From: Chloroflexota bacterium
Lineage (GTDB): Bacteria > Chloroflexota > Anaerolineae > Aggregatilineales > J027
Direction of reading: 5' to 3'
Length of the DNA stretch: 64,000 nucleotides
Assembly: GCA_013112715.1 (NCBI GenBank)
Contig: JABFGB010000005.1
Span: 62,001 to 126,000 of the forward strand
Below, piece by piece: positions 1 to 64,000 of the stretch. Position 1 is the first letter of the stretch, and each line of letters starts with the position of its first letter. Made by a program: the position numbers and the translations under genes. The notes under the pieces are model-generated. The model made no database searches, was not told the origin of the DNA, and worked only from the letters and a program-made list of their open reading frames with translations.

Positions 1-1230
1 ACGGGCTACGACCCGCGTTTTGAGGAAGCGCTACTGATTATTGACATAAAAAACCGTTTAAGGAAGCCTCTGCTCTTAGTTGGCAACGAAGGTCTGGGAT
101 ATACCCATATCAGCCCAATTCGTGAGGATTTAGAAATAGTGCTTTATCAGACGTTTAGCTTGATGGGGCAACCCAGAGATTCAACAGGTCATTTATGGGA
201 AATATTAGATACACTAGGTATGGTAGAGGGTTCATATGTTGGAGTTGCAGGTTGGAAGTCATTCACTGAATATGAAGATGTGACCCTTTCAGCATGGCTC
301 GAAATCCCATCTTTTTTAGGCGAGATGCTCTACAACCAAACCCAAATAGAACTACGTTCGCTAGTTGGCAACAGAACCGACATCCTCATGGATGAGAGGT
401 CTGGTCTCCGTATCATCAACGAAGTCGAGCAACTAGCTCGATTTGAATTTGCGGCCTGTTTCACCTCCCAAGCCCTCCGTAATGTACTTTTTGGATTGAA
501 ACCCGGCATGACCGAATTCGAAGCTGTCCAACTGATGGGCCTGAACGGTTTACCCCTCTCCTGCCACTTGATGCTTTCGGCTGGCCCGCGTGCCTTTATG
601 GGGTTGCCTAGCCCCTCCATGCGAAAAATCGGGCGAGGTGAGCCGTTCACAATGGCCTATGGCGTTTGGGGCGCGTTGAATGCGCGTGCGGGGTGGGTGG
701 CTGAATCCGCCGCCGAACTGCCTAGCGATGTTCAGGATTATGTCGAGAAGTTGGTCAAACCCTATTTTGAGGCCATCGTCGCATGGTATGAGCATATCGG
801 CATCGGCGTGACAGGCGGCGAACTGTATGACATCATCCATGACCGCATCGGCGACCCCTTTTTTGGTGTCACCCTCAACCCCGGTCACTATATCCATTTG
901 GATGAATGGGTACATTCGCCTATCTATAAGGGGTCAGACATTAAATTGAAATCGGGCATGGCTTTGCAGGTGGATGTCATTCCGGCGACGGGCACAGCGT
1001 ATTTCACAACCAATATTGAGGACGGCATTGCGCTGGCCGATGAAAACCTGCGACACGAGTTTGCTACGAAATATCCCGAAGCATGGGGACGGATTCAGGC
1101 CCGCCGTACTTTTATGGAAAATAGCTTGGGGATTCGGCTCAAACCGGAAGTGCTGCCTTTTTCCAACATCCCGGCCTATCTACCGCCGTTCCTGCTATCG
1201 CCCCGCCACGTGATGCGGATGGTAGGTTAA
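1..1230 (+). CDS. M24-fold (creatinase/aminopeptidase P-like) protein, 5' truncated by window
   Basis: The frame is open from base 1 with no stop before 1230, so the gene starts before the window; the GTG at 139 is internal, not a start. The C-terminal half resembles the pita-bread fold of peptidase M24/creatinase: a GHYIHLDEW segment matches the family's HG.G...HE region, and IEDG keeps one metal-ligand Glu. The two Asp ligands usually found in the D-x(10)-D region are not visible (the stretch reads NARAGWVAES), and the Glu of the PGM..TVEP motif is Asp in LQVDVIP. It may therefore be a non-metallo creatinase-like hydrolase or an inactive paralogue. Substrate unknown. No operon partner is visible on this strand; the downstream gene is convergent. 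Confidence 0.6.
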   Translation, partial: TGYDPRFEEALLIIDIKNRLRKPLLLVGNEGLGYTHISPIREDLEIVLYQTFSLMGQPRDSTGHLWEILDTLGMVEGSYVGVAGWKSFTEYEDVTLSAWLEIPSFLGEMLYNQTQIELRSLVGNRTDILMDERSGLRIINEVEQLARFEFAACFTSQALRNVLFGLKPGMTEFEAVQLMGLNGLPLSCHLMLSAGPRAFMGLPSPSMRKIGRGEPFTMAYGVWGALNARAGWVAESAAELPSDVQDYVEKLVKPYFEAIVAWYEHIGIGVTGGELYDIIHDRIGDPFFGVTLNPGHYIHLDEWVHSPIYKGSDIKLKSGMALQVDVIPATGTAYFTTNIEDGIALADENLRHEFATKYPEAWGRIQARRTFMENSLGIRLKPEVLPFSNIPAYLPPFLLSPRHVMRMVG

Positions 1231-1233
1231 ATC

Positions 1234-1262
1234 AAAAAGGGCGGATTCGAATATGTCCGCCC
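1234..1262 (-). terminator. Bidirectional intrinsic terminator between convergent genes
   Basis: A 7-bp stem GGGCGGA/TCCGCCC (1239-1245 with 1256-1262) is followed on the minus strand by a T5 run, closing the SDR gene; on the plus strand the tail after the stem is weaker. Confidence 0.7.
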
Positions 1263-1314
1263 TCCATAAAAATGCACCACTTGACAAATGCACCCCGTTT
1301 AATTGCTGGTATTA

Positions 1315-2088
1315 TCAGCCTTGATCGAACTGGAATAACGAACAGCCGCCATCTAACACTAATAATGAACCCGTCATGTATTCCGTGTGTGGCCCTGCCA
1401 GATAAACCACTGCCTGTGCGATTTCCACAGGTGTCCCCGGCTCACCCAGCGGGATAACCTTCGATACGCGGGCGGCATACTGCGGCTCTTCCACCAATTG
1501 ACGGCCCGCCAAGCCTGCTTTGACAATCCCCGGCGCTATTGCATTAACCCGAATCCCATAATGGGCCAATTCACGGGCCATCTGCTTCATTAGCATATTG
1601 ACCCCCGCCTTGCTAACTGTATAAGCCGTGATTTCAGGCCACGGAATCTCGCTGACCCAACTGGACGTAAAGATTATCCGGCCTTTGGTTTTATTCAGTA
1701 CCATGCGTTGCGCGGCTGATTGGCCCACATTGAAACAGCCTGTCAGGTTAATATCCAGATGCCGCTGCCAATTCTCTTGGGTGATTTGCAGAAACGGCGC
1801 AGAATCCACAATCCCGGCGTTGGAACAGACAATATCCAACCCGCCGAGTGTGGAAATCGCCGCATCAAGAGCGCTGTCTACGGCCTCTCGATTGCGAACA
1901 TCTACCTCTCGATAGAGTACCCGTTTTCCAGTGGCAGTTACATGGTCAATACGGGGTTTGGCCTGCCCTTCCGGCACAATATCCCAAATGATGACATCGG
2001 CCCCAGCCTGTGCCAGATGCAGCGCCATTTCATTCCCCAGATCACCTGCACCGCCTGTAACCAATGCGATTTTGCCAGTAAGCATCAT
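1315..2088 (-). CDS. Short-chain dehydrogenase/reductase
   Basis: A 257-residue classical SDR. It has the NAD(P)-binding TGGAGDLG motif near residue 12, an NAG motif, a catalytic Ser in FTSSWVSE and YTVSK as the Tyr/Lys pair. An APG motif follows the active site. The frame is open further upstream, but the start at 2088 is preferred: it follows a GAGG ribosome binding site at 5-nt spacing, and a start further upstream would overlap the preceding gene. It begins 10 bases after the lipoprotein gene ends, so the two are probably cotranscribed. Likely oxidises or reduces a sugar alcohol or polyol given the neighbourhood, but the substrate cannot be read from the sequence. Confidence 0.85.
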   Translation of the reverse strand: MMLTGKIALVTGGAGDLGNEMALHLAQAGADVIIWDIVPEGQAKPRIDHVTATGKRVLYREVDVRNREAVDSALDAAISTLGGLDIVCSNAGIVDSAPFLQITQENWQRHLDINLTGCFNVGQSAAQRMVLNKTKGRIIFTSSWVSEIPWPEITAYTVSKAGVNMLMKQMARELAHYGIRVNAIAPGIVKAGLAGRQLVEEPQYAARVSKVIPLGEPGTPVEIAQAVVYLAGPHTEYMTGSLLVLDGGCSLFQFDQG

Positions 2089-2098
2089 GCAGTCCTCA

Positions 2099-3352
2099 TT
2101 ACCCTGCGATTTGCCGCGTCGCTTCAGGTGTGGCGTCAGAGGCTTCTTCGGTGACAGCCTCGGTAGGTTCGGGGGTTGCGTCTGTCGTGGGGGCAGTTTC
2201 TTCAACCGGGACAAGACTCTGCTGCAAAAAGGCCGCTGCTTGTTGGGCTAATTCCGCAATTGGATCACCTTCAGGAATCGAGGTTGTCTCCAATGAAACC
2301 ACGATGACAAACACTTCATTAGATTGGAAAACACCCGCTGCAATATAAGCCACACCCGCTGCAAATACATTCGGCTGCGGAAAATCATCACGGGTTTGAC
2401 CCTGCCCAGCAGGATTTAGACGAAGGGAGGCTGATAGATTCTGGCGACTGGTCTCACTATAAAAAGCGGCGGCATCATCCGCATTATCAAACACCGCATA
2501 AGTAAAGGTCGCTTCGCGGCCACCCTCGGCGTTATATATGCCGCGAATAGACAGGCCATTATTGCCCACTTCCAACGGTTCGGGATAATTTTGGCTGGCG
2601 TCGCGTTCCCACACGACATCACCAAGCGTGAACTCAACCGGAAGTACAACATCAACCGCTTCGATACGCGCTGGTTTTAAGTCAGGGGTGCTGTAGCGAG
2701 CGATACCCGCGTTTAGAACATTGATAGCCTGCCGCGCAGAGGCCACCAGTGGATTTTGACCGACACTCGAATAGACTTCGATAAATACCTCAACAAAATA
2801 ATTGCCGTCCTGAATAAGGGCTACTGAACCCGTAGTCGTTCCCAAACCAAAAATGTTGGGGATGGGAAAATCGTCACGCTGCGTGCCTGCTCTCAGTACG
2901 GTGCTGCGAACTTCCCGAAGCCGTTCATAGTGGGCTTGGGCGAGTTCGGGTGTATCAAAAACCGCATAGGTAATCTGCATCTCACTGGCAGCCTGTGTCC
3001 GATAATAGACACGTCTCCCTATGCCATTTTGGACATTAGGTGGATTTTCAAACCCTTTGTCACCCCGCGATGTGTTAATTTGCCATTGTTCAGCCCCAGC
3101 AGGCATATTGACCGGAATAGAGGCGATAATGGCATCTAGCTGGGCTTGTTTGATGTCCGTAGATGAGGTGCCTCCACCACCGGAATTGGTCGCATCACCC
3201 GGGGGAGGAGTTGGGGAAGGGGTGATGGTTGGGGGTGGTGCGGTTGGTGTGTAATCCTTATCTTCAGGGGCACATGCACTTAAGATAATGATACCAAACG
3301 TTGCAAGGACGAACCCAAGATGGATTCGGGTGTTTTTTTTGAATTGAAACAT
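2099..3352 (-). CDS. Lipoprotein with duplicated domain, unknown function
   Basis: 417 residues. A hydrophobic signal (residues 10-24) ends in lipobox LSAC, so the mature protein should be lipid-anchored at the outer face of the membrane. A Pro/Thr-rich linker (residues 31-50) follows. Two copies of a domain of roughly 100 residues can be aligned by the pattern ITYAVFDTPELAQAHYE (first copy) and FTYAVFDNADDAAAFY (second copy), each followed by a DDFPxPNxF segment. The C-terminal 35 residues are Thr/Glu/Ala-rich. I do not recognise the family. Start chosen at 3352 with GGAG 9 nt upstream. It lies between a sugar importer and an SDR, in the same direction, but strong terminators separate it from the importer. 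Confidence 0.75.
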   Translation of the reverse strand: MFQFKKNTRIHLGFVLATFGIIILSACAPEDKDYTPTAPPPTITPSPTPPPGDATNSGGGGTSSTDIKQAQLDAIIASIPVNMPAGAEQWQINTSRGDKGFENPPNVQNGIGRRVYYRTQAASEMQITYAVFDTPELAQAHYERLREVRSTVLRAGTQRDDFPIPNIFGLGTTTGSVALIQDGNYFVEVFIEVYSSVGQNPLVASARQAINVLNAGIARYSTPDLKPARIEAVDVVLPVEFTLGDVVWERDASQNYPEPLEVGNNGLSIRGIYNAEGGREATFTYAVFDNADDAAAFYSETSRQNLSASLRLNPAGQGQTRDDFPQPNVFAAGVAYIAAGVFQSNEVFVIVVSLETTSIPEGDPIAELAQQAAAFLQQSLVPVEETAPTTDATPEPTEAVTEEASDATPEATRQIAG

Positions 3353-3366
3353 CTATATTTTCTCCC

Positions 3367-3392
3367 AAAAAAGCGCAACCTATAATTTGCGC
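3367..3392 (-). terminator. Hairpin plus T6 just before the lipoprotein ribosome binding site
   Basis: GCGCAA/TTGCGC (3387-3392 with 3373-3378, 8-nt loop) is followed on the minus strand by six T, then immediately by the lipoprotein gene's GGGAG. It could be a second terminator for the importer operon or an attenuator in the lipoprotein leader. Confidence 0.5.
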
Positions 3393-3405
3393 GAGAGGAT
3401 GGCAT

Positions 3406-3430
3406 AAAAGACCCCGTTCAGCACGGGGTC
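3406..3430 (-). terminator. Terminator of the sugar importer operon
   Basis: A 7-bp GC-rich stem GACCCCG/CGGGGTC (3410-3416 with 3424-3430) is followed on the minus strand by T4, 22 bases after the stop codon of the ATPase gene. Confidence 0.8.
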
Positions 3431-3452
3431 AGATTTCTTCAACCGGCTTCAA

Positions 3453-4259
3453 CTAGGCCATCATCTCTTCTTCACGACTAATTCGCAGACGCTCCGGCAC
3501 TTCGCCCGTCATCACCATATTGGCGACTTCTTCTTCGTCCACTTCATCTTTATAAAAATCCCCGACCTTTGTCCCATGACTAATCACGGTAAAACGATCC
3601 GCAATTTGGTGAATCTGGCCGATGTTGTGAGTGATGAAAATAACGCTCATCCCGCGTGCTTTGGCGGTACGAGTATACTCCAAAACCTTGCGGGTTTCAC
3701 CGACTGACAGTGCCGAGGTGGGTTCGTCCAAAATCAGCAATTTCTTGCCGAAGTAGACTGCCCGACCAATCGCAATAGACTGGCGTTCGCCTCCCGACAT
3801 CGTACCCACTTCTTCATGAGGGTTACGAATGGTGATCCCAACGTCGGCAAGGGCTTTACGGGCTTCTTCACCCATTTTTTCATCGTCCAAAAGGCGAAAC
3901 GGGCCAAAACGCTTGGTCGGCTCTTGGCCCAGCCAAAAATTCCGCGCAATACTCATGAGAGGCACCAGCGCAAGGTCTTGATAAACCGTCTCAATCCCTA
4001 GCTCACGGGCTACATAGGGGGATTCAATATTGACCTGACGCCCTTCGAAATAGATTTCGCCACGCGTTGGGGTATGAAAGCCAGTCAGTGTTTTGATCAA
4101 AGTGGATTTGCCTGCGCCATTATCACCCAACAGGCCCACAATTTCTTGACGATCTACATGAAAATCTACCCCTCTTAGGGCTTGGACATGACCGAAAAAC
4201 TTATAGATACCTCGCATTTCAACCAGCGGGGTTTCTTTCGATGATTTTCTACCACCCAT
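3453..4259 (-). CDS. Sugar ABC transporter ATP-binding protein (FrcA type)
   Basis: 268 residues with one nucleotide-binding domain, as in FrcA/XylG half-length ATPases rather than the duplicated RbsA/MglA form. Visible motifs are Walker A GDNGAGKST, signature MSGGERQ, Walker B KLLILDEPTSAL and an H-loop FITHN. The C-terminal acidic tail ends in EEEMMA. It energises uptake by the permease encoded 14 bases upstream, with the binding protein at 6617-7606. GGAG lies 7 nt before the start. The substrate is not certain; a pentose or myo-inositol fits the divergent operon. Confidence 0.92.
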   Translation of the reverse strand: MGGRKSSKETPLVEMRGIYKFFGHVQALRGVDFHVDRQEIVGLLGDNGAGKSTLIKTLTGFHTPTRGEIYFEGRQVNIESPYVARELGIETVYQDLALVPLMSIARNFWLGQEPTKRFGPFRLLDDEKMGEEARKALADVGITIRNPHEEVGTMSGGERQSIAIGRAVYFGKKLLILDEPTSALSVGETRKVLEYTRTAKARGMSVIFITHNIGQIHQIADRFTVISHGTKVGDFYKDEVDEEEVANMVMTGEVPERLRISREEEMMA

Positions 4260-4273
4260 TTTTCTTCTCCCCT

Positions 4274-6520
4274 CTAGCTGCGAGATCGCTTAACCGTATT
4301 GTTCAAAACAACGGCCAAAATCATGATGACGCCAATCACGCCTTGGAACATACGCGAATCCATGCCAACCAGCACCAAACCAGTACCGAGCATCCCAAAA
4401 ATCAATACACCCAGCATGGTTCCAATAATGCTGCCATAACCACCCGTCAAAAGTGTCCCACCAATTACAGTCATCGCAATCACGTCCAGTTCCCAAGTAT
4501 TGCCCTTGAGCGGATCAACGCCGGGGTTACGCGCAACTTCCATAATTCCGGCAAGGCCAGTCAAGAATGAGCAGAGGACAAAATTCAGCACTTTTACGCG
4601 ATTGACATTGATACCTTGTGCGCGGGCCGCCCCACGATTTCCACCTACGGCAAATACACTGTTACCATAGCGGGTGCGGAAAAGGATGACTTGGAAAATA
4701 GCTGCCAGAATGACCCACCAAGCAATGGCATTGCGCAGATTTGCCTGATCAGGAATATTTACATGGATGAGGCCACGAGTGACCTGTTCGCCCGTGAAGC
4801 GCCACTGACCATTTGCCACATCAAAAAAGCCGATTTTGAGGGGGCTATCCACATTGCCAAAACGGTCATAGGCTGTTGCGAACAGGAAAGCAATCAACAA
4901 GCCAAACACCGCCGAGATGGCGATATTCAGCAGGCCACGCCTTTGAAGATAAGACCATACCGGAATTACTTCCATTTTCTCCCCAACAGCCACGACTTGT
5001 TGGCGAGCCATCCGATACTGGTGGAATGTAACAAACGTCAAATGCAGAAATGCGAGGCCTGCAACTACAATCAGAATCGGCAAAGATTCATCGGGATTGC
5101 TTAAACTCAGTTTAAGGTTATAGACCTTTACAACCAGTGCAAATATTGCAATCCATAAGATGGAGATGCTCACACCAGTGGGAATACTATAGGCCTCACC
5201 GGGTTTGATTTTGCGCCATGTCGGGAACAGATTTATGGCAGCAATCACCACTGCACCAGCTAGACCCAGCACAATCGCCAACCAGAAATCGCCTTTACCA
5301 AGAGTGTCGCCGAGGTGTACACGTTCCAAATGATAGTAGGCAACCAACGCCAACCATGCAAAAACGATTGCGAGTGCCGCTGCAGAAATAGCCGACCATA
5401 TGGTCACACCCAATGCAATCACTGATCCTAGTTCACGGTCTTTGATACTCGACCACGCCTTTATGGTACGACGCCAGTATTGGGGTACGGCTTGCGCGGC
5501 AGTAACCAGAATAAAGACAGCCCCAACAATTGCTAGGCTGGCAATTGCCCAGCGGCTGATGTGTACCTGTGGAAATTCAGCCGGAGGCGGGAAATAATCA
5601 CGATAGCGCAAAATACGCCCGCCGCCGATAAAAACAAGCGAAATTGCACGATAGGCAAACAGTGTACCTAACGTCACGATAAATGACGGTATCTTGGTCG
5701 AGACCAACAGAATCCCATTGATGAGGCCCATGACACAGGCACAGATTAAGGCAAGAATAGCTGCGACGACGGTGGGTTGCTGCTCAAAACTAAGCGGGCC
5801 AATTCCTTGAAAGCCTTCGCCCATAAAAATCATATAGGCCATCGCGGTGACACCCAATACGGAACCTACCGACAGATCAAATTCACCTGAAATCATCAGG
5901 GTGGTGATGCCAATGGCGATAATGCCCTTCGTGGCATTATTACTCAAAATAGAGGCAATCGAAGTGGTCTCAAGAAACAAGTCCGATGCCATACTAAAGC
6001 CCATTAGGATTACGATCAAGCCAATAATCGCACCCGCGCTGGGAGATTCCGCAAGCTGAATGCGCAACCGCTGATCGGGGGTGTAACTTGATCCCTGTAC
6101 AGAAAAACGATAGACCACGGCGCTGAGGCAAAAACCAACAAAGCCAATGATGACACGTTCAAGATTAAGGGTATCGGTCTGGGTAGTCCCTAGAATCGCA
6201 CTCATAGCGATAGCAAAGCCAACCAAAAGGCTAACAAAGGCCATCCATTGCAGCCATGCCCAACTTGCTCGCTCGCGCTGAATCAATCCCCACGCAGTAC
6301 GTAACGCCCCAATGCCTAGCAAGGCAGCACCAATGGCGACGGCCCATTCATTGAAGTTGATATCCCGGCGACTGATATTGGCACGATCCCCGAGGGCAAT
6401 CCAACCAGTGAGTATAAGGACGGTCACGGCTAGATAAGCCAGACCAAGTCCTCCCATAATAAGGGTGTAGAATCGCCCGGATTGGGCGCTTGATTGACGG
6501 TTTTCAAAATAGGCCTGCAT
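4274..6520 (-). CDS. RbsC/FrcC-like sugar permease with large internal insertion
   Basis: 748 residues, more than twice the usual 320-340 of this family. Roughly residues 1-150 are an extra N-terminal block with about four hydrophobic segments. Residues 160-330 match the first half of RbsC-type permeases (ISGEFDLSVGSV, then PSFIVTLGTLFAYR). About 250 residues with several more predicted membrane segments follow, after which the second half resumes (RYGNSVFAVGGNRGAARAQGI, then GNTWELDVIAMTVIGG). The frame is uninterrupted and the codon style does not change obviously, so this is an enlarged protein and not a frameshifted gene. AGAAGAG precedes the start. It pairs with the ATPase and binding protein of the same operon. 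Confidence 0.88.
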   Translation of the reverse strand: MQAYFENRQSSAQSGRFYTLIMGGLGLAYLAVTVLILTGWIALGDRANISRRDINFNEWAVAIGAALLGIGALRTAWGLIQRERASWAWLQWMAFVSLLVGFAIAMSAILGTTQTDTLNLERVIIGFVGFCLSAVVYRFSVQGSSYTPDQRLRIQLAESPSAGAIIGLIVILMGFSMASDLFLETTSIASILSNNATKGIIAIGITTLMISGEFDLSVGSVLGVTAMAYMIFMGEGFQGIGPLSFEQQPTVVAAILALICACVMGLINGILLVSTKIPSFIVTLGTLFAYRAISLVFIGGGRILRYRDYFPPPAEFPQVHISRWAIASLAIVGAVFILVTAAQAVPQYWRRTIKAWSSIKDRELGSVIALGVTIWSAISAAALAIVFAWLALVAYYHLERVHLGDTLGKGDFWLAIVLGLAGAVVIAAINLFPTWRKIKPGEAYSIPTGVSISILWIAIFALVVKVYNLKLSLSNPDESLPILIVVAGLAFLHLTFVTFHQYRMARQQVVAVGEKMEVIPVWSYLQRRGLLNIAISAVFGLLIAFLFATAYDRFGNVDSPLKIGFFDVANGQWRFTGEQVTRGLIHVNIPDQANLRNAIAWWVILAAIFQVILFRTRYGNSVFAVGGNRGAARAQGINVNRVKVLNFVLCSFLTGLAGIMEVARNPGVDPLKGNTWELDVIAMTVIGGTLLTGGYGSIIGTMLGVLIFGMLGTGLVLVGMDSRMFQGVIGVIMILAVVLNNTVKRSRS

Positions 6521-6562
6521 TTTAAACTCTTCTTAAATGCACAAAACTTTTGTCTATTAAAG

Positions 6563-6589
6563 ACGAGCGGAGCATTACGCCCCGCCCGT
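6563..6589 (-). terminator. Intercistronic hairpin after the binding-protein gene
   Basis: An 11-bp stem with two G-T pairs (6579-6589 with 6563-6573, loop of 5) is followed by CTTTAAT on the minus strand. It lies between the binding-protein and permease genes and probably terminates or protects part of the mRNA, so that the binding protein is made in excess. Confidence 0.6.
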
Positions 6590-6616
6590 TTACTGACTGA
6601 AAATTACGTTTACGAA

Positions 6617-7606
6617 TTAACGATAGCCAGCGGCGGTCAATTCAATGATTGCATCAACGTTGCTGAGATCAATGACGCCGGGGCCGGTCAGGATGTCACC
6701 GCCAGGGGCCAGTGCATAACGGCTGTTTAGGTACAACCACATAATGGTTTCAAAACCTTGCAGGTAGGGTTGCTGATCAACAGCCTGCAACAAGTACCCA
6801 TCCTTAATCATCTGGTAAATTTCAGAACTGGTGTCGTGCGTGGTCGCATAGATTTCACGCGGTTGACGGCCAGCTTCTTGCAGATAGAGATTGAAGGAGC
6901 TAGAGGGGTTGGGGCCAAGGAAGAAGGCAGCATTGGTATCGGCATTGGCGGTGAAGTAGTCAGCCAATACGCCAGCGCTTTCGGTAACGTCATTGCTGAT
7001 GGTCAAGCCGTCCAACGGAATGCCAGCTTCTTCAAAGACGCTACGGACACCCGCGCAACGGGCTTCCAAACCACTGTGACCGACTTCTTGGATGGGGCAC
7101 ACGCCACGATTGACAGTGACACCATCGGCAGCGGCTTCAGCCAGAACGCGCGTCGCATTGGAACGTCCACCGAGGAATTCGTTCGCACCAATGTAGAACA
7201 GGATGGGCAGCGCTTGGTCAGTGCCCGCGTTCGGATCGGCGGTGTTGAAGGCAATCACAGGAATGCCAGCTTCAGCAGCGCGACCAACCGCGTCACGGAT
7301 CACTTCAGGATTGGGAACGGTTGTGCCGATACCATCAGGGTTAGCCGCGAGTGCATCATCCCAGTAGCCAGCCATATCGTCTACATTGTCAACTGGGTCG
7401 GCAAGCCAAGCGCAGTCTGCACCGAGGATTGCACAAGCATCATCCATACCCTTGATTACGACAATCCAGAACGGATTGCCGACGCCGCCGTGCGACACCA
7501 TCCGGAAGACATCTTGATCATCTTGGGCGCTTGAGGCCCCTACGGTGGCAATCAAAAGACCTACTACTAACAAAATAACGGGGGCAATACGTCTAGCTCT
7601 ACGCAT
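6617..7606 (-). CDS. Sugar ABC transporter substrate-binding protein (RbsB-like)
   Basis: 329 residues. An N-terminal signal peptide (residues 1-27, cut near GASSAQ) is followed by a periplasmic-binding-protein type 1 fold: HGGVGNPFWIVVIKGMDDA near the mature N-terminus and IPVIAFNTADPN in the ligand-cleft region. The carboxy end has GVIDLSNVDAIIE. There is no lipobox Cys, so it may be exported free or anchored by an uncleaved signal. AAGGAG lies 9 nt before the start. It is the first gene of the importer operon and is divergent from xylA. Xylose or inositol is the likely ligand from context only. Confidence 0.9.
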   Translation of the reverse strand: MRRARRIAPVILLVVGLLIATVGASSAQDDQDVFRMVSHGGVGNPFWIVVIKGMDDACAILGADCAWLADPVDNVDDMAGYWDDALAANPDGIGTTVPNPEVIRDAVGRAAEAGIPVIAFNTADPNAGTDQALPILFYIGANEFLGGRSNATRVLAEAAADGVTVNRGVCPIQEVGHSGLEARCAGVRSVFEEAGIPLDGLTISNDVTESAGVLADYFTANADTNAAFFLGPNPSSSFNLYLQEAGRQPREIYATTHDTSSEIYQMIKDGYLLQAVDQQPYLQGFETIMWLYLNSRYALAPGGDILTGPGVIDLSNVDAIIELTAAGYR

Positions 7607-7928
7607 TTAAAAGTTCTCCTTACGGGCTAAGATGTTTATTTTTTGTAGGCATAACTAAAAACGATCGGAGGGTTTTACCGACGACGCCCACCTACTAGTA
7701 ATTAGTTCGGCCTCACAACAAAATTCTTGTAGACTGGGAAATCATCAGCTACACTGTATACTATATACTAATCTCGGTAATTTTGCACAAACTTTTTTCC
7801 CGTCCAAATTGTAAAGATTTTGTCAATGAAGATTCAATCCCTCGCAAGGTCTTATCATTTTTCATCTCTGTCGTGTTACCCACCTCGCCAGATGAATATC
7901 AATTTACTCAGTTTAAAGGAGCGATAAA
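7607..7928. promoter_or_regulatory. Divergent intergenic region between the importer and xylA-iol operons
   Basis: 322 bases without a gene. It must hold both promoters, but I found no convincing consensus pair. A tandem 7-bp direct repeat TATACTA lies at 7757-7770, and an AT-rich tract runs to the xylA ribosome binding site (AAAGGAG at 7915-7921). No regulator gene of this locus is in the window. Confidence 0.4.
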
Positions 7929-9095
7929 ATGGCTAATTATGAACCACGTCCTGAACATAAATTCACCTTCGGGCTTTGGACTGTCGGCAATACTGGACGT
8001 GACCCGTTTGGTCTACCCGTCCGCAATGCCTTGGCCCCGCATGAACTTGTTCATGTGCTCGCCGAAGTAGGGGCATATGGCGTCAATTTTCATGATAATG
8101 ACCTCATCCCAATTGATGCAACCCCCTCCGAGCGCGACCAAATCTTGAAAGACTTCCGCGCTGCCCTCAACGCGACGGGTTTAAAAGTCCCGATGGCGAC
8201 GACCAATCTGTTCCACGATCCGGCGTTTAAGGACGGCGCGTTCACATCAAATGATCCTAGTGTACGTGCTTATGCTCTGCAAAAAACCATGCACGCGATT
8301 GATTTAGGCGCGTCGTTGGGTGCGGGCATCTATGTATTTTGGGGTGGCCGTGAAGGGACCGAAACCGATGCCAGCAAAAATCCGCTGGAAGCAGGTAAAC
8401 GCTTCCGCGAGGCGATCAACTTCCTGTGCAATTATGTTAAAGATCAGGGCTATGATTTGAAGTTCGCATTGGAAGCCAAACCCAATGAGCCACGTTCGGA
8501 TATTTATCTGCCAACGACGGGTGCGATGCTTGGGTTTATCGCCACACTCGATTATCCGGAGATGGTCGGTGTCAATCCTGAAGTGGCGCATGAGCACATG
8601 GCAGGGCTGAATTTTATGCACGCCGTTGCCCAAGCGTGGGATGCGGGCAAGCTGTTCCATATTGACCTCAACGACCAAAAATTTGGGCGCTATGACCAAG
8701 ATTTTCGTTTTGGGGCAGACATGCTTAAGCAGGCATTCTTCCTCGTCAAATTCCTAGAGGATGTGGGGTATACAGGCAGCCGTCACTTTGATGCACACGC
8801 CTATCGAACTGAAGATATGGTGGGAGTCAAAGATTTCGCCGTCGGGTGTATGCGTACCTATCTCATTTTGAAAGAAAAGGCGCAGCGGTTTAATCAAGAT
8901 AGAGAAATTCAGGCCCTGTTAGCTGAAATTAATGCCGACAACGGGCATTTCAACTATTTGGCAGGGGGTTACAGTCGGGACAAAGCCAATCGTCTGAAGG
9001 GCGAATCCTTTGATCGTCCGGCTCTCGGCGCACGCGGATTAGGTTATGAGCGGCTCGATCAACTCACCGTTGAAGTGTTGTTGGGTGTGCGGTAA
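7929..9095 (+). CDS. xylA: Xylose isomerase
   Basis: 388 residues, the short (class I, actinobacterial-type) form that converts D-xylose to D-xylulose in the cytoplasm. The N-terminus [17 protein letters not shown] is characteristic. The catalytic and metal ligands are present: NFHDND (His), [10 protein letters not shown] (Glu), [12 protein letters not shown] (Glu, His), HIDLNDQ (Asp), RYDQDFRFG (two Asp) and HFDAH (Asp). AAGGAG lies 7 nt upstream. It is the first gene of a six-gene run, and xylB follows after two bases. Some short xylose isomerases also act on glucose; this cannot be judged here. Confidence 0.97.
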
Positions 9096-9097
9096 TC

Positions 9098-10585
9098 ATG
9101 CGCTACCTGCTTGGCCTCGACATTAGTACCACCGGGGCGAAGGCGCTGCTGATTGATGAAAAAGGGGGAGTGGTGGCAAGTCACACCACCCCCCAACCTA
9201 TCAGCACCCCCAAGCCATTGTGGAGTGAACAAAATCCTGCCGATTGGTGGGAGGGTATGGTACTGGCGATTCGGGCGGTGCTGCAAAAAACGAATGCCGC
9301 TGATTCGATTGCCGCAATTGGGCTGACTGGTCAGATGCACGGATTGGTGTGTTTGGATAAGGCTGGCAATGTGCTGCGTCCAGCCATTTTGTGGAACGAC
9401 CAGCGCACCCAAGCCGAGTGCGATTGGATCACGGAGACTATTGGGCCAAAGCGCCTGATTCAATTAACAGGCAATCGCGCCCTGACAGGATTCACAGCGC
9501 CCAAAATTATCTGGGTTCGTAACCATGAACCAGAAGTGTATGACAAAACGGCTCATGTCCTTTTGCCCAAAGATTTCATCCGCTACCAATTGACAGGCGA
9601 CTACGCCACCGATTTAGCGGATGGGGCAGGGATGGTGTTGGTGGATGTCGCCAACCGCCGCTGGTCAGAGGCTGTGTTGACCGAATTGGATATTCCCACT
9701 GAATGGATGCCGACTCTCTATGAAGGCACGCAGGTTACGGGGGTAATCAACTCAGCCGCCGCCCAGTTGACCGGATTAAAAGAAGGCACTCCGGTTGTGG
9801 GTGGGGGTGGCGACCAAGCGGCGCAGGCATTCGGCGTTGGAGCGGTGACTCCCGGTGTCATCGCGCTGACAGTTGGCACATCGGGTGTGGTCTTTGCCCC
9901 ACTTGGCAGCTATGCCTATGAACCGGAAGGTCGTTTGCACGCTTTTTGTCATGCCGCCCCCGGCCTATGGCATTTTATGGGGGTGATGCTCTCCGCTGCT
10001 GGCAGTTTGCAGTGGTATCACGATACCCTTGCCCCAGATACCAGCTTTGACGCATTGATTAATGAAGCCGCGAATGTCGTCCCCGGCAGCGAGGGACTTC
10101 AATTTCTGCCCTACTTGACAGGAGAACGCACTCCGCACCCTGACCCATTAGCACGCGGTGGATTTATTGGGTTAACCGCGCGTCATTCCCGCGCTCATTT
10201 GACTCATGCTGTGCTGGAAGGGGTCGCATTTGGCCTACGGGACAGTTTTGAGTTGATTAAACAGAGTGCAGCAGGCCGTGATATTCGGCAAGTTCGGATC
10301 AGCGGAGGCGGCGCAAAGAGTCCTATCTGGCGTCAAATCATGGCTGACGTGCTGAATGTGCCACTCGTGAGCGTCGAAGCGCTTGAAGGAGCCGCTTATG
10401 GGGCAGCATTGCTGGCGGGTGTCGGAGCAGGCATTTGGGAAGATGCGCAAAAAGCCGCTTCGGTAGTACATTTAGGGGAAGAAACACTGCCGGGTAAAAA
10501 TGTAAACGCCTATGAAGGGGCATATCAGATTTACCGGACACTGTATCCCTTACTTACAAACACTTTTAAGGAGTTGGCAAATTGA
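9098..10585 (+). CDS. xylB: Xylulokinase
   Basis: 495 residues of the FGGY carbohydrate kinase family, which phosphorylates D-xylulose to xylulose 5-phosphate. The N-terminus [15 protein letters not shown] forms the phosphate-binding loop; GQMHGLV and the WNDQRT motif are typical of Xyl[10 protein letters not shown] carries the catalytic Asp at about residue 239. The C-terminal ATPase-fold half has [17 protein letters not shown]. It starts two bases after xylA stops, and its last codons hold the AAGGAG used by the next gene. Confidence 0.95.
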
Positions 10586-11487
10586 GCAAAATCCAGATCG
10601 CCAATGCGCCATGTTCGTGGGGCATCATCGAAATTGGGCCAAAAGGGGAAACCGTTGGGTATGCCCAAATGCTGGATGAGATGCAAGAATCTGGTTACGC
10701 TGGAACGGAATTGGGGGATTGGGGGGTCATGCCCACCGACCCCGCCAAACTACGCTCTGAATTGGTAGCCCGCAATCTGAGCCTGATGGCGGCCTTTGTG
10801 CCCGTCGCGCTCATTCATCCGGAAAAACATGCCAAAGGGGAAGAGATCGCCCTGCGCACCGCCGGATTATTAGCGGCAACAGCCGGAGAACAATGCTTCA
10901 TTGTGCTGTCAGATGACAACGCCGCCGACCCCAATCGCACACTAAAAGCTGGGCGGATTCAGCCCGAAGATGGCCTTACCCCCGATCAATGGAAAACCGC
11001 CGCCGATGGAGCCAACCGCATTGCACAAGCGGTCAACCGAGAGACCGGATTACGCACCGTCTTTCATCATCATGCAGCAGGTTATGTTGAAACCCCAGCA
11101 GAAACCGCAACCTTTTTGGAACTGACAGACCCGCAGGTGGTAGGGCTGTGCTTCGATACAGGCCATTATGCGTTCGCGGGGGGCGATCCGCTGCAAGGGC
11201 TACGCGAACATCGCAGTCGGGTTTGGCATGTCCATTTTAAAGATTGCGAACCGAACGTTGCTGGCCGTTCGCGCCGTGAAGGATGGGAATACTTCAAGAC
11301 CGTCGGGAATGGAGTATACTGCGAATTAGGCAAGGGCATGGTAGATTTTCCGGCGATTGTCGCAGAGTTACGCGCCACCGACTATGATGGATGGATTGTG
11401 GTCGAACAAGATGTCCTACCGGGGATGGGATCACCATTGGAAAGCGCCAAACGAAATCGGGAATACTTACAGAGCATTGGTCTTTAA
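10582..11487 (+). CDS. iolE: Inosose dehydratase (IolE-like TIM barrel)
   Basis: 301 residues of the AP-endonuclease-2/sugar isomerase TIM barrel. The N-terminus [10 protein letters not shown] matches inosose dehydratases, which convert scyllo-inosose to the diketone intermediate of inositol breakdown. Likely metal ligands are the Glu in GTELGDWG, Asp/His in CFDTGHYAF, His in HVHFKD and Glu in VVEQD. The start is TTG at 10582, overlapping the xylB stop by four bases with AAGGAG 8 nt before it. An IolI-type inosose isomerase is an alternative, but neighbours iolG, iolB and iolC and the N-terminus favour IolE. Confidence 0.82.
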
Positions 11488-11512
11488 ATTTTAAGCTTAA
11501 GGAGAGAATGGG

Positions 11513-12523
11513 ATGAGTCTTAGAGTTGGGGTCATCGGCGCAGGGCGGATTGGCAAGCTCCACGCCGAGAATTTAGTTTATCGTGTTCCCGAAGCCGAAG
11601 TGCTGGCGATTGCTGATGTTAACAAAGCAGCCGCAGAAGAATGTGCCCAGCGGCTGAAAGTTCCGACCGCGACGGGCAGGTATCAAGACATTTTAGAGAA
11701 TCCGGCGATTGAAGCTGTGCTGATTTGTTCCTCCACCGATACCCACTCCCAAATTATTGAAGAATCGGCCGCAGTGGGCAAACATATTTTTTGCGAAAAA
11801 CCGATTGATTCTGATCTTAAACGCATTGAACATGCCCTTAAAGCGGTTGAAAAAGCAGGCGTAAAATTACAGACTGGCTTTAACCGCCGCTTCGATCCCA
11901 ATTTTCGCCATGTGCGTGAACAAGTGGCAGCGGGCAAAATCGGTGAACCTGCTATCTTGAGGATTACCAGCCGCGACCCTGCACCCCCACCCATTGAATA
12001 TGTCAAGGTATCGGGTGGCATATTCCTCGACATGACCATTCATGACTTCGACATGGCCCGCTACCTCATTGGCAGCGAGGTGGTGGAAGTGTACGCAGTT
12101 GGCGGCGTAACGGTTGATCCGGCCATTGGTGCAGCCGGAGACGTAGACACAGTGGTGATTACACTGAAATTCGCTAATGGGGTCATCGGTACGATTGATA
12201 ATTGCCGTCGGGCGGTCTATGGCTATGACCAACGTATAGAGGTCTTCGGGTCGGCGGGATGCTTGGTAGCCGCAAATAATACACCGCATAATGTCACCTT
12301 GAGTAATGGTGACGCAGTGATTAACGCCAAACCTCTCTATTTCTTCTTGGAACGCTATACCGAATCCTTTGTCGAAGAAATGCGCCAATTCATCGCCGCC
12401 GTCACCCAAAACAAGCCTCTGCCTGTTACAGGGCGTGATGGCCTTATCCCTGTCATCATGGGACTGGCTGCTAAAAAATCACTCAGTGAAGGGCGCCCCG
12501 TCAAACTAAGCGAGATAAGCTGA
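11513..12523 (+). CDS. iolG: Inositol 2-dehydrogenase
   Basis: 336 residues of the Gfo/Idh/MocA family. It oxidises myo-inositol to scyllo-inosose with NAD. Seen: GAGRIGKLHAENL (Rossmann loop), CEKP with the catalytic Lys, FNRRFDPNF and GGIFLDMTIHDFDMARYL, which holds the Asp/His active-site pair. Length and motifs fit IolG well. Its stop codon overlaps the iolB start by one base (TGATG). AAGGAGAG precedes the start. Confidence 0.9.
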   Translation: MSLRVGVIGAGRIGKLHAENLVYRVPEAEVLAIADVNKAAAEECAQRLKVPTATGRYQDILENPAIEAVLICSSTDTHSQIIEESAAVGKHIFCEKPIDSDLKRIEHALKAVEKAGVKLQTGFNRRFDPNFRHVREQVAAGKIGEPAILRITSRDPAPPPIEYVKVSGGIFLDMTIHDFDMARYLIGSEVVEVYAVGGVTVDPAIGAAGDVDTVVITLKFANGVIGTIDNCRRAVYGYDQRIEVFGSAGCLVAANNTPHNVTLSNGDAVINAKPLYFFLERYTESFVEEMRQFIAAVTQNKPLPVTGRDGLIPVIMGLAAKKSLSEGRPVKLSEIS

Positions 12524-13398
12524 TGCGATATACAGCGGAAACGATGTTAGTGCGGGCCAAACCAGACCCGCACTTTTTGAATAAGGTCACCGCCGATGAA
12601 GCGGGTTGGGAATACCTTAACATGGAGGTGCGGCGTTTTTCGCCGGGTCAAACGTGGCAGCACGATACCAGTTCCAATGAGGCGGCGCTGGTTATCTTGG
12701 GGGGTCAGTGTCGCATTGAATCGGTGCATGGTACATGGGAAAAAGTGGGACGGCGGCCCCATGTATTCAGCGGAATGCCGTATGCCGTCTATTTTTCGCG
12801 GCACACCCAATTTCAAGTGACGGCCCTCACCGACGGGCTGGAAATCGCGCATGGCTGGGTCAAGACGGATGAAGATCATCCGGCCCGCCTAATCTCACCG
12901 GATGATTCCCCTATTGAAATTCGCGGTGGGAACAATGCGACCCGTCAGATTAACGGCATCATTCCACCCGGTTTTGATTGTCATCGTCTAATTGTGGTCG
13001 AGGTCTATACGCCGGGGGGAAATTGGAGCAGCTATCCGCCGCACAAACATGATGTCCATCGAGTGGATGCACAGGGCAACATATTAGAAGCCGACCTTGA
13101 GGAAATCTACTATTACAAGCTAGACAAACCAGAAGGATTTGCTTTTCAGCGAGTCTATAACGACAGCCGTAGCATTGATGCCGTCATGACCGCCCAAAAT
13201 AACGATATTGTGTTAGTTCCAGAGGGGTATCATCCCGTCAGCGCGGCCTATGGTTATAACTGCTACTATCTGAATATTCTGGCAGGCTCGGCGCAGTCCT
13301 TAGCGAATTCTGACGATCCGGCCCATGCGTGGGCTAAAACCACATGGACAATGCCAGACCCGCGTCTGCCACTGGTCACCCATGCAATGGAAAGGTAG
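12523..13398 (+). CDS. iolB: 5-deoxy-glucuronate isomerase
   Basis: 291 residues of the IolB double-cupin family. It isomerises 5-deoxy-D-glucuronate to 2-deoxy-5-keto-D-gluconate. Diagnostic segments are SSYPPHKHD (metal-binding His pair), EEIYYYK (Glu ligand) and VPEGYHPVSAAYGY. The presence of iolB implies that the upstream hydrolase step (IolD) occurs in the cell, although no iolD is in this window. Confidence 0.95.
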   Translation: MRYTAETMLVRAKPDPHFLNKVTADEAGWEYLNMEVRRFSPGQTWQHDTSSNEAALVILGGQCRIESVHGTWEKVGRRPHVFSGMPYAVYFSRHTQFQVTALTDGLEIAHGWVKTDEDHPARLISPDDSPIEIRGGNNATRQINGIIPPGFDCHRLIVVEVYTPGGNWSSYPPHKHDVHRVDAQGNILEADLEEIYYYKLDKPEGFAFQRVYNDSRSIDAVMTAQNNDIVLVPEGYHPVSAAYGYNCYYLNILAGSAQSLANSDDPAHAWAKTTWTMPDPRLPLVTHAMER

Positions 13399-13404
13399 AT
13401 AGGC

Positions 13405-14427
13405 ATGACGAATCAGCCAAACCGCACCTATGACCTCTTGACAATGGGGCGCAGTTCCATTGACCTCTACGCCAATGATGTCGGGGCGAAATTTGTGGAT
13501 ATTCAAAGTTTCGCAGCCTATGTCGGGGGCTGCCCCACCAATATCAGTGTCGGGACACGGCGCTTGGGAGTGCGTTCGGCCCTACTGACAGGTGTTGGCG
13601 AAGACCCGGTTGGCGACTTTATCCTTAATTTTCTGAAGAATGAAGGGGTAGAGACACGCTATATCGTGCGGAAACCGGGCAAACGCAGCAGTGCCGTTGT
13701 CTTGGGTATTGAACCACCCGATAAATTCCCACTGGTGTACTATCGGGACAACTGTGCCGACATCGAACTGACAATTGATGACGTCTTGGCCGCGCCTATA
13801 GCGGACAGCCGCGCTCTGTTAATTTCGGGCACGGGCCTCAGCAAAGAACCTAGCCGAAGTGCCACTATTTTCGCCGCCGAATTAGCGAAGGCCGCTGGCA
13901 CAACCGTTTATCTGGATATTGATTTCCGCCCTGACCAGTGGCACGATCTTCGCGCTTTTGGTGTGACCATTCGCTCGGTATTGCGCCTTGTAGATGTGGC
14001 GATTGGCACGGAAGATGAAGTAAAGGCTGCCATCATCAGTGAGGCCAGCCAAGTTACCGTCAAGGATTTGCAGGTCTCTGGCGCGGAGGTCAAAGGTGAT
14101 GTGCAGCAAGCCATCCAGACGTTATTGGCAGGTGGGCCACAGGCGTTGGCAGTCAAACGCGGGGCACACGGAGCCGTCATCCATCTCGCCAGTGGGGATG
14201 TAATTGATGCTCCCGGCTTTCCTGTCGAAATCTATAATGTGCTGGGAGCGGGGGATGCCTTTGCCAGCGGATTTATCTATGGTCGCTTGAAAGGCTGGGA
14301 CTGGTATCAATCAGGACGAATGGGTAATGCTGCCGGGGCGATTGTCGTCACCCGACATGGTTGCGCGAATTTCATGCCCTATGAACAAGAGGCGCTCGAC
14401 TTTGTGCAAGCGCGGGGCGGATTTTAG
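13405..14427 (+). CDS. iolC: 5-dehydro-2-deoxygluconokinase
   Basis: 340 residues of the PfkB sugar kinase family. It phosphorylates 2-deoxy-5-keto-gluconate. The N-terminus has LLTMGRSSIDLYAND and YVGGCPTNISVGTRRLG, typical of IolC; the catalytic GAGDAFASGFIYG lies near residue 280. There is an unusual low-complexity stretch around residues 205-240 (EASQVTVKDLQVSGAEVKG) before the second half. It is the last gene of the operon, ending six bases from a convergent methyltransferase with no clear terminator between them. Confidence 0.93.
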   Translation: MTNQPNRTYDLLTMGRSSIDLYANDVGAKFVDIQSFAAYVGGCPTNISVGTRRLGVRSALLTGVGEDPVGDFILNFLKNEGVETRYIVRKPGKRSSAVVLGIEPPDKFPLVYYRDNCADIELTIDDVLAAPIADSRALLISGTGLSKEPSRSATIFAAELAKAAGTTVYLDIDFRPDQWHDLRAFGVTIRSVLRLVDVAIGTEDEVKAAIISEASQVTVKDLQVSGAEVKGDVQQAIQTLLAGGPQALAVKRGAHGAVIHLASGDVIDAPGFPVEIYNVLGAGDAFASGFIYGRLKGWDWYQSGRMGNAAGAIVVTRHGCANFMPYEQEALDFVQARGGF

Positions 14428-14433
14428 ATAGGT

Positions 14434-15300
14434 TTATTCCTTGACAGCGACAACTATATCCTGCCAATCCACGACCCCCTGCCGCCCCGACCAAATACCA
14501 TAACGGATGGGGTCTTCAATTCGCAGGCCATATTTTGCATACAATCCCCGGATGTAGGTTTCATCGAATGCAATGGCCTCTTCGGGGACGTGTTTGTTCC
14601 GTGCCCAAAACTCCGCCGTGCGATACTCCATCGGGATATTATTCTGGCCTGCTTCAATTAATTGACGCGATTCTTCATTTAACAAAAAGTAAGTAATCAG
14701 GCAGCGTCCACCTTTTTTCAACATTCGCGCAATCTCAGCTAGATAATTTTCCAGTTCGGCTGGCAGCATATGGGTAAAAACCGAGACCAGAAAGATTAAA
14801 TCGAAGGTTTCGGCATCGAACGGAAATTTATAATCAGCCGCCTTACCGTGCCCTTTGGGGTTATACATCTTGTTATAAATATCTATGAGTTGAAATCGGA
14901 AATTGGAATGCGTCGTACCAATATGCTGCTGACACCATGCGATGCCCTCTGGCACAATATCCATCCCGACGTAGCGCCCCTCAGAATCTAACGTTTGGGT
15001 TAAGGCCAATGCCATGCGTCCTATGCCCGAACCGATTTCCAAAACCGCATGGTTCGGCTGTAAATGCCCCAACTCTTTGAAATAGACCACAAAGGTCTGC
15101 CCTGCTATATCAAAATGATTGCGCAGATCGTGTCCCGCAAAGCCATAAATAAAGGCTTGCGAACGAGAGGGCATAGAGGGGTCGGTCTTGCCACGCACCC
15201 GATCCATCCAATCCAGAGTACGATAATAGGCTCTTGCGGTATGCTGCCAAAGAAAATAGCGGGCCTGACCGGGGATTAAACTGCGAACAATACGCTTCAT
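14434..15300 (-). CDS. Class I SAM-dependent methyltransferase
   Basis: 288 residues. SAM-binding motif I is VLEIGSGIGRMALAL (about residue 87), followed by VGMDIVPEGI and FDLIFLVSVFTHM as motifs II and III. There is no membrane segment. Substrate unknown; the N-terminal WQHTARAYYRTLDW region is not one I recognise. It is preceded by a 15-bp inverted repeat (15318-15374). Confidence 0.8.
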   Translation of the reverse strand: MKRIVRSLIPGQARYFLWQHTARAYYRTLDWMDRVRGKTDPSMPSRSQAFIYGFAGHDLRNHFDIAGQTFVVYFKELGHLQPNHAVLEIGSGIGRMALALTQTLDSEGRYVGMDIVPEGIAWCQQHIGTTHSNFRFQLIDIYNKMYNPKGHGKAADYKFPFDAETFDLIFLVSVFTHMLPAELENYLAEIARMLKKGGRCLITYFLLNEESRQLIEAGQNNIPMEYRTAEFWARNKHVPEEAIAFDETYIRGLYAKYGLRIEDPIRYGIWSGRQGVVDWQDIVVAVKE

Positions 15301-15317
15301 GAATTGGATTCGTCTCC

Positions 15318-15374
15318 CAATTGACCGAACCGGAAAACACTAATCATTCCGATCCCATTCGGTTCTGTCAATTG
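15318..15374. repeat. Long inverted repeat upstream of the methyltransferase gene
   Basis: Arms of 15 bases, CAATTGACCGAACCG (15318-15332) and CGGTTCTGTCAATTG (15360-15374), match at 14 of 15 positions across a 27-base spacer. They lie 18 bases upstream of the methyltransferase start. Either a dyad operator or a leader hairpin. Confidence 0.7.
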
Positions 15375-15450
15375 TGAAGTTCAAGTTAAGGTGTGGGCGT
15401 GCAAAAAGGGGAGGGGTGCGCGGTGGCGGTCTAATTGATAAGTTGTTATG

Positions 15451-15479
15451 AAAATGCCCCCATGCAGTGCAATGAGGGC
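15451..15479 (-). terminator. Terminator of the CsbD gene
   Basis: GCCCTC pairs with GGGGGC (15474-15479 with 15456-15461, one G-T pair), followed on the minus strand by ATTTT. A perfect 12-bp palindrome, AGCAACGTTGCT (15493-15504), overlaps the CsbD stop codon just upstream. Confidence 0.6.
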
Positions 15480-15502
15480 CTTCCGTTTGTCCAGCAACGT
15501 TG

Positions 15503-15718
15503 CTAGACTCTTACGTTACGTTCCCATTCCTCAACTTGACGGCTTGCCGCCTCACGGGTGATGCCATAGGTCTCTTGGATTTTGCCAATCAACTTATCGC
15601 GGTTGCCAGCGATTTGTTGCCACTGATCGTCGGTCAGCTTGCCCCATTGAAGGCGTGCTTCCCCCATCAATTGTTTCCAGTTACCCGCAATCTTATCCCA
15701 GCTTGAAGGTTGAGACAT
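15503..15718 (-). CDS. CsbD-family stress protein
   Basis: 71 residues, the normal size for CsbD-like proteins: DKIAGNWKQLMGEARLQWGKLTDDQW, then a second half with KLIGKIQETYGITREAASRQVEEWE. It is hydrophilic, predicted helical and probably cytoplasmic. CsbD proteins are general-stress induced in other bacteria; molecular function unknown. Divergent from a DUF1328 gene, another family often found among stress genes. Confidence 0.9.
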   Translation of the reverse strand: MSQPSSWDKIAGNWKQLMGEARLQWGKLTDDQWQQIAGNRDKLIGKIQETYGITREAASRQVEEWERNVRV

Positions 15719-15975
15719 TTTGTTCCGTCCTTTCCGTTCGTTTGAACGCTTTCAGAATAAATTCAAATGAGACCTAGAACATGGGACAGGTGGTCAAACC
15801 ATACCCCACCAACTAGGTATCTTTCGAAGGTGCTAACGACCCAGACCAAATCCCGCTCGATCACCCATGCCAATCTTGCTGGTTGCTTCTAAAGTAAGAT
15901 GGCCTGTTGAAATCGCCTATACCCAGTCGGGGTAACGGTAGGCAATCATATATGGATATGGTAAGGAGTCACATC

Positions 15976-16143
15976 ATGTTAAGTTGGGCGTTGATTTTCT
16001 TGGTCATTGCGCTCATTGCGGGGTTAATGGGATTCGGGGTGATTGCGGGGACGGCTGCTGGTATTGCCAAAATCCTATTCTTCGTCTTCTTGGTGCTGTT
16101 TGTCCTATCCCTGCTGATGGGACGGCGACCCGTCATTGAATAG
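15976..16143 (+). CDS. DUF1328/YtjA small membrane protein
   Basis: 55 residues with two hydrophobic helices (residues 2-24 and 32-48) and the family pattern [21 protein letters not shown]...[15 protein letters not shown]. The ATG at 15976 is chosen over upstream in-frame codons because AAGGAG lies 7 nt before it and the family begins there. Role unknown. The 257-base gap to csbD must hold divergent promoters; I could not assign them. Confidence 0.9.
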
Positions 16144-16166
16144 CCGTCACCAGTTCCCTTTATACT

Positions 16167-16196
16167 GAAAGCCGGGTCAGATGAGGCTCGGCTTTC
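16167..16196 (+). terminator. Bidirectional hairpin between DUF1328 and AAC(3)-like genes
   Basis: An 8-bp stem GAAAGCCG/CGGCTTTC (16167-16174 with 16189-16196) with a 14-nt loop. The T tract is weak on both sides (TACATTT on plus). Confidence 0.5.
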
Positions 16197-16281
16197 TACA
16201 TTTACCTAGCCTCGCCCATCGCTAGACTAGGTAGTTTGGGGGTGTCGTTAGGCACAGGCTGCCCATAGAATCCTCCATATC

Positions 16282-17082
16282 TCATCCCCCAAAATGACTT
16301 TCAAGCCAATGGATGGCAAAGACTGACAAATCGGCAGCATCCAATAAGTAGGAATCTGCTTGACCCACTTGGCCGCGCCGCCCCTTGCCTTCCGCTAGAT
16401 AGGCCATCGCAATCTGCTCAAACGAATAGTCATCATGGACCTCGCCAGTAGCATAATCTTCAATGTCGAGCCATATTTTCTGACCATTTTGTAGGACGGG
16501 GCATTGGTAACGAATGATCTTTTTGTGACGCAGTTTTGCGCGATATTCGGCGTAATGCAGCAGCGTGATGGTATAGAGTGGCGCTCCAAGCATCAAAACC
16601 TGCCCGTTGAGTTGTGTCAATTTCTCCAATGGTGAACCCGTTCCATACCCATAATTTAGCGGATGGTCTTGAGTAAGCTGGACGGCATGAGGGCCTAACG
16701 CCACCATTGAGGCTTCAGGGTTGGCGCTGCGATGTGTGCCGGGCCAAGTCCGCAGGAACTCCACCAAAACACTGTTTTCACGTACCGAGCGGGCAATCGC
16801 AGGGTCAAACGCGGGGTGCTGCTCATAGTAGATCTGCCGAACCTGCGGCGATAGCTCACCCACGAAATCTGGGATGTCCTGCCAACCCGCATACATCATC
16901 ACCGTCCCAGTGGGCGTCAAGGTTTCTAAAAGAGCCTGCAAAATAACGTTGGGGCCACCCATGACGTGGCCTACCGATTTCACCGAGGCGTGCAGCATTA
17001 CGACCTGTCCGGGGCTTACCCCCAATGCCTTGAACCCCTCGACCAGTTGAGCCTGTGTATAGGGCATGGAATCGCTTATCAT
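16282..17082 (-). CDS. AAC(3)-family N-acetyltransferase
   Basis: 266 residues matching the antibiotic-NAT (AAC(3)) family: VMLHASVKSVGHVMGGPNVILQAL near the N-terminus, TPTGTVMMYAGW, RSANPEASMVALGPHA and LMLGAPLYTITLLHYAEY. Family members acetylate the 3-amino group of aminoglycosides using acetyl-CoA, but many environmental members have other amine or sugar substrates. The gene sits at the end of the disaccharide operon (83 bases after pgmB), so an amino-sugar substrate is possible. Resistance cannot be concluded from sequence alone. Confidence 0.85.
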   Translation of the reverse strand: MISDSMPYTQAQLVEGFKALGVSPGQVVMLHASVKSVGHVMGGPNVILQALLETLTPTGTVMMYAGWQDIPDFVGELSPQVRQIYYEQHPAFDPAIARSVRENSVLVEFLRTWPGTHRSANPEASMVALGPHAVQLTQDHPLNYGYGTGSPLEKLTQLNGQVLMLGAPLYTITLLHYAEYRAKLRHKKIIRYQCPVLQNGQKIWLDIEDYATGEVHDDYSFEQIAMAYLAEGKGRRGQVGQADSYLLDAADLSVFAIHWLESHFGG

Positions 17083-17165
17083 TTATCCTAACCCTTTCGT
17101 TGCAAACCCATTGAGTTTGGAGTTGTCCGAACGGTTTCTATTGAATAGGCATCTATACTCCGCAA

Positions 17166-17807
17166 TTAACTGATGCGAAAATCATGGATATGAGCAGTTT
17201 TGAGTCCCTCTGGGAGAATATAATGCGCCCGTCCAACCCGCTCGGCTGGCCCGATTCCAACTGCATGAAAACCGCCAGCAATTGCTGCATCCACCCCTGC
17301 TTCCGCATCTTCAAACACAAAACAACGAGTAGGCCACAATCCCAAGCGCCCCGCAACCCAGATAAACAAATCCGGCGCAGGTTTATGATTAACAACGCAA
17401 TAACCGTCGCCGATTGCGTCAAAAAGGGGTTCAATTCCCAAACGGCGAATGACAGTCATGGCATTTTTGCTGGCAGACCCCAATCCTAGTCGAATGCCAG
17501 TCACTTTGGCCTCTGTAAGAAAAGGCAGTACCCCCGGCAGTAAATCACCGGGAGTGATGTTTTCAAGCAACGCCTGATAGTAGTTGTTTTTGCGGGTTTC
17601 CATTTCAACCAGCTTATCTTCGGGAAAAACCCGCCCTTTGAGGAGTAACTCAAGGCTGCGACGGCGTGGCACCCCCCGCAGTGCTTCATTATCTTGGCGA
17701 GTAAAGGGGATATTTTCTTCATCCGCCAACTGCTTCCAAGCCTGATAGTGATACTCGGCAGTGTCCGTTATGACCCCATCCAAGTCGAAGATAAAACCGA
17801 GTTCCAT
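17166..17807 (-). CDS. pgmB: Beta-phosphoglucomutase (HAD superfamily)
   Basis: 213 residues. HAD motif I FDLDGVITDTAEYH holds the nucleophile Asp (residue 8) and acid/base Asp (residue 10); LRGVPRRRSLELLL is the cap signature of beta-PGM; LGLGSASKNA is motif II, HKPAPDLF motif III and FEDAEAGVDAA motif IV. It converts beta-glucose 1-phosphate to glucose 6-phosphate, using the product of the GH65 phosphorylase whose gene ends one base before it starts. Confidence 0.95.
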   Translation of the reverse strand: MELGFIFDLDGVITDTAEYHYQAWKQLADEENIPFTRQDNEALRGVPRRRSLELLLKGRVFPEDKLVEMETRKNNYYQALLENITPGDLLPGVLPFLTEAKVTGIRLGLGSASKNAMTVIRRLGIEPLFDAIGDGYCVVNHKPAPDLFIWVAGRLGLWPTRCFVFEDAEAGVDAAIAGGFHAVGIGPAERVGRAHYILPEGLKTAHIHDFRIS

Positions 17808-17808
17808 A

Positions 17809-19965
17809 TTATTCCACCGTGATTGTCATAGGTGTACCCCGATAGAAAATGCGGAAGGTCACGCGCTTCCAATGTTCAGGCAAATGTGGACGGGTGATCG
17901 GGCCGTTTTCCGTCAATTCCAATCCACACAACCCCTTTACAACGGCCTGCCATACCCCACCACAACAGGCCGCATGGATGCCATCACGCACATTACCTTT
18001 ATGGTCATCCAAATCTAGGGTAGCCGCATAGATGAAATAGTCATAGGCTTCTTCATTTAGGCCTAGATGAGCCGCCACAATCGCGTGCATGGCCGGACTC
18101 AGTGATGACCCGTGATCCACCACTCCCGAATACTCATTCCAATTGCGGCGCAGGAAAGCATCATCACCTAACTGATTTCCAAGCAGGGCCATCAGCATCA
18201 CCACATCAGCTTGTTTGATAACCCGCGACACTTGGGTTTTGGCATGGCCTAAAATCATGTCCATATTAGTGGTACGTGGAGTATAATCCTCCAAATTGAT
18301 CGGCTTCAGCCGCTCAAAGAAATTCTCGAATTGCTCAAATACCCCATTCTCCATGGGAATCCACATTTTTTCGGCAACCGTTTGCCAGTGGTCAAAAACG
18401 GCATCGGATAGACCAAGCTGTTCAACTAATCGGGCGGCATCGGCAGGGTAGTGTTCTTGTAAGTACGCCCAAACACCAAGCGCCTCTTGCAAATGCCAAA
18501 CTACCATCCGGTTGGTAAACACGCTGTTGTCAATATTTTCGTGATATTCGTCCGGGCCGATTTGCTGACGAAGTTCATAACGATCAAACGCTTGGTCATA
18601 TTCGACGCGGCTGCCCCAAAATTTGGCCGTATCCAGCACGATTTCTGCTCCATACTGCCGGAGCCAATCATGGTCGTGCGTCCAGTGCCAATAGTGCAAA
18701 ATGGCATAGGCAATGTCTGTCGAAATATGCTGCTCATGATCCCCTGTCCAAATGCGAATTGGGTTGCCGTCCAGCCCTGTCACCCAGCGCGGTGTGGTTT
18801 CTTCACCTGTATCAGCACTCTCCCACGGGAACATCGCGCCCTGATAGCCCAACTCAGCCGCTTTGTGGCGAGCGCCCGGCAGATTGTGATAGCGATACAT
18901 CAATAAACGCCGTGCCAAATCCGGCTGGGCAAGGGTAAGCGGTGGCAGGATAAATAATTCGGTGTCCCAAAATACATGCCCCTTATATCCGTGCCCGCTC
19001 AGTGTCTTTGCGCCAATACTGACCCGTTCCTCATGTGTTGGGCTGGCGATTAGAAAATGATAGGTACAGAAACGCACGGCACGTTGGGCTATTTCGTCGC
19101 CTTCAATTTGAATGTCGAAATGCTGCCAATAGGCATCCCACGCTTTAACGTGGTCGGCGTATAGGGTCGCGTAACCAGATTGAACCGCCGAACGGAGTGT
19201 ACTCACCGCATTGGTAACTGGGTCTTGCCCTTCGCGGCTGGTATGAAGTGATACCAGTTTGGTCAGCACCACTTTTTGGTTTTGGGAGACCTCAAACTTG
19301 CTCTGATAGCCTTCCGCATTCATTTGGATGGTTGCGGTTGCTCCCTCGAGTTGCAGATGGGCTGCCATGCTAATTTCATATCCGCTTGGCGCAGTTTTCC
19401 CATGTACAGTCACAAAGGGCTGGCCTTCAACGGATTCGAGAAAACCCCAATGATTCACGCCTTCGTCATGACCTGAAGTAGCTTCGAGAGGGGCATTCAC
19501 CTCAATCGTATGTTCGCCTTCATTCAGTACCTGCACCAACACTTGCACTCCCATCATATGGGGATTGGCAAGGCTGGCAAATCTTTCAAAAGCAAAACGT
19601 ACCGTGTCACCATTTGGGGAACGCCACAGTACCCCCCGCCGCAAAACTGCCTCTTTCAGATTCAAGGTACGATCATAACCGAGGATTTTGCCTTCCGTAA
19701 GCCGAAACCAAACGCCATTTACGGCAATACGGAGCGACAGCCAATTGGGGAGCGGCACTAATTCCGGTACTATCTGTTGCGAGGTCTGGTTAAAAATACC
19801 CGCCGCCAGCGTTAAGGCACTATCGTTGGGATACCCCTCCTCAAAACTACCGCGCACCCCTACCAAGCCATTGCCGATGGTATAGATTGTTTCTGAATGT
19901 AATAGTTGACCGGGTTTAAAGGGATATTCGGTCACTTCCCATTGTCTACGTTCAAAAGACCTCAT
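17809..19965 (-). CDS. GH65 alpha-disaccharide phosphorylase
   Basis: 718 residues. An N-terminal beta-sandwich (residues 1-260) leads into an (alpha/alpha)6 barrel. The general-acid Glu is in GPDEYHE (about residue 473); GHVFWDTELFILP and the C-terminal GSSLSPAMH phosphate site are typical. GH65 enzymes phosphorolyse maltose, trehalose, kojibiose or nigerose to beta-glucose 1-phosphate and glucose; which one cannot be decided by eye. No signal peptide, so it acts in the cytoplasm on imported sugar. Overlaps the LacI gene by ATGA. Confidence 0.93.
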   Translation of the reverse strand: MRSFERRQWEVTEYPFKPGQLLHSETIYTIGNGLVGVRGSFEEGYPNDSALTLAAGIFNQTSQQIVPELVPLPNWLSLRIAVNGVWFRLTEGKILGYDRTLNLKEAVLRRGVLWRSPNGDTVRFAFERFASLANPHMMGVQVLVQVLNEGEHTIEVNAPLEATSGHDEGVNHWGFLESVEGQPFVTVHGKTAPSGYEISMAAHLQLEGATATIQMNAEGYQSKFEVSQNQKVVLTKLVSLHTSREGQDPVTNAVSTLRSAVQSGYATLYADHVKAWDAYWQHFDIQIEGDEIAQRAVRFCTYHFLIASPTHEERVSIGAKTLSGHGYKGHVFWDTELFILPPLTLAQPDLARRLLMYRYHNLPGARHKAAELGYQGAMFPWESADTGEETTPRWVTGLDGNPIRIWTGDHEQHISTDIAYAILHYWHWTHDHDWLRQYGAEIVLDTAKFWGSRVEYDQAFDRYELRQQIGPDEYHENIDNSVFTNRMVVWHLQEALGVWAYLQEHYPADAARLVEQLGLSDAVFDHWQTVAEKMWIPMENGVFEQFENFFERLKPINLEDYTPRTTNMDMILGHAKTQVSRVIKQADVVMLMALLGNQLGDDAFLRRNWNEYSGVVDHGSSLSPAMHAIVAAHLGLNEEAYDYFIYAATLDLDDHKGNVRDGIHAACCGGVWQAVVKGLCGLELTENGPITRPHLPEHWKRVTFRIFYRGTPMTITVE

Positions 19966-20975
19966 TGACCAAAATCTCCAAGACTGCTTGCTCGAACGAC
20001 AAGCGTGGGTAAAAGTAGATGCTGTTGTGGAACAAATGACTCGTCATCAATCTGTTGGACGAGCATCTCAACCATCAACGCGGCAACATCTTGAATCGGC
20101 TGACGCACCGAAGTTAATGGTGGAGTTAGAAATTCTCCCAGTGGGATATCGTCAAAACCTGTGATCGCAGCACGACAGCCCCTGTCACGTAGCGCCTGCA
20201 TTGCCCCCAAAGCAATCGTATCGCTCATAGCAACGATTCCGGTCGGGAGCGTTGGTAAATCTAACAAGGCTTGAGCGGCTAGATAACCATCGGACACGCG
20301 ATGTTCTGCAACTACTACTAACTCTGGGTTATAGAGTACGCCTGCTTCTGTAAGAGCCGTCACATAACCTCGGTAGCGGGCATCCCCAGAGACCGAACCC
20401 TCTGGCTCACGGATTAAAGCGATTTGGCGATGTCCCTGTTCAATAAGATGCTGGGTTGCCATACGAATCCCATTCATGCCATCCACGTCTACCCAACACG
20501 TTTCTTTATCCAGAGGCGAGGTGCTCTGCCCAAATGCTACGAACGGGAATTTGATCTTGTGCAGATGCCGTATACGCACGTCGTTATGTACGGTATGCGA
20601 TAGAATAAATCCGTCTACCCGCTGGCTCTTGATAAGATCATCGTAAACGGCTAATCCGTTTTCGGCAGGAGCACGTACTAGGAGCAGATGACGACCACGT
20701 TGTTCGGTATAAAACATTGTGTAATGTAAAAACTCTTCTAAAATAGCATTAACATCCCCCGGGCTTGGGCCAAAGTTCCAAGGGTACCCGACGATACGAG
20801 CGCGGTTATCACGCAGGCTCTGAGCGCCGATGCGCGGCACGTAACCCAAACGCTCTACCACGTCCATCACCTTTTGACGAGTTTCCTCGCTAATATGGCC
20901 TTTACTGTTGAGCACATACGAGACTGTTGTGACCGACACACCAGCTTCACGTGCCACTTCCCGAATTGAAATCAT
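19962..20975 (-). CDS. LacI-family repressor of the disaccharide operon
   Basis: 337 residues. The HTH is at the N-terminus (IREVAREAGVSVTTVSYVLN), then the hinge PRIGAQSLRDN and a sugar-binding core ending in TSVRQPIQDVA. The frame is open 210 bases further upstream, but 20975 is chosen because LacI proteins begin at the HTH and the ATG overlaps the upstream stop as ATGA. It lies inside the operon it probably controls through the TGAAACGTTTCA site at 25088-25099. Confidence 0.93.
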   Translation of the reverse strand: MISIREVAREAGVSVTTVSYVLNSKGHISEETRQKVMDVVERLGYVPRIGAQSLRDNRARIVGYPWNFGPSPGDVNAILEEFLHYTMFYTEQRGRHLLLVRAPAENGLAVYDDLIKSQRVDGFILSHTVHNDVRIRHLHKIKFPFVAFGQSTSPLDKETCWVDVDGMNGIRMATQHLIEQGHRQIALIREPEGSVSGDARYRGYVTALTEAGVLYNPELVVVAEHRVSDGYLAAQALLDLPTLPTGIVAMSDTIALGAMQALRDRGCRAAITGFDDIPLGEFLTPPLTSVRQPIQDVAALMVEMLVQQIDDESFVPQQHLLLPTLVVRASSLGDFGQ

Positions 20976-21604
20976 GCGTGTTTTTCCTGAGATGATCGAA
21001 ACTCTGCAAGGCGATTTAAGGCAGCCGCCGTGCCTATGGCAGCAACCGCGCTCCATGTCAACAAAATCCATAACATAGGGAGCGCCGTACTGATCGCGGA
21101 TAGAAGCATAACTCCTATCACGACAGCGAATGTGAAAAGTGGGTTTTTGAGGGTCATCACCAAAGCGTTGCGGGTCGCCCCCCAAACAGATGGGTTGTCC
21201 ATTTCATAGTACAATGTCCACGTATATAGCACGATCCCGCACCATACAAATATGCTGCACAACCATGCAAGTCGCAGACAGTAAACCGCAAAACCTGGCA
21301 CATCATTATAGGCCAAAAAATTGGAAAATGTGACCCCCACAAACAATACATTCACCATACCCCAAGGCAAAGCCCGCCATAAATTCTTGCGGAATGTTTC
21401 CCAAAACAGGCCGAGATCAGCAGTGGTGGGTTCGGTCTGTGTTTCATAAGCCATCCTCACCAATGCACTGTAAGCAGCAGGGGCAGTGACAATTGGCAGC
21501 GAGAGCAACAAAAACGCAAGATTGCCCCATATATAGGCATAACCGTTTCGTCGCACGCTGTTCATGCCTTGCAATACCACACCACACCCCTGCAAAATTG
21601 CCAT
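20972..21604 (-). CDS. DUF624 (YesL-like) membrane protein
   Basis: 210 residues with about five hydrophobic helices. The N-terminal GYAYIWGNLAFLLLSLPIVTAPAAYSAL and the Trp/Arg-rich FRKNLWRALPWGMVN match the YesL/DUF624 family. These proteins recur beside MalFG-type importers in carbohydrate loci; their role is unknown. It starts seven bases after the permease gene and overlaps lacI. Confidence 0.85.
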   Translation of the reverse strand: MAILQGCGVVLQGMNSVRRNGYAYIWGNLAFLLLSLPIVTAPAAYSALVRMAYETQTEPTTADLGLFWETFRKNLWRALPWGMVNVLFVGVTFSNFLAYNDVPGFAVYCLRLAWLCSIFVWCGIVLYTWTLYYEMDNPSVWGATRNALVMTLKNPLFTFAVVIGVMLLSAISTALPMLWILLTWSAVAAIGTAAALNRLAEFRSSQEKHA

Positions 21605-21610
21605 ATCGGT

Positions 21611-22594
21611 TTATCCTTTTAGTCCTGTGTAACTGACCCCCTCTACAAAATATCGTTGAAACATAAAGAAAATCAAGGCTAAGGGCAAGGTGGTAATTAC
21701 CGAACCTGCCAGAAAAGAGTGCCAACGAAGCTGCTCCCCAAATTCGCCGCGTAGGAATGACAACCCCAAAGGTAGCGTCCACAATTCGCTCTTGGATGAG
21801 ACCAACAGCAGCACTTGGAGAAACTCATTCCACATACCCTGAAAGCTGAAAATCGCTAGGGCAGTCATCGCAGGCGTGGAAATAGGTAGGATGAGACGGA
21901 AGAAGATGGTAAAACGACCTGCACCATCTACCATTGCGGCTTCTTCTAGCTCTTTGGGGATAGATTCAAAAAACTGCTTCATCAAAAACACCCCAAATAG
22001 ACTGGCAGAAAATGGAATAATCAGGGCGGGATAACTGTTGAGCAGACCAATCTCCTTTAGTAAGATAAAACGTGGCAGCAACAGCACTATCCCCGGAATC
22101 ATCAACAGGCTTAACACAAAAAAGAAAATGATGCGATTGCCAGGAAATTTGAGGCGAGCCAGTGAATATCCGGCAAGCGAATCAAACAAAAGGCGTAGGA
22201 ACATCACCCCCAATGACACAAAAGCAGTATTAAACAACCAGCGCGGTAACTTTTGATCGAAAATTTCTCGATAGCCGTCAAGGGTTGGATTAAAGGTAAG
22301 CTCTTTCGACGTTTCGTCCGCCGGAAGCACTGTTTTCCGCTCCCGCCCTGCGTCATCAATAATGGTGGGTTCACAGGTTACATCCACCGGGGGCACGGGC
22401 ACCAGCGATTGCGGATAGGATTGGATAGCAGGCAAGCATTTGAACGAATTACTGATCGTAAAAAGAAATGGCAGGATTTGTATCAACGCGAAAATCACCA
22501 GAATGGTATAACCAATCGTCGGCATGGCGACATTAATCATTCGTCGGGTGCCGCTGCGAGCCTGTTGGGTTTGTGCGGAGGCAATGGTTGTCAT
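21611..22594 (-). CDS. Carbohydrate ABC permease, MalG type
   Basis: 327 residues with six predicted membrane helices and the EAA loop EAAMVDGAGRFTIFFRLILP, which contacts the ATPase. Between helices 1 and 2 there is an enlarged external loop (about residues 52-110) containing several Pro and two Cys. No ATPase gene is in this operon, so it probably uses a shared MsmK/MalK-type ATPase encoded elsewhere. AAGGAG precedes the start. Confidence 0.93.
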   Translation of the reverse strand: MTTIASAQTQQARSGTRRMINVAMPTIGYTILVIFALIQILPFLFTISNSFKCLPAIQSYPQSLVPVPPVDVTCEPTIIDDAGRERKTVLPADETSKELTFNPTLDGYREIFDQKLPRWLFNTAFVSLGVMFLRLLFDSLAGYSLARLKFPGNRIIFFFVLSLLMIPGIVLLLPRFILLKEIGLLNSYPALIIPFSASLFGVFLMKQFFESIPKELEEAAMVDGAGRFTIFFRLILPISTPAMTALAIFSFQGMWNEFLQVLLLVSSKSELWTLPLGLSFLRGEFGEQLRWHSFLAGSVITTLPLALIFFMFQRYFVEGVSYTGLKG

Positions 22595-22606
22595 CTAAAA
22601 GTCTCC

Positions 22607-23704
22607 TTACCAATTGGCTCGTTCGCCGCCAAAAAATCGGCGCTGCAAGACGGTGAAGATGAATATGATCACAAACAGAATCATCGCTGTAGCGGTTGCC
22701 AACCCCATGTTGGAGCCAGTACCAAACGCATTGCGATATACCAAGACAGCAACGGTTAACGTCGCATCACCTCCCCCGATGATATACACTTGGTCAAACA
22801 CTTGAAAACAACCGATTAATCCCAGCGTAATGACAAAAAATGTCGTGGGTCTGAGAAGGGGAACAGTCACTTTACGGAAGATTTGCCATATATTCGCACC
22901 ATCAATCGCGGCTGCCTCGTACACATAGGATGGGATGTTTTGTAAGGCAGCGAGAAAAATCACCATCAGCGTACCAATGGTTGTCCATGTATTTAAGATC
23001 ATAATCATCAGCATCGTTACACTGGGGCCGCTGATCCAGTCCCATGTCCGTAATCCGTAATGTTTCTCACTGGCCCAATCACCGACATCGGCGCGGGTGA
23101 CCCCGAATTGTTTCAGTACCCAATGAAACACACCTGTTGAATCATCCGTCCAATTGATGGCTTTATCGCCATAGGAAGGATACAACAATTCAATGAAGGC
23201 ATTAACCAAGCCCCCGCGCGAAAAAAGCCAAAGGAACACAATCGAAATCACCACTGAAGAGGTGATCGAAGGTAGATAAGCAATCGTGCGAAATGTGCCA
23301 CGTGCCTTCAGCCATTTCTGATTGACAATCACCGCCAGAATTAGCGCGATTAACGTCTGGGTCGGTACCACTCCAATGACATAATAGGTTGTGTTTTTAA
23401 CGGCGGTAAAAAATCGAGTTTGGCGGCGACCCTCTTGGGTCAGCAATTGTTGATAATTATCATCGCCAATGGTTTCAAAGGCATCATCATCTCGCAGAGG
23501 CGTAATGCCATTCCAGTCGGTGAAGCTGATATACACGGCCATGACCAGTGGAATCACCAAAAACACAACGAATATGATCAGCGCTGGGGCCAAAAACAGA
23601 TAACCCGCAACCGTTTCCTCAAATTTGGTGGTTCGCATGGTCGTAACCTTTTGGGGAGGTATGGTGGGAACAGACTCGCTGATAGGGCTTTTTTCGTCAA
23701 TCAT
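22607..23704 (-). CDS. Carbohydrate ABC permease, MalF type
   Basis: 365 residues. The start at 23704 (MIDEKSP) has AAAGGG 5 nt upstream; the frame is open further 5' but that part overlaps the intercistronic hairpin. It has a cytoplasmic N-terminus of about 35 residues, six or more membrane helices and the EAA loop EAAAIDGANIWQIFRKVTVP. The first external loop is enlarged and a second (GVTRADVGDWASEKHYGLRTWDW) follows helix 3. Pairs with the MalG-type gene 12 bases downstream. Confidence 0.92.
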   Translation of the reverse strand: MIDEKSPISESVPTIPPQKVTTMRTTKFEETVAGYLFLAPALIIFVVFLVIPLVMAVYISFTDWNGITPLRDDDAFETIGDDNYQQLLTQEGRRQTRFFTAVKNTTYYVIGVVPTQTLIALILAVIVNQKWLKARGTFRTIAYLPSITSSVVISIVFLWLFSRGGLVNAFIELLYPSYGDKAINWTDDSTGVFHWVLKQFGVTRADVGDWASEKHYGLRTWDWISGPSVTMLMIMILNTWTTIGTLMVIFLAALQNIPSYVYEAAAIDGANIWQIFRKVTVPLLRPTTFFVITLGLIGCFQVFDQVYIIGGGDATLTVAVLVYRNAFGTGSNMGLATATAMILFVIIFIFTVLQRRFFGGERANW

Positions 23705-23753
23705 GGGAACCCTTTCTGTTAATAAATCTAGTTGGGGAAGGGCAGAAACAAAA

Positions 23754-23792
23754 GGGAGCATCCCCTCCACTTGTAGCAGATGGAACGCTCCC
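23754..23792 (-). terminator. Intercistronic hairpin after the disaccharide-binding protein gene
   Basis: GGGAGC pairs with GCTCCC (23787-23792 with 23754-23759), with further partial pairing inside, followed by TTTTGTTT on the minus strand. It probably limits read-through from the binding-protein gene into the permeases. Confidence 0.65.
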
Positions 23793-23805
23793 CAACAAAA
23801 AGTCT

Positions 23806-25029
23806 TTATTCCGCGAGAATTTCCTCGGCAATTGCCACTGAGTCTTCCAAAACCTCTTCAGGCAGCATATTGCCAGCCATCGCTTCTTTCAGGCCATTGT
23901 TGAAGGTATCAATGAAGTCGCCAAAACCAACAGGGAATTGCCAACGATGTGCATTGGCCGCACCCGTCACAAAGGCTTCAAATTCTATGCCACGAGTTTC
24001 CAGCCAGACTTCGGCAGCATCTTGACGGGCAGGCATGACACCAAAACCAGCTTCAGCAACCATCGTCGCACCTTCAGGGCCAGTCAGGAAGTTCGCCAAA
24101 GCCCATGATTCTTCAGGGTGATCGTTATCCGCAGCCACACCATAGCACACAGTAAAGGCCATCGTCGCTTCGCCAGCAGGGCCAGCAGGCAGTTCGACGA
24201 CACCATACTCAATGTCAGGATAATTTTCTTCGAGGGCACCAATGACCCAGTTGCCTTCCATCGCCATGGCAGCGCGGCCAGTCCCAAAGGCTTCACCACC
24301 CCAGCCTGAGTCGAGTTCAGAGGGAGGAGCAGCAATGCCATCTTCGACCATACCCAAGTAGAGTTCAAGGGCGGTCATGGCCTCTTCACTGTCAAAGGTT
24401 ACTTCTGTGCCATCTTCGCTCAACACCGAGCCACCGGCCTGATAGAGGAAGGGTAGCCAGCGCGGCAGTTCAGGCGGAACCACCAACCCTACAGTGTCAC
24501 CGCTGGTGAGGGCTTCAGCGGCGGCAGTCAGGTCATCCCAAGTCCAGTCATTGGTCGGATATTCCAGACCAGCCGCATCAAACAGGGCTTTATTGTATTG
24601 CAAAGCCATTGTCGAAAAGTCTTTGGGTGGGCAATAGAATGTGTCATCAATTGTAAACACATCCACTAGAGAGGGGAAAAAGCCTTCTGGGTCAACGATC
24701 ATGTCGCCCCCAGCGGCGATCACACCCGCGTCTACAAAGTCGGGAAGGCGGCTGCTGTCTACATAAAAGACATTCGGCGCGTCTCCGCTGGCAAATGCGG
24801 CTTGGAGTGTTGTGTCATATTCGGGGACAAGCTGTAAATCAACATCAATAGTTGGATTGGCCTCTTCAAAGGCTGCAATCATTTCTTCGAGCGCCGCATT
24901 TTCGGCTGGGGAGGATGACCAACCCATCAATTGGATCGTCACGGTATCTTGAGCGCGGCTAGAGGGAACACGGGCGAAAACTGCGAGAGCGAGGGTTAAG
25001 ACAAGTACGAGCGCTAGTGAGCGTTTCAT
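23806..25029 (-). CDS. Carbohydrate ABC substrate-binding protein
   Basis: 407 residues of extracellular solute-binding family 1. Signal peptide residues 1-27 (cut after SRA). The core has VTIQLMGWSSSPAENAALEEMIAAFEEANP, YNKALFDAAGLEYPTNDWTWDDL and GEATMAFTVCYGVAADNDHPEESWALANFLTGPEG, all typical. The ATG at 25029 has AGGAGG 7 nt upstream; the TTG one codon earlier is less likely. First gene of the operon, so the operator at 25088-25099 controls all seven genes down to pgmB. Confidence 0.94.
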   Translation of the reverse strand: MKRSLALVLVLTLALAVFARVPSSRAQDTVTIQLMGWSSSPAENAALEEMIAAFEEANPTIDVDLQLVPEYDTTLQAAFASGDAPNVFYVDSSRLPDFVDAGVIAAGGDMIVDPEGFFPSLVDVFTIDDTFYCPPKDFSTMALQYNKALFDAAGLEYPTNDWTWDDLTAAAEALTSGDTVGLVVPPELPRWLPFLYQAGGSVLSEDGTEVTFDSEEAMTALELYLGMVEDGIAAPPSELDSGWGGEAFGTGRAAMAMEGNWVIGALEENYPDIEYGVVELPAGPAGEATMAFTVCYGVAADNDHPEESWALANFLTGPEGATMVAEAGFGVMPARQDAAEVWLETRGIEFEAFVTGAANAHRWQFPVGFGDFIDTFNNGLKEAMAGNMLPEEVLEDSVAIAEEILAE

Positions 25030-25087
25030 CAAAAAACCTCCTAAAAAATCTCACTTGTTCAAGATGCTCTAAGGTGAAACGATTTAC

Positions 25088-25099
25088 TGAAACGTTTCA
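25088..25099 (-). promoter_or_regulatory. LacI-type operator
   Basis: A perfect 12-bp palindrome TGAAACGTTTCA with the central CG of LacI-family sites. A related half-site GTGAAACGA lies at 25074-25082. It sits just downstream of the predicted transcription start (about 25103), the classical position for blocking elongation. Confidence 0.8.
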
Positions 25100-25109
25100 C
25101 TAAAATCAT

Positions 25110-25138
25110 ATTCTGACGCATCTCCCAAGCCTTGTCAA
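25110..25138 (-). promoter_or_regulatory. Sigma-70 promoter of the disaccharide operon
   Basis: On the minus strand, TTGACA (25133-25138) and CAGAAT (25110-25115) are separated by 17 bases. Confidence 0.7.
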
Positions 25139-25248
25139 GTAGGTCGCAAAAAGTCGCGTCCGGCTGCCCTTGCGCGGTTATCCATAAGAGATTGAGAGGT
25201 ATTTTGTCGAATTGCGGGCAAAACCGCTGGGTGTGTGTATGTTAACTA

Positions 25249-26094
25249 TCATTCATCGTCACTATCCCCACCACCCTCGTTGTCATTGCCATTGTTGTCG
25301 TTGCCGTCATCGTCGTTGTCATTTTCATTGCTATTATCGTTATTGCTTCCACTGTTATCGTCAAGCGTCGGTGGTGGATTTTGAGGTGGCAACGGCGTCG
25401 AGCTGGCAGGGAGCCGTGTCGGTATTAATGAGGTATTGGTAGGAGTAGTGGTACGGGTCAAGGTTGCGTGAGGTGTACTCGTGTGGCTGGAAGTTATACT
25501 GGGCGTGCGAGAAGCAGTTCTTGTACTTGTCACGGTCAATGTGCGGGTAATAGAGACCGTAGCAGTTGGAGTTGAAGAACGCGACGGGCCAGCAGTCGGG
25601 GAACTAGTGGAAGTGTGGGTCAGAGATGTCGTAGCAGTGGCGGAGGGGGTGACCGAGGCCGTTGGCAAAGAGGTCGCTGTCAATGTATCTGTCGGCGAAT
25701 AGGTTAGGGTGGGTTGCGCTGATGGGGTGCCAACGTGTACATCATCATTGTCCAAATCAATAATCCCCGTTGCGACCAATCCTGCGCCGCCGCCAAACAA
25801 ACATACACAGGCCAATAGCAGTGCAGCAGCCATACTCAAAATCGGAGGCGGAGTGTATCGGCGATTAGGGACAGCACGATATTCCTGCAACACACTAGAT
25901 CGTATACGCGCTTGCGACTGAGCAATCTCGGCTGAGGGTACACGCACCCGCTGGATGCCGCGTGTAATCTCTAACATGGGTCGCAACGTATCAGCATAGC
26001 TGGGATATTGGCGCAAAATATCCTCAATCGGATGACCGGAGCCGAGGCGTTCCACACAATCGTTGAAAACTTCAATCATGGGCCGATCAGCCAT
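25249..26094 (-). CDS. Single-pass membrane protein with mucin-like stalk and Asp/Asn tail; probable sigma-factor partner
   Basis: 281 residues. The cytoplasmic N-terminus (about 1-85) has the pattern FNDCVERLGSGHPIEDILRQYPSYADTLRPMLE, common beside ECF sigma factors in Chloroflexota. One membrane helix (about 88-112) is followed by a Ser/Thr/Pro-rich stalk (about 120-235), then a tail almost entirely of Asp, Asn, Gly, Ser and Glu. Start at 26094: AAGGAGG at 6-nt spacing, overlapping the sigma gene by 8 bases. Translational coupling and topology suggest an anti-sigma or sensor role; no zinc-binding HC2 motif is visible, so this is inference. Confidence 0.75.
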   Translation of the reverse strand: MADRPMIEVFNDCVERLGSGHPIEDILRQYPSYADTLRPMLEITRGIQRVRVPSAEIAQSQARIRSSVLQEYRAVPNRRYTPPPILSMAAALLLACVCLFGGGAGLVATGIIDLDNDDVHVGTPSAQPTLTYSPTDTLTATSLPTASVTPSATATTSLTHTSTSSPTAGPSRSSTPTATVSITRTLTVTSTRTASRTPSITSSHTSTPHATLTRTTTPTNTSLIPTRLPASSTPLPPQNPPPTLDDNSGSNNDNSNENDNDDDGNDNNGNDNEGGGDSDDE

Positions 26095-26668
26095 AGGATT
26101 CCTCCTTGCGACCAGCATTTAATGAGCGGCGCATGGATTCAACGGCGCGAAATTGCATAGTTTTAATCGCCCCTATAGATTTCCCCATGATGTCAGCAGT
26201 TTCTTCTAGGCTCAATTGCTGCCCAAAACGTAGAACCAACACCTCCTGCTGTTCAGCGGTCAGACGTCGCATGGCCTCATGAATGGTATGAGTGCTTAGA
26301 TTGCGCAGAAAAATGATCTCCGGGTCTTGGTCAGCGGGAGCGGCAAACCATTCCTCCAATTCAATTTCAGGTTGCTGTTTGATTTTGACATGATGTGTAG
26401 CAATGGCATTTCGAGCCACCTTAAACAACCATCCTCGTAGACTGTGCCGAGGAGCATTGGGGCCACGTAGGGCTTTAACAAACTTGAGAAATACCTCACT
26501 GGCAAGGTCTTCGGCTTCATGGCGGTCATTAACCCGAAGGCGGATATATTCATAGATCGGCGGAAAATAACTTTCATAAATCTGCATCACGGCGGCCTCT
26601 TGTCCTTGTCGTGCGGCGGTGAGAAGCGCATCTTCTTCTGGAATATCCGGCAGTACCAATACGATCAT
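26087..26668 (-). CDS. ECF-type RNA polymerase sigma factor
   Basis: 193 residues from the ATG at 26668 (a TTG at 26698 is in frame). Region 2: YESYFPPIYEYIRLRVNDRHEAEDLASEVFLKF. Region 4: LTAEQQEVLVLRFGQQLSLEETADIMGKSIGAIKTMQFRA, a complete HTH. The linker between them is short, as in group 4 sigma factors. There is no strong ribosome binding site before the ATG. It overlaps the membrane partner gene downstream. Confidence 0.92.
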   Translation of the reverse strand: MIVLVLPDIPEEDALLTAARQGQEAAVMQIYESYFPPIYEYIRLRVNDRHEAEDLASEVFLKFVKALRGPNAPRHSLRGWLFKVARNAIATHHVKIKQQPEIELEEWFAAPADQDPEIIFLRNLSTHTIHEAMRRLTAEQQEVLVLRFGQQLSLEETADIMGKSIGAIKTMQFRAVESMRRSLNAGRKEESYG

Positions 26669-26706
26669 AGGCCCCAACTTTGAACGGTTGATGGTCAAAC
26701 AGTCTG

Positions 26707-26712
26707 ATTATA
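26707..26712 (-). promoter_or_regulatory. Candidate -10 box for the sigma gene
   Basis: TATAAT on the minus strand, 38 bases before the chosen ATG. No good -35 is seen at 16-18 bases. It would give a leader of about 30 nt and place the in-frame TTG (26698) within a few bases of the transcript 5' end. Confidence 0.4.
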
Positions 26713-26735
26713 ACGAGAAGTGCCACAATGGGTAT

Positions 26736-28277
26736 TTATTGTTCGGGCGCAGGCAGCACCTCCCATACATAACAATTATCGTCCCGATACACCATCCTAA
26801 GGCGCGGGTCGTCATCGGTAACGCGAGCAAACTTACGGTGGCGGGTGTCGCTAATGATATAACGTGCCCCAAATTTAGTTTCAATAATCGCGGCGGGGTT
26901 TTCAATATCCCCCTGTGTGATCGTTACCCACTGATCCCACAGAGTCGGTTCAAATCGCTGCATATAGGTCGGGTCAAGTCCTACGAGATACCGATTATGT
27001 GTGTTGTGATAATACAAATATGGGAAATCGTCCCAATCTGTTTGAAAAACCATTGAACCAGCGGGTGTATTTTCTGCCAGCCATGCCGATCCTCCGGCTA
27101 GATAATCGGGGTGGGTCGCATGGCTAATATCATCCCGTGCATTGACTACAGTAGCACGAATAGTCAGGACAGCAAACAGCACAACCCCTGCTAACACAAT
27201 GTGCCGTAGCGCTCGAATCTGGGGGAGTAGGTTGAAAAAATCAGCGGGTTCGCGTCCCCATGTTGCCGCCCCGCATAACAAGGCAAACGCGGGAAAATAT
27301 TCAATGAAACGACGTGATCGAAACAGCATATAGAGGGTTAGGAGTGCAACCAAAAGCAGGGTGGTACTAATGTGGTCAGGCTGGCGGCGACTGAAACTTG
27401 ACCACAATAGTCCCATTGTCAATAGAATAAGCGCCCCTTTAGAGTTATCGAGCAACTGCTCTGTCGTATAAGGATACCATTCATTGCCCACACGGATGCT
27501 GGTTTCAATATCGGTTTTTGCGCCAAGATGCTCACTGATAAAAGCAAGGTTATCGGGGAAATAGGGATTGATGACCAATCCCAACACCACTCCGCTGAGG
27601 CTTAATGCGGCGGGCTGCCAAACAATTTCGCGCCGTTCCAGCCAAACCGCCAACACGTAAAGAATCACGATGGCAGGCAGCAGTACAAATCCGTTGTATA
27701 ACCATACGAACGCAAACCCGAGTGGCAGAATAGCCCGATAATGCCGCTGGAAAAGACAGTGCAACGTGATGATTAAAACCAGCAGAGCCGCGCCTTGAGT
27801 TCGGGTCATGAGCAGGCGATAGATAAAAGGACTGGATACCCCTAGTAATAACAATGCCCATCCCAGCGGATAACGCACCCCGATGCCGCGTAGCAATACC
27901 CACATCGCTACAAACACCCCCGCGCCGATCAGCGCCGTTGCCAATTTCGCCCCGTCCATCCCACCATAATGAATCCAAGGGGCGAGGTAGAGATGAAACA
28001 GTAAATGGTGATCCACAAAATCATCTTGATTGAGGATGGTATGAGGTAGGACTGTGAATTCCACTCGCAAACGCTGCTGTTCAATGATTTGGTCAGCAAT
28101 CCGAGCATGATAATAATCATCATTGCTCACAAAACCGGGGGTAGCGCTTATCAGCCACCATAAAATCGTTAAGGCACCGGCAAACAATAGCACACCTTGA
28201 CCGAGGCTTACCCATGAAACCAGTCGTAGGCCAATCTTCGGTTGAGTTGCAGTAAGAGTTGGGGCGTTTAGGTTCAT
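26736..28277 (-). CDS. GT-C-like polytopic membrane protein (putative glycosyltransferase)
   Basis: About 513 residues with ten or more hydrophobic helices. After the first helix there is an acidic motif SNDDYYHARIADQI in the first external loop, the position of the catalytic Asp pair in GT-C enzymes (PMT, ArnT, STT3). The C-terminal soluble part has WLAENTPAGSMVFQTDWDDFPYLYYHN, reminiscent of STT3/AglB-type external domains. It may transfer sugar from a lipid carrier to surface proteins. ATG at 28277 is favoured, but an in-frame TTG 10 codons upstream is possible. Located between genes for two surface proteins with Ser/Thr or Asn-rich regions, which are plausible acceptors (inference). Confidence 0.65.
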   Translation of the reverse strand: MNLNAPTLTATQPKIGLRLVSWVSLGQGVLLFAGALTILWWLISATPGFVSNDDYYHARIADQIIEQQRLRVEFTVLPHTILNQDDFVDHHLLFHLYLAPWIHYGGMDGAKLATALIGAGVFVAMWVLLRGIGVRYPLGWALLLLGVSSPFIYRLLMTRTQGAALLVLIITLHCLFQRHYRAILPLGFAFVWLYNGFVLLPAIVILYVLAVWLERREIVWQPAALSLSGVVLGLVINPYFPDNLAFISEHLGAKTDIETSIRVGNEWYPYTTEQLLDNSKGALILLTMGLLWSSFSRRQPDHISTTLLLVALLTLYMLFRSRRFIEYFPAFALLCGAATWGREPADFFNLLPQIRALRHIVLAGVVLFAVLTIRATVVNARDDISHATHPDYLAGGSAWLAENTPAGSMVFQTDWDDFPYLYYHNTHNRYLVGLDPTYMQRFEPTLWDQWVTITQGDIENPAAIIETKFGARYIISDTRHRKFARVTDDDPRLRMVYRDDNCYVWEVLPAPEQ

Positions 28278-28312
28278 AGGCTGTACTTTCTGATTGTAAC
28301 TGGTCAAAAACG

Positions 28313-28348
28313 AAAATTTCCCCTCCCTGCGTCGAGCAAAGAAGGGGA
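28313..28348 (-). terminator. Terminator after the DUF5666 gene
   Basis: TCCCCTTC pairs with GGAGGGGA (28341-28348 with 28319-28326, one G-T pair), followed on the minus strand by AATTTTCG and T5. A TACAAT -10 candidate for the GT-C gene follows at 28293-28298. Confidence 0.65.
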
Positions 28349-28374
28349 TTCTATTTGCGGGGGCTGCCTACGAT

Positions 28375-29472
28375 TTAGTCATCCCCGCCGTTGTCATCAT
28401 CACTACCACCATGATCGTCATTATTGTTGCTATCACCGGAGTTATCGTCGTTCTGATTTTGGTCATCATCCCCACCGTTGTTATTCTCGTTGGAATTCGC
28501 GGTGTTCTGATTGCTCCCGTCATCGTCATCATTCGAGTTATTGGCGTTGCTATTGCTTTCATTTTCGTTCCCGTCCTCATTTTCATTCGAGTTCGAGTTA
28601 TTGGCATTGCTGTCGTCATCATCATTGGAGTTGTTGGTGTTGCTGTTGGTGTTGGAATTGCCATTGTCGTCGCTGTTGTCATCTTCCGACTCGTCGTCAT
28701 CGCTGGGGCGACTGTCATGCAGTTCAACTTCACGCGCCACCAACACCCCGTCTACGAGACTGAGATGAACTTTGACTAATGCACCCTCGACCAACATCCC
28801 CTTGATTTCAGCGGAGACAATATCAATCGTCAAACCAGCCACCACAATCGTATCGCCATCAATGGACGTGAGTGTACCAACAATCTCAAATTCACCGGGA
28901 TGGCTTTCATTACTGGTGTCATCGTTGCTATCATCAGAACCGTCATCTTGGCTATCGTCTGTGCCATCCTGTACTTCACGCGCTACCCACGATTCGACTC
29001 CGCTCGCGTCAGTTACCAATGACATATGCACTTTTACAACCGAGCCGACCTCCAAAACGAGGGCATCTTCCAATTCAGCAGCCGAGATGTCAATCACAAG
29101 GCCCCCAATGGTAAGGGAATCCGTATCAAAGGCCTCCACAGGGCCAATAATTTCGACCTCACCGGGAAGTAATTCGCCTTCTTCGACGGGATTCACCTCG
29201 AGGGCAACAATTGAGCCGTCAGCTTCTAGCGTCCCTTCAATCTTAATCACTTCACCCACTGCAAGCGTCGTGTTTAACTCGGCGGCACTGATGTCAACAA
29301 CCTGCCCGTTGATGGTCAGCGTGGTGGTCGAGAGAGCTTCAATTTCACCGACCAATTCGATTTGTATAACATCATCCCCTGATTGAGCATAGATTTTGGG
29401 TAGGCCGATGAGCGTTGCAAGCAAGAGTGTTAAGGCCACTACCAATGCAGATCGGATAGATTTGGATACCAT
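28375..29472 (-). CDS. Secreted DUF5666-repeat protein with long Asp/Asn/Ser tail
   Basis: 365 residues. Signal peptide 1-29 (cut near IYAQ). Three copies of a DUF5666-like unit of about 65 residues follow, each with the pattern G.I.A.....L.I.GLVIDISAAE....L..G..VKVH.SLV.DG...AREV (near residues 37-98, 104-165 and 195-250). From about residue 255 to the end is a tail of Asp, Asn, Ser, Glu and Gly with an internal repeat of the type NANNSNxDDDD. ATG 29472 has GGAGG 6 nt upstream. Function unknown; the acidic tail may bind divalent cations. The antisense strand of this tail gives long but spurious Val/Ile reading frames. Confidence 0.8.
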   Translation of the reverse strand: MVSKSIRSALVVALTLLLATLIGLPKIYAQSGDDVIQIELVGEIEALSTTTLTINGQVVDISAAELNTTLAVGEVIKIEGTLEADGSIVALEVNPVEEGELLPGEVEIIGPVEAFDTDSLTIGGLVIDISAAELEDALVLEVGSVVKVHMSLVTDASGVESWVAREVQDGTDDSQDDGSDDSNDDTSNESHPGEFEIVGTLTSIDGDTIVVAGLTIDIVSAEIKGMLVEGALVKVHLSLVDGVLVAREVELHDSRPSDDDESEDDNSDDNGNSNTNSNTNNSNDDDDSNANNSNSNENEDGNENESNSNANNSNDDDDGSNQNTANSNENNNGGDDDQNQNDDNSGDSNNNDDHGGSDDDNGGDD

Positions 29473-29635
29473 GTTGTTCCTCCACAAGTGGACTAGGGAT
29501 TTTCGTTCATGCAGCTATACCGACCGAAAAATTGTAAAAAGGTTACGGGTGAAAATCAGAAATTTCAAAATTGAGGAGTTTTACCCCTATACGAGCTTGG
29601 GTTTTGCACTGCAATTCCCATCTTTCAAGAAATAT

Positions 29636-29664
29636 TTGACAAAAATTTTGAAGTGCGTTACGCT
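29636..29664 (+). promoter_or_regulatory. Promoter of the beta-glucan locus LacI gene
   Basis: TTGACA (29636-29641), 17 bases, TACGCT (29659-29664). The predicted start, about 29671, falls on the first operator. Confidence 0.65.
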
Positions 29665-29669
29665 TTTAT

Positions 29670-29685
29670 TTGAGAGCGCTCTCAA
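29670..29685 (+). promoter_or_regulatory. LacI operator 1 (autoregulation)
   Basis: Perfect 16-bp palindrome TTGAGAGCGCTCTCAA, 23 bases before the LacI start codon and at the predicted +1. Confidence 0.85.
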
Positions 29686-29708
29686 TTAGAAATGAGCGGT
29701 CATGAATT

Positions 29709-30773
29709 ATGAAAAAATTGACTTTAGAAGAAGTTGGAAAATTAGCCGGGGTTTCGAGGGCCACCGTTTCACGAGTTGTGAATGGGTATCCGCATATACG
29801 CCCCGAAATTCGTGAACGGGTTCAGCGGGTGATTGATGAAACAGGCTATCGCCCAAACCTCCTAGCACGCTCACTGGCCTCGGATCGTTCTAACATCATC
29901 GGTCTTGTTATCCCAAGCGGCGCACAGGCCGTTTTCACCGACCCCTATTTCCCCTGTCTAACACAAGGTATCGCACGTGGCGTCAATACAAACAACCTGA
30001 CGCTGGCTCTGTTTATGGTGCATTCCGAGCAGGAAGAAGAGCGTACCATCCTAAGTATTTTAGGTACGGGTTTGGTGGATGGTCTGATTGTAACCAGCGA
30101 TAACAAGGGTGATGTTTTTATCCCCGAATTGCTAAAACATGATATGCCATTTGTCCAGATTGGCAGGTCCCTTTATAGCAACCAAGTCTATCGTGTAGAT
30201 ACAGACAATGTTACGGGTAGCTACCTTGCCACCAAACATCTCCTTTCATTGGGGTATCAACGAATTGCCACCATCGCCACCAACCGTAACTGCTCCGGTG
30301 ATGATCGTTTTACAGGTTATGCCAATGCTTTTGCCGAATATGGAAGAACTATTGATCGCCGACTGGTGGCCTATGGAGATTATGGTCTTGAAAGCGGCTA
30401 TCACGCGATGAGGCAGTTGATTCCGCAGCGTCCAGATGCTGTCTTTGTTACGTCCGACACGATGGCTTTAGGAGCGCTCCGGGCCTTGCAAGAAGCTCAA
30501 CTGCGTGTACCAGATGACATAGCCATCGTCGGCTACGATGATTTGCCCCCGGCGGTGCAAGCCAACCCGCAACTTACGACCATCCGCCAACCAATCGAGC
30601 AAACTGGATTTTTGGCGGTAGCAACCTTAGTCAAAATTCTATCCGGCGAACCGCCCGAATCGCATGAAATTGTTTTGCCTGTCGAATTAGTGGTTCGTGC
30701 TAGTTGTGGTGCAGTGCGAATGAATGCTGTAGAGACTGCGGGACAAACAGTGAGCTATCCAGTCAATCCCTAG
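29709..30773 (+). CDS. LacI-family regulator of the beta-glucan locus
   Basis: 354 residues. HTH LTLEEVGKLAGVSRATVSRVVNG, hinge RPNLLARSLAS, then a sugar-binding core with IGLVIPSG, VFVTSDTMALGAL, IAIVGYDDLPPA and a C-terminal TTIRQPIEQTG. Three operators of one sequence flank it, one before its own start and one before the downstream importer, so it very probably represses itself and the import/hydrolase operon until a beta-glucan oligosaccharide binds. The operator core AGCGCT resembles known cellobiose/beta-glucoside LacI sites (CebR/CelR type). Weak ribosome binding site. Confidence 0.94.
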   Translation: MKKLTLEEVGKLAGVSRATVSRVVNGYPHIRPEIRERVQRVIDETGYRPNLLARSLASDRSNIIGLVIPSGAQAVFTDPYFPCLTQGIARGVNTNNLTLALFMVHSEQEEERTILSILGTGLVDGLIVTSDNKGDVFIPELLKHDMPFVQIGRSLYSNQVYRVDTDNVTGSYLATKHLLSLGYQRIATIATNRNCSGDDRFTGYANAFAEYGRTIDRRLVAYGDYGLESGYHAMRQLIPQRPDAVFVTSDTMALGALRALQEAQLRVPDDIAIVGYDDLPPAVQANPQLTTIRQPIEQTGFLAVATLVKILSGEPPESHEIVLPVELVVRASCGAVRMNAVETAGQTVSYPVNP

Positions 30774-30790
30774 AGAGATTTTTTCTCTCT
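30772..30790 (+). terminator. Weak hairpin overlapping the LacI stop codon
   Basis: AGAGAGA/TCTCTCT (30772-30778 with 30784-30790) with a T5 loop. It lacks a clear T tract after the stem, so termination would be partial. Confidence 0.35.
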
Positions 30791-30792
30791 TA

Positions 30793-30808
30793 TTGAGAGC
30801 GCTTTCAA
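30793..30808 (+). promoter_or_regulatory. LacI operator 2 (one mismatch)
   Basis: TTGAGAGCGCTTTCAA, one base off the perfect palindrome, directly after the LacI gene and 98 bases before operator 3. It could support looping. Confidence 0.75.
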
Positions 30809-30905
30809 AAACGCGCTTAGGTTCATGAGTTCAAAGCAAATCGAATAGGCGCAGGAGGTGTGAATGGTCTAAGGAGTAATAAAGTGGGATTTTTTTAGGG
30901 TGCTT

Positions 30906-30921
30906 TTGAGAGCGCTCTCAA
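30906..30921 (+). promoter_or_regulatory. LacI operator 3 (importer operon)
   Basis: Perfect TTGAGAGCGCTCTCAA, 38 bases before the binding-protein start codon. I could not place a convincing -35/-10 pair; TAGGGT at 30896-30901 is the best -10 candidate. A smaller dyad TGATA...TATCA follows at 30924-30936. Confidence 0.85.
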
Positions 30922-30959
30922 GTTGATAGTGTATCAGAGTCTTTAGGAGAAAAAATACC

Positions 30960-32372
30960 ATGCGTAAGTTTCGCTTCTTAGCGATAGTCCTTTTAGTCGC
31001 TCTAGTTGCTGTAGTTTTACCATCATCCGACAAGCCGGTGGTCAAAGCCCAAGATAAGGTTCAAATCCGTTGGTATGTCGGTTTAGGTGCTGGAACAGAT
31101 GCCCCGCTCATTGAAGCACAAAATAAGCTCGTTGAAGAATACAATGCCTCTCAAGACAAAATTGAACTCGTAATTGAAATCGTCCCAAATGCCCAAGCCT
31201 ATGACGTACTCAGCACACAAATCGCGGCGGGTAACGCACCAGATATTGTTGGCCCAATGGGTATTCGTGGCCGCGCTTCTTTCCCCGGCGTTTGGATGGA
31301 CCTTACATCACTCATCGAGAAGAACAACTACGACCTCAGTGACTTTGACCCGGCACTGGTTGATTTCTATAAAGTCGAGGGTGAAGGCCAACTAGGGATT
31401 CCATTTGCTGTGTTCCCCTCGTTTTTGATTTATAACACAGCGCTGTTTGATGAAGCGGGCATTCCCTATCCACCCAAAGCCTATGGCGAACCCTATGTGG
31501 ATGCGGATGGTGTGGAACATGAGTGGAACATTGACACTCTGCGCGACATCGCCATGTATCTGACCGTAGACGCAAATGGCAATGACGCCACGATGGAAGA
31601 ATTCGATCCTGAAAATATCGTTCAGTTTGGTTATGGCAATCAATTCACCGATGTGCGTGGTCGTGATACCTTGTTTGGTTCGGGTAACTTTGTAGACGCC
31701 GATGGCAACGCGGTCATTCCAGAGAATTGGCGTGAAGCGGAACGTTGGTATCACAAAGCCATGTGGGAAGATTACTTCTACCCCAATGGTGTCTATGGCA
31801 ACAGCGAATTGCTTGGTGGCTCCGGTGGTAACTGGTTTGGCACTGGCAATATTGCGATGATTACTATTCACACGTGGTTCTTGGGCTGGGGGACGGATGG
31901 TTTGGAAGGCAATTGGGATTTCGCACCTGTGCCATCCTATGAAGGCGTGACCACCGCCAAACTCCATGCGGACACCTTTGGCATGATGAACACCACCGCC
32001 CATCCCGACGAAGCGTTTGAAGTGCTTTCGTACCTCTTAGGTGACCGCGCCGAAGACCTGACCGCCCTTTACAATGGAATGCCGGCCCGTCTGAGCCTGC
32101 AAGGTACATACATTGAGCACTATATCGCCCAACTGACCGAAACCTATCCAGACACCGACTTTGCAAGCAAGAATTGGCCCGTCGTGCCTGCAGGGCTGGC
32201 CTATCCTGACAACCCCAACCACGAAGAAGGAATGCCCAGTTTCCTAGAAGCCAGTGACCGTTATACCTCCTATACACAAGAGGCGGATAACAACGCAGAC
32301 TTCGATGTGGACGCTGGTTTGGATGCTTTACAAGCCGATCTACAGGCGATTTTTGACGCCCGCGCCGAATAG
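30960..32372 (+). CDS. Oligosaccharide ABC substrate-binding protein (beta-glucan locus)
   Basis: 470 residues of solute-binding family 1. Signal peptide 1-30 (cut near VKAQ). Core motifs: LIEAQNKLVEEYNASQDKIELV, IAAGNAPDIVGPMG, IPFAVFPSFLIYNTALFDEAGIPYPP and NTTAHPDEAFEVLSYLLGD. Many Trp and Tyr residues (EAERWYHKAMWEDYFYPNG) suit stacking on an oligosaccharide. First gene of the import/hydrolase operon, 38 bases after operator 3. Ligand inferred as a beta-1,3-gluco-oligosaccharide from the GH16 and GH3 genes downstream. Confidence 0.94.
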   Translation: MRKFRFLAIVLLVALVAVVLPSSDKPVVKAQDKVQIRWYVGLGAGTDAPLIEAQNKLVEEYNASQDKIELVIEIVPNAQAYDVLSTQIAAGNAPDIVGPMGIRGRASFPGVWMDLTSLIEKNNYDLSDFDPALVDFYKVEGEGQLGIPFAVFPSFLIYNTALFDEAGIPYPPKAYGEPYVDADGVEHEWNIDTLRDIAMYLTVDANGNDATMEEFDPENIVQFGYGNQFTDVRGRDTLFGSGNFVDADGNAVIPENWREAERWYHKAMWEDYFYPNGVYGNSELLGGSGGNWFGTGNIAMITIHTWFLGWGTDGLEGNWDFAPVPSYEGVTTAKLHADTFGMMNTTAHPDEAFEVLSYLLGDRAEDLTALYNGMPARLSLQGTYIEHYIAQLTETYPDTDFASKNWPVVPAGLAYPDNPNHEEGMPSFLEASDRYTSYTQEADNNADFDVDAGLDALQADLQAIFDARAE

Positions 32373-32387
32373 TTATCTCATCCCAAA

Positions 32388-32420
32388 CCCCTCTCCAGAC
32401 TGGGCAGGTTTGGACAGGGG
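32388..32420 (+). terminator. Hairpin 1 between binding-protein and permease genes
   Basis: CCCCTCTCCA pairs with TGGACAGGGG with one internal mismatch, 15 bases after the stop codon. The surrounding CCCCTCTCC/GGGGG sequence looks like a dispersed intergenic repeat, but I see only one clear copy here. Confidence 0.5.
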
Positions 32421-32477
32421 TTCTCTCCTAACTCCATGTGGGCTAGGGGGGGAGATAAACCTCTCTTCAAAAGGTAA

Positions 32478-32510
32478 GGCAGATTCTGACGAATTTGGTC
32501 AGAGTCTGCC
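32478..32510 (+). terminator. Hairpin 2 between binding-protein and permease genes
   Basis: A 13-bp stem GGCAGATTCTGAC/GTCAGAGTCTGCC (32478-32490 with 32498-32510, one G-T pair, 7-nt loop) with no T tract. Probably an mRNA-stabilising or processing stem. Confidence 0.6.
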
Positions 32511-32552
32511 ACAACCTTCATGCCAATTGCCAAATAGAAAGGATTTAGGACG

Positions 32553-33548
32553 ATGGGCGTCTCTCTAAAATGGACACGTGTGGTACGGACACAACCCCGA
32601 TCACGGTTTCAGATGGGATTAAGAAGCATGTCGCCAGCGCAGCGCCGTGAAGCACGCTGGGGGTTAATCTTCATTAGCCCATGGTTAATCGGGTTTACGC
32701 TTTTTTACTTAATGCCAATGATCGCCTCGCTTATTTTTTCGACATATGATTTTAAACTTTCGGCACCCGAAGATGCTCGTTTTGTTGGATTGGATAATTG
32801 GAATCGTATGTTGTTCCATGATTCCAATGTGTGGGAAGGTTTGCGCATCACATTTACTTTCGGGACGGTCTCTTTATTAATTGGCATGACTTCGGCGTTT
32901 CTGTTGGCAGTCTTGCTCAATTCCAAACATTTGCTGGCCCGTAATGTGTTTCGCACCCTGTTTTATGCGCCAACGATGGTGCCCTTGATCGCAGCGATTG
33001 TCATTTGGTCGCGGGTTCTGAATCCTCAAACGGGTTGGTTAAATAAAATCATCGAGTCGTTTGGCATCAATGCCGTAGGGGTTGATGGCCTGCGCTGGTT
33101 GGATGACCCTAATTTAGTCTATTTCGCCTATACCTTTATCGGTTTATGGGGTATTGGGAACGCGGTACTGATTAATCTTGCGGGGTTACAAGGTGTCCCA
33201 ACTGAGCTTTATGAAGCCGCTGAGATTGATGGAGCGGGATGGGGTCGCCGACTATGGAAAATCACCATTCCAATGGTCAGCCCGATTATTTTCTACAACC
33301 TCATCCTGAACGTACTTGGCCTCTTGCAATATTTCATCGTGCCTTGGGTCTTAAATCAGGGTAACGGCTATCCTGAAGGCTCCACCCGTTTTTACATGGT
33401 CTATTTCTATAAACAAGCCTTCACCTTCCAAAACATGGGCTATGGTGCGGCGTTAGCATGGATGCTGTTTATTGTTGCCCTGATTATCACAATATTCCTG
33501 TTTACAACAGGGCGTTCGTGGGTCTATTACTCAAGTGAGGAGCGCTAA
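32553..33548 (+). CDS. Carbohydrate ABC permease, MalF type (beta-glucan locus)
   Basis: 331 residues with six predicted helices. N-terminal REARWGLIFISPWLIGFTLFYLMPMIASLIFSTYDF is typical of MalF-type permeases; the EAA loop is EAAEIDGAGWGRRLWKITIPMVSP. AGGA precedes the start. No ATPase gene is in the operon. The basic N-terminal 30 residues (KWTRVVRTQPRSRF) are an extension; the ATG codon further in (MSPAQRRE) is a possible alternative start. Confidence 0.93.
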   Translation: MGVSLKWTRVVRTQPRSRFQMGLRSMSPAQRREARWGLIFISPWLIGFTLFYLMPMIASLIFSTYDFKLSAPEDARFVGLDNWNRMLFHDSNVWEGLRITFTFGTVSLLIGMTSAFLLAVLLNSKHLLARNVFRTLFYAPTMVPLIAAIVIWSRVLNPQTGWLNKIIESFGINAVGVDGLRWLDDPNLVYFAYTFIGLWGIGNAVLINLAGLQGVPTELYEAAEIDGAGWGRRLWKITIPMVSPIIFYNLILNVLGLLQYFIVPWVLNQGNGYPEGSTRFYMVYFYKQAFTFQNMGYGAALAWMLFIVALIITIFLFTTGRSWVYYSSEER

Positions 33549-33551
33549 ATC

Positions 33552-34631
33552 ATGGCAAAACGTCCTGACATAGAAAAACCCCTATCGTCCTATCAAGCCG
33601 CTCGTAAACGCCGCAATCTTTTAATCCAAATGGGTATTACCCTGTTCGCTTTGGTTGTGTTGTCCATCTATACCATGCCTCTGGGCTATGGCGTCATGAC
33701 CTCGCTCAAGACCAAAGAACAGGCCTCTGACCCCCAAGGCCCTGTTATCCCTTCCGAAGCCTTACAGTATGAATATGAAGGCGAAAAATATGATGTCGTT
33801 TATGTCCCAACCGATGATGGCCTGCAAAAATGGGCCTTAATCAAGCCGACGCGAAGGGTCAGCCAATTTATTGACATCAACAATCCTGAGGCGGGCATTA
33901 TTGAATGGGAAGGCAATTGGCGGGCACTTGAACCCGTTTTTGAGACCTCGTTCCAATGGGGCAACTATAAAGAAGCGTGGGAGACCATTGAATTTCTCAA
34001 ACTGCTGAAAAACACCTTCATCTATGCTTTTGTAACCATGATAGGCACATTAGTGGCCTCGGCGCTAGTGGCCTATGGTTTCGCGCGATTCAGATTCCCC
34101 TTCCGCAATACATTGTTTATGGTGATGATTTCTACTATCATCCTGCCCCCGGCGGTGACGCTTGTGCCGACCTATGCTTTTTTCATCAAAGTCTTAGGTT
34201 GGGGCGGAACGTGGCTACCGTTGATTGTGCCGCAGATGTTTGGCAATGCGTATAATGTGTTTTTGCTGCGCCAATATTTTATGACTATCCCGCGCGAATT
34301 GGACGACGCCGCGAAGATTGACGGCGCTGGCCCCATGCGGACATTTCTCTCCGTCATTTTGCCACAGGCTGTACCTGCCCTTACCGCTGTCGCCCTATTC
34401 CATTTCTTCTTTGCATGGAATGACTTCTTTGGCCCTCTCATCTATTTGGCGGGCAGCCGCGACCTGCGTCCCATCACTGTGGGCCTAACCGAATTTAACG
34501 GCTTGTATCGGACGGAACCCCAGCTTATCTTGGCCGCCGCGACGATTTCAATGATCCTGCCGTTGACCATCTTCTTCATCGCCCAACGGGTGTTTATTCA
34601 AGGGATTGTTATCACGGGTGTTGATAAATAA
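33552..34631 (+). CDS. Carbohydrate ABC permease, MalG type with external insertion (beta-glucan locus)
   Basis: 359 residues, longer than the usual 275-300. Helix 1 (about 25-48) is followed by an external segment of about 70 residues (KTKEQASDPQGPVIP ... VVYVPTDDGLQKWAL ... DINNPEAGIIEWEGNW) before helix 2; then the standard MalG core with EAA-type loop DDAAKIDGAGPMRTFLSVILPQAVP. GAGGAG precedes the start; three bases separate it from the MalF-type gene. The insert has a beta-strand-like pattern and may contact the binding protein. Confidence 0.93.
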   Translation: MAKRPDIEKPLSSYQAARKRRNLLIQMGITLFALVVLSIYTMPLGYGVMTSLKTKEQASDPQGPVIPSEALQYEYEGEKYDVVYVPTDDGLQKWALIKPTRRVSQFIDINNPEAGIIEWEGNWRALEPVFETSFQWGNYKEAWETIEFLKLLKNTFIYAFVTMIGTLVASALVAYGFARFRFPFRNTLFMVMISTIILPPAVTLVPTYAFFIKVLGWGGTWLPLIVPQMFGNAYNVFLLRQYFMTIPRELDDAAKIDGAGPMRTFLSVILPQAVPALTAVALFHFFFAWNDFFGPLIYLAGSRDLRPITVGLTEFNGLYRTEPQLILAAATISMILPLTIFFIAQRVFIQGIVITGVDK

Positions 34632-34658
34632 TTCTTCCCAATCTTCTAAGGAGTTCGT

Positions 34659-36461
34659 ATGTCTTCTCAGCCAACCGCGAGCTTGACCATTACAGCTAAG
34701 GAACGCGCTGCTGCTTTGCTTGCTCAGATGACGCTGCCCGAAAAAATTGGTCAGATGACCCAAGTCGAAAAAAACAGTCTGACACCTGCCGAGGTCGCCG
34801 AATTCTATATCGGGTCGGTACTCAGCGGTGGCGGGGGCAACCCAACTCCAAATGATGCGGTGCATTGGGCCAAAATGGTGCGTGGTTTTCAAGAGGCGGC
34901 TCTGCAAACTCGGTTGGCAATTCCACTTCTCTACGGAGCGGATGCGGTACATGGACATAACAATGTCAAAGGCGCAGTCATCTTTCCGCATAATGTCGGT
35001 TTAGGGGCGACCCGCGATCCTGATCTGCTCGAACGCATTGGGCAAATCACCGCGATAGAGACCCTAGCAACCAGCGTACATTGGACATTTGCCCCGGCGG
35101 TATCCGTCCCACAGGATATTCGATGGGGGCGTATCTATGAAGGTTTCAGCGAAGACACCGATGTGGTGATTGAACTGGCGACGGCCTTGATGCGTGGCCT
35201 ACAAAGGCCAAATGCCGAAGGGTTATGGGTGCTGCCATCAGTCAAGCATTTTGTGGCAGATGGTGGCGCCAAATGGAATTCAACTAGGCCACTCGAATGG
35301 ATGCCGGGGAGTAATTGGCAGGCCGCAACTCCTTTCTACAAAATTGATCAAGGGGACGCCCGCATAGATGAGGCGACCTTGAGACAGATTCACCTGCGTC
35401 CCTATGTAGCGGCGATTGCTGAAGGGGCGCTCAACATTATGGTATCACTTTCGTCGTGGCAGGGCCTGAAGATGCACGCCCAACGCTATCTGCTGACGGA
35501 TGTGCTCAAAAATGAACTCGGCTTTGAAGGCTTTCTCGTTTCCGACTGGATGGCGATTCAGCAGTTGAATGCCGATTTTTATGCCTGTGTCGTCCAGTCC
35601 ATCAACGCCGGATTGGATATGGTGATGGTGCCCTTTGAATACCAGCGCTTCATCGCCACCCTGACCGAAGCAGTCCAAAAAGGTGATGTTTCCGAAGCAC
35701 GAATTGACGATGCTGTAACCCGAATTTTGCGGACCAAATTTGAATTGGGGCTATTTGAGAATCCCATCGTGGACGATATCTATCTGTCCAAAGTGGGATG
35801 CGCCGAACACCGCGCCGTCGCTCGTGAGGCAGTACGTAAATCAGCCGTGCTGCTGAAAAATGAGGGGAATGTCCTACCTCTACAAAAGAGTCTCGCAGAA
35901 GTCATTATTGCAGGCGCAGCAGCGACAGATTTGGGAATGCACTGCGGTGGCTGGACAATCGAGTGGCAGGGGGCGCATGGCGAACTCACATTAGGAACGA
36001 CCATCTACAAGGCGATCCAAGAACAGATTGGTTCTACCTCTGAGATTATCTTCACCGACAGTGGGGATTTAGCCGCTGACCTCAACGTGGAAGTGGGTAT
36101 CGTGGCGATTGGCGAATATCCCTATGCCGAAGGGTTTGGCGACCGACCCGATCTATCACTCACTCCTGAACAAATCGCCTTGATTGAAAAAGTACGTCCG
36201 CATTGCCAAAAATTAGTGCTCATCCTGCTTTCAGGGCGACCCCTAATTATCACACCCCAACTGCCGTTAGCGGATGCGGTGGTGGCGGCATGGTTGCCGG
36301 GTACAGAAGGGGCAGGCATTACAGACGTGATCTTTGGTGATTATCCCTTCACAGGGAAATTGGCCTATACGTGGCCGCGCACGATGGCCCAACTCGACCA
36401 AAAATCGGCAGGACAGCCCCTTACCGACCCGCTGTTTCCTTTTGGTTTTGGCCTAGCATAA
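34659..36461 (+). CDS. GH3 beta-glucosidase (ExoI-like)
   Basis: 600 residues, two-domain GH3 without a C-terminal FN3 domain. The TIM-barrel domain (about 1-370) has PLLYGADAVHGHNNVKGAVIFPHNVGLGATRD and the catalytic nucleophile Asp296 in FLVSDWMAI; KHFVADGGAKWNSTRP is the substrate-site His/Lys region. The alpha/beta-sandwich domain has CGGWTIEWQG, as in plant and bacterial exo-beta-glucanases, and VVAIGEYPYAEGFGDR. No signal peptide, so it hydrolyses imported beta-gluco-oligosaccharides in the cytoplasm. AAGGAG 5 nt upstream. Confidence 0.94.
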   Translation: MSSQPTASLTITAKERAAALLAQMTLPEKIGQMTQVEKNSLTPAEVAEFYIGSVLSGGGGNPTPNDAVHWAKMVRGFQEAALQTRLAIPLLYGADAVHGHNNVKGAVIFPHNVGLGATRDPDLLERIGQITAIETLATSVHWTFAPAVSVPQDIRWGRIYEGFSEDTDVVIELATALMRGLQRPNAEGLWVLPSVKHFVADGGAKWNSTRPLEWMPGSNWQAATPFYKIDQGDARIDEATLRQIHLRPYVAAIAEGALNIMVSLSSWQGLKMHAQRYLLTDVLKNELGFEGFLVSDWMAIQQLNADFYACVVQSINAGLDMVMVPFEYQRFIATLTEAVQKGDVSEARIDDAVTRILRTKFELGLFENPIVDDIYLSKVGCAEHRAVAREAVRKSAVLLKNEGNVLPLQKSLAEVIIAGAAATDLGMHCGGWTIEWQGAHGELTLGTTIYKAIQEQIGSTSEIIFTDSGDLAADLNVEVGIVAIGEYPYAEGFGDRPDLSLTPEQIALIEKVRPHCQKLVLILLSGRPLIITPQLPLADAVVAAWLPGTEGAGITDVIFGDYPFTGKLAYTWPRTMAQLDQKSAGQPLTDPLFPFGFGLA

Positions 36462-36476
36462 GCAAAGGAAAACTTC

Positions 36477-38603
36477 ATGAAAATAAAACGACTATGGTCC
36501 ATAATTTTGATAACCAGCCTGCTTCTTGCAGTGCTCAATTTTGCCCACCTGCCAACAAATACTTACGGACAGGGGGGTGGAAATCTCGCTCCCGATGGCG
36601 TTTTTGGTGAAACCTATTACGCGCCATTTCCGGTGAATATCGAACTAGATGGCAAACTCGACGATTGGGATGGGGTACCGCTCGTTTATTTGGAACGCGG
36701 GGTGGGTGGGCCTGCTGTGAACTTTGGGGCTGCCGCCGATGATGAATTTTTATATCTGTATGGCGACATCATTGACAGCAACATTATCAGTGGCGAACAC
36801 GGTGAAAATTATTGGAATGAAGATTCCATCGAATTTTATCTGAACGGCACGGGTGATTTGAGCCTACGCGGTTATACCGATGGGGTGGTACAGATCACCA
36901 TTCCCGCCCTCAACCGCGATTTGCGCCCTGAAGAAGCCATTATCGCCGGGGTACGTGGGACATCCGCCGAAGCTGCAATTTTTGCTGCGACCACCGAAAA
37001 GGGTTGGGCCGTCGAAGTGGCTGTCCCGCTGAAGAGTAGCATTTGGGAAATTACCCCCAAACATGAAGCCGAAATTGGTTTTCAGGTACACCTGAATGCC
37101 GCGTCAGAATTCAACCGGGATAGCAAGCTGATTTGGTCGGTATTTGATACCAGCGACCAGTCCTACCAAAATCCGAGTCTATTTGGCAAGCTGATTTTCT
37201 ATGAGGCCGCTGCGCAACCCGTCGCTTCGGGGGTCTATCAATTTATGTCCGCGCTAGACGATGAAGGCCTGTTGGATGATTTTGAAAATGGCATCTGGCT
37301 TGATTACGACGATGCTGACCAACCCATTGGCCTTGTACCCAGTGAGAATTCAGCATTAGCGATTCGGCAGGTGTTGCCAAACACTGCACTTGCCCTGCCC
37401 GACCAAGAAGAAGTAACGAATGTTCTCGCTGTGCAATACGAAGCAACTGGCGGAATGCAGCATCGCTTCACAGATGGCTCAGATGCTATTCCACTCGATT
37501 GGTCGGCCTATAATGCTATTGGCTTTTGGATGTCGGGTGGAACGAGTGGCACTGTCGAGCTAATGGCAGGCGACCCCACTGATATTTGGACTTACTCATT
37601 CGAAAACGTTGCTGAGGGTTGGCAGTACATCATTGTGCCGTTCAATCTGTTCCAAAATTCAGCGGGGATTTTATTACCACTATCCACAGTTGGTGGATAT
37701 GGTTTTGAATTCACCTCTACTGACGAAACCAGCACAGCCTATGTGGATGATGTCAAGCTGTTTATGGTCGAGAACACCAGCGCCGCGAGTTACCTCACCC
37801 AACAACCAAGCGCTGCTTTCGTGATTGATGACAGCATTAATTGGGAATCGCGGGAATGGACGCTGGTCTGGTCAGATGAATTTGAAGGCGAAGCCAATAC
37901 CCCCATTAATGCCGATAACTGGACATGTGAAATCGGCGGACACGGTTGGGGCAATGGCGAAATGGAGTATTACACTGACCGCGTAGAAAATGTCTCGCTG
38001 GATGGTTCCGGCAACCTTGCAATTGTGGCCCGCGCCGAAAACCCCGGCGATTATACCTGCCACTATGGACGCTGTGCTTTTACATCGGCTCGCTGCATTA
38101 CCGCCGATAAGGTCGAGTTTACCTATGGTCGGGTTGAAGCCCGTCTGAAAATCCCTTATGGGCAGGGGATTTGGCCCGCTTTCTGGATGCTTGGCGCGAA
38201 TTTTGACGAGGTTGGCTGGCCCAATTCGGGTGAAATTGACATCATGGAAAACGTCGGCTACGAACCCCGCACCGTTCATGGCACTGTACATGGGCCGGGT
38301 TATTCTGGGGCAAGTGGGATTGGCGGAGGGTATAGCTTGGAAGAGGATTTTTCTGCCGATTTCCACGTCTATGCCATTGAATGGGATGCCAATGTCATCC
38401 GCTGGTACGTAGACGGCAATCTCTATAATTCGGTTTCATTAAACGACCTGCGGAACCGCGAACGGGTATTTGACCACGACTTCTTCCTACTGCTCAATGT
38501 CGCGGTGGGTGGTGGATGGCCCGGCTACCCGGATACAACTACTGAATTCCCCCAGACGCTGTTGGTAGATTATGTCCGTGTCTATCAGCTTGCGTCTAAT
38601 TGA
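36477..38603 (+). CDS. Secreted GH16 beta-glucanase (laminarinase-like) with two accessory domains
   Basis: 708 residues. Signal peptide 1-31. Residues 50-245 form a CBM9-like beta-sandwich (LDGKLDDWDGVPLVYLERG...ENYWNEDSIEFYLNG...WAVEVAVPL). Residues 260-430 resemble a CIA30/CBM11-type jelly roll (LDDFENGIWLDYDD...AYVDDVKLF). Residues 460-706 are GH16: WTLVWSDEFEG, GRVEARLKIPYGQGIWPAFWMLG and catalytic GEIDIMEN (Glu586, Asp588, Glu591), with HVYAIEWDANVIRWYVDG and LLLNVAVGGGWPG. The E-x-D-x-x-E arrangement is that of laminarinases. It should release oligosaccharides outside for the importer and GH3. Confidence 0.95.
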   Translation: MKIKRLWSIILITSLLLAVLNFAHLPTNTYGQGGGNLAPDGVFGETYYAPFPVNIELDGKLDDWDGVPLVYLERGVGGPAVNFGAAADDEFLYLYGDIIDSNIISGEHGENYWNEDSIEFYLNGTGDLSLRGYTDGVVQITIPALNRDLRPEEAIIAGVRGTSAEAAIFAATTEKGWAVEVAVPLKSSIWEITPKHEAEIGFQVHLNAASEFNRDSKLIWSVFDTSDQSYQNPSLFGKLIFYEAAAQPVASGVYQFMSALDDEGLLDDFENGIWLDYDDADQPIGLVPSENSALAIRQVLPNTALALPDQEEVTNVLAVQYEATGGMQHRFTDGSDAIPLDWSAYNAIGFWMSGGTSGTVELMAGDPTDIWTYSFENVAEGWQYIIVPFNLFQNSAGILLPLSTVGGYGFEFTSTDETSTAYVDDVKLFMVENTSAASYLTQQPSAAFVIDDSINWESREWTLVWSDEFEGEANTPINADNWTCEIGGHGWGNGEMEYYTDRVENVSLDGSGNLAIVARAENPGDYTCHYGRCAFTSARCITADKVEFTYGRVEARLKIPYGQGIWPAFWMLGANFDEVGWPNSGEIDIMENVGYEPRTVHGTVHGPGYSGASGIGGGYSLEEDFSADFHVYAIEWDANVIRWYVDGNLYNSVSLNDLRNRERVFDHDFFLLLNVAVGGGWPGYPDTTTEFPQTLLVDYVRVYQLASN

Positions 38604-38624
38604 TCGAGAATGTCCTTTCTAAAA

Positions 38625-38661
38625 AATCTGCTCCAATTCAACCCCTGAATCGGGGCAGATT
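38625..38661 (+). terminator. Terminator of the beta-glucan operon
   Basis: AATCTGCTCC pairs with GGGGCAGATT (one G-T pair) 22 bases after the GH16 stop. The T tract after it is poor (CCTCTTCC). The 382-base gap to the next gene otherwise holds a small reading frame and a second terminator. Confidence 0.55.
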
Positions 38662-38755
38662 CCTCTTCCCAAAACTTAGCTTATCCCCCAAATGTGAAAA
38701 GTGTAAACACAATTTCGCACGCCCAATAGCAATTGACAAACCTATCTGATTTGCC

Positions 38756-38899
38756 ATGAACCAAACAGGCTTGATTAACCTGATTCAGATAAATATAGAT
38801 GCAGATCGTTTGACGGCCCAAATCGAAAGGGCACTGGGCAAGGATTATGCAGTCAACGCCGAATCAGAGGATGCTTTTGCTACGGCGAATTACGAGTAA
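38756..38899 (+). CDS. Possible 47-residue protein, unknown
   Basis: ATG to TAA, 47 codons: MNQTGLINLIQINIDADRLT followed by AQIERALGKDYAVNAE and an acidic end. Weak support: no ribosome binding site, but a TTGACA lies 24-19 bases before the ATG and a strong terminator follows 25 bases after the stop. I recognise no family; it could be the remnant of a larger gene. Confidence 0.3.
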   Translation: MNQTGLINLIQINIDADRLTAQIERALGKDYAVNAESEDAFATANYE

Positions 38900-38923
38900 A
38901 CACTGCTAAGGTAATGTGAAACG

Positions 38924-38973
38924 AAATGGGTTGTGTCGGGCAAACATCAAGCACCCATACACAACCCATTTTT
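38924..38973 (-). terminator. Strong bidirectional terminator
   Basis: A 13-bp perfect stem AAATGGGTTGTGT/ACACAACCCATTT (38924-38936 with 38959-38971). On plus it runs into five T; on minus it follows the alpha-2-macroglobulin stop codon by 13 bases. Confidence 0.8.
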
Positions 38974-38985
38974 AAGAACCGTAGC

Positions 38986-41900
38986 TTACGGCGCAATCGT
39001 AAAGAGCATCCCAGCACTACGGCCATAGACCTCCGGGAAATAGAATTCCTGCCCGGTGGCCGGAATTACATTAAATTGACCCGGCAATCCCAACCGCAAC
39101 CGATATACGTAGGTATAGGTTCCCGGTCCAAGATACGTCGCGTACAAAACCACTTTTTCGTCGCGTAATTCAGTGTGCGAGAAATACCACCATCCCCAGT
39201 CGGCGCGGTCAGGTATTTCGAGATGGGGACGCTGACCAACGATACTCGTGGTCAACAGATGCGGGTCAACGGCTTCTGCACCAGCCGGAATGGGGTCTTC
39301 AATCACCACGTAGTTGAGTGAGCGCAGGGCCGTAATCGTCAGCATCACGACCACCTCATCCCCCACTTTGGCGCTGGTAATGAGTTGGCGCGTGGGGTCA
39401 TCAGCAAGATAATACTGGCGCTCGATGGAGATACCCCGCGACGCTGGCTCAATTCCCGGTACATCCAAAAATGTCGTCAGATGGAGGGTATAATACAGAT
39501 TTCCCGGCCCTTCCCCATGTGTTATAACCACCTGATTGGCCTCATCCCACAACAATTCTTCGATCTCGACTCGCAGACGCTGCGATTCCCGCACGGTTTC
39601 CGGTGTAACTTGTGTATCTTCGGGCAGTAGTGCTTCGCCATTCAGATCAACGCCAAAAGCATAGTTGGCCTCAAGTTCGCGGGTCAGAAGCATCCAATCG
39701 GTGAGGGACATCACTGACCACGCGGTTTCTTGAGTGGTCTCCCATGCGTCGGCTTGGCGTGCCGTCATCAACCAGCGTACCGCCCCCGGCAGAAGGTCAT
39801 TCGTAACATCATAATGCGCTAGTGCCATCAAGACCAAAGCTGTCGTGCGGGTGTCGGTTGTCCAGTTGTAATAATCAGGCCGATCTTCCCAATGAATCCC
39901 TGTCGCGCTGGCACTGCCCACAAACGTGGCGGCACTCATGAAATCGCTCTTCAGTGTTTCAAGGCGCGGGTCGTTGGGGTCATTTGACATCATGCTCATC
40001 ATTAGAAACGCCTGTGCATCCAGATTCAGGCGGTGACGCTGCTCGTACATCAATGTCAGACGGGCAGCATAGGTCGCCGAATCTAGACCACTGGCGTAAG
40101 CACTACGATTTAGGGCATAGAGGATAAAAGCCCGTTGATTAAGCTGCCAATCTTGTAAATTGTCGAGTCCACCACTGCCTTCTTGCTGGGCAATATACCC
40201 ATAGAGAAAATCGCCTGCGCGTTCAATGACACTGGTATCAACAGCAGCAAAACCACTGTTACGCGCCTCACTCAAACCAATGAGGGCATAGGCAGTTGTT
40301 AAGGGATTAGACGCATCGCCGGGGAACCAGCCCCACCCACCATCTGAATGTTGAAGCGCATAAAGCCGCTGCAATCCAAAAATCACTTGCTGATTGAGAT
40401 TTTGCTTCAGTTCGGGGTTCGATTGATTGAGTTCCGCCAGTGCCCGCATGGTCATGATATTGGGCAGAAAACGACTGACCGTCTGCTCAATACATTGGTG
40501 CGGATAGTTCTGCAAATAGTTCAGGCCATCCAGCATCGGCCCGGCCAACGTATGGTCAAGCCGAATGCGCAGGCTGCCTCGTTCGGTGTCAGCTTGTTCG
40601 GGAAGTTCAATCGTTTCGGTGACGCGCCGCGCCTCTGGCCCATCCAGAACACCCGCCGTGCCAACTGTTTCATGGGCTACATAACGATAAACAGGCAGTA
40701 ATCGCTCGTCACCTTGACCGAGCAGCGGTTTACTGCCATCGGTATAGGAGCCATCTTCATTCCGCACCGTGAAGGTCGCATCAATATTGGAAACATCCAG
40801 CACACGAATGGGCCAATCCACTCGCTGGCGTCCATTCGCTGGAATCGTCACCGTCTGGACGAGGGCGACGTCATTGAGCACATTAAACCCTGTCCCAATT
40901 AATTCCACCTGTACGATCTGCTCTTGCCTAGTATTGTTGTTGACAATCGCACCGACACTGAGTTCATCGCCAACGACAAAGAAGCGCGGGGTAACAGGCC
41001 GAATGAGCAGGGGTTTCGTACTGATAAAATCCGCCGTAGACTGCCCCACCAACATTGGCCCATCGGCACCTGTCGTAATGGCACGGGCATCAATATGCCA
41101 TGTGGTCAAATTATCGGGCAGGGTAATGCTGACTTGGGCTTGCCCATTTTCATCCGTAATCACACTGGGTTCCCATAGCGGGGTATCCACAAAATCTTGG
41201 CGGATTTCGATAATCCCCGGATACCCGCCGCCACCGCCACCGCCACCTTTACGTCCATTGGTGACATATTGGACATAATCATCGGCGGAGATCGTTAAGG
41301 TAGAGGCGGTCATAATCCCCAAACCGCGCCGACTATAAAAATAGTCTAACAGGGGAGGGCTGTTGGGGGACATAAGCCCTAGAACCGACAAATCCGTGAC
41401 GCCAATCCCCACTTCGGCACTGACCGGATTACCAGCCCAATCGCGGGTTGTTATATCAAGAGCAACGGTATCTCCCGGCCCAACTGTTTCGACCCCCTCT
41501 GGTATAATAGGCGTGACCTCCACATCCATCACCAATCGCTCGGTATCAATCGTCAAAGGAATCATGCCAAAGCGGAACTGGGCGTAAGTGGTATGTTCGT
41601 CAACACCCTTAATCAACATAACCGAGACATAGATATTGGGGGCATAGAGGTCTTGAATCGGCAGTTGATAAACATAGGAATTGGTGGTCATGTGAATTAA
41701 TTCGGTATGCAAAAAACTGTCGCGTTCCACCGTGACCAATGCTAGGGTTTCGCCTTGAAATGGACTGGGGATCAAAATTTGAGCCGTATCACCGGGGCGA
41801 TACGTATCGTCATCAGCAATGAGAGTGATGCGATTGTCGTTGCGTTGTCGCCATGAAACATATTCAGGGCTGGAAACCCACATGAATCCACTGCTTCGGA

Positions 41901-44900
41901 TTTCGTTACCTGCATCATCGTGGGTGGTCGCGTAGAGTTTATAGGTACCCCCACGCGGCGGCACATATTCCACCTGACCCTTACCTTCAGCGTCCAATGT
42001 TACCGAGCCGCTTGCCACCTCAATTTCTTCCAAATCCCATGTCCATGCCATACGCCCATCGGTGTCTTTTTCCAAAACACTGGTCCAGCGGCGCTCGACA
42101 ATGCGGTAATCTACAACCTGATTCGGTACGGCTTGGCTGTCCCAATCCACTGCGATCATGTTGAAGCGCGAGGTCTTGCCTGCCTGACTCAAATAGCTGT
42201 CCGGCGCAACGCCTACATAAACCTTGCCTTGATGCACCACCACCCGCACACGCCCCGCGACGGGCTGATTACTTTCATCCGTGACGGTGGCCTCAATGGT
42301 ATAGACTTGACTGCCGGGATGATTGGCGGCTCCGGCAGGTATTTGGATGAGAAAACGTCCTTCTGCGTCGGTCACCCCTTCGCCTTCGGACACTTTTTCA
42401 GCCCATACCCCAGAGGTCGTCTCGATATAGTTCTCGGTATCGAGGCGGTCATAATCAAAATCTTGGAATGTCCAGCGTCCACGTCCCTGATAGTTAAAGT
42501 AATAGTCTTGCCCCAGCGCTACCCATTTAATCTGGGCATTGCTGACCGCCCCCCCAAAAAAGTATCGAGCATCAATGGTCACATCCACCATCTCGCCCAT
42601 CAATACTTCATCGGCGGCTGGCGTTGCCCGGACTTCATATTCTGGTGCGTGGTACTCGGCGACATCAAAGGTTAAACCCGGCAGATTCCAATAGTACCCC
42701 GTGTAGCGATTGTAATATTCCTGATAGCTTGGCAACGCGACGGCAATACGATAGTTGCCAAGACTAGCCTCGGCATCCAATTTGAACTCGCCAGAAAATG
42801 TGCCCTGCGGATTGACCTCAATGCGCTCCTCGTAGATTTTCTGATTCGATGCATCATAAATTTCGATAGGCACGGTTCGGTGTCCCGGCATGAGCGTGTA
42901 TAACACATCGTCTTGTTTACGCAAGATACCCCGGAAATAGACGGTCTGACCCGGACGGTAGACAGGGTGATCACTGTAGAGATACAGGCGTTGGTCACTC
43001 TGTTGATAATCCATTTGGATATTAAAATCGCCGGGTTGGATGCCGTAGATGAGACGGTTTGAGACGAAGCCGAAATGTTCGGGTGTCTGTACCACTGCGT
43101 AGAGTGTGCCGTAGGTATCCAGTTTGGGTAGATCAACAATCACAAGGCCGTTTTCATCGGTGCGCCCAAAAGCGACCACACTGAACTTGCTGTCATAAAA
43201 TTTCACCAGCAAATTGGATTCGGGATTTCCCGTTTGCATGTTTGTAACCCATGCAAGGGCTTCATGTTGGCTGTACTTAAACGTGATATTGACGGTTGCC
43301 ACAATCATCACATGTGCATTAGGGGGATAACCACGTTTATTGGATTGAGGCGAGTTGACGTAGAGCAGATACGCCCCCGGTTCAAGGGCTTTATATTCAC
43401 CGTTTTCAATCAAAGGCACATCGGAAAGGGGTTCAACAAAATACGCGGATAGGCTGCCTTCTGGAATCCAGCCTTCGGTCTCATCTTCAAAGTTCTTGAC
43501 CTTCCACCACAAATACCCCTCGGCACATAGCGGGCCATCTTGTACCCAGAAGGATGTACCCGCCGGGTATTGGGTCACGGTTTCGCTGCCAAAACTGGCT
43601 TCGGAATGAACCGGTAGCGGACGGGGGTCATCGTTGGTCACACGCGCCTCAATATCCACACTCAAGCGCCGGGCCGCCACTCCCTGACAGGCGAAGTCTT
43701 CCAGACCACGATCAACTTCTTCGGGTGAAATCAAAATCATCCGGTCACGCGATACATTCAGGGGTGAGGCCACCGGAACTTGCCATGAACGCAGCCGTTG
43801 GCTGGCACGATTATCCCGGTCAGGTTGGCTATTGCTACGTGCCACCCCAGCCAGCGAGGGTAAATCCAGCCGATAAAGCTGTAATTCAATGGTATCAATG
43901 TTGCGATGCGAGACAAACAAGCGTGTCGTGGGGTCATACGCATTGTAGACCGCCATCATACCGGGAACATTCAGTCTGAGCGACGGCTCATAGGCCCGCG
44001 TCGCAAAGTTGATTTCGGCGGATGTGGTGATTTCATTGCCATAAATATCCCGCATCCCCGGTTCTAGGGTAATGGCATAATTGACATTGGGCAGGCTTCG
44101 GAAAATCACAAAATAGGCATTACGCCATTCTTCATAATACCCACCGATTTCACCTTCCGGCGCAGGGTCTATCTTGATTTTATCGGCGATACTGTCGGCA
44201 TCCATAGGGGCATTAAAGAAAACGTTGAAACTGCCACCCGGGTCAACATTGCGTTCACCATCGGCGGGATACGTCCGATAGTAATCAGGATAGGGCACGG
44301 TGCGTAAGGGCCGCAAATAGTCATTGTTCAGTTCCGCACCCGTCATAGATCGCAGAATTGCGTCATCCCCAACCAGCAAATAAATCGAGTCGAGTTCAAG
44401 CGTGTCAAGCGTGCGCAGTCGAACCGTCCGACGATCCATTGACCACGAATAGCCCATGCGTACTCTGTCCCCATCCCACGATTCAATATACAGGCCATTT
44501 TGCGTAACAGGATTCATGGGCTGGGTAAAGCTCAATTCGAGAATGGGTTTTAGGGGTATATCAAATGGGGCAAAGAGTTCTCGCTCGGCAATCAGCCGCT
44601 CAACCGCCTCATCTTGTTCTTCCGTATGACGCACACGTGGGGCATTCAACACACGGGCATTGGCAAACGTGGGTTTGACAGTGGAAAAGCTAAACTGATA
44701 ATCCTCTTCCAATACCGCGTCGGTAGGGGTTTTAAGTCCGGCATCAATCGTAATGGTATAGGTCGTTCCGCCAATAAATCCCTGTTCAGGCTTAAACGTA
44801 TAGATAGAAGTATTGAGCCATTCCCCCGTCCCAGCAGTTTCTGGTTCGATGTGTACCGGGTTAACCAGATCGGCTTGATAGCCAATGCTGGTCAGCGGCA

Positions 44901-45408
44901 CCACCGGGCGGTTGAAAATAACCGTGACGACGGTATCGGTGGAGACATTTGCAGCCCCGTTTCCCGGTAGCACTTCCGATACTTGCAGGGAATTCGTGGT
45001 AAATACATGAAGCCGATAAGCAGACTCCATTGCGACATGTTGCGTATCCTCAGCAAATACGCTGAAGATCAGGTCGCTGTCGGTTGGATACCCTTCAAGT
45101 GGAGGGGAAAACCTGAGAATACGTCCCCCATCTACCCATTCCCATACGCCGCCTTCTATAGCGGGGTCAACACTAAAGATACCGCCACTTTCCATATTCA
45201 TAGGACGGTCAAAGGTAAACTCGACTGAACGTTGCAGATCTAGTTCTTCGCCATTTTCCGGCGATGTTTCAATAATCTTTGGTGCTATATTTCCGGCTTG
45301 ATTGGGTGGAGCGGCCTGTGGAGAATTCGGTCTAATGAGGGCAAAAATAGCTGTACAGATTATCAGCGCCAATGGCAGAGATACCAAAACACGCTTGCGC
45401 TTCAACAT
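38986..45408 (-). CDS. Bacterial alpha-2-macroglobulin with Ig-like (Big_5) domains and SH3-like insertion
   Basis: 2140 residues. The ATG at 45408 has GGGGAG 7 nt upstream; an in-frame GTG at 45441 lacks one. An N-terminal hydrophobic helix (7-26) has no clear lipobox. Several Big_5-type Ig-like domains (SPENGEELDLQRSVEFTFDRPM and similar) fill about residues 45-480. About residues 585-650 resemble a bacterial SH3 domain (PLPVHSEASF...YLWWKVKNF...EGWIPEGSL). MG domains follow, then a Gly8 run near residue 1390, an LWEPSVITDENGQA segment and the thioester motif CIEQ with Cys about 1639, so a reactive protease-trapping thioester is intact. Likely defends the cell surface against proteases. Confidence 0.93.
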   Translation of the reverse strand: MLKRKRVLVSLPLALIICTAIFALIRPNSPQAAPPNQAGNIAPKIIETSPENGEELDLQRSVEFTFDRPMNMESGGIFSVDPAIEGGVWEWVDGGRILRFSPPLEGYPTDSDLIFSVFAEDTQHVAMESAYRLHVFTTNSLQVSEVLPGNGAANVSTDTVVTVIFNRPVVPLTSIGYQADLVNPVHIEPETAGTGEWLNTSIYTFKPEQGFIGGTTYTITIDAGLKTPTDAVLEEDYQFSFSTVKPTFANARVLNAPRVRHTEEQDEAVERLIAERELFAPFDIPLKPILELSFTQPMNPVTQNGLYIESWDGDRVRMGYSWSMDRRTVRLRTLDTLELDSIYLLVGDDAILRSMTGAELNNDYLRPLRTVPYPDYYRTYPADGERNVDPGGSFNVFFNAPMDADSIADKIKIDPAPEGEIGGYYEEWRNAYFVIFRSLPNVNYAITLEPGMRDIYGNEITTSAEINFATRAYEPSLRLNVPGMMAVYNAYDPTTRLFVSHRNIDTIELQLYRLDLPSLAGVARSNSQPDRDNRASQRLRSWQVPVASPLNVSRDRMILISPEEVDRGLEDFACQGVAARRLSVDIEARVTNDDPRPLPVHSEASFGSETVTQYPAGTSFWVQDGPLCAEGYLWWKVKNFEDETEGWIPEGSLSAYFVEPLSDVPLIENGEYKALEPGAYLLYVNSPQSNKRGYPPNAHVMIVATVNITFKYSQHEALAWVTNMQTGNPESNLLVKFYDSKFSVVAFGRTDENGLVIVDLPKLDTYGTLYAVVQTPEHFGFVSNRLIYGIQPGDFNIQMDYQQSDQRLYLYSDHPVYRPGQTVYFRGILRKQDDVLYTLMPGHRTVPIEIYDASNQKIYEERIEVNPQGTFSGEFKLDAEASLGNYRIAVALPSYQEYYNRYTGYYWNLPGLTFDVAEYHAPEYEVRATPAADEVLMGEMVDVTIDARYFFGGAVSNAQIKWVALGQDYYFNYQGRGRWTFQDFDYDRLDTENYIETTSGVWAEKVSEGEGVTDAEGRFLIQIPAGAANHPGSQVYTIEATVTDESNQPVAGRVRVVVHQGKVYVGVAPDSYLSQAGKTSRFNMIAVDWDSQAVPNQVVDYRIVERRWTSVLEKDTDGRMAWTWDLEEIEVASGSVTLDAEGKGQVEYVPPRGGTYKLYATTHDDAGNEIRSSGFMWVSSPEYVSWRQRNDNRITLIADDDTYRPGDTAQILIPSPFQGETLALVTVERDSFLHTELIHMTTNSYVYQLPIQDLYAPNIYVSVMLIKGVDEHTTYAQFRFGMIPLTIDTERLVMDVEVTPIIPEGVETVGPGDTVALDITTRDWAGNPVSAEVGIGVTDLSVLGLMSPNSPPLLDYFYSRRGLGIMTASTLTISADDYVQYVTNGRKGGGGGGGGYPGIIEIRQDFVDTPLWEPSVITDENGQAQVSITLPDNLTTWHIDARAITTGADGPMLVGQSTADFISTKPLLIRPVTPRFFVVGDELSVGAIVNNNTRQEQIVQVELIGTGFNVLNDVALVQTVTIPANGRQRVDWPIRVLDVSNIDATFTVRNEDGSYTDGSKPLLGQGDERLLPVYRYVAHETVGTAGVLDGPEARRVTETIELPEQADTERGSLRIRLDHTLAGPMLDGLNYLQNYPHQCIEQTVSRFLPNIMTMRALAELNQSNPELKQNLNQQVIFGLQRLYALQHSDGGWGWFPGDASNPLTTAYALIGLSEARNSGFAAVDTSVIERAGDFLYGYIAQQEGSGGLDNLQDWQLNQRAFILYALNRSAYASGLDSATYAARLTLMYEQRHRLNLDAQAFLMMSMMSNDPNDPRLETLKSDFMSAATFVGSASATGIHWEDRPDYYNWTTDTRTTALVLMALAHYDVTNDLLPGAVRWLMTARQADAWETTQETAWSVMSLTDWMLLTRELEANYAFGVDLNGEALLPEDTQVTPETVRESQRLRVEIEELLWDEANQVVITHGEGPGNLYYTLHLTTFLDVPGIEPASRGISIERQYYLADDPTRQLITSAKVGDEVVVMLTITALRSLNYVVIEDPIPAGAEAVDPHLLTTSIVGQRPHLEIPDRADWGWWYFSHTELRDEKVVLYATYLGPGTYTYVYRLRLGLPGQFNVIPATGQEFYFPEVYGRSAGMLFTIAP

Positions 45409-45444
45409 TTGAAATCTCCCCTCGTCAAAATTACTTTTCACGAG

Positions 45445-45475
45445 GTTATAACATGGGGCTGATGCTTCTGTTGAA
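45445..45475 (-). promoter_or_regulatory. Weak candidate promoter of the alpha-2-macroglobulin gene
   Basis: TTCAAC (45470-45475) and TATAAC (45445-45450) on the minus strand, but with a 19-base spacer. Further upstream, GTCAG heptamers GCGTCAG and TTGTCAG are spaced 11 bases apart (about 45525-45545), recalling the SARP sites elsewhere but without a matching -10. Confidence 0.3.
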
Positions 45476-45620
45476 CGCGCAGGCCACGTCTATTCAATTG
45501 CTACCCCATGCACGTCTTCCAAAAGGCTGACAAATAGCTGACGCGGTTAATTTACGCTAGGTGGTCATTGAATAAATTGTTTCATGCGGAAAAACTGAAG
45601 AGGGTTCTTTTCTGCCGATC

Positions 45621-47015
45621 TTATTGGCCTAATATTGTTTTTGCCTCTTTTATCACCTCAATCAAATCAAGATTTTGGCCTTGCTCAATGATTTGCATGT
45701 ACTCGTCGGTTTCTAATTCTCGGCAAATGGAATTAAATAAGCGACGATTGAGATGGATGACATACCGATGCAGAACGCCAGTCCATCGTGCCGCTTGTTC
45801 ATATTCTTGACCGTGCCAGAAAAAATGAACCACGATAAGTAACGTTTTTGCTAAATAGGGTTCGATCCCAAGCTGAAGAGCAAGTTCAATAGCCTCTAGC
45901 GTGGCTTGGCGGGCTGGCTCATGCTGATTTTGCAAAAGGTATAAGTAGGCCCTATATCCTTGCGCCAAGCATACATAATATGGGGCTTTTTTGTCGCGGG
46001 CAAATTCAAGGGCCTCCTCATAACACTTTGCTGCTGCCTCAAAGTTGCCGAGGTGGGTATAAATATTGCCTAGGTCAATCATCCCACTCACCACCAAGTT
46101 TTTCATATTGATCGAGTCGGCAACTTGGATACCCTCTTGATAATGGCGAATGGCCGAATCTAGCTTATCCAGTTCGACTTCACACATCGCCAAACTAAGC
46201 AGGGCGGCAGGCAGCATTCGCATAAACCCAACATTACGGCATATTTGCACGGATCGTTCGGCGTATAGTTCGGCAGTGATAAAATCTCGTAGGGAGACAA
46301 GGCTGTTACTAAGGGTCAGTAGAGCGACACTCAACTCTCCTTCGCGGCCTGTTCCCTCCACGATTGCCAAATATTTGGCAAAATAGTCGTATGCCAATTG
46401 ATAGTCACCGCGAAAATGGGCCACCCGGCCAATCCCCTGATAAACACGACCAATTTCGGCGGTTGCTTGGCATTTTTCAAATAGAACGAGCGCCCTATTT
46501 AGCAAATCTTCAGATTCATCGAACTTACCCTGTTGTTGGGCAACCGACGCCAGCGTGTAGTAGGCTCGCCCTATACTCAAGGTATCTTTGGCCTGCTGAC
46601 TTAAAATCAATAACTCATTGGCAAGCTGTGTGGCTTGTTCGGCCCGCGACGAATAAAAATGGGCCTGTGCAAGATGGTGCAGAATCGTGCGCTGCGCTTC
46701 GGCATTGCCGACCAAAATCGCCGCATCAAGCGCCTGTTGCAGCCACGTTACTCGTTCGGACGGCGTTTGGCGTACTCTCAAAATGTCCATTCCCGCAATC
46801 GAAAACTCTACGCATAACTGAGCTTTGTCTAGCTCATCCGCCGCACTAGCCGACCATGCCTGCCATTGGCGGATTTGACTCCAGTCTTGTTCAATCTGGT
46901 TATACCAATAGGTGCGGTTGCCATGTCCACGCCGAAAGGCCGTATTCGCTTGTTGCAGCCGAGTAACATAATGTTGAGCCAGCCGATATTGAACCATGTC
47001 AACAGAAGATGCCAT
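45621..47015 (-). CDS. TPR-repeat protein, partner of the SARP regulator
   Basis: 464 residues, helical throughout. At least seven tetratricopeptide-like repeats run from about residue 95 to 400, for example AYYTLASVAQQQGKFDESEDLLNRAL, VYQGIGRVAHFRGDYQLAYDYFAKYL and GMIDLGNIYTHLGNFEAAAKCYEEAL. No membrane segment. The start overlaps the SARP stop by one base (TAATG) with GAGGTG upstream. In most regulators of this class the TPR array is the C-terminal part of one chain; here the two together make 1071 residues. Probably the sensory half of a two-subunit regulator. Confidence 0.85.
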   Translation of the reverse strand: MASSVDMVQYRLAQHYVTRLQQANTAFRRGHGNRTYWYNQIEQDWSQIRQWQAWSASAADELDKAQLCVEFSIAGMDILRVRQTPSERVTWLQQALDAAILVGNAEAQRTILHHLAQAHFYSSRAEQATQLANELLILSQQAKDTLSIGRAYYTLASVAQQQGKFDESEDLLNRALVLFEKCQATAEIGRVYQGIGRVAHFRGDYQLAYDYFAKYLAIVEGTGREGELSVALLTLSNSLVSLRDFITAELYAERSVQICRNVGFMRMLPAALLSLAMCEVELDKLDSAIRHYQEGIQVADSINMKNLVVSGMIDLGNIYTHLGNFEAAAKCYEEALEFARDKKAPYYVCLAQGYRAYLYLLQNQHEPARQATLEAIELALQLGIEPYLAKTLLIVVHFFWHGQEYEQAARWTGVLHRYVIHLNRRLFNSICRELETDEYMQIIEQGQNLDLIEVIKEAKTILGQ

Positions 47016-48838
47016 TAGCTCATCACCTCATCTAAAAGTGAGCGTGCATGTAAAACCAAGAGGGCGTGCATTTGGAAGCGTCCCCCACCAACGGGTTCTA
47101 AGAGGCCACGATTGACCAGTGACCTTGCAATCGGTTTCGGGTCGTCTACCTCCCATACAACGGCCATCGCGGGTAAGTCAAAAGTCGCAGGTTTGGCGAC
47201 AAATAATCCCAAATAAGCGAAATACTGGCGGGTTAAGGCATCGAGCGAATCCGTACTACGTTTGAGAAGCGCGGTAATCGTGGGCGACGTATCGGACTTG
47301 TTTCCCAACATATCACTAGGAGCTTGGGCCGTCAGTAAACTGGCCCCCTCTCTTAAATCCGCCAATAACTCACTCACACCCCATCCCAATCGAGACTCGC
47401 TCTGTAACAGACGGCCTGCCACATGAATCGCCAATGGTAGACCTTCGAGGTCACGCACCAGTTGTGTGGCTTCATCAAGTTGGTTTGCAACAGTCTCAGG
47501 AGTAAATTTTGCCAAGAGTTCCAGTGCGGCATGTTCGGCCAAGACGGGTAGGCGATAAATATCGGTGGCAGTCGGGGCAAGAGCAGTCGCTACGCCATTT
47601 AAACGGCTCGTCATCACCAAAGTACAGTTTTTCCCCCCGACCCGAAACGGTTGGGCATGTTCCGCCTGCCAGACATCATCTACAATCAGCAGCATTCGTT
47701 TGTCACGCAGCAGCGCCGTCAATTGGGCACTAATTTCCTCGACGGTGCGGGCTTGGCCGGGTTCGTTTAATCGCAATGCCTCCGCCCAAGCCCCAATCTC
47801 ACTAGCAATACTGGGGTTTTCACCCAATGAGGCCCATAAGACACCATCAGGATAATGATGGCTGAGTTCCAAGTCGTGGGCCAGTGTTGCCACAAGGGTG
47901 CTTTTGCCGACACCCGGCCAGCCTTGAATAACGGTGATTGGGCGTGCTTCTAGGCTGCCCACGCCAAGTCGCTGCTTAATCGCATGGAGCGCGGCATCCC
48001 GGCCCACAAAAAGCGACGGTAAGGGAGGCATCACACCAGAAATCGGCGCACTAATCAAGTCGGTGGATGACACCAGCGTGGGATTACCCTGTTGAATGGC
48101 CTCAAAAAGTCGGGTGGTCTCGCTTTCGGGAGGGGTAGCAAGCTCGCTGTCCAAGATTTCTACACACTGGCGATATTGGCGCAACGCTTCTGATCGCTGA
48201 CCATTCGCAGCATATAAGCGCATCAAGTGGCGATGGGCAGGCTCATGCAGGGTATCAATCTCCAACCACTGCACAGCATGACGAATCGCTTGTTCATACT
48301 GATCCAAGTCAGCATAATAGTGGGACAAGCGACGTTGGACATCCGCATATTCACGACGCAGCCATTCACGTTGGGCTAACTGCCAGTTCTCAAATTCCAA
48401 ATCGTCCGGCAGGTTAAATCCGATCAAAAAATCATCGCCATAGAGTGTTGCAGCTTGTTGATAAAAATCTACACAATCTTTACAAATGCTATCCGAACTG
48501 TGCGGATGGGCGCTGTTCGCGGTGAGCAGTTTTTGGAAAGCAATCACATCAACCCATACCACTTCTCTCTTGAGGCCGATGGTCATACGATCCGCTTGAA
48601 TCCATTCTATATCAACCGCTTTGGTCAGTGCTCGTAGGGCACTTCGCAACGCTGACCGCGCATGATCCTCATCTTGATCCGGCCACAATAAACTGGCGAT
48701 AACCTCGCGGCTCTGCATTTGTTCGGACAACGCAAGATAGGCGATAAGGGCCAAAGCCTTGCGGCGTTCAATTTTGACTGCCATGCCTTGAAATTCGATG
48801 CGTGGGGTTCCTAACAAATACACCCGCAAGTCACTCAT
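47015..48838 (-). CDS. SARP-type transcriptional regulator with BTAD and NB-ARC domains
   Basis: 607 residues. N-terminal OmpR-like winged helix (about 1-100: VYLLGTPRIEFQG, LALIAYLALSEQMQSREVIASLLWPDQDEDHARSALRSALRAL), a bacterial transcriptional activation domain (about 110-255: QYEQAIRHAVQWLEIDTLHEPAHRHLMRLYAANGQRSEALRQYRQCVEIL), then an NB-ARC ATPase with P-loop GWPGVGKST near residue 305, Walker B RMLLIVDDVW and GLPLAIHVAGRLL. It stops where the TPR gene begins. Likely an NTP-switched activator that binds the heptamer repeats at 48852-48880 and 51732-51749. GAGG lies close before the start. Confidence 0.92.
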   Translation of the reverse strand: MSDLRVYLLGTPRIEFQGMAVKIERRKALALIAYLALSEQMQSREVIASLLWPDQDEDHARSALRSALRALTKAVDIEWIQADRMTIGLKREVVWVDVIAFQKLLTANSAHPHSSDSICKDCVDFYQQAATLYGDDFLIGFNLPDDLEFENWQLAQREWLRREYADVQRRLSHYYADLDQYEQAIRHAVQWLEIDTLHEPAHRHLMRLYAANGQRSEALRQYRQCVEILDSELATPPESETTRLFEAIQQGNPTLVSSTDLISAPISGVMPPLPSLFVGRDAALHAIKQRLGVGSLEARPITVIQGWPGVGKSTLVATLAHDLELSHHYPDGVLWASLGENPSIASEIGAWAEALRLNEPGQARTVEEISAQLTALLRDKRMLLIVDDVWQAEHAQPFRVGGKNCTLVMTSRLNGVATALAPTATDIYRLPVLAEHAALELLAKFTPETVANQLDEATQLVRDLEGLPLAIHVAGRLLQSESRLGWGVSELLADLREGASLLTAQAPSDMLGNKSDTSPTITALLKRSTDSLDALTRQYFAYLGLFVAKPATFDLPAMAVVWEVDDPKPIARSLVNRGLLEPVGGGRFQMHALLVLHARSLLDEVMS

Positions 48839-48851
48839 TGGCCTCGTCCCC

Positions 48852-48896
48852 CTGTCACGATTCTGTCACCAAGCTGTCGCGCAGCTTCCCTATACT
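48852..48896 (+). promoter_or_regulatory. SARP-type activator site and promoter of the beta-propeller gene
   Basis: Three heptamers CTGTCAC (48852), CTGTCAC (48863) and CTGTCGC (48874) repeat exactly every 11 bases; 10 bases after the last is the -10 box TATACT (48891-48896). No -35 box, as expected for SARP-activated promoters. The repeats lie 14 bases from the SARP start codon, so its own transcription may also be affected. Confidence 0.75.
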
Positions 48897-48902
48897 GACC
48901 GT

Positions 48903-49092
48903 CAATCAAGCAATGCTTGGGGTGTGTCGGTCAGCAATGTTTCCACCCATTGTAGTGGAATTTGCAGTACCACGTTTCCTATCAACGATATTGCACATGG
49001 CAATGACCCTGTAATCGTTGGACAGCCGTACTGGATAGGCTCCATTGCTGACAATGGCACATTTCGTTGGATCAAAGGGTTGGGAGAATATC
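48903..49092 (+). other. Long structured 5' leader of the beta-propeller gene
   Basis: About 190 nt separate the predicted start from the ATG. Near its 5' end lies a nested hairpin: CTGACCG/CGGTCAG (48895-48901 with 48928-48934) around CAAGC/GCTTG; then TTCCAC/GTGGAA and CATTG/CAATG stems. No known riboswitch class recognised. Confidence 0.45.
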
Positions 49093-51648
49093 ATGCGAAT
49101 ATCAACAAACGAGTATCGTATAGTGCGGACATCTGTCATTTTACTGGCAGTGGTCGCCATCTTGTTTTTTCTGATTGGTTGGCCGGCTCATTCACAGGAG
49201 CGGGCGAGTCAACGAATTGAGTCGGACAATGCCTTGGTCACTCGTGAAGGCAACTGGTCGTCACAAACAGCCGCTGCCGCTAGTGATGGGAGTTATCTCT
49301 ATTCAAGCGGGGCCGAAGGGGATGTGCTGGAATTGGAGTTTGTTGGCACCACACTGGAAGTCGTCTATATCGCTGGGCCAGCATTAGGCACATTGGCCCT
49401 TGAGGTGGATGGTACGGTGCTACGGACAGTCATCACGAGGGCCGGACAAACCGCCTATGGACAAAGCACTATCATCAACTATCTGAGCAATGAGTCACAT
49501 CTACTCAGGGTCTATGCCCAAGAGGGCGGGATTGTAGCAGTAGACGCTTTTGTCATCTCTACTGAACAAACCACCGATACAACCATCAGTGGCGACGAGG
49601 AAGGCGGGATTTTTGCCAGCACCTGCACTCCGGTGAACGCCATTCATCGCGTCAGCCTCAACTATCGCAATGAGCAGGTGTCCGGCGCATTTACCAATAG
49701 TGACTCGGCTCTATCGGAAGATGGACGTTTTGTCGCCTTCGAATCTGCTTCATCGGAATTGGTAGCAGGCGATACCAATGGCCTTATAGATATTTTTGTG
49801 TATGATCGCCAGACCTGCCAAATAAGCCGAGTTTCCGTTGCAAGTGATGGCACACAGGCAACCTTGTCATCAGCCAACCCGGATATTTCAGCCGATGGAC
49901 GTTATGTCGTATTCGAGACAAGTGCTGAGTTGGTAAGCGCGGATTCCAATGGTGTCAGCGACATTTATATGTATGATCGTGACACTTTTATGATCACCCG
50001 TATCTCGCGGGCTAACATTGCATTTCCTCAGGCGAATGGGGCTTCCCATAACCCTAGCATTTCTGGCGACGGAACACGCATTGCATTCGAATCTACGGCC
50101 ACCAATCTGGTGACGGGTGATACCAACGGTGAGTCGGATATTTTCCTGCGTGATCTCACAGCAGGTACAACGACCCGTGTCTCGCTCACCAATGCGGGTA
50201 ACGAAGCCACAGGCGGTGGTTCGTTTATGCCAGATATTGCCTCAGCAGGGAATCATGTCGCGTTTGAATCCGAGGCGACCAATCTGGTAGCGAATGATAA
50301 CAACGGCGAGCGTGATGTTTTTGCACGGGCATTGACGGCAGGCACGACTATCCGTGTCTCCATACCATCGGGTGGGGGTCAAGCCAACGGTAATTCATGG
50401 GACCCGGCGATTTCATCTAATGGTATGATCATCGCCTTTGAATCCGATGCGACCAACATGGTAGCCGGTGATACCAATAATTTCCGGGATGTGTTTGTGC
50501 GTACCACCAGCGGCACTCCCACTACCTCACTGGTTTCAGTCTCGACAGCCGGGGTACTAGGCGCTCTCCCATCAGCCAACCCAGCCATTGCGAATGGCGG
50601 ACGCCAAATTGTCTTTGAGTCCGATTCTCCCTTAGCCACCGAAGATACCAATGGTTGGACAGACATCTATGTGCGTGACCGCGTTGCCAATACTACGACC
50701 CTCGTTTCGATAGCACGGGATGGAACACAGGGGGATGACAATACCAGCTATCCAGCTATTTCGGGCAATGGCAATTATGTGAGCTTTGAATCGGAAGCCA
50801 CCAACCTGATTGCGGAGGATACGAACGATGACCCGGACATCTATGTTGCGCCGCGTTTCCCCACACCTGCCGATAATATCGCGGTATTCAGTCCCAATTT
50901 CCAAATTGTCGGTCTTGTAGATGGCTTGGGCGACCCACCTGCTGCAGACGACTATACTTTCTATTCAGCCTATGCACCCGTCACAGGGGGACAATGGGTC
51001 ATGGGTGACTGGGACAGTGATGGCCTAGAAACCCCCGGTGTCTATAGCAATGGTGCGTTCTTCTTCACCAATGAACCGGGCGAGACAGAGGATTGGGAGT
51101 TGCTGTGGATTGGTGTGACTGGGTCGCCTATCACTGGGCGACTGGATGCAGCCGTCACCAATGACTGTATTGGAGTCGTCGAAGGGGCTGACTTTCCACC
51201 CTACGGAATGGCCTTTGTTCTCTACTACACCTGCGACCTATCGGGTAACCTCCTGCCTACCATCGGGTATCAATGGCTAAGTGTCTTGTTACCAGATTCA
51301 GCAGGGTTTACAGGCACGCATCAGTTCTCCGTAGGGGATTTTGATGGGGATGGGGTGGCAACGATTGCGTGTCGGCGCGGAACTTCAATTACATGGACTA
51401 ATGATGCGGCCACAACAGGTGCTGGGGGGTTCCCGTTTGGGCAATATATCGGCGCACCGGGTATTAGTGATGAAGGTACTTTGGTCGCGGGGGATTGGGA
51501 TGGTGACACCATCGCTTCATTTGGTCTGTATTATCAAGATGGCGAGTTCTACTACCGCCACGATCTCGATTTCAATTCAGGGGTGTATTTCAATCAATCG
51601 CTTGGTGTGCCGTTGGCAGGTGCGACACAGGTTTCAGCATGGCGATAG
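49093..51648 (+). CDS. Secreted beta-propeller (TolB/PD40-like) protein with FG-GAP-type C-terminus
   Basis: 851 residues. The ATG at 49093 has GGGAG 6 nt upstream. A hydrophobic helix (10-30) and AHSQ give a signal peptide. Residues 45-155 look like a carbohydrate-binding-type jelly roll (VLELEFVGTTLEVVYIAGPALGTLALEVDG). Residues 185-610 carry about eight units of 55-60 residues with the pattern S.DGRFVAFES....LV..DTNG..DIFVYDR....I.RVS, a TolB-type propeller. The C-terminal 230 residues repeat GDWDSDGxxTPGVY/GDFDGDGVATIACR, an integrin-like calcium-loop style. Role unknown; surface sensing or adhesion is plausible. Controlled by the SARP site upstream. Confidence 0.88.
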   Translation: MRISTNEYRIVRTSVILLAVVAILFFLIGWPAHSQERASQRIESDNALVTREGNWSSQTAAAASDGSYLYSSGAEGDVLELEFVGTTLEVVYIAGPALGTLALEVDGTVLRTVITRAGQTAYGQSTIINYLSNESHLLRVYAQEGGIVAVDAFVISTEQTTDTTISGDEEGGIFASTCTPVNAIHRVSLNYRNEQVSGAFTNSDSALSEDGRFVAFESASSELVAGDTNGLIDIFVYDRQTCQISRVSVASDGTQATLSSANPDISADGRYVVFETSAELVSADSNGVSDIYMYDRDTFMITRISRANIAFPQANGASHNPSISGDGTRIAFESTATNLVTGDTNGESDIFLRDLTAGTTTRVSLTNAGNEATGGGSFMPDIASAGNHVAFESEATNLVANDNNGERDVFARALTAGTTIRVSIPSGGGQANGNSWDPAISSNGMIIAFESDATNMVAGDTNNFRDVFVRTTSGTPTTSLVSVSTAGVLGALPSANPAIANGGRQIVFESDSPLATEDTNGWTDIYVRDRVANTTTLVSIARDGTQGDDNTSYPAISGNGNYVSFESEATNLIAEDTNDDPDIYVAPRFPTPADNIAVFSPNFQIVGLVDGLGDPPAADDYTFYSAYAPVTGGQWVMGDWDSDGLETPGVYSNGAFFFTNEPGETEDWELLWIGVTGSPITGRLDAAVTNDCIGVVEGADFPPYGMAFVLYYTCDLSGNLLPTIGYQWLSVLLPDSAGFTGTHQFSVGDFDGDGVATIACRRGTSITWTNDAATTGAGGFPFGQYIGAPGISDEGTLVAGDWDGDTIASFGLYYQDGEFYYRHDLDFNSGVYFNQSLGVPLAGATQVSAWR

Positions 51649-51682
51649 GACACACCAAGTAATACCCCTAGATTCCCCTCAT

Positions 51683-51718
51683 AAAAAGGTCGGGTTACGA
51701 AATCCGGCCTTTTTGTTT
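51683..51718 (+). terminator. Terminator of the beta-propeller gene
   Basis: A 12-bp stem AAAAAGGTCGGG/TCCGGCCTTTTT with two G-T pairs and a TTTTTGTTT tail, 34 bases after the stop codon. Confidence 0.9.
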
Positions 51719-51731
51719 AGGCGTCATATGA

Positions 51732-51765
51732 TTGTCACGTTTTTGTCGCGCAGTTTTTTTATACT
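51732..51765 (+). promoter_or_regulatory. Second SARP-type activator site and promoter, no gene in front
   Basis: TTGTCAC (51732) and TTGTCGC (51743) are 11 bases apart, with a degenerate third copy GCGTCAT at 51721. Exactly 10 bases after the last is TATACT (51760-51765) followed by GACC, as at 48891. The block from TGTCGCGCAG to TATACTGACC is nearly identical at both sites. Confidence 0.75.
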
Positions 51766-51771
51766 GACCTC

Positions 51772-51853
51772 TGTCTCGATCATCTTGCACTTGTATTGTC
51801 TCAACCCTTCTCATCCGCTCCCATTTTTGCAGGGGTTGAGACATACCTTTTTT
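51772..51853 (+). ncRNA. Candidate SARP-controlled small RNA
   Basis: Predicted transcript of about 82 nt from the promoter at 51760-51765 to a strong terminator: stem TGTCTCAACCC/GGGTTGAGACA (51797-51807 with 51833-51843), extended by GTA/TAC across a bulge, then a T6 run (51848-51853). The 25-nt terminator loop is C/T-rich and holds CCGCTCCC, complementary to GGGAG ribosome binding sites. No reading frame with a ribosome binding site fits. It is convergent with, and ends six bases from, the stop codon of the ABC ATPase gene. Transcription is predicted, not shown. Confidence 0.55.
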
Positions 51854-51858
51854 GAGAA

Positions 51859-52740
51859 TTAGCCCAATTCCCTGTTCCGTGTTTGACTCATCAGATGGAT
51901 ATAACCATCTTCCAAACTTGGCTCGGTAGATATGGCGTTCGGAAAAGCCCCTGCGTCCCCGATCACCCGGTACTGCGTCCCTTGCGCCAACTGAAGTGTG
52001 GAAACCACTTTTAGACCGTGATTCGGGCGCTCCCCATCCGTCACAATGTTCCAGACCTGACCGCGTGTTTTTTGGATTAACTCATTGGGCGCACCCCGAA
52101 ACAACACGGTTCCGCTATACATGACGGCTAGATCACGGCAACTTTGGCTGATGTCTTCAATGATATGGGTCGAAAGAATCACCGTTGCATTTTCGGCCAG
52201 TTCCGAAAACAGGTTTCGCAACCGTACTCGTTCTTCAGGGTCAAGCCCTGCGGTTGGCTCGTCCACAATGATAAGTCGGGGGTTGCCAATGAGTGCTTGA
52301 GCGATGCCAATACGCCGTTTCATGCCGCCGGAATAAGTTTTTAGTCTACGGTCTGCTACCTCGGTCAAATGTACCTTTTCTAAGGCTTCGTGTACTTGCT
52401 GTTTGCGCTGCTGACGATTGGTAACGCCCTTCAGAATGGCGACATAATCTAAAAACTCGACCCCTGTCAGATGAGGATAGAGACCAAGTTCTTGCGGCAG
52501 ATACCCTAATATAGCTTTGGTGGCTTGTTTACCTTTTAGGGTGTGCATATCGTGTCCATTGATTTCGACCCGACCAGTCGTCCAATGCAGCAGTCCGGCG
52601 ATAATTCTCATCAGGCTGGTTTTGCCCGCGCCATTTGGCCCTACCAATCCAAACATCCCAGTCCCGATTTCAAGCGAAATATCATTCAGCGCTGTAATAT
52701 CACCTTTATAGATTTTGGTGAGGTGTTCAATCTTAATCAT
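51859..52740 (-). CDS. ABC-2 type transporter ATP-binding protein
   Basis: 293 residues. Walker A GPNGAGKTSLM, Q-loop GYLPQELGLYPHLT, signature TYSGGMKRRIGIAQAL, Walker B RLIIVDEPTAGLDPEER and H-loop ILSTHIIED. The C-terminal 70 residues (RGQVWNIVTDGE...) are an accessory domain common in exporters of this type. Last gene of the sigma-ABC operon, 10 bases after a permease gene. Substrate unknown; drug, peptide or lipid export is usual for the family. Confidence 0.93.
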   Translation of the reverse strand: MIKIEHLTKIYKGDITALNDISLEIGTGMFGLVGPNGAGKTSLMRIIAGLLHWTTGRVEINGHDMHTLKGKQATKAILGYLPQELGLYPHLTGVEFLDYVAILKGVTNRQQRKQQVHEALEKVHLTEVADRRLKTYSGGMKRRIGIAQALIGNPRLIIVDEPTAGLDPEERVRLRNLFSELAENATVILSTHIIEDISQSCRDLAVMYSGTVLFRGAPNELIQKTRGQVWNIVTDGERPNHGLKVVSTLQLAQGTQYRVIGDAGAFPNAISTEPSLEDGYIHLMSQTRNRELG

Positions 52741-52750
52741 GGCTTCGCTC

Positions 52751-53566
52751 CTAATGTTGTTCTTTCCAACACAACCAGCCCCACATTACTACCCCTATCA
52801 AGACAAGCTCTCCTATGCCGACTACTGCTGCAATAACCGCATCCGTGAGCGCCCCTGCTTGATTAATCCGTATATAGTAGGCAAAAATCGGCCAACGTAG
52901 CGGACTGGTGAAATCCCAGAGGTCAGCGCTTTCCCTTATGTTGCTGTCCATCCCCAGAAAATTCGGCAGGATAAACATAAAACCAATGGTTAACAGGACA
53001 GCCCGTAGACGATTGGGTTGCGTCGCCGTGAGCAAGACCCCCATGCCCCCATTAAGCACCGTCAAGATGCCCAAACCCAGTATCCACATGCTGAGATAGG
53101 GTAGGGGCTTATAGCCTCCAAGAAAAAACCACCATAGCACACCCGTAATCACCATTAGGACAAAATTTCCCCATAACACCGCCGCCCATACACCCATGAC
53201 TTTGCCCAATAAATAAGTGCTGCGGGACACAGGAAAACTGTGGAAAAGTTCTGAGACCCCACTTTGTCGGTCAAGAGGAATGGTATCGGCAACACCAATG
53301 GGCAACATGAATCCGAGCGTCGCTGCGCCAACAAACCATGTAGAAAAGATAGCAAACCATGTGTTCAACTCAGCATCCGATAGCCCTGTCTCACCTTTGA
53401 CTGGCTCATAGACATTTTTCTCAAAGTCCTCGGTATGTTGGAGTAAACTGGTAATCACGATGAGCGCAAAAAGGGCAATCATCAAAATCTTCAAAGCACG
53501 CCGTCGCCAGTGCATTTTCAATTCGTACCAAATCATGCCTCGCAGTTGATGTATTGCGCTATTCAT
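52751..53566 (-). CDS. ABC-2 type permease
   Basis: 271 residues. The frame is open far upstream, but the ATG at 53566 is chosen because it overlaps the preceding stop as ATGA and begins with a typical cytoplasmic lead (MNSAIHQLRGMIWYELKMHWRRRALK) before helix 1. Six predicted helices; the first external loop (HTEDFEKNVYEPVKGETG) is long, and PLDRQSGVSELFHSFPVSRSTYLLGKV matches the coupling region of ABC-2 permeases. Confidence 0.85.
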   Translation of the reverse strand: MNSAIHQLRGMIWYELKMHWRRRALKILMIALFALIVITSLLQHTEDFEKNVYEPVKGETGLSDAELNTWFAIFSTWFVGAATLGFMLPIGVADTIPLDRQSGVSELFHSFPVSRSTYLLGKVMGVWAAVLWGNFVLMVITGVLWWFFLGGYKPLPYLSMWILGLGILTVLNGGMGVLLTATQPNRLRAVLLTIGFMFILPNFLGMDSNIRESADLWDFTSPLRWPIFAYYIRINQAGALTDAVIAAVVGIGELVLIGVVMWGWLCWKEQH

Positions 53567-54384
53567 AGCCCCTCTACTGTTTCTGAAATCACCATGTGGA
53601 TACGACGTTTGGAAGTAGCTCCCAGTAGGACAGCTTCTTCGTCTCGTAGATAAGCCCCTGCCCGACAGATCAAAAAACATCCAATTAAGGACACGAGGGC
53701 ACGATTCACCCAATAGTCCTCCCAGCCCAAGTCCTGCGGCAGCAAATAGGGATTTATTGACCAGAGATAAGGCTGAATAGTATCCAATGGTGAAATGACA
53801 GGCATACCGGGTAGCAATAGAGGCGCAAAAAACAACCCAACAAACCACACCAGTGCTGCAATTGCCACCCCGAAGGCCAGAACCCGCGATTTGAGCGTTG
53901 TATATGCCCCCACACCCATCAGCAGAAGTGTGGGGGGTATCCAACGAATCAAGGCCAAGCCCAGCATCTGATCCTCAAAAAATAAAAAACTAATGAGAAT
54001 GCCAGCGATGGCGGCAGCGGCTTGAAATACGAACGCTAGGCCCAAGCGTTCGGCCAATATCCAGCCAATGGGTCGGGGATACGTCAATAGGATTTCAAGC
54101 GCGTTTTCGTCTGCTGGGGATAACAATACGGCAGCTTGAATACCCATGACGAGTGGAATAATGATTTCAACCACTCGACTTTTATCCTGCCATAGTCCAA
54201 AATCGCCGTTTGCGGAGTACAGCATCAGGAAGAATCCCAAACTAACCAACAATCCCCATACCCCAACTGTGCGGAAGGTCGTCCGCAGGGTGAATTGACT
54301 CCGGTATTGAGCGAATGTTTGGAAAGCACGCCCTCCATTCCAAGCAACAATGGCTGCTAATCCAACCAGAATGAAGTAAATCAT
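53563..54384 (-). CDS. Membrane protein of the ABC operon (ABC-2-like permease)
   Basis: 273 residues with about six helices. A segment LSPADENALEILLTYPRPIGWILAERL resembles the ABC-2 coupling loop, so it may be a second permease subunit. The C-terminus is basic and cytoplasmic (GATSKRRIHMVI). Overlaps both neighbours by ATGA. Confidence 0.75.
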   Translation of the reverse strand: MIYFILVGLAAIVAWNGGRAFQTFAQYRSQFTLRTTFRTVGVWGLLVSLGFFLMLYSANGDFGLWQDKSRVVEIIIPLVMGIQAAVLLSPADENALEILLTYPRPIGWILAERLGLAFVFQAAAAIAGILISFLFFEDQMLGLALIRWIPPTLLLMGVGAYTTLKSRVLAFGVAIAALVWFVGLFFAPLLLPGMPVISPLDTIQPYLWSINPYLLPQDLGWEDYWVNRALVSLIGCFLICRAGAYLRDEEAVLLGATSKRRIHMVISETVEGL

Positions 54385-55226
54385 GCGGTTGTCCTTAATT
54401 CCCGGTCAGATTTCTCTAGGAACAAAAATGTTGTCAATACCGCCAATACCGCTGCTATCAAGAGAAAGGGGCGGGTACTTTCGTCACGCAGGCCGGGCAG
54501 CGACAGTGCATAAACAAGCGTATGGTCAGGGGTCGCTTGAGTGAGAAAAACATGCAGACTCCACATAAGTAAGGACACGGCGATACTGAACGTTGTACTG
54601 CGTAAGACGACACTCATCAAAAAAGCCACCGACGACAAGAAGGTCATAGGTAGGAGCCAAGCCAGAATCAGTGGGCCAAGTGAGATTTCAGCCCTTGCAA
54701 GGGTCAAGATAATACTGCAACCCAAAGTCATAATCAGATTGAAGCTGAAGATCAGCATCAGGCGGGCCAACAAAATTCGAAGGACACCTGTTGGGGTGGC
54801 ATCCTCAATCTCAAGCTGGATTTCGTATTCCGCATCATAAAGCAGACCTACCCCCACCGCCGCCATAATCGGGGCAAGGATCACCAGAGGGGCAAAAGTA
54901 TCGGTGTCGGGCCGATAGGATACTAAAGTGACAAATGTGCCGATTAAGATGACCAGAGCCGAGGCTGCCCATAACTCCTTGCGAATGATCCGTAGTTGAC
55001 CCCGTAAAATAAGCCACATCCAGCGCAAATTGAGTCGTTGACCGCCACCAATGGTCTGCCCTTCAACTGAAAGCCGCCTGAGCAGTGCTTGAATTTCAGC
55101 ATTGGATGTTGTGGGGTTAGGCCATTGTCTAAGGGCTTGGATAGGCCTGATAAGGGCATCTGCCGTATCATCTGAACCAGTATCCTCAACCAACATATCT
55201 CGCAGACGCTTAGGATCGTCGGTCAT
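54381..55226 (-). CDS. Membrane protein between sigma and ABC genes; possible anti-sigma factor or exporter subunit
   Basis: 281 residues. A soluble N-terminal part of about 85 residues (MTDDPKRLRDMLVEDTGSDD..., then SNAEIQALLRRLSVEG) is followed by about six helices. No zinc-binding His/Cys motif is visible. Its gene overlaps the sigma gene by four bases, the usual place of an anti-sigma factor, but the polytopic half (DAEYEIQLEIEDATPTGVLRILLARLML) resembles an ABC-2 permease and may belong to the exporter. Both roles could be combined. Confidence 0.6.
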   Translation of the reverse strand: MTDDPKRLRDMLVEDTGSDDTADALIRPIQALRQWPNPTTSNAEIQALLRRLSVEGQTIGGGQRLNLRWMWLILRGQLRIIRKELWAASALVILIGTFVTLVSYRPDTDTFAPLVILAPIMAAVGVGLLYDAEYEIQLEIEDATPTGVLRILLARLMLIFSFNLIMTLGCSIILTLARAEISLGPLILAWLLPMTFLSSVAFLMSVVLRSTTFSIAVSLLMWSLHVFLTQATPDHTLVYALSLPGLRDESTRPFLLIAAVLAVLTTFLFLEKSDRELRTTA

Positions 55227-55771
55227 GCTGATTCCTCCATTAATTCACGCAGTCGCCGAAGGCCTATGCTTAACCTTGATTTGACCGTGCCCTCTGGAAT
55301 TTTTAGGCTTTCCGCGATCTCGGCCAATGGCATTTCCTCGTAATAGCGCAAGAGAATGACCTCGCGCTGATGTAAGGGCAATTTGGCAAGGGCTTGGATG
55401 ACCTGCTGGGTTTCCTCATGGGTAGTCAACTGCGTTTCTGGCAATGGTTCAATATCCCTTAGGTTATGCCAGTCCATTTCCGATGCCGTAATCGTATGGC
55501 GAGTGTCGGCTTGTTCAAAATGCTGCCGGACAAGATTGGTGGCTATCGCATAAAGCCATGCTTTAAAGGGGCGTGGGTATTGATATTGATGAATGTTCCC
55601 AAGTGCCCGCAGAAACGTTTCTTGCGCCATGTCCTCACTCAATAACAAATTCCCATTGGTCATACGATAGAGATAGCCTTTCAATGGGCTATAATGCCGC
55701 TCCACCAACAGTGCCAAATGGGGAATACACCCTTGTTGAATTCCTTGTGCCAGTGCTTCGTCGGTCTGCAA
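55223..55771 (-). CDS. ECF-type RNA polymerase sigma factor
   Basis: 182 residues, TTG start at 55771 with GGAG 10 nt upstream. Region 2: LVERHYSPLKGYLYRMTNGNLLLSEDMAQETFLRAL. Region 4: LPLHQREVILLRYYEEMPLAEIAESLKIPEGTVKSRLSIGLRRL, a complete HTH. First gene of a five-gene run joined by ATGA overlaps, so it probably controls the exporter in response to envelope stress or a toxic compound. A candidate self-promoter with GAACC (about 55829-55833) and CGATA (about 55810-55814) lies upstream but is weak. Confidence 0.92.
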   Translation of the reverse strand: MQTDEALAQGIQQGCIPHLALLVERHYSPLKGYLYRMTNGNLLLSEDMAQETFLRALGNIHQYQYPRPFKAWLYAIATNLVRQHFEQADTRHTITASEMDWHNLRDIEPLPETQLTTHEETQQVIQALAKLPLHQREVILLRYYEEMPLAEIAESLKIPEGTVKSRLSIGLRRLRELMEESA

Positions 55772-55924
55772 TCCCGATTTACTCCTATGCAGCGGCCTAT
55801 CAACACCCTAATATCGGATATGCCTCAAAAGGTTCACGTTTCAAACCAGCAATAGTTTAATCATACGAGTTTAACGTTCGATATTCGCAGGCAATGAGCG
55901 ATTTGAAGCAGGATCACCTCAAGA

Positions 55925-55956
55925 AAAAACACGAGCATAACTGTGCCCGTGTTTTT
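55925..55956 (-). terminator. Terminator of the hen1-pnkp operon
   Basis: A 9-bp stem AAAAACACG/CGTGTTTTT with T6 on the minus strand, 65 bases after the pnkp stop codon; T5 also follows on plus. Confidence 0.8.
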
Positions 55957-56020
55957 AAGGATGTTTCTGCTTGTCGAATGGGGTCAGCGGTTTTTTAGTG
56001 ACCTTGAACATTTCAGGTCA

Positions 56021-58567
56021 TTATAAGCGCGGGTCTACGGGTTCGCTTTCGAGGGCGAGTACCCCAAAAACACATTCATGTACTCGGCGTAGGGGTTCTT
56101 TTTGGACAAACCGTTCCAGCGACTCAATGCTCAGGGCAAATTCACGCGCTGCCAAAGATCGCTTGCCTTTCAATCCTCGGCTTCGCAAACGGGCTATCTG
56201 TTCGGGGGCGGTATACTCTGGCCCATAGATAATCCGCAGATATTCACAGCCTCGTACTTTCATAGCAGGTTGAAGAATGCCATAACGACCCTTCACGATG
56301 AAATCCAGCGGTTTGACAACCATCCCCTCTCCGCCTTGTCCGGTCATCTCCTCCCACCAGCGTACCCCTTCGGCTTGACTATCGGGCTTCGTGACATCCA
56401 CAATTTTATAGGCGGTTGGATACAACACCGATTCACCAACCTGATGCAGTTTGCCGATCATTTCCATATGCCAGACATGAGATTTGTCCGCATGGGTGGC
56501 GCGTTCACTGGCTAGTAGATGGAAAGGGGCGAGTCTTAGATCCTCAATCGAAGTCACCTCCCAACAATAGCGTCGGTAGGCATCAATGTATTGATTGACC
56601 ATGACGGCGCGTGGTTGGAAATGACCCAATAACTGCGCCGCATCGGGCAAGCGGGCAGATGTCATTTCAAGGGCAGCAATAGTTTCGCGCATCGCGTTGC
56701 CTGCTGCTGACCCTACTGCCGCATATTGGCGCTGCAACAACTCCTGCGCTTTAGCCGACCAAGGCATCAATTCGCAGTCGAGTGCCAGCCAATCGGTGTT
56801 GAGTTCATCCCACAAACCCGCTTCCCCAATGGCATCGCGTACCCGGCCCAAAAATTCAGTCTCCAACGAACGGTCATCGAAGAAACGGCGTCCGGTGCGG
56901 GTATAACATACGCCGAAATCCTCTCCAATGACGCCAAAACGCCGACGCGCCGCATCTTCATCTCGACAAACGATGACCACTGCCCGTGATCCCATATGTT
57001 TTTCTTCGCAGATCACCTGTGGCACGCCGTTATCACGGTAATAGGCAAAGGCTTCCAGCGGATGCTCCAATAGATCAGGCACTTGGGTCGTTTCCGTTGG
57101 TGACATAGTGGGAGGCAAATAAATCAGCCATTTCGGATTGACTGCAAATCGGCTCATGACTTCCAATGCCGCAATCGCGTTTTCCTCCCGAATGGTGATA
57201 TGTTTCATCAAACGAGTATTGATGAGGCGTTTGCCAATGACATCCTCAATATCCAGCACATCATCGTACTGCTGTTGAGAGGTCAGTGCGGGTGCGCTTT
57301 CAGCTAGGAAGGGTCGCACCGGTTCGGAATAGGTATGTCGTGCCGGAACCGACACTACTTCTTTTTCGGGATAGCGCAAGGCCGTTAGCGCGCCGCCAAA
57401 TACACAACCAGTGTCAATATTGATCGTTCGGTTTAACCACTCGGCTTGGGGTACAGGTGTATGTCCATAGACGACAGTAGCAGAACCGCGATATTCCGCC
57501 GCCCAATTATGACGCACGGGTAAGCCAAACTCGTCGGTTTCACCAGTCGTCTCGCCATACAGGGCAAATTCGCGGACTGTCCCGGAAGCACGTCCAGCGT
57601 AATTTTCTTTCATACCCGCATGGGCCACCACCAAGCGCCCTCCGTCGAGTACGTAATGGCTAATGAGGCCCTCGACAAAATCCGCTACCTGCTTTTTGAA
57701 TTCAGGCGTCTCGTTTTCCAATTGCGCCAATGATTCAGCAAGGCCATGTTTGATTTGCACATCGCGTCCGCGCAGTTTTCGCATAAGTTTGATGTCATGA
57801 TTACCGGGGACACAGATAGCCGTACCCGCCTCAACCATGCCCATGACCAAGCGCAAAACATCGGGGATTTTTGGCCCACGATCTACCAAGTCACCCAAAA
57901 AGATGGCTTTGCGACCATCGGGTGGGGTCACTTGTGTACCATTGACGGCATAGCCCATGTTTTCCAGTAACGTCACGAGTTCATCAAAGCAACCATGCAC
58001 ATCGCCGATGATGTCAAATGGGCCATGTTCATGTTTCAGATTATTGTGTAAGGGCTGGCGGGTAATCTGCACATCGGCGATTTCTTCCTCCGATTTCAGT
58101 ACATAGACCTGCCGAAAACCCTCCTTTTCCAATAGGCGGAGGGAGCGTTTTAGCTCTTGGCGCTGACGTTTGATAACCTGTGACCCAAAATTCCGATCCG
58201 CTCGTTTCTGGTTGCGTTCAATACAGATGCGCTCCGGTACGTCCAAAACAATCGCCGCCAGCAAAGCATGATGTTCACGAGCCAATTTAATCAGGGGCTT
58301 ACGGGCATCAGGCTGCACGCTGGTGGCATCAATAACCGTCAATTTCATATTGGCGAGGCGTTTACCTGCGATGAAATGCACCACCTCAAACGCATCTTTG
58401 GTGGCGTCTTGGCTATTTTCATCATCTGAGACCAAACCCCGGCAAAAATCGGAGGAGATGATTTCGGTTGGCAAAAAGTGTGTCCGTGCAAAAGTAGATT
58501 TGCCGCTACCAGAGACGCCAATCAGTACAACCAGTGAGAATTCAGGAAGGGTGATATTTAGGGTCAT
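56021..58567 (-). CDS. pnkp: Polynucleotide kinase-phosphatase-ligase of bacterial RNA repair
   Basis: 848 residues with the three domains of bacterial Pnkp. Kinase: P-loop GVSGSGKST (17-25), phosphorylating 5'-OH ends. Metallophosphatase: GDVHG (188-192), GDLVDRG (225-231), GNHD (255-258) and GHTPVP (368-373), removing 2',3'-cyclic phosphate. Ligase: EEKHMGSR with nucleotidyl Lys523, and further ligase motifs downstream (LALDCELMPWS, EGMVVKPLDF). All catalytic motifs are intact. It seals RNA, chiefly tRNA, cut by ribotoxins, together with Hen1, which it needs for ligation. It starts two bases after hen1 ends. Confidence 0.96.
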   Translation of the reverse strand: MTLNITLPEFSLVVLIGVSGSGKSTFARTHFLPTEIISSDFCRGLVSDDENSQDATKDAFEVVHFIAGKRLANMKLTVIDATSVQPDARKPLIKLAREHHALLAAIVLDVPERICIERNQKRADRNFGSQVIKRQRQELKRSLRLLEKEGFRQVYVLKSEEEIADVQITRQPLHNNLKHEHGPFDIIGDVHGCFDELVTLLENMGYAVNGTQVTPPDGRKAIFLGDLVDRGPKIPDVLRLVMGMVEAGTAICVPGNHDIKLMRKLRGRDVQIKHGLAESLAQLENETPEFKKQVADFVEGLISHYVLDGGRLVVAHAGMKENYAGRASGTVREFALYGETTGETDEFGLPVRHNWAAEYRGSATVVYGHTPVPQAEWLNRTINIDTGCVFGGALTALRYPEKEVVSVPARHTYSEPVRPFLAESAPALTSQQQYDDVLDIEDVIGKRLINTRLMKHITIREENAIAALEVMSRFAVNPKWLIYLPPTMSPTETTQVPDLLEHPLEAFAYYRDNGVPQVICEEKHMGSRAVVIVCRDEDAARRRFGVIGEDFGVCYTRTGRRFFDDRSLETEFLGRVRDAIGEAGLWDELNTDWLALDCELMPWSAKAQELLQRQYAAVGSAAGNAMRETIAALEMTSARLPDAAQLLGHFQPRAVMVNQYIDAYRRYCWEVTSIEDLRLAPFHLLASERATHADKSHVWHMEMIGKLHQVGESVLYPTAYKIVDVTKPDSQAEGVRWWEEMTGQGGEGMVVKPLDFIVKGRYGILQPAMKVRGCEYLRIIYGPEYTAPEQIARLRSRGLKGKRSLAAREFALSIESLERFVQKEPLRRVHECVFGVLALESEPVDPRL

Positions 58568-58569
58568 GG

Positions 58570-59976
58570 TTAGACGTTCTCCGCTGCGGCAACTTCAAAA
58601 ATCGCCAACTGACTGGGTGGGCCGACTTGCAAATCTTCCGGCCCAATCGGTAAAAACCGCACCTGATAGCCAAAACGTTCCGCCATACCAGTGGCCCATG
58701 TCTGAAATTCGGCACGTGTCCATTCAAAGCGATGGTCACGATGGCGCAATTTTCCGGCGGGTAGGTTTTCCCACATCACGTTATATTCCGCATTGGGTGT
58801 TGTGATAATAGCCATCGCAGGATGGGCAAATTCAAATAACACCCGCTCAAACGCCGCCAAACGGGGAGGGTCGAGATGCTCAATGACTTCAACCACCGCC
58901 GCCGCATCAAAACCTTTTAGCCGCGCATCTCGATACATCAATGATCCCTGTACGATTTGAATACGTTCGCGCTGTTTGGGCGGCAAACGATCTAACCGTA
59001 GTTTGTCGCTGGCGATTTCCAACGCATGAATAGAGACGTCTATCCCCAAAATGGAGGTGAATTGGGGTTCTTGCAGCAGCATGGATAACAACCGCCCTTC
59101 ACCACAGCCCAAATCGAGAATACGCTGTGCCCCACTGTTTTTGAGAACCGATAACACTGCCCCCAATCGCTGTTGGTGTAGGCTCACCCGTTCCTCTATT
59201 TTCGCCTCTTCCGCGTCGTGTTCGTCGCTTTCTTCGTCAACGCGGGGTGTATCTTCGACCAGTCTAGCGAGGGCTTCCCGTTTAAGGCTATGTTGATGTT
59301 TCAAGTAACGGGTCGTGATCAATTCTTTGGCAGGATGTGAGGCTAACCACCCTTCGCCATGCCGCAGCAGTTTTTCTACTTCATCGCTGCCGACATAATA
59401 ATGTTTTTCATCATCCAGCACTGGAATCAGCACATAAAGATGCGAAAGCAGGTCAGTCAAACGAATGGTATGGCACAGCGTCACCGTATAATAAGCACTC
59501 TCACCCCATGCCGGAAAAGTTTCGTCTAACAGATAGCGCTCAATGGTAACAGCATAGCCCAATGGCTCAAATAGTTTTCGCAGCATGGCCTCACCACCTC
59601 GGCAGGGAAGTGCCGTAATTTTTGCTTCCAATGGAATGGCGGTTTGCGCCAATTCAGGCCGTGTTTTGCAAATACCTGATAGCGCTGTTCCGTACACCTG
59701 CGAAATAGCGACACTCATAAATGAGGACGCGACATACGGGCGGTCATTGACATAGGGTTCAAGCGCAAAGGTACTCATTCCACGTCCACGCACCAGCCCT
59801 ACCGGATTGATGTCTAATAGCAAGGCGGCGGTACATCGTTCCGGTGTCGCCTCTGGATAAAAGACATGGACCTGTCCAAAATTAAGTTCAAACGATTGAA
59901 CACGATCCGGGTGTTTATACAGCAAATAGCCGAGATCAGTGGCGGGTGAGTGGGTTGTGGTAATGGTTAGCAGCAT
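58570..59976 (-). CDS. hen1: 3' terminal RNA ribose 2'-O-methyltransferase Hen1
   Basis: 468 residues, as in characterised bacterial Hen1. The N-terminal half (1-240) is the Pnkp-binding, ligase-activating part. The C-terminal half is a methyltransferase: SAM motif RILDLGCGEGRLLSML (about 285-300), metal-binding EVIEHLDPPRL near residues 360-364, and TPNAEYN...RHRDHRFEWTR, the Hen1 signature that completes the metal site. An acidic insert (RVDEESDEHDAEEAKIEERV) separates the halves. It methylates the ribose at the repair junction so the same toxin cannot cut again. Confidence 0.96.
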   Translation of the reverse strand: MLLTITTTHSPATDLGYLLYKHPDRVQSFELNFGQVHVFYPEATPERCTAALLLDINPVGLVRGRGMSTFALEPYVNDRPYVASSFMSVAISQVYGTALSGICKTRPELAQTAIPLEAKITALPCRGGEAMLRKLFEPLGYAVTIERYLLDETFPAWGESAYYTVTLCHTIRLTDLLSHLYVLIPVLDDEKHYYVGSDEVEKLLRHGEGWLASHPAKELITTRYLKHQHSLKREALARLVEDTPRVDEESDEHDAEEAKIEERVSLHQQRLGAVLSVLKNSGAQRILDLGCGEGRLLSMLLQEPQFTSILGIDVSIHALEIASDKLRLDRLPPKQRERIQIVQGSLMYRDARLKGFDAAAVVEVIEHLDPPRLAAFERVLFEFAHPAMAIITTPNAEYNVMWENLPAGKLRHRDHRFEWTRAEFQTWATGMAERFGYQVRFLPIGPEDLQVGPPSQLAIFEVAAAENV

Positions 59977-60008
59977 CGCCCTAATTTCTGGTTAGTCGTT
60001 TTCCACCT

Positions 60009-60037
60009 ATCATAAAAGACTAAATTCAAAATGTTAA
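60009..60037 (-). promoter_or_regulatory. Promoter of the hen1-pnkp operon
   Basis: On the minus strand, TTAACA (60032-60037), 17 bases, TATGAT (60009-60014). Leader of about 25 nt before the hen1 ATG. The surrounding 59977-60144 is strongly AT-rich with no other feature seen. Confidence 0.65.
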
Positions 60038-60144
60038 GGGTCAAGATTCATATTTACATATTTTAAAACATTTTAAGAGGTCACAATAGTCCAAGTAAAG
60101 TTTAGATAGATTAAAGAGAGGGCTTGGCTCAAATAGGTAAATAA

Positions 60145-60175
60145 AAACCAGCCACCTGTTGAAGGTGACTGGTTT
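60145..60175 (-). terminator. Terminator of the tRNA gene
   Basis: A 13-bp stem AAACCAGTCACCT/AGGTGGCTGGTTT on the minus strand (one G-T pair, 5-nt loop) followed by TTATTT. It separates the tRNA unit from hen1. Confidence 0.9.
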
Positions 60176-60181
60176 AGAGAG

Positions 60182-60254
60182 TGGGCCTAGAGGGATTCGA
60201 ACCCCCAACCAAGCGATTATGAGTCGCCTGCTCTAACCGTTGAGCTACAGGCCC
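60182..60254 (-). tRNA. tRNA-Ile2 (anticodon CAT, lysidine type)
   Basis: 73 nt without encoded CCA. Acceptor GGGCCTG pairs with TAGGCCC, discriminator A; T-arm GGGGG-TTCGAAT-CCCTC; anticodon loop CTCATAA with CAT at 60219-60221. A CAT anticodon may be initiator Met, elongator Met or Ile2. The stretch TTAGAGCAGGCGACTCATAA and the following TCGCTTGG are essentially identical to bacterial tRNA-Ile2, and C4-G69/C5-G68 are the pairs TilS recognises. So C34 should become lysidine to read AUA. Not an initiator: position 1 is paired (G1-C72). Confidence 0.85.
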
Positions 60255-60266
60255 ATCACAACTAAA

Positions 60267-60294
60267 AGTATACTGGACTCTCTTTTAATTGCAA
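60267..60294 (-). promoter_or_regulatory. Promoter of the tRNA-Ile2 gene
   Basis: TTGCAA (60289-60294), 16 bases, TATACT (60267-60272) on the minus strand; start about 6 nt before the tRNA. Confidence 0.7.
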
Positions 60295-60308
60295 AGCCAG
60301 AATTTACG

Positions 60309-61727
60309 TTATTGTGTTGGGATGGGCGGGATACGCCATTCAACAAAACGCCCCAATTGACCATTGGCGTCTATGCCCGCCACTGCAACCGTTTCATACA
60401 GGGACATAGACTCCCACGTAAAACTGCTTTCGGAGGTTGTAAAAATCTGGTTATAGACGGACGATCCCGGAAACCGCAGAGCCACTGCATAAGCCGTCGC
60501 GCCGGGAACTGGCGTCCACTCTAGGTGCCATGTGCTGGTATCAAGGCGATAATCTTGGGGCGGATTGGGGCCATCGGCCAACACCAATAGGGTCGCTAAG
60601 GCTAGTTTGGTGATACGTCCCATATAAGCTGCATCTACATCATCAGCACGATCACGTGCATTGTGCTGGCGGCTTGGGTCATCCCGATATTCAATCATAC
60701 GGATAGCCGAAATACCCTCCGCATTAAAGCTCATATGGTCGCCCCAACGCCCAGAACGGTCAGTTGTTTCCTCAACCGTCACATTCAGTTCGCCCTGCAT
60801 ATAGGCCCGCGATACTAATTCCATCAGTCGGGCAAGTTCGCGGGAGCCAGATTCGGCAGGCGGCTCAGAAAATACCCGCATCTGATTATCATATCGCTCA
60901 CCATTTGGCCCGGTGGGGCTTCCCACCATATCCATCGTCAGCGCGGCTTTGATATCCAAATTATTGTCTTTAAGGTATTTTACGAAGCCTGTGCTGCCAA
61001 AACGTTGTTCAAATTCTTCAGCGGCGAATAATACAAAAATGATAGTGGCGCGGTGATAGCCTTGAGCCATGATGCGGGCCAATTCCAAAACCACCGACAC
61101 GCCAGAGCCATTGTCATTGGCACCGGGTTGATATAAATCGGCACTTGTAACAGAACTACTGTTGATCGTGTCATAATGTGCCCCTACCACAATCACGCCG
61201 GCTGACGCATCCAAACCGGGAAGCACCATAAAAATATTGTCGTTAGTCGCACTTATACCCCCATAATTAATCGAAAGAGCTTGGGTATAAACCACAATTT
61301 GCTTATCAGGGTTCGCCGCTTTAATCTCTTCAAAACGACCTTTTAGATATAATGCGGCGGCATGTATGCCCTGATTAGGGGTGGGTAAGCCTAATGAGTG
61401 GCGATTTTGAAAGTTCTCCATTGCCAAAACCGTATTCATCATGCGGTTGTTATCTATATAAAGCATCCAATTGGTCACCGAATTATTGACTGGCACGTCC
61501 TCTTCTACTCCACCCGGTAATTCTGGCAAGACAGGGGGTGCTTGAATGGTGACAGGGCCGGGTGCGCCAAGTGTCGGCTGATTAGTGGTGGTAGACATAG
61601 GCTGACGCGGGGCTAATGTTGGTGGGTCTTCTTCCGTCAGCGAACAAGCCAACATACTGCTGATAAGCATCGCCAACACCAGCAATAATGCAAGTGATTT
61701 ATACAGATGAGATGGGTTTTGTTTCAT
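60309..61727 (-). CDS. M28-family metallopeptidase, lipoprotein
   Basis: 472 residues. A signal with lipobox MLAC (about residue 28) predicts a membrane lipoprotein; a Pro/Thr-rich linker follows. The M28 zinc site is complete: VVGAHYDTI (His, Asp), PGANDNGSGVSVV (bridging Asp), FAAEEFE (catalytic Glu and ligand Glu), LTMDMVG (Asp) and GRWGDHMSF (His). The C-terminal 80 residues (WHLEWTPVPGATAYAVALR...) form an FN3-like domain. Aminopeptidase or carboxypeptidase activity is likely. The ATG at 61727 is chosen; a TTG five codons upstream is possible, and neither has a strong ribosome binding site. Confidence 0.93.
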   Translation of the reverse strand: MKQNPSHLYKSLALLLVLAMLISSMLACSLTEEDPPTLAPRQPMSTTTNQPTLGAPGPVTIQAPPVLPELPGGVEEDVPVNNSVTNWMLYIDNNRMMNTVLAMENFQNRHSLGLPTPNQGIHAAALYLKGRFEEIKAANPDKQIVVYTQALSINYGGISATNDNIFMVLPGLDASAGVIVVGAHYDTINSSSVTSADLYQPGANDNGSGVSVVLELARIMAQGYHRATIIFVLFAAEEFEQRFGSTGFVKYLKDNNLDIKAALTMDMVGSPTGPNGERYDNQMRVFSEPPAESGSRELARLMELVSRAYMQGELNVTVEETTDRSGRWGDHMSFNAEGISAIRMIEYRDDPSRQHNARDRADDVDAAYMGRITKLALATLLVLADGPNPPQDYRLDTSTWHLEWTPVPGATAYAVALRFPGSSVYNQIFTTSESSFTWESMSLYETVAVAGIDANGQLGRFVEWRIPPIPTQ

Positions 61728-61761
61728 ACCATTTGAGACCAAACTACTTTAGATGGCCGAG

Positions 61762-61790
61762 ATTGTAGCATGGATTTGAGTGAAACAAGC
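61762..61790 (-). promoter_or_regulatory. Candidate promoter of the M28 peptidase gene
   Basis: TACAAT (61762-61767) on the minus strand with only a poor -35 (TTGT region near 61784-61789). Back to back with the rpmG promoter. Confidence 0.4.
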
Positions 61791-61840
61791 GTCCGATTTT
61801 ATGACGGTTGGGTGACTGTTGCCTCTTGGCAATTCTAGTA

Positions 61841-61869
61841 TTCACACGACGCGGGCTTTCCGCTACAAT
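61841..61869 (+). promoter_or_regulatory. Promoter of rpmG
   Basis: TTCACA (61841-61846), 17 bases, TACAAT (61864-61869); leader of about 30 nt with GGAGG at 61890-61894. Confidence 0.7.
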
Positions 61870-61905
61870 GTGTACCAGAAAACGCATTTGGAGGCACACA
61901 AAGTC

Positions 61906-62070
61906 ATGGCAAAGAAAAAGAAAGACCGTAGCTGGGTTCGCTTGGTCAGCACCGAAAGCAATCACGTTTACTACACTGAGAAAAATAAACGGAACGACAC
62001 GGGCCGCATGGAAATCAAAAAATATGATCCCACCCTGCGCCGCCATGTGCTCTATCGTGAAAGCAAGTAG
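61906..62070 (+). CDS. rpmG: Ribosomal protein L33
   Basis: 54 residues, highly basic: MAKKKKDRSWVRLVSTESNH, YYTEKNKRNDTGRMEIKKYD, then PTLRRHVLYRESK. This is the Cys-free (zinc-independent) L33 type, with the conserved YYT.KNKRN..RMEIKKYDP core. The frame is open upstream, but this ATG matches the family start and has GGAGG 11 nt before it. It is a lone gene here, not next to secE/nusG. Confidence 0.96.
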   Translation: MAKKKKDRSWVRLVSTESNHVYYTEKNKRNDTGRMEIKKYDPTLRRHVLYRESK

Positions 62071-62110
62071 CCCCAGCGAGTGTAGAAGGGCGGCTTTGCA
62101 GCTAAGAATC

Positions 62111-63691
62111 TTACTGGGTCGCCCCCTCTAACACTTTCATCGCGGCATTATGCCCCGGAATCCCGCTCACCGCACCACCACGCTGCGCCCCTGATCCACA
62201 AATCAGAATATTTTCATAAGCCGTCTCTACTCCCCATTTCCCAACCCATTCGCTCCCGTTTTCTGCAAAAGGCCACGATAGTGCCGTGTGGAAAATGTTT
62301 CCAGTAGGAAGTTTTAATTCGTTTTCCAAATCAAGTGGGCTTTTCGCTTCGATACAGGGCTGGCCGTTTGCATCAATCGCTAAACATTCCTCCAAAGGCT
62401 CATCCAAATAACGATTAATGCCCTGTATATATCTCCGCATGATGATTTCGCGCAGTTGGGCGTTATTGGCTTCATTAAAGAGCCGATAAGGAATATCCAA
62501 GCCAAATAGGGTAAGGGTCTGATAGCCCTGTAATTCAGGCGACAAGATCGAGGGGTCGGTCAATGAGTGACAGTACATTTCACCGGACACCCGTTCAGGA
62601 ATCTGCCCCATCACGGCCACCCGATGGTATTCCTTCATCTCCTCATAGCCCTCATCAATATGAAATGTCCCGGTGAAAGCATCCTTTAGGGAATATTGGG
62701 TTGCTTTCAACTGAGGCAGGCGTTTCAGCAGCATGTTGATTTTGAATACCGCCCCTTCATCAGCATCTCTAATTGGCAGCGGCGTCGGCAACAATTGATT
62801 GAGCACCTGCGGGGCAGCATTAACCAGCACATATCGCCCCCGCACCGATTGAGTTTTACCATCGTGGGTATAATGCACAACGGCATAAGGGGTATCTGGT
62901 TCGATCCCTTCAACTGGGGCAAAAGTCAGGATTGTGGCACCATTCGCTTGGGCTACCCGCGCTAATTCAGAGGTTAATGCTCCCATTCCCCCAACAGGCA
63001 CCGTCCATTCACCTGTCTCATTACCGATAAGGTGATATAAGAACGTGCGGTTTTGCAACAGGGTCGGGTCATGCGGGTCAGTGGATACACCAATCTTGCC
63101 GTCAGTGAAAATCACCCCACGCACAAGGTCATGCTGCACATTTTTTTCAATGCCGATACCCAATGGTTGCTCAATGAATATTTCCCAAGCCGCCTTTAGT
63201 TCATCGGTTTGACATTGCGCTTTCATGCTGTCACGGCTGACCATTGGGGATAACAAAGTAGGCCAGATAATGCTTGCCAATTGCCCCATCAAACGATAAA
63301 AGCGGCTGTACCCGATAAAATCAGCAGGGCGGATACCGAAATTGGCGAAAGACTGCTCCGTAATTGCCGACGACTCATTGCTCACCAACAAGGCCTTATG
63401 TTGTCCATTTTCCACCGCCGGGGTAAACGACCCTACTGAGCGACGGCGGGTTGAAAAATTGAGTTTTAAATCCTGCACAATCTTATGGGGCAGCAGGCTC
63501 ACCAAATAGGCATATTGGGATAATCGAGCATTCATACCAGCAAAAACTTGGGCCGAAATCGCCGCGCCGCCGACTATGGGTTTGCGTTCCAATACCAATA
63601 CGGATTTACCAGCCCCAGCAAGGTACGCCGCCGCAACAAGGCCGTTATGCCCACCCCCCACAATCACGACATCGTAGTTTGTCTGCTTCAT
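62111..63691 (-). CDS. FAD-dependent oxidoreductase (CrtI/PYROXD2-like)
   Basis: 526 residues. N-terminal dinucleotide-binding motif VVIVGGGHNGLVAAAYLAGAGKSVLVLERK, GGAAIS, and the C-terminal FAD-contact segment ENILICGSGAQRGGAVSGIPGHNAAM, both typical of the phytoene-desaturase-like family. No carotenoid genes are nearby, and the sequence is closer in style to the PYROXD2 branch of unknown substrate. It overlaps the upstream MFS gene by four bases, so the two are coupled. Confidence 0.85.
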   Translation of the reverse strand: MKQTNYDVVIVGGGHNGLVAAAYLAGAGKSVLVLERKPIVGGAAISAQVFAGMNARLSQYAYLVSLLPHKIVQDLKLNFSTRRRSVGSFTPAVENGQHKALLVSNESSAITEQSFANFGIRPADFIGYSRFYRLMGQLASIIWPTLLSPMVSRDSMKAQCQTDELKAAWEIFIEQPLGIGIEKNVQHDLVRGVIFTDGKIGVSTDPHDPTLLQNRTFLYHLIGNETGEWTVPVGGMGALTSELARVAQANGATILTFAPVEGIEPDTPYAVVHYTHDGKTQSVRGRYVLVNAAPQVLNQLLPTPLPIRDADEGAVFKINMLLKRLPQLKATQYSLKDAFTGTFHIDEGYEEMKEYHRVAVMGQIPERVSGEMYCHSLTDPSILSPELQGYQTLTLFGLDIPYRLFNEANNAQLREIIMRRYIQGINRYLDEPLEECLAIDANGQPCIEAKSPLDLENELKLPTGNIFHTALSWPFAENGSEWVGKWGVETAYENILICGSGAQRGGAVSGIPGHNAAMKVLEGATQ

Positions 63692-64000
63692 ATGTTTGCC
63701 CCTTCTTGTGCAATGATGGGGGTATGATGGGGTAGTTGGTTAGCCCAATAGACCAAACCAATCATGACCATGCTAATCACCCCGATAATCCCATAAGCGG
63801 TACGAATGCTGCTAATGTCCGCCACTACCCCAAGTACCTGTGGTCCCAAGAAAATTGCCAAACCTGCGATAAATGAAATCCGCCCACTGGCCCTATCTGT
63901 TTCCTGTGGTGTGACCATCCCAAGTGCCGTTGAAAGCGAGAGAGGAAAGCCGTTCGCAACACCCAAGCCTGCGATAAATAGCCCCATCACACTGATGGCT
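63688..64000 (-). CDS. MFS transporter, C-terminal part only (cut by window end)
   Basis: The frame is open to base 64000, so only about 103 C-terminal residues are seen. Three hydrophobic helices and the pattern GLGVANGFPLSLSTALGMV...QETDRASGRISFIAGLAIFLGPQVLGVVAD, typical of helices 10-12 of MFS permeases. Probably exports or imports the substrate of the coupled oxidoreductase. Confidence 0.75.
   Translation of the reverse strand, partial: AISVMGLFIAGLGVANGFPLSLSTALGMVTPQETDRASGRISFIAGLAIFLGPQVLGVVADISSIRTAYGIIGVISMVMIGLVYWANQLPHHTPIIAQEGANI

Follow-up and report, generated by a model that had tools for sequence, protein, structure and literature searches.

A predicted small RNA gene behind a SARP-type promoter in an uncultured Chloroflexota bacterium

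Described systems and the locus under study

SARPs, much-studied activators of antibiotic clusters, have been described as regulators of protein genes. One described system is AfsR-afsS of Streptomyces coelicolor, in which a large SARP activates a small adjacent gene. SARP promoters carry 11-bp repeats, the last of which lies ~8 bp from the −10 box, together with a weak −35 (PMC10936776), and the promoters described below agree with known ones of this class in the repeats, the spacing and the poor −35 (PMC10936776; PMC10972967). Activator-controlled small RNAs are documented in Listeria monocytogenes, where the multicopy LhrC RNAs are controlled by LisR and have three C-rich sites and tested targets (PMC4132741); Rli51 is a terminated 5'-leader RNA that also acts in trans (PMC11394854). 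In our search of the literature on SARP or AfsR with small RNA, none of the titles or abstracts listed described SARP control of such an RNA, and no dedicated small-RNA study in Chloroflexota was listed.

The locus presented here belongs to an uncultured Chloroflexota (Anaerolineae) bacterium with a genome of 5.55 Mb (G000), and the window is the whole stretch of 64,000 nucleotides that was analysed. Our genus sample comprised five genomes of as many species, the relatives being Anaerolineae or Chloroflexi metagenome bins; G000, G001, G003 and G004 carry the SARP cassette, while G002 does not. Two promoters of the same type lie in the cassette, P1 before a beta-propeller gene and P2 behind it (Table 1). 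The explanation that we favour, with moderate confidence, is that P2 belongs to a SARP-activated, self-terminated small RNA gene kept by selection.

Table 1. Features of the cassette, in positions of the window
Feature	Position	Strand	Remarks
TPR protein	45621..47015	-	TPR repeats
AfsR-like SARP (putative DNA-binding region, BTAD, NB-ARC)	47015..48838	-	putative activator of P1 and P2
P1, sister promoter of the propeller gene	48853..48896	+	three TGTCRC repeats, 11-bp period, 10 bp, TATACT
Candidate target site AAGGGTTGGGA	49075..49085	+	overlaps the propeller Shine-Dalgarno sequence
Beta-propeller protein (PD40 repeats), 851 aa	49093..51648	+	hydrophobic N-terminus
Bidirectional terminator AAAAAGG..CCTTTTT	51683..51714		lies where the propeller and ABC genes converge
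P2, SARP-type promoter	51732..51765	+	repeats TTGTCACG / TTGTCGCG 11 bp apart, 10 bp, TATACT
Predicted small RNA, ~82 nt	51772..51853	+	start placed from the −10 box
5' segment	51772..51789	+	alternative helix with 51828-51843 would free the seed; all cells paired in four species
Terminator hairpin	51793..51846	+	arms 51797-51809 / 51831-51843
Candidate seed UCUCAACCCUU	51799..51809	+	complementary to 49075-49085
T6 run	51848..51853	+	conservation ends here; flanking DNA different in G003

Regulator, promoters and predicted RNA

The SARP gene adjoins P1 and is divergent from the propeller gene. Its product contains BTAD (2.5e-20) and NB-ARC (6.8e-24) domains according to Pfam and aligned to AfsR over residues 5–602 (E 2e-22); as to an N-terminal DNA-binding domain of the OmpR type, the AfsR alignment begins at residue 5, and Trans_reg_C was not among the 25 Pfam families listed. 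A C-terminal TPR domain is missing from this ORF, and the TPR repeats occur in the adjoining one, which is probably the separated TPR part of an AfsR-type regulator. The propeller protein is probably exported, as judged from its hydrophobic N-terminus, and belongs to a family that is expanded in the genus, each genome having some 20 to 30 matches. In the ~190-nt leader that separates P1 from the propeller start (48897-49080), 5–9% of the sites differ between species; third codon positions change more, and a short frame or a structured element may lie within the leader. The ABC transporter operon, which converges on the small RNA, has an ECF sigma factor gene (55223-55771) upstream. A SARP paralogue with 57% identity was observed in G002 (contig C18, locus L054, minus strand, ~7500-100) beside genes that include propeller paralogues; several of the genes near it are preceded by TGTGACG-type repeats with an 11-bp period, and it is a related regulator whose recognition sequence apparently differs.

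According to the initial annotation, two TGTCRC heptamers spaced 11 bases lie 10 bases before TATACT. The arrangement is indeed present at 51733-51765, though the repeats are hexamers or, counted as TTGTCRCG, octamers. In P2, TGTCAC (51733-51738) and TGTCGC (51744-51749) are separated by 5 nt, and the −10 box (51760-51765) follows the second repeat after 10 nt, or 9–10 bp depending on the repeat definition, placing the predicted start at ~51772; a recognisable −35 was not found by promoter scan. Direct repeats at the 11-bp (or 22-bp) period of SARP promoters occur both in P2, with two copies, and in P1, with three, and P2 likewise conforms to the class in its poor −35 and in the short distance from the last repeat to the −10 box, ~8 bp in published promoters. 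A search of the whole 5.55-Mb genome with the pattern TGTCRC-N5-TGTCRC-N10-TATACT, allowing up to two mismatches, returned only P1, located between the divergent SARP and propeller genes, and P2, each without a mismatch; the reversed control pattern gave two matches. All matches in the genus were perfect, and none occurred in G002, the one congener without a SARP orthologue, so that SARP and promoter co-occur in four of the five species. The repeats and the −10 box of P2 are intact in those four, and P1 shows no change at any of its 46 sites. These findings support the assignment of P2 as a SARP-type promoter whose architecture resembles that of P1 next to the AfsR-like SARP gene, and we infer that the SARP binds at both and that transcription starts from P2. 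The cassette looks genome-unique, with two promoters, and for this reason the whole regulon could be tested in a heterologous host.

TGTCRC pairs also occur on contigs C2 and C10 of G000; these have no −10 box and were rejected as P2-like promoters. In a scan of public genomes, a plausible start codon usually stood behind the promoter pattern in other Chloroflexota and in Bipolaricaulota, which is not the case for P2. Near-identical SARP-type promoters, TTGTCACG-N3-TTGTCACGCTC..TTATACT, were also seen in Candidatus Bipolaricaulota (L087, L099, L100, L108 and L139), a phylum in which a SARP-like regulon seems unexplored.

No gene starts on the same strand between P2 and the convergent ABC gene, whose stop codon occupies 51859-51861, in agreement with the earlier reading that no protein gene stands behind this promoter. 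A terminator with T6, which had been placed about 80 nt downstream, was also recovered: its stem of 13 bp, including one G-U, is extended by 3 bp across a 1-nt bulge (GTA 51793-51795 with TAC 51844-51846) and closes a loop of 21 nt (51810-51830). Intrinsic terminators usually have shorter loops, which counts against this assignment. The RNA from 51772 to 51853 folded with −21.2 kcal/mol (z −3.9), a value reached by none of 200 shuffles. A simple promoter and terminator scan misses both P2 and the hairpin, because it accepts no promoter that lacks a −35 box and no loop longer than 8 nt. The T-run acts for the plus strand only, and the hairpin would be dispensable for the propeller and ABC genes, since these have a separate bidirectional terminator.

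Neither ATG nor GTG occurs in the predicted RNA, nor does any start codon with a ribosome site. A small peptide was consequently rejected, the reading frames being broken between species by an indel in the loop; the one long TTG frame of the G000 RNA is without a ribosome site and is altered by that indel in G003 and G001. A multicopy element or repeat was discarded as well, as the sequence is present once per genome, and Rfam gave no match at gathering score. The unit therefore combines features of an independent small RNA gene, namely a promoter and a terminator of its own and the lack of a reading frame, all of them predicted, with conservation above that of its neutral neighbours. The initial proposal of an orphan SARP-type promoter feeding a terminated RNA of ~82 nt was thus upheld as a prediction, the promoter matching P1 and the unit being conserved in relatives.

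Conservation and history of the unit

The SARP gene, P1, the propeller gene, P2 and the hairpin are kept in this order in four of the five genomes of the genus, whereas in G002 the ABC operon adjoins other genes and the cassette is absent. The covariance search that had been named at the outset as a check gave a model scoring 117–121 bits in these four genomes, its next best score among 154 genomes of the order being 24 bits; promoter and hairpin were found in four of five species, and the matches outside the genus (21–24 bits, E 0.09–0.2) were dismissed as chance level. Site variability was counted in G000, G001 and G004, the three genomes in which no gene follows P2. Only 5 of 81 sites in the RNA and 3 of 40 in P2 varied, compared with 387 of 884 fourfold-degenerate sites (44%), 38 of 100 such sites in the flanking 300 nt at either end and 15 of 37 sites in the neighbouring spacer. 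The difference was significant for the RNA and the promoter alike, both against fourfold sites (binomial, 4e-14 and 5e-7, respectively) and against the spacer (Fisher, 1e-5 and 9e-4). Across the four species 98% of the hairpin cells are paired, although with four copies from one genus and an almost invariant stem covariation is not readable and compensatory changes are not shown. Since the loop (2 of 23 sites variable) and the single-stranded 5' segment (2 of 22) are also constrained, selection does not act on the stem alone.

The promoter pattern, the hairpin, the missing gene and the conservation are visible directly in the DNA; it is probably the RNA rather than the DNA that selection keeps. 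The opposite might be argued from the repeats and −10 box of P2, which are nearly invariant, and from the presence of just two such sites in the genome: P2 could titrate or store the SARP, with the terminator merely preventing read-through into the ABC genes. We regard this as improbable, given that a decoy has no need of a −10 box and that the constraint on the loop and the 5' segment would be left unexplained.

The conserved unit stops at the T-run, even though the DNA behind it is different in G003. In G000, G001 and G004 the T-run meets the 3' end of the ABC gene at an identical place, while in G003 it meets a frameshifted 3' fragment of a propeller gene, followed by another propeller gene. 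This boundary bears on a possible role against the ABC operon, by cis antisense RNA or by transcriptional interference at its 3' end, such that SARP activity would lower transporter expression. On the strand opposite to the ABC gene, the RNA immediately adjoins the stop codon of that gene, and an ABC transcript reaching the terminator at 51683-51714 would cover it completely; nevertheless, the unit is equally conserved in G003 despite ~2.5 kb of propeller DNA between the RNA and the ABC gene, and the RNA ends short of the ABC coding region, which leaves this reading with a low probability, marginally above that of SARP titration. Propeller DNA in the same direction downstream of the unit in G003 could also point to an attenuator leader acting on propeller genes by regulated read-through. 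That DNA, however, opens with a broken 3' fragment, and the other three species have nothing on the plus strand downstream to regulate, so we consider an attenuator very improbable and the least credible of the readings weighed here.

The main rival to a small RNA gene kept by selection is that P2 and the hairpin are remnants of a lost SARP-controlled propeller gene, namely its promoter and its 5' leader; the leader hairpin would now end transcription, and the RNA would be a relic or a later co-option. Propeller paralogues stand in tandem, two of them with a SARP promoter of their own, and contig C208 of G003 holds two intact propeller genes with SARP promoters in whose leaders the same promoter is followed, at equal distance, by CCTTGCAC and a 10–11-bp hairpin, at the position of that of the small RNA; the frameshifted fragment directly behind the T-run in G003 fits the same history. 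A pure relic should nonetheless drift, and the RNA varies at 6% of its sites as against ~40%. Moreover, the SARP and ABC genes group G003 with G001 as sisters, and this, together with the junction common to G000, G001 and G004, indicates as the simplest history that the orphan unit is probably ancestral and the propeller debris of G003 a later insertion, the reverse order being less probable. The covariance model, finally, misses the C208 leaders. On balance, we judge the loss of a propeller gene unlikely, yet the most serious of the alternatives.

The C208 leaders can be aligned to the small RNA with p 0.002–0.08, and from this weak sequence similarity and the matching hairpin position a propeller-leader origin of the small RNA appears plausible. 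In these tandem paralogues (L069, minus strand, 8362-8228 and 2788-2655) the leader hairpins lie directly before the ribosome site, and the two differ by pair-preserving changes (U-A/U-G and G-U/G-C). The C208 alignment had suggested that in G003 the hairpin is followed by a ribosome site and a start codon; this was rejected, as the stretch in question reads as the propeller 3' fragment.

Candidate target and comparison with known systems

The initial annotation had further proposed that the loop sequence CCGCTCCC could pair with the ribosome binding sites of the propeller and alpha-2-macroglobulin genes. Rankings over 44 gene starts of the window did not single these out: in a duplex ranking of the loop alone the propeller fell outside the top 12 and alpha-2-macroglobulin ranked 12th, and with accessibility the latter ranked 40th. 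The loop does contain GCUCCCA, conserved in four species, with an unpaired UCCC motif of the C-rich class (RNAIII, RsaE and LhrC type), and among the 8-mers of the RNA UCCCAUUU has the highest accessibility. Target prediction, suggested in the same annotation, retained the propeller ribosome site but shifted the pairing from the loop to the 5' arm of the stem, where UCUCAACCCUU can form 11 bp, one of them G-U, with AAGGGUUGGGA (−15.7 kcal/mol). With accessibility included, this pairing is second best among the 44 gene starts of the window, and of ~150 other gene starts from the genus one unrelated gene, on another contig, surpasses it; the shuffle p is ~0.02, so that the statistics are modest. 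It is identical in three species and has 10 bp in G001. In a genome-wide pattern scan, AGGGTTGRGA occurred before ATG at about the control rate, which counts against the pairing, although the propeller is the only place with AGGGTTGRGA-N-ATG that recurs in all four SARP-bearing genomes.

Also against the pairing, the arm is itself paired in the stable fold with a probability of 0.999. It might be released if the 3' arm instead formed a helix with the first 18 nt; all 16 pairs of this helix are kept in four species, two variable ones as G-U. The release would cost ~4.5 kcal/mol in G000, and the statistical support for the helix is weak (p 0.01 in G000 and 0.18 in G003). In the explanation that we favour, the neighbouring AfsR-like SARP would activate both the propeller gene from P1 and the small RNA from P2. 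RNA polymerase would start near 51772 and stop at the hairpin and T6, freeing an RNA of ~82 nt. The most likely mechanism beyond this, held with low confidence, is that the 5' arm invades the Shine-Dalgarno region of the propeller mRNA, which the SARP co-activates, and that the 3' arm meanwhile pairs anew with the 5' end of the small RNA. The SARP would thereby switch on an mRNA plus a brake on its translation, that is, an incoherent feed-forward loop. Such a loop operating through the arm-propeller pairing remains a tentative and rather doubtful proposal.

The fullest version of this scheme is a two-promoter SARP regulon comprising the mRNA of an exported propeller and a bistable small RNA, with a 3' arm that swaps between two 5' partners and a seed masking the ribosome site of the propeller. 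It would form a self-contained incoherent feed-forward cassette that is acquired or lost whole and that probably derived from a propeller leader. We hold this version to be unlikely, and somewhat more so than the lost-gene history; if true, this would be the first SARP regulon to include a small RNA, and one outside Actinobacteria. Independently of the target, the sequences suggest that activators of the SARP class probably turn on a small regulatory RNA as well, and a SARP promoter with a conserved terminated RNA as its sole product would, if true, widen what SARPs control. The locus likewise offers a compact small-RNA test case in Chloroflexota.

Compared with AfsR-afsS, the regulator is an AfsR-like SARP with BTAD and NB-ARC, and the 11-bp direct repeats stand just upstream of the −10 box. 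The TPR part, however, is in a separate ORF, the repeats are TTGTCRCG and not the afs box, and afsS is a small protein gene, whereas the unit described here is without a start codon and ribosome site and is terminated after ~80 nt. Rli51 shares with it the combination of promoter, hairpin and premature terminator predicted to give a short RNA, and related propeller genes have a similar leader hairpin, but in three of the four species the gene is absent downstream. The resemblance to LhrC lies in a short RNA, predicted here to be terminated, under one activator, with UCCC in the terminator loop and a cell-surface or exported protein as proposed target; it differs from LhrC in being single copy and in that the better predicted site is the stem arm instead of the UCCC loop. 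By analogy, this small RNA would work in the manner of activator-controlled small RNAs such as LhrC.
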